7,974 bases of DNA, taken from positions 1 to 7,974 of the forward strand of contig JAUXGM010000100.1 in the NCBI GenBank assembly GCA_030622125.1. The letters run 5' to 3'. Within the stretch, counting starts at the first letter, position 1. Each line of letters begins with the position of its first letter. This document shows, piece by piece, positions 1 to 7,974 of the stretch. Under the pieces are notes generated by a model. That model searched no databases and was not told where the DNA came from. It worked only from the letters and a program-made list of their open reading frames with translations. The stretch is from a bacterium (lineage in GTDB: Bacteria; AUK180). Both the position numbers and the translations under genes were made by a program.

Positions 1-69
1 CATTTAATAACTGAAAATTTAAAGATTAATCTCAAATATTTTTCTGTTTTCAATAAATTTATTGTTTTT

Positions 70-104
70 AATCTGTCTAATCTGTCTAATCTGTGGTTAA
101 TATT
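70..104 (+). repeat. Tandem 9-mer (AATCTGTCT x2, AATCTGTGG) ending in TTAATATT
   Basis: Two exact copies of AATCTGTCT (70-78, 79-87) are followed by a variant, AATCTGTGG (88-96), and then TTAATATT. The last 15 bases (90-104, TCTGTGGTTAATATT) recur exactly at 225-239. The unit is short, the array is not spaced like a CRISPR, and it precedes the promoter by about 200 bp. From memory, similar CTCTGTGG-TTAA stretches recur between genes in several Bacteroidota-like and candidate-phylum genomes; this was not checked. Confidence 0.6.
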
Positions 105-111
105 GTTATTT

Positions 112-164
112 AAGTGCTGGATATTTCGCGGAGCCTGTGCTGAACAAAGTGAAGTGCTCAATAT
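112..164 (+). repeat. AAGTGCT direct repeats flanking a GAGCCTGTGCTGAA element
   Basis: AAGTGCTGGATAT (112-124) and AAGTGCTCAATAT (152-164) match at 11 of 13 positions, 40 bp apart. Between and overlapping them is a GC-richer segment at 131-154 starting GAGCCTGTGCTGAAC. From memory it resembles a widespread intergenic motif of the GCCTGTGCTGAGCGAAGTCGAAG type, here a degraded copy. The local rise in GC against AT-rich surroundings suggests an inserted element rather than native leader. Confidence 0.4.
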
Positions 165-210
165 GACTGAATTGTATTTGACTTGTAACTTATGCACTGG
201 TGCTTTTCTT

Positions 211-239
211 TCTGTCTCTGTGCCTCTGTGGTTAATATT
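211..239 (+). repeat. Second copy of the TCTGTGG-TTAATATT repeat
   Basis: A run of related CTCTGTG units (211-231) ends in the same 15-mer as the first array (225-239 matches 90-104 exactly). Both copies are followed by T/A-rich sequence, and the two are about 135 bp apart. They look like two decayed copies of one dispersed intergenic element. Function is unknown. Confidence 0.55.
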
Positions 240-298
240 ATTTTTAAATACTGAATTCTTTTACAAGCAAAATCCAATATGTTTCTGAAATTTTACAC

Positions 299-327
299 TT
301 GAAATATTAGTAAAAAAATACTATAAT
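299..327 (+). promoter_or_regulatory. Sigma70-type promoter of the por operon
   Basis: A -35 box TTGAAA (299-304) is followed after exactly 17 nt by a perfect -10 box TATAAT (322-327). The start point would fall near 333-335, giving a leader of about 24 nt before the ATG at 358. The spacer contains an interrupted inverted repeat, TAGTA (308-312) and TACTA (319-323) around six A residues, whose right arm reaches into the -10 box, so a repressor site is possible. It is the only strong promoter-like sequence seen upstream of the nine-gene array. Confidence 0.75.
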
Positions 328-344
328 ATAAAATAAATATTTTT

Positions 345-352
345 AGTGGAGG
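345..352 (+). promoter_or_regulatory. Shine-Dalgarno site that fixes the porG start at 358
   Basis: AGTGGAGG lies 5 nt upstream of ATG 358. The frame also opens at GTG 346, but that codon is part of this ribosome binding site and would add only Met-Glu-Ala-Cys. ATG 358 gives the family's normal N-terminus, with the strand-loop motif beginning about ten residues in. Confidence 0.8.
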
Positions 353-357
353 CTTGT

Positions 358-942
358 ATGGGCAAAGTATTTGAAATAACCTGGTATGGTAGAGGCGGAC
401 TTGGTGCTAAAACAGGGTCTATACTCTTAGCAGATGCTGCAATTGCTGCTGGGAAATTCGTTCAATCCTTTCCTGAATACGGTCCGGAAAGAATGGGAGC
501 TCCGATAAAGGTCTACAACCGACTTGCCGATGAACCGATCAGATTGCATACCGCAATAACCAATCCTGATTTTATTATTGTTATTGATACGGCATTATTA
601 GAGAACATCAATTTCGGGGAAGAGTTAAAAGATAACGGAACTATCCTCATCAATACGGAAAAATCACCGGAAGAGATCAAAAAAGATCTTAATTTGGGTA
701 ATACAAATCCAAAGATATATACAATTGATGCAACCGGTATTTCAATTAGGCATCTTGGAAAAAACATTCCCAATATTCCTATACTATCAGCATTCAGTAA
801 GATTACGAATAAAATTGAGATCAATGAGATCAAAAAGCATATTCATGATAAGCTTATCATTAAATATGGTGAAGATATTATAGAAAAAAATATAGAAGCA
901 CTTGAAAAAGCTTATGCGGAGGTGAAAAATGAAAGAAATTAA
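358..942 (+). CDS. porG: Pyruvate:ferredoxin oxidoreductase, gamma subunit
   Basis: This 194-residue protein is the gamma subunit of the 2-oxoacid:ferredoxin oxidoreductase family, equivalent to the catalytic-gamma domain of single-chain PFOR. With the alpha, beta and delta subunits it oxidises a 2-oxoacid with CoA in the cytoplasm. The N-terminus has the family signature WYGRGGLGAKTGS (residues 9-21), followed by FPEYGPERMGAPI (38-50), typical of the region contacting CoA and the alpha subunit. The core ends near residue 165, before a helical tail. ATG 358 is chosen over GTG 346 because the Shine-Dalgarno site overlaps the GTG. The 3' end overlaps porD by 14 nt. Pyruvate is the likely substrate, from the resemblance of the alpha subunit to Thermotoga POR; a branched-chain 2-oxoacid enzyme (VOR) cannot be excluded. 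Confidence 0.93.
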   Translation: MGKVFEITWYGRGGLGAKTGSILLADAAIAAGKFVQSFPEYGPERMGAPIKVYNRLADEPIRLHTAITNPDFIIVIDTALLENINFGEELKDNGTILINTEKSPEEIKKDLNLGNTNPKIYTIDATGISIRHLGKNIPNIPILSAFSKITNKIEINEIKKHIHDKLIIKYGEDIIEKNIEALEKAYAEVKNERN

Positions 943-1216
943 AAAAAGCTGGAAAAATATTCCCATCGGTGGAAATATATTAGAAGCTGGAAATTCTAAA
1001 AATTACATAACCGGGACATGGAGAACATTTATACCTCGGTTAGATAAAGAAAAATGTGTAAATTGTTTTCAGTGCTGGATGTTTTGTCCGGATAATTCAA
1101 TTTCAATAGTAGAAAATAAGATGGTAGGATTTGATTATGATCATTGTAAAGGATGCGGTATGTGTGTATCTGTGTGCCCGACTAAGGCAATTACAATGGA
1201 AAAAGAGGAGAAGTAA
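929..1216 (+). CDS. porD: Pyruvate:ferredoxin oxidoreductase, delta subunit (2x[4Fe-4S] ferredoxin)
   Basis: This 95-residue electron-transfer subunit passes electrons from the TPP centre of POR to soluble ferredoxin. Two complete CxxCxxCxxxCP motifs are visible, at Cys43-46-49-53 and Cys73-76-79-83, each followed by the usual Pro, which predicts two [4Fe-4S] clusters. The N-terminal 40 residues form the extension typical of PorD; it carries a GTWRTFIPRLD segment (29-39) just before the first cluster. The gene starts inside porG (14-nt overlap) behind GCGGAGGTG at 917-924, so its translation is probably coupled to porG. Length and gene position match the G-D-A-B order of thermophile and anaerobe POR operons. 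Confidence 0.95.
   Translation: MKEIKKSWKNIPIGGNILEAGNSKNYITGTWRTFIPRLDKEKCVNCFQCWMFCPDNSISIVENKMVGFDYDHCKGCGMCVSVCPTKAITMEKEEK
1205..1210 (+). promoter_or_regulatory. Shine-Dalgarno site that fixes the porA start at 1218
   Basis: GAGGAG lies 7 nt before ATG 1218, one base after the porD stop. The same frame stays open back to an ATG at 1131, but those 29 extra codons lie inside porD, have no ribosome binding site and lack family resemblance. The conserved PorA N-terminus begins at 1218. Confidence 0.8.
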
Positions 1217-1217
1217 A

Positions 1218-2396
1218 ATGGCTGCAAAATATATTCCTTTAACCGGTGCAGAGTCAGCTGCTTACGCAATGAAACAAATAAATCCCGATGTTCTTGCCGC
1301 TTATCCTATAACTCCACAAACTCCGATCGTTATGAAATTTTCAGAATATGTTGCAAATGGTGAGGTTGATACGGTAAGCATTACGGTAGAATCGGAACAT
1401 TCTGCAATGTCGGCAACCGTTGGTGCAGCAGCAGCAGGTGCCCGTGCAATGACGGCAACTGCGGCAAACGGGCTTGCACTTATGTGGGAAATAGTTTATA
1501 TAGCAGCATCTACAAGATTACCGATAGTAATGGGTATTGTAAATAGAGCTCTTTCGGGACCGATCAATATTCACGGGGATCATTCGGATACAATGGGTGC
1601 AAGGGATGCCGGTTGGATCCAGGTTTATTCCGAAAATAATCAAGAGGTATACGATAACTATTTTATGGCATTACGAATAGCGGAAAATGAAGATGTCCTA
1701 CTTCCCGTAATGGTCTGTCAGGATGGATTTATAACATCACATTCAGTCGAAAATGTTATGCCTGCTCCCGATCAAGTGGTAAAAGAATTTATTGGAAAGA
1801 AAAAATTCAAGGGGCTTTTAACTGCTGAAAAGCCATTTACAATAGGACCACTGGATTTACAGGATTATTATTTTGAACACAAAAAGCAGCAGCATGAAGC
1901 AATGAAAAAGGTATTTCCCGTAATTGAAGCAATTCAAAAGGAATTTGCAGAAAAATTCGGCAGAAAATATGATGTAATCGAAGAATATAGAACCGAAGAT
2001 GCCGACATCGTAATTATGGGTATGAGTTCTGTAATGGGAACGGTAAAAGAAGTTATAGACGCTGCCAGGGAAAAAGGCATAAAGGTCGGAGCGGTTAAAC
2101 CGAGATTTTTCAGACCGTTCCCGGGTGAGTATTTGAAAAAGATACTTTCTAAATTCAAAGCGGTTGGTATATTAGATAGATCCGATTCCTTCGGCAGTCT
2201 GCCTCCTTTATTTACCGAAACGGCAGCAGTGTTTTATACATCTTCAACAAAACCCCTTGTAAAGAGTTATATTCATGGTTTGGGCGGCAGAGATACAACG
2301 GTGAAATTACTTGAAAAAGTTGTTACCGATCTGCAAAAGCTTTCAGAAACAGGCGAAGGTAATTTTACATCTGAATACCTTGGCGTAAGAGAATAG
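1218..2396 (+). CDS. porA: Pyruvate:ferredoxin oxidoreductase, alpha subunit
   Basis: This 392-residue subunit supplies the pyrimidine-binding half of the TPP site. YPITPQTPI (29-37) contains the substrate-binding Thr equivalent to Thr31 of Desulfovibrio PFOR (here Thr32). VESEHSAMSA (57-66) carries the Glu that activates the TPP aminopyrimidine (Glu60 by alignment from memory). NRALSGPINIHGDHSD (109-124) contains the Arg that contacts pyruvate (Arg110). The C-terminal half (about 260-392) is the transketolase-C-like domain with KPRFFRPFP (294-302) and LDRSDSFGS (319-327), ending in YLGVRE as in Thermotoga PorA. The close match to Thermotoga PorA, recalled rather than aligned, favours pyruvate as substrate. 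The gene is one base downstream of porD and 9 nt upstream of porB. Confidence 0.95.
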   Translation: MAAKYIPLTGAESAAYAMKQINPDVLAAYPITPQTPIVMKFSEYVANGEVDTVSITVESEHSAMSATVGAAAAGARAMTATAANGLALMWEIVYIAASTRLPIVMGIVNRALSGPINIHGDHSDTMGARDAGWIQVYSENNQEVYDNYFMALRIAENEDVLLPVMVCQDGFITSHSVENVMPAPDQVVKEFIGKKKFKGLLTAEKPFTIGPLDLQDYYFEHKKQQHEAMKKVFPVIEAIQKEFAEKFGRKYDVIEEYRTEDADIVIMGMSSVMGTVKEVIDAAREKGIKVGAVKPRFFRPFPGEYLKKILSKFKAVGILDRSDSFGSLPPLFTETAAVFYTSSTKPLVKSYIHGLGGRDTTVKLLEKVVTDLQKLSETGEGNFTSEYLGVRE

Positions 2397-2405
2397 GAGG
2401 AAAAG

Positions 2406-3365
2406 ATGGCTATATTACTAAAAGATCTTGTAAATAAAAATGTACCATTGAACGGTGGACACCGAATGTGCCCGGGTTGCCCAACTCCGGTAATAGTTAA
2501 GCAAATACTTATGTCTACCGATCATCCTAAGGTAGCTGCAAATGCAACAGGGTGTCTTGAAGTAGCGACTACTATCTATCCATATACGGCATGGAATATT
2601 CCTTGGATTCATAATGCTTTTGAGAATGCCGCTGCAACGATAGCGGGTATAGAGTCTGCTTTCAGGGCACTTATAAAAAGAGGCGAGATTGCCGAGGATA
2701 GAAAACAAACGAAATTCATTGCTTTCGGTGGCGATGGAGGCACCTATGATATAGGTCTTCAATCTCTTTCCGGAGCGCTTGAAAGAGGACACAATTTTCT
2801 TTATGTTTGCTATGACAATGAAGGATATATGAATACCGGTATTCAGAGATCCTCTGCTACACCGATTGGTGCAAATACAACAACCACTCCTGTCGGTAAG
2901 GTAAGTTATGGTAAAAAAGAACCAAGGAAAGACCTGATCTCCATTGTTGCGGCACACCATATACCTTATATTGCGAGTGCAGCTCCGCACAATTGGATGG
3001 ACACGATGAATAAAGCGAAAAAAGCAATAGAGGTTAACGGACCGGCATTTATGGATGTTATATCTCCCTGTGTCCCCGGTTGGAAAATAAGAACAGATGA
3101 GTGGAAAGGAATATCGGAAGCAGCGGTAAAGACCTGTTTCTGGCCCCTAATTGAAATTGAAAATGGGGAGTGGAGATTAACCGGTGAATCAAAAAAGATC
3201 GCTGATGGTAAAATGGAGAAGTTACCCGTTGAAGAGTTCTTAAAATCCCAGGGTAGATTTAAACATCTTTTTAAATTGGAAAATAAGGATGTTATAAAAC
3301 TAATACAGGATGATGTAGATAAAAGCTGGAATTACTATAAAAGAATGGCAGGATATAACGATTAA
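2406..3365 (+). CDS. porB: Pyruvate:ferredoxin oxidoreductase, beta subunit (TPP and [4Fe-4S])
   Basis: This 319-residue subunit binds the TPP diphosphate and the proximal [4Fe-4S] cluster. All four expected cluster ligands are present: Cys22 and Cys25 (CPGC), Cys50 (ATGC) and Cys222 (SPCVPGW), matching the pattern known from single-chain PFOR. The TPP/Mg2+ motif starts at GGDGG (108-112) and continues through LSGALERGHN (121-130) to YDNEGYMNTG (136-145). No catalytic residue appears to be missing. AGGAGG (2395-2400), overlapping the porA stop, lies 5 nt before the ATG. Its stop is only 3 nt from the next gene, a Roadblock protein, with no hairpin in between, so transcription probably continues into the signalling genes. 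Confidence 0.95.
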   Translation: MAILLKDLVNKNVPLNGGHRMCPGCPTPVIVKQILMSTDHPKVAANATGCLEVATTIYPYTAWNIPWIHNAFENAAATIAGIESAFRALIKRGEIAEDRKQTKFIAFGGDGGTYDIGLQSLSGALERGHNFLYVCYDNEGYMNTGIQRSSATPIGANTTTTPVGKVSYGKKEPRKDLISIVAAHHIPYIASAAPHNWMDTMNKAKKAIEVNGPAFMDVISPCVPGWKIRTDEWKGISEAAVKTCFWPLIEIENGEWRLTGESKKIADGKMEKLPVEEFLKSQGRFKHLFKLENKDVIKLIQDDVDKSWNYYKRMAGYND

Positions 3366-3368
3366 TTT

Positions 3369-3953
3369 ATGAAATTATCTCAGATCGGCGACAAAATTAA
3401 CATTATTAATAATGATCTACAGGATTTTATTCGTGAAACAGATGCATCGAATATAATACTATGCGATATGGGGGGAGAAATATTGACTTATATCGGGAAC
3501 AACTCTCCCTTTGATTTCCCAAATATTGCTGCGATGGCTGCGGGAAGTTATGCAACCACAAAGGGTATTGCCAATCTTTTAGGGCAGAAGGAATTTTCTT
3601 TATTATTTCACCAGGGTAGTACTAATAATATTCTAATTTCCAATGTTGAAAATTATGCAATATTTATTATTGTGTTTGACAATAGTTCCGTTCTCGGTAT
3701 TGTTAAACAAAAATCACGTGATTTAAAAACTAAACTGGATGTAACTTTCAAGGATATAGTTAAGGGAAAGGGAATTATTGTTAAAAAGGCAAAGATATTT
3801 GAGGAACATAAAAATATTGAGGAAAAAGAAGAAAAATCCGTTAAGAAAAAAGAAGAAACACGATCAACAAAGAAAGAAGAAGAAAACGAAAAAGAAAGCA
3901 AAAAATTTGATTTTGATTCCCTTATGATAGATGATCTTGATGATATTTTTTAA
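3369..3953 (+). CDS. Roadblock/LC7 domain protein with Lys/Glu-rich linker and acidic tail
   Basis: Residues 1 to about 130 look like a Roadblock/LC7 (MglB-type) domain: an opening helix, a central strand ASNIILCDMGGEIL (26-39), the helix with AAMAAGSYATTKGIANLLG (54-72), and strands FSLLFHQG and YAIFIIVFD. In MglB-like proteins this fold dimerises and binds an MglA GTPase. Residues 138-179 are a low-complexity Lys/Glu linker, probably disordered or helical. The last 15 residues form an acidic tail ending IDDLDDIF, which resembles the end of the second Roadblock protein at 4553. ATG 3369 is the only sensible start, but there is no good ribosome binding site; the nearest purine stretch (AGGAT, 3350-3354) is 14 nt away. 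Start and stop spacing suggest reinitiation after porB. The exact function is unknown. Confidence 0.82.
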   Translation: MKLSQIGDKINIINNDLQDFIRETDASNIILCDMGGEILTYIGNNSPFDFPNIAAMAAGSYATTKGIANLLGQKEFSLLFHQGSTNNILISNVENYAIFIIVFDNSSVLGIVKQKSRDLKTKLDVTFKDIVKGKGIIVKKAKIFEEHKNIEEKEEKSVKKKEETRSTKKEEENEKESKKFDFDSLMIDDLDDIF

Positions 3954-3964
3954 GGATTGATACT

Positions 3965-4552
3965 ATGACAATGTTAAATTTTGCAAAGAAAGAAGTCATT
4001 TGTAAAATCGTTTACTATGGTCCCGGACTTTCCGGAAAAACTACAAACCTTAAATTTCTTTACGATAAGATGCGTTCAAAATATAAGGGAAAAATGATCG
4101 CCATCGCAACGGAAACGGAACGAACACTTTTTTTCGATTTTCTGCCGATAAATTTAGGACAGATCAAGGGATTTTCTTTAAAATACCAATTATATACCGT
4201 TCCCGGACAAGCAATGTATACAAACAGTAGAAAATTGATATTAAAGGGATCCGATGGAATTGTCTTTGTTGCAGATTCACAGATCACCAGATTTGATGAA
4301 AATAAACAATCTTTACGAGATATGGGGCATAATTTAGCGGAGCAGGGATTGGACATTAGAACAATTCCACTTGTAATGCAATGGAATAAAAGGGATCTGC
4401 CCAGTATTGTTACGGTCCAAACAATGGAACAAGTATTAAATTTCAGGAAAGTTTCATCGTATGAAGCGGTTGCTTCATCGGGAAAAGGGGTTTTTGAAAC
4501 ATTAAAAGAAGTAATACGACTTGTTTATCTTAATATAAAGGGGGAGGAATAA
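3965..4552 (+). CDS. mglA: MglA-like small Ras-type GTPase
   Basis: This 195-residue cytoplasmic GTPase resembles Myxococcus MglA, the polarity switch for gliding and type IV pili, in both length and residue numbering. The P-loop is GPGLSGKTT (19-27). ETERTLFFDFLP (50-61) contains the Arg53 used as the intrinsic arginine finger in MglA. TVPGQ (78-82) is the MglA variant of the DxxG switch II motif, with Thr78 replacing Asp and Gln82 catalytic. NKRD (141-144) is the guanine-specificity motif, and ASSGKG (170-175) takes the SAK-loop position. ATG 3965 fits AAGGA at 3952-3956 and aligns end to end with MglA; ATG 3971 is less well placed. It sits between two Roadblock genes, likely partners or GAP-like regulators. 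The process it controls here is inferred, not shown. Confidence 0.92.
   Translation: MTMLNFAKKEVICKIVYYGPGLSGKTTNLKFLYDKMRSKYKGKMIAIATETERTLFFDFLPINLGQIKGFSLKYQLYTVPGQAMYTNSRKLILKGSDGIVFVADSQITRFDENKQSLRDMGHNLAEQGLDIRTIPLVMQWNKRDLPSIVTVQTMEQVLNFRKVSSYEAVASSGKGVFETLKEVIRLVYLNIKGEE
4541..4548 (+). promoter_or_regulatory. Strong Shine-Dalgarno site of the second Roadblock gene
   Basis: GGGGAGGA lies inside the last codons of mglA, 4 nt before ATG 4553, and the mglA stop (TAA 4550-4552) directly abuts that ATG. This is one of the strongest ribosome sites in the array. The first Roadblock gene and the DUF4388 gene lack one, so the second Roadblock protein may be made in excess of its neighbours. 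Confidence 0.65.
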
Positions 4553-5023
4553 ATGTTAAAGGGAAATAAAATATTACAACCGGAAGATCTAAAAAAGATG
4601 AACGAAATTATGTACGGATTAAAAAAGCAAACAAAATCATTTATTATTTTAATAGTTGACGATTCCGGACAATTAATTACAAGCACCGAAGGTGATTCTT
4701 CTGTGGATCCAATCTTATTGGGTACTTTAACAGCGGGAAATTTCGGTGCGACAAATGAACTTGCAAGGCTGATCGGTGAAAGTGAATTTACACTTGTTCT
4801 TCATGAAGGTAACAAGGAAAATATTCATATGCTTGCAATTGGCAGTTTCGGAATACTTGTAGTAATATTCGGGAACGATGCTCCAATCGGACTTATTCGA
4901 ATGTATTCAAAAAAAGCAGTAAAAAAACTTGAGCCCATTTTGAAGGGAATGCAGGTACAAAAAGAGAAAAACAAAGCGGACTTACCCTCTGATGAGGATT
5001 TAGACAAACTTTTTAATTGGTAA
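4553..5023 (+). CDS. Roadblock/LC7 domain protein, MglB-like
   Basis: This 156-residue protein has the length of MglB and a near-complete Roadblock domain at about 12-130. It opens with helix EDLKKMNEIMYGLKKQT (11-27), then strand FIILIVDDSGQLIT (30-43), the central helix PILLGTLTAGNFGATNELARL (53-73, with AGNFGATNELA typical of the family) and strands FTLVLHEG (79-86) and FGILVVIFG (99-107). A short charged linker leads to the acidic end DLPSDEDLDKLFNW (143-156), whose DLDxLF core matches the tail of the Roadblock protein at 3369. MglB is the GAP-like co-regulator of MglA, and its position directly after mglA supports that role here. Which of the two Roadblock proteins is the true GAP partner cannot be told from sequence. 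Confidence 0.88.
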   Translation: MLKGNKILQPEDLKKMNEIMYGLKKQTKSFIILIVDDSGQLITSTEGDSSVDPILLGTLTAGNFGATNELARLIGESEFTLVLHEGNKENIHMLAIGSFGILVVIFGNDAPIGLIRMYSKKAVKKLEPILKGMQVQKEKNKADLPSDEDLDKLFNW

Positions 5024-5024
5024 T

Positions 5025-5759
5025 ATGAGTTTTTCAGGAAGTTTATCCGATCTAACATTTTCAGAGGTCCTTCAACTTGTTCACCTTGAGGAAAAAACCG
5101 GAACCCTTACCATTTGGAACAGCTGGGATGGAAAAAAGATCGTATTTAAAGAGGGAAACATTCTTCATGCGGGAAATCTTGAAAAAGATGAGAAATTTGG
5201 AGATATGTTGCTTGAATCAAAAGTTATAAATGAAGCACAACTTAGAGAGGCACTTCGTACTCAAAGAGTAACTAAGACAAAAAAAAGAATTGGTGAGATA
5301 TTACATGAAAAATATAGTATCGGAATGGATGAGATACAAGAGGGATTAAAAAATTATATGCTTGAAAATATCTTTTCCATATTTTCATGGGAAGATGGTG
5401 AATTTCACTTTTCAAACGAAATGGCACGGACGGAAGATAAGATCCCATATCCACTCAATGTTAAGGTTGAAAACATTATTATGGAGGGTTCTCGTAGAAT
5501 TGATGAGACAAGTAGAATTGTAAGAGAAATACCTCATAAACATTTTATTCTTAAATTAAATATTGATATCGATGGTATTGAAAATATCAATCTTCATCCG
5601 GATGAATGGAAATTGTTGTCACTTGTTGATAATAACAAAGATATTGAAGACATCAGGATACTAACCGGATATACGGATTTTCAGGTTTTAAAGATCATAT
5701 TTTCATTGAAAAATGCTCATATAATAATTTTGGAAGAAAAATTATCTCAAGTAAATTAA
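5025..5759 (+). CDS. DUF4388/PATAN domain protein with GspE-N-like helices
   Basis: This 244-residue protein is a probable cytoplasmic adaptor or sensor. The N-terminus (1-55) is the DUF4388 (PATAN) signature: SFSGSLSDLTFSEVLQLVHLEEKTG, then the strand pair GTLTIWN and GKKIVFKEGNILHA. Residues 58-108 (FGDMLLESKVINEAQLREAL, then KRIGEILHEK) resemble the N-terminal helical domain of type II secretion/type IV pilus ATPases (GspE-N/MshEN). SWEDGEFHF (121-129) resumes the DUF4388 fold. Residues 190-244 resemble a winged-helix-like end (HPDEWKLLSLVDNN... ITVL-rich helices) common in these proteins. There is no ribosome binding site; the ATG follows the preceding stop by one base. Its place in a GTPase-Roadblock cluster and its resemblance to pilus ATPase domains hint at a pilus or polarity link, but nothing in the sequence proves this. 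Confidence 0.82.
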   Translation: MSFSGSLSDLTFSEVLQLVHLEEKTGTLTIWNSWDGKKIVFKEGNILHAGNLEKDEKFGDMLLESKVINEAQLREALRTQRVTKTKKRIGEILHEKYSIGMDEIQEGLKNYMLENIFSIFSWEDGEFHFSNEMARTEDKIPYPLNVKVENIIMEGSRRIDETSRIVREIPHKHFILKLNIDIDGIENINLHPDEWKLLSLVDNNKDIEDIRILTGYTDFQVLKIIFSLKNAHIIILEEKLSQVN

Positions 5760-5760
5760 A

Positions 5761-6816
5761 ATGAAAAAAGTTTTGGTGGGGATTTCCGGTGGCATTGACA
5801 GCAGTGTTAGTGCCTATCTATTGAAAATGAAGGGATACAAGGTTATCGGCATCACTTTGAATATATTAGATGCATTATCAAAAACCGTCTTTGAGAATAC
5901 GAAAAAAATTGCCGAAAAATTGGATATGCCTCTTTATTATGTTGATGTTGAAAAAAAATTCTATGATAAGGTGATCCGGATTTTTATCAATGAGTATATT
6001 ATTGGAAGAACTCCGAATCCCTGTGTTATCTGCAATAGGGATATTAAGATCAAAACCCTGTATGATCTATTAAAAAAATATAATGCCGACCTTATCGCCA
6101 CAGGTCATTATGCAAGAATTAAGGCATTTCACGGTAAAAAAATAATTGCAAAGGGATCAGCAAAAGAGAAGGAACAGTCTTATTTCCTTGCACTTTTAGA
6201 AGGCAAATTATTAGAAAAAATGATATTCCCGCTCGGGAAATTAACAAAAGATGAGGTTCGTTCAATTTATCAAGATGTATTTGGTAACCTACATCATAAA
6301 AAGGAATCTCAAGACCTTTGTTTTGTTCAGAATGGACATTATGCGGAATTTATTAAAGATCACTCCAATATGAAGCCAATTCCAGGAAATATTATCTTGA
6401 ACGATAAAGTAGTAGGTAAACATAGGGGGATCATAAACTATACCGTTGGACAACGAAAGCATCTTGGTGTCTCTTACAAGCATCCGCTTTATGTGAAAAA
6501 GATAGATCAAAAAAGAAATGAGGTTATACTTTCCTCAAAAGAGGAGGCATTGGAGAATAAGATATTCTTGACCGACCCGATTTTTCATATTCCCTATAAT
6601 GAGCTATTAAATATGAAGTTAACTGTTAAAATAAGGTATCGTTCCGAAAGTATTTCTTGTATCTTGAAAAAGGAAAAAGAAAAATTTTATCTGGATATTT
6701 CAAAGAACCCGAAAATAATATCCCCCGGACAACTTGCCGTTATCTATTACAAAGATCTTGTTGTTGGCGCCGGTTGGATAGGATTTTCACAATATCATCC
6801 TCATATAACGGTATGA
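5761..6816 (+). CDS. mnmA: tRNA-specific 2-thiouridylase MnmA
   Basis: MnmA activates U34 of tRNA-Lys, -Glu and -Gln with ATP and replaces O2 with sulfur, giving s2U. The PP-loop SGGIDSSVSAYL is at 9-20. RTPNPCVICN (83-92) has Cys91 at the place of the E. coli catalytic Cys102, and Cys88 where E. coli has Asp99, giving a CxxC pair. ATGHYAR (113-119) is the tRNA-binding signature, and SQDLCF (183-188) carries Cys187, equivalent to Cys199. SPGQLAVIYY (321-330) begins the C-terminal beta-barrel signature and VVGAGWIGF ends it. The segment after the PP-loop (33-52) is shorter than usual and lacks the common CCSxxD stretch. The start is ATG 5761, one base after the previous stop, without a ribosome binding site. 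Its last 77 bases overlap the convergent adh gene. A housekeeping gene in this array suggests co-transcription rather than shared function. Confidence 0.96.
   Translation: MKKVLVGISGGIDSSVSAYLLKMKGYKVIGITLNILDALSKTVFENTKKIAEKLDMPLYYVDVEKKFYDKVIRIFINEYIIGRTPNPCVICNRDIKIKTLYDLLKKYNADLIATGHYARIKAFHGKKIIAKGSAKEKEQSYFLALLEGKLLEKMIFPLGKLTKDEVRSIYQDVFGNLHHKKESQDLCFVQNGHYAEFIKDHSNMKPIPGNIILNDKVVGKHRGIINYTVGQRKHLGVSYKHPLYVKKIDQKRNEVILSSKEEALENKIFLTDPIFHIPYNELLNMKLTVKIRYRSESISCILKKEKEKFYLDISKNPKIISPGQLAVIYYKDLVVGAGWIGFSQYHPHITV
6740..6816. other. 77-bp convergent 3' overlap of mnmA and the alcohol dehydrogenase
   Basis: The + strand mnmA frame stops at 6814-6816 and the - strand dehydrogenase frame stops at 6742-6740, so both use this stretch for coding. 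It encodes MnmA residues 327-351, including the conserved VVGAGWIGF, and dehydrogenase residues 380-404, including the conserved EDDIVKIL. Only the last nine or so dehydrogenase residues lie beyond the family's usual end. No terminator hairpin is seen in or near it; a 4-bp CGGT/ACCG pair at 6809-6819 is too weak. Confidence 0.8.
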
Positions 6817-7954
6817 CCGAATCTATATATTCATTTTTGGAATTCTTTATTTTTATTGTTTCACGGGCAAATTTTCGAAGCATTTTTTCATCACTTACAT
6901 AATTACTTAATGTCTCGGTTATTCCAATATCTTTCTGCCAATTCTCGTATTTTTCTATACCTTTTCGGATTGTTTCTTCACGATTTCCCGTTTGCGGTAT
7001 TCCCATTATTTTTACGGCAAAATCGTAAAATTTTTCAGGATTATGCGGAGCAATATATCTTAAATATGAAGGCATTATCAAAGCCAAGCCAAGTCCGTGT
7101 GGAATGTCAAGGTAAGCACTAAGTGTATGTTCAATTGCATGCATTGTGAAATTCCTTCCTCTCCCATTGTTGATGATCCCATTCAGGGCAAGTGTTGCAG
7201 AATAGGAAATATTCTCTCTTGCTTCGTAATTTTTCGGCGAATGAAGTGCTGTGGGAACATATTTTAGAACCGTTTTAAAAATAGTTTCCGTAAAACCATC
7301 CTGTATCGGTGCCTTTTCTTTGGAGTTAAAATAACTCTCCGAAATATGAGTGATTATATCAACCCCTCCATAAGCGGTTTGTTTTTTGTTCACCGTATAT
7401 GTAAGTTCAGGATCAACGATTGAAAGTGATGGAAATATCTTTTCATTGAAGAGAGCCAATTTTTTGTTTTCTTTCCAATTTGTTATTACCGCTATCTGAT
7501 CCATCTCCGAACCCGTTGCAGCAATAGTTGGAACAGCAATGATCGGAAGTGTCTTTCCCTGACTTTTCTTTGAAGAATTTTGTAGATATACATAATCCCA
7601 TACGGAAGATTCGGGATCAAAATACGAAATTGAAATTCCCTTTGCAGCATCAATGACACTTCCGCCCCCCAATGCCAAAAGGAAATTTGCCTTAAATTTA
7701 TATGCCGCCTTCTTTGCTCTGTCAATTGTGGTTACCCTCGGATTCGGTTCAATACCTTCAAAAACAGTGAATTCAATACCTGCATTTTTCAATTGCTTTG
7801 TAACTTTATCAAGATAACCGTTTTTTCGTGCACTTCCTTGCCCAATAACTATCATTGCTCTTTTTCCGAAAGCCCGAGCATATTTCCCGATCCTTTCGAT
7901 ACTACCTTTCCCAAAAATAACTTTAACAGGATTATACAAAGAAAAATTTTGCAT
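6740..7954 (-). CDS. Iron-containing, probably NADPH-dependent alcohol dehydrogenase (butanol dehydrogenase/YqhD type)
   Basis: This 404-residue protein belongs to the type III, Fe2+-dependent alcohol dehydrogenases and closely resembles clostridial butanol dehydrogenase. It would reduce aldehydes to alcohols, disposing of reductant in fermentation. The Rossmann part contains KVIFGKGSIERI (11-22), GQGS (38-41), EPNPR (69-73), GGGSVIDAAKG (96-106) and PTIAATGSEMDQIAV (142-156). The metal ligands are expected at Asp199 and His203 (GGVDIITHISESYF, 196-209), His272 and His286 (HAIEHTLSAYLDIPHG, 272-287). Q39 replaces the second Gly of the GGGS found in YqhD-like enzymes, a position near the cofactor phosphate. 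The C-terminus runs about nine residues (RQQQDLCNR) past the usual end, into mnmA. It has an ideal ribosome binding site; its promoter is outside the window. Exact substrate is unknown. Confidence 0.93.
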   Translation of the reverse strand: MQNFSLYNPVKVIFGKGSIERIGKYARAFGKRAMIVIGQGSARKNGYLDKVTKQLKNAGIEFTVFEGIEPNPRVTTIDRAKKAAYKFKANFLLALGGGSVIDAAKGISISYFDPESSVWDYVYLQNSSKKSQGKTLPIIAVPTIAATGSEMDQIAVITNWKENKKLALFNEKIFPSLSIVDPELTYTVNKKQTAYGGVDIITHISESYFNSKEKAPIQDGFTETIFKTVLKYVPTALHSPKNYEARENISYSATLALNGIINNGRGRNFTMHAIEHTLSAYLDIPHGLGLALIMPSYLRYIAPHNPEKFYDFAVKIMGIPQTGNREETIRKGIEKYENWQKDIGITETLSNYVSDEKMLRKFARETIKIKNSKNEYIDSVIPLYEDDIVKILSNRRQQQDLCNR

Positions 7955-7957
7955 ACA

Positions 7958-7965
7958 ACCTCCTT
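7958..7965 (-). promoter_or_regulatory. Shine-Dalgarno site of the alcohol dehydrogenase gene
   Basis: Read on the - strand, AAGGAGGT stands 3 nt before the start codon at 7954-7952. It is a near-perfect anti-16S match and confirms the chosen start, which also gives the family's normal N-terminus. Only 9 nt further upstream remain in the window, so no promoter can be judged. Confidence 0.85.
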
Positions 7966-7974
7966 CGGATTCAA

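Follow-up and report, generated by a model that had tools for sequence, protein, structure and literature searches.

The window, by which we mean the whole stretch of 7974 bp that was analysed, is a complete contig (G000:C11) whose 5′ end lies 357 bases before porG. Nine genes, all on the + strand, occupy positions 358–6816 in the order porG-porD-porA-porB, RbA, mglA, RbB, DUF4388 and mnmA. Pyruvate:ferredoxin oxidoreductase (POR) is a central anaerobic enzyme, and MglA is a small GTPase that serves in other systems as a switch for cell polarity. The features of the locus are as follows.

299–327, + strand: promoter-like site TTGAAA-17-TATAAT (11 of 12 consensus positions, the top match in the window; by consensus only)
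358–942, + strand: porG, POR gamma subunit (PF01558, 1e-34; TIGR02175, 197 bits, cut-off 81)
929–1216, + strand: porD, POR delta (2x4Fe-4S) subunit (TIGR02179, 108.6 bits, cut-off 60)
1218–2396, + strand: porA, POR alpha subunit (PF01855, 4e-74; PorA_Arch, 1e-149)
2406–3365, + strand: porB, POR beta (TPP) subunit (PRK11865 PorB, 7e-111, under the equivalog cut-off; type A in the PorB tree)
3369–3953, + strand: RbA, MglB-type Roadblock protein (MglB structures, E 2e-15; PF03259 at about the cut-off)
3965–4552, + strand: mglA, Ras-like GTPase of Group 1 type (M. xanthus MglA structures, E 2.5e-74, 192 residues)
4553–5023, + strand: RbB, MglB-type Roadblock protein (M. xanthus MglB structure 6h5b, E 2e-25)
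5025–5759, + strand: DUF4388 (PATAN) protein (PF14332, 6e-31, 107.5 bits, cut-off 25; NF053729, 39.3 bits, cut-off 38)
5761–6816, + strand: mnmA, tRNA 2-thiouridylase, the last gene of the unit (NF001138, 345 bits, cut-off 284)

Genes of the window and their products

The porG and porD genes overlap by 14 nt, and the gaps that follow, from porD to mnmA, are 1, 9, 3, 11, 0, 1 and 1 nt, the 3-nt gap being that between the porB stop codon and the start of RbA. The original prediction had described such a run of genes on one strand with gaps of 0–11 nt and no terminator, and both parts of the description were borne out: every gene was found, and no + strand terminator-like site is present between positions 358 and 5790 (to the mnmA start). 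Terminator-like sites number three in the whole window, versus 5.3 expected from shuffling. The promoter-like site at 299–327 sits directly 5′ of porG. The AT-rich window has many promoter-like matches (43 versus 29.8 expected). On the − strand, an iron-containing alcohol dehydrogenase (Fe-ADH) gene at 6740–7954 converges with mnmA and overlaps it by 77 nt. The non-coding region 1–300 contains a repeat-like string, CTCTGTGCCTCTGTGGTTAA, at 216–235; sites within two mismatches of it occur four times in the home genome and four times in the related genome G002, and none were found in the remaining five genomes searched.

All four POR subunits match pyruvate/ketoisovalerate families. Since the pyruvate-specific equivalog cut-offs are missed by the window POR, we infer its substrate. 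The home genome (G000) has a single PorB match. Its relatives G001, G003 and G002 carry a second, different POR at another site (L265–L267).

In the window MglA, the stretches GPGLSGKT, TVPGQ and NKRD align with the P-loop, G3 and G4 motifs of M. xanthus MglA, as in Group 1 proteins, and TERTLFF aligns to TDRTLFF of the same protein, which places an intrinsic arginine finger beside the G2 threonine, a described feature of Group 1 MglA (PMC4316618). The Roadblock/LC7 domains of RbA and RbB are closest to MglB structures, both scoring under the strict NF052242 cut-off. The acidic DxDxLF-type C-terminal end of M. xanthus MglB is present in both proteins: RbB aligns with M. xanthus MglB through its C-terminal SDEDLDKLF, and RbA has a charged linker and a C-terminal MIDDLDDIF that is, by eye, nearly invariant in the home family. 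A third Roadblock domain is encoded elsewhere in the home genome (G000:C47:18685-18945, L002), within a 437-aa frame. At locus L024 of genome G019, the MglA reading frame contains one in-frame TAG.

The DUF4388 domain, which we take to be the same as PATAN, is accompanied by an MshEN-like stretch at residues 56–108, with a weak match to MshE 5htl (E 0.036). The MshEN c-di-GMP receptor has two canonical RLGxxLxxxGxIxxxxLxxxLxxQ-type motifs; the DUF4388 proteins of the home family retain only some of the canonical c-di-GMP residues. The AlphaFold model of the protein has a mean pLDDT of 40, too low for use. The mnmA gene is retained in the home family but is less conserved (36–55%).

Judged from their sequences, the four proteins of the window switch (MglA, RbA, RbB and the DUF4388/PATAN protein) resemble a known 1:2 MglA:MglB polarity module. 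A similar gene order, mglB-mglA-mglB-DUF4388, occurs without POR in families f116 (L191) and f259 (L197), and the module is thus independent of POR. Since the home genome encodes at least four PilB-sized and at least two PilT-sized T2SSE ATPases, a role of the home MglA switch in pilus polarity is plausible. PilM_2 matches were present in 25 of 26 linked genomes.

Recurrence of the por-mgl junction

The original prediction had proposed a search for the junction in related genomes. The search was run, and the junction proved to be conserved: of the other four sampled members of the home family, G001, G002 and G003 have the full block from porGDAB to mnmA, and G004 has it up to the contig limit, while G006, from the same class as the home genome, has porA-porB-RbA-mglA at a contig end. 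The junction was also found in other phyla. In the sample of 386 genomes, MglA was present in 149; PorB was searched in 141 MglA-bearing genomes and gave a match at E <= 1e-30 in 66 of them; by our count, 45 families have both MglA and a multi-subunit PorB match. In 13 of these 45 families with both genes, porB lies directly 5′ of mglBA on the same strand. Twelve have porB-mglB-mglA (f1, f2, f12, f16, f22, f46, f94, f125, f131, f140, f159 and f223); in the remaining one (f106, locus L236 of G110), a divergent, long-branched mglA follows porB after 55 nt with no mglB between. Two more families, f42 and f168, have genes between porB and mgl. According to kinship data, f12, f22, f94 and f42/f168 fall outside the home phylum (the phylum of f94 was sampled as f94 and f195, that of f22 as f22, and that of f42 as f42 and f168). 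The por-mgl junction is therefore found in at least five phyla.

Adjacency by chance is expected in far fewer than one family (estimated from ca. 1.5 kb in ca. 2.5 Mb on one strand). The original prediction had regarded a chance neighbourhood of unrelated operons as the simpler alternative, and POR and MglA indeed have no obvious functional link; since the arrangement is kept in the home family and 12 other families and recurs in at least five phyla, this alternative is refuted and has almost no probability left.

The spacing at the junction bears on a further claim, that por and mgl share a promoter. The gap between porB and mglB is −1 to 10 nt in the home family and in two of three genomes of the Desulfurobacteriaceae-type family f12, and 11 nt in the third f12 genome; across f1, f2 and f12, it is −1 to 14 nt. 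Since a gap of −1 to 11 nt leaves no room for a promoter, mgl is very likely carried on the por transcript in the home family and f12, which supports the claim for these. It does not extend readily to several other families, where the gap is roughly 50–130 nt and may contain a separate internal promoter. When porB-mglB regions were scored for internal promoters against shuffled sequences, only f16 and f46 reached the 1–5% level. The f22 genomes share a conserved block between porB and mglB.

A larger cluster and three POR types

In most of the distant loci, dnaX, ebfC/ybaB and recR are found upstream of por. Most por-mgl loci are thus part of an old cluster, dnaX-ebfC-recR-porGDAB-mglB-mglA, that has been trimmed differently by different lineages. 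Families f1, f2, f125, f131 and f106, the home family among them, have por-mgl without dnaX-ebfC-recR, with recR located elsewhere; none of the three genes was detected upstream of por in loci L034, L036, L133 and L134, and recR is on another contig in G000–G003, G004 and G006. Conversely, eight families have dnaX-ebfC-recR-por without mgl, and dnaX-ebfC-recR-mgl without por is also found in Bacteriovoracales, Krumholzibacteria and Deferribacterota. Since recR-mglBA exists without POR in many lineages, and recR-por without mgl, neither partner requires the other nearby.

The interval between recR and mgl was compared in 35 loci that have recR 5′ of mgl. POR lies there in 11 loci and other genes in one (L158), and in the other 23 the interval is at most 556 nt long and contains nothing of gene size, so that POR constitutes the intervening genes between recR and mglB in 11 of the 12 sampled loci that have any. 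At a further locus beyond the 35 (L104), the recR-mgl space is ca. 1.6 kb. The MglA+MglB tree does not firmly resolve how the home MglBA is related to the clade of the cluster; the home por-mgl junction could therefore have arisen separately.

The PORs found at this position belong to three clades of the PorB tree, which we call types A, B and C. Type A, which includes the window POR, consists of four separate subunits. Type B (f22 and f46; 100/100 in the PorB tree, stem 1.61) has fused porGD and porAB; in f22 loci L140–L142, the POR is encoded by two fused genes, porG-porD and porA-porB, located between recR and mglB. Type C (f42 and f168; 100/100 in the PorB tree) occurs with NADH-dehydrogenase-like genes. 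In f42 (L152), the POR genes are followed by NuoF-like and HoxU/NuoG-like genes and then by mglBA, which suggests that this POR is NADH-linked; in f168 (L184), the spacing of L152 is repeated, with two ferredoxin-matching stretches between porB and mgl. Families f16 and f46 group together in the MglA+MglB tree (91/83), and their PORs are of type A and type B, respectively; thus, the POR beside related switches differs. The fused type B POR could, on the other hand, have arisen from an ancient type A POR in situ and not by replacement. No single-chain PFOR was apparent upstream of mglB among the upstream ORFs of the sampled loci.

Possible reasons for the association and comparison with known systems

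On balance, we consider it probable, by a small measure, that the window is one transcription unit of POR and a four-gene MglA switch, and that it represents a conserved co-expression unit under the POR promoter. The por-mgl position would then have been kept since anaerobes reliant on POR benefit from co-expressing it with the switch. MglA-GTP would do what it does elsewhere, namely switch the polarity of type IV pili; the two MglB-type proteins would be its GAP/GEF partners, and the PATAN protein would be an adaptor on either the output or the input side. POR and the switch would be coupled through the dosage and timing of expression, with no need for a POR product to act on the GTPase.

The main alternative is that an old housekeeping cluster was simply inherited, and that por-mgl is a remnant left after losses and moves, the link between POR and MglA being unselected. 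Since por-mgl usually lies inside the older cluster, which the original prediction had missed, inheritance has to be taken seriously as a third possibility next to chance and coupling. The gene order recurs across many families, each pairwise link among the three gene groups persists without the third group, and dnaX-recR-mglA-DUF149 synteny is already known in deltaproteobacteria (PMC3983030). Passive inheritance hardly explains, however, why three POR subfamilies occupy one slot, why differing POR types are found beside related mglBA genes, or why five families keep por-mgl though their recR is elsewhere. The variation of POR types in one slot favours either selection for position or repeated insertion of POR. 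Plain inheritance is less favoured by it, and we regard it as a possible but not a likely explanation.

Roadblock proteins occur in nutrient-sensing complexes, e.g., Ragulator-Rag, and by analogy POR, acetyl-CoA or reduced ferredoxin might act directly on the MglB/Roadblock or PATAN protein, so that the GTPase would read carbon or electron flow and set polarity or pilus activity. Conservation of the junction and its repeated pairing with different PORs would agree with such direct metabolic control. The same diversity of PORs, however, speaks against a single conserved protein contact. Domain profile searches, moreover, found no extra sensor domain in RbA or RbB, and we consider direct control improbable.

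Returning to co-expression, one may tentatively go further and suppose that selection keeps any POR subfamily beside mglBA since anaerobic carbon and electron flow feeds the MglA polarity switch, although we would not expect this to hold. If true, bacterial cell polarity would receive a metabolic input in several phyla; to our knowledge, few inputs to MglA-type switches have been described outside Myxococcus. The recurrence of POR-MglBA with varied POR types suggests that central anaerobic metabolism is tied to surface motility or pilus polarity, and the pairing is open to testing in cultured organisms such as Geobacter and Desulfurobacterium.

PATAN-linked and 1:2 MglA:MglB modules, as well as recR-mgl synteny, are known already, and the POR-mgl pairing was not found described. 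A literature search, in which subscription journals were thinly covered, returned no paper joining POR with MglA, and neither mglA nor POR appears, under the names searched, in a paper on Desulfurobacterium physiology (PMC12724263). Like the MglA/MglB module of M. xanthus and Thermus, the window has a Group 1 MglA, an MglB adjoining mglA and the acidic-LF MglB end; unlike it, the window has two MglB-type proteins flanking mglA, followed by DUF4388, and lies directly 3′ of POR. In locus L158 of a Myxococcus-like genome, whose MglB end is as in the M. xanthus structures, a kinase and other genes, not POR, separate recR and mglB. Systems with 1:2 MglA:MglB and PATAN-linked Group 1/5 MglA were described by Wuichet and Sogaard-Andersen in 2014 (PMC4316618), and the window resembles them in having one MglA with two MglB-type proteins and an adjacent PATAN-type gene; the main text of that paper mentions neither pyruvate nor recR. 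The dnaX-recR-mglA-DUF149 (ebfC) synteny of deltaproteobacteria reported by Milner in 2014 (PMC3983030) matches the gene order around mglBA in the por-mgl cluster loci. The presence of POR in the recR-mglB slot and the spread to other phyla are not in that report, and the home family differs from it in that dnaX-ebfC-recR are not at the por-mgl locus. In Geobacter sulfurreducens, the homodimeric Por is GSU0097 (PMC7894505) and MglA is GSU0099 (PMC2825233), so that POR precedes MglA by two locus tags. This POR is a single-chain enzyme, unlike the PorGDAB of the window, and the published locus tags suggest that it may be a fourth POR type at the same slot.
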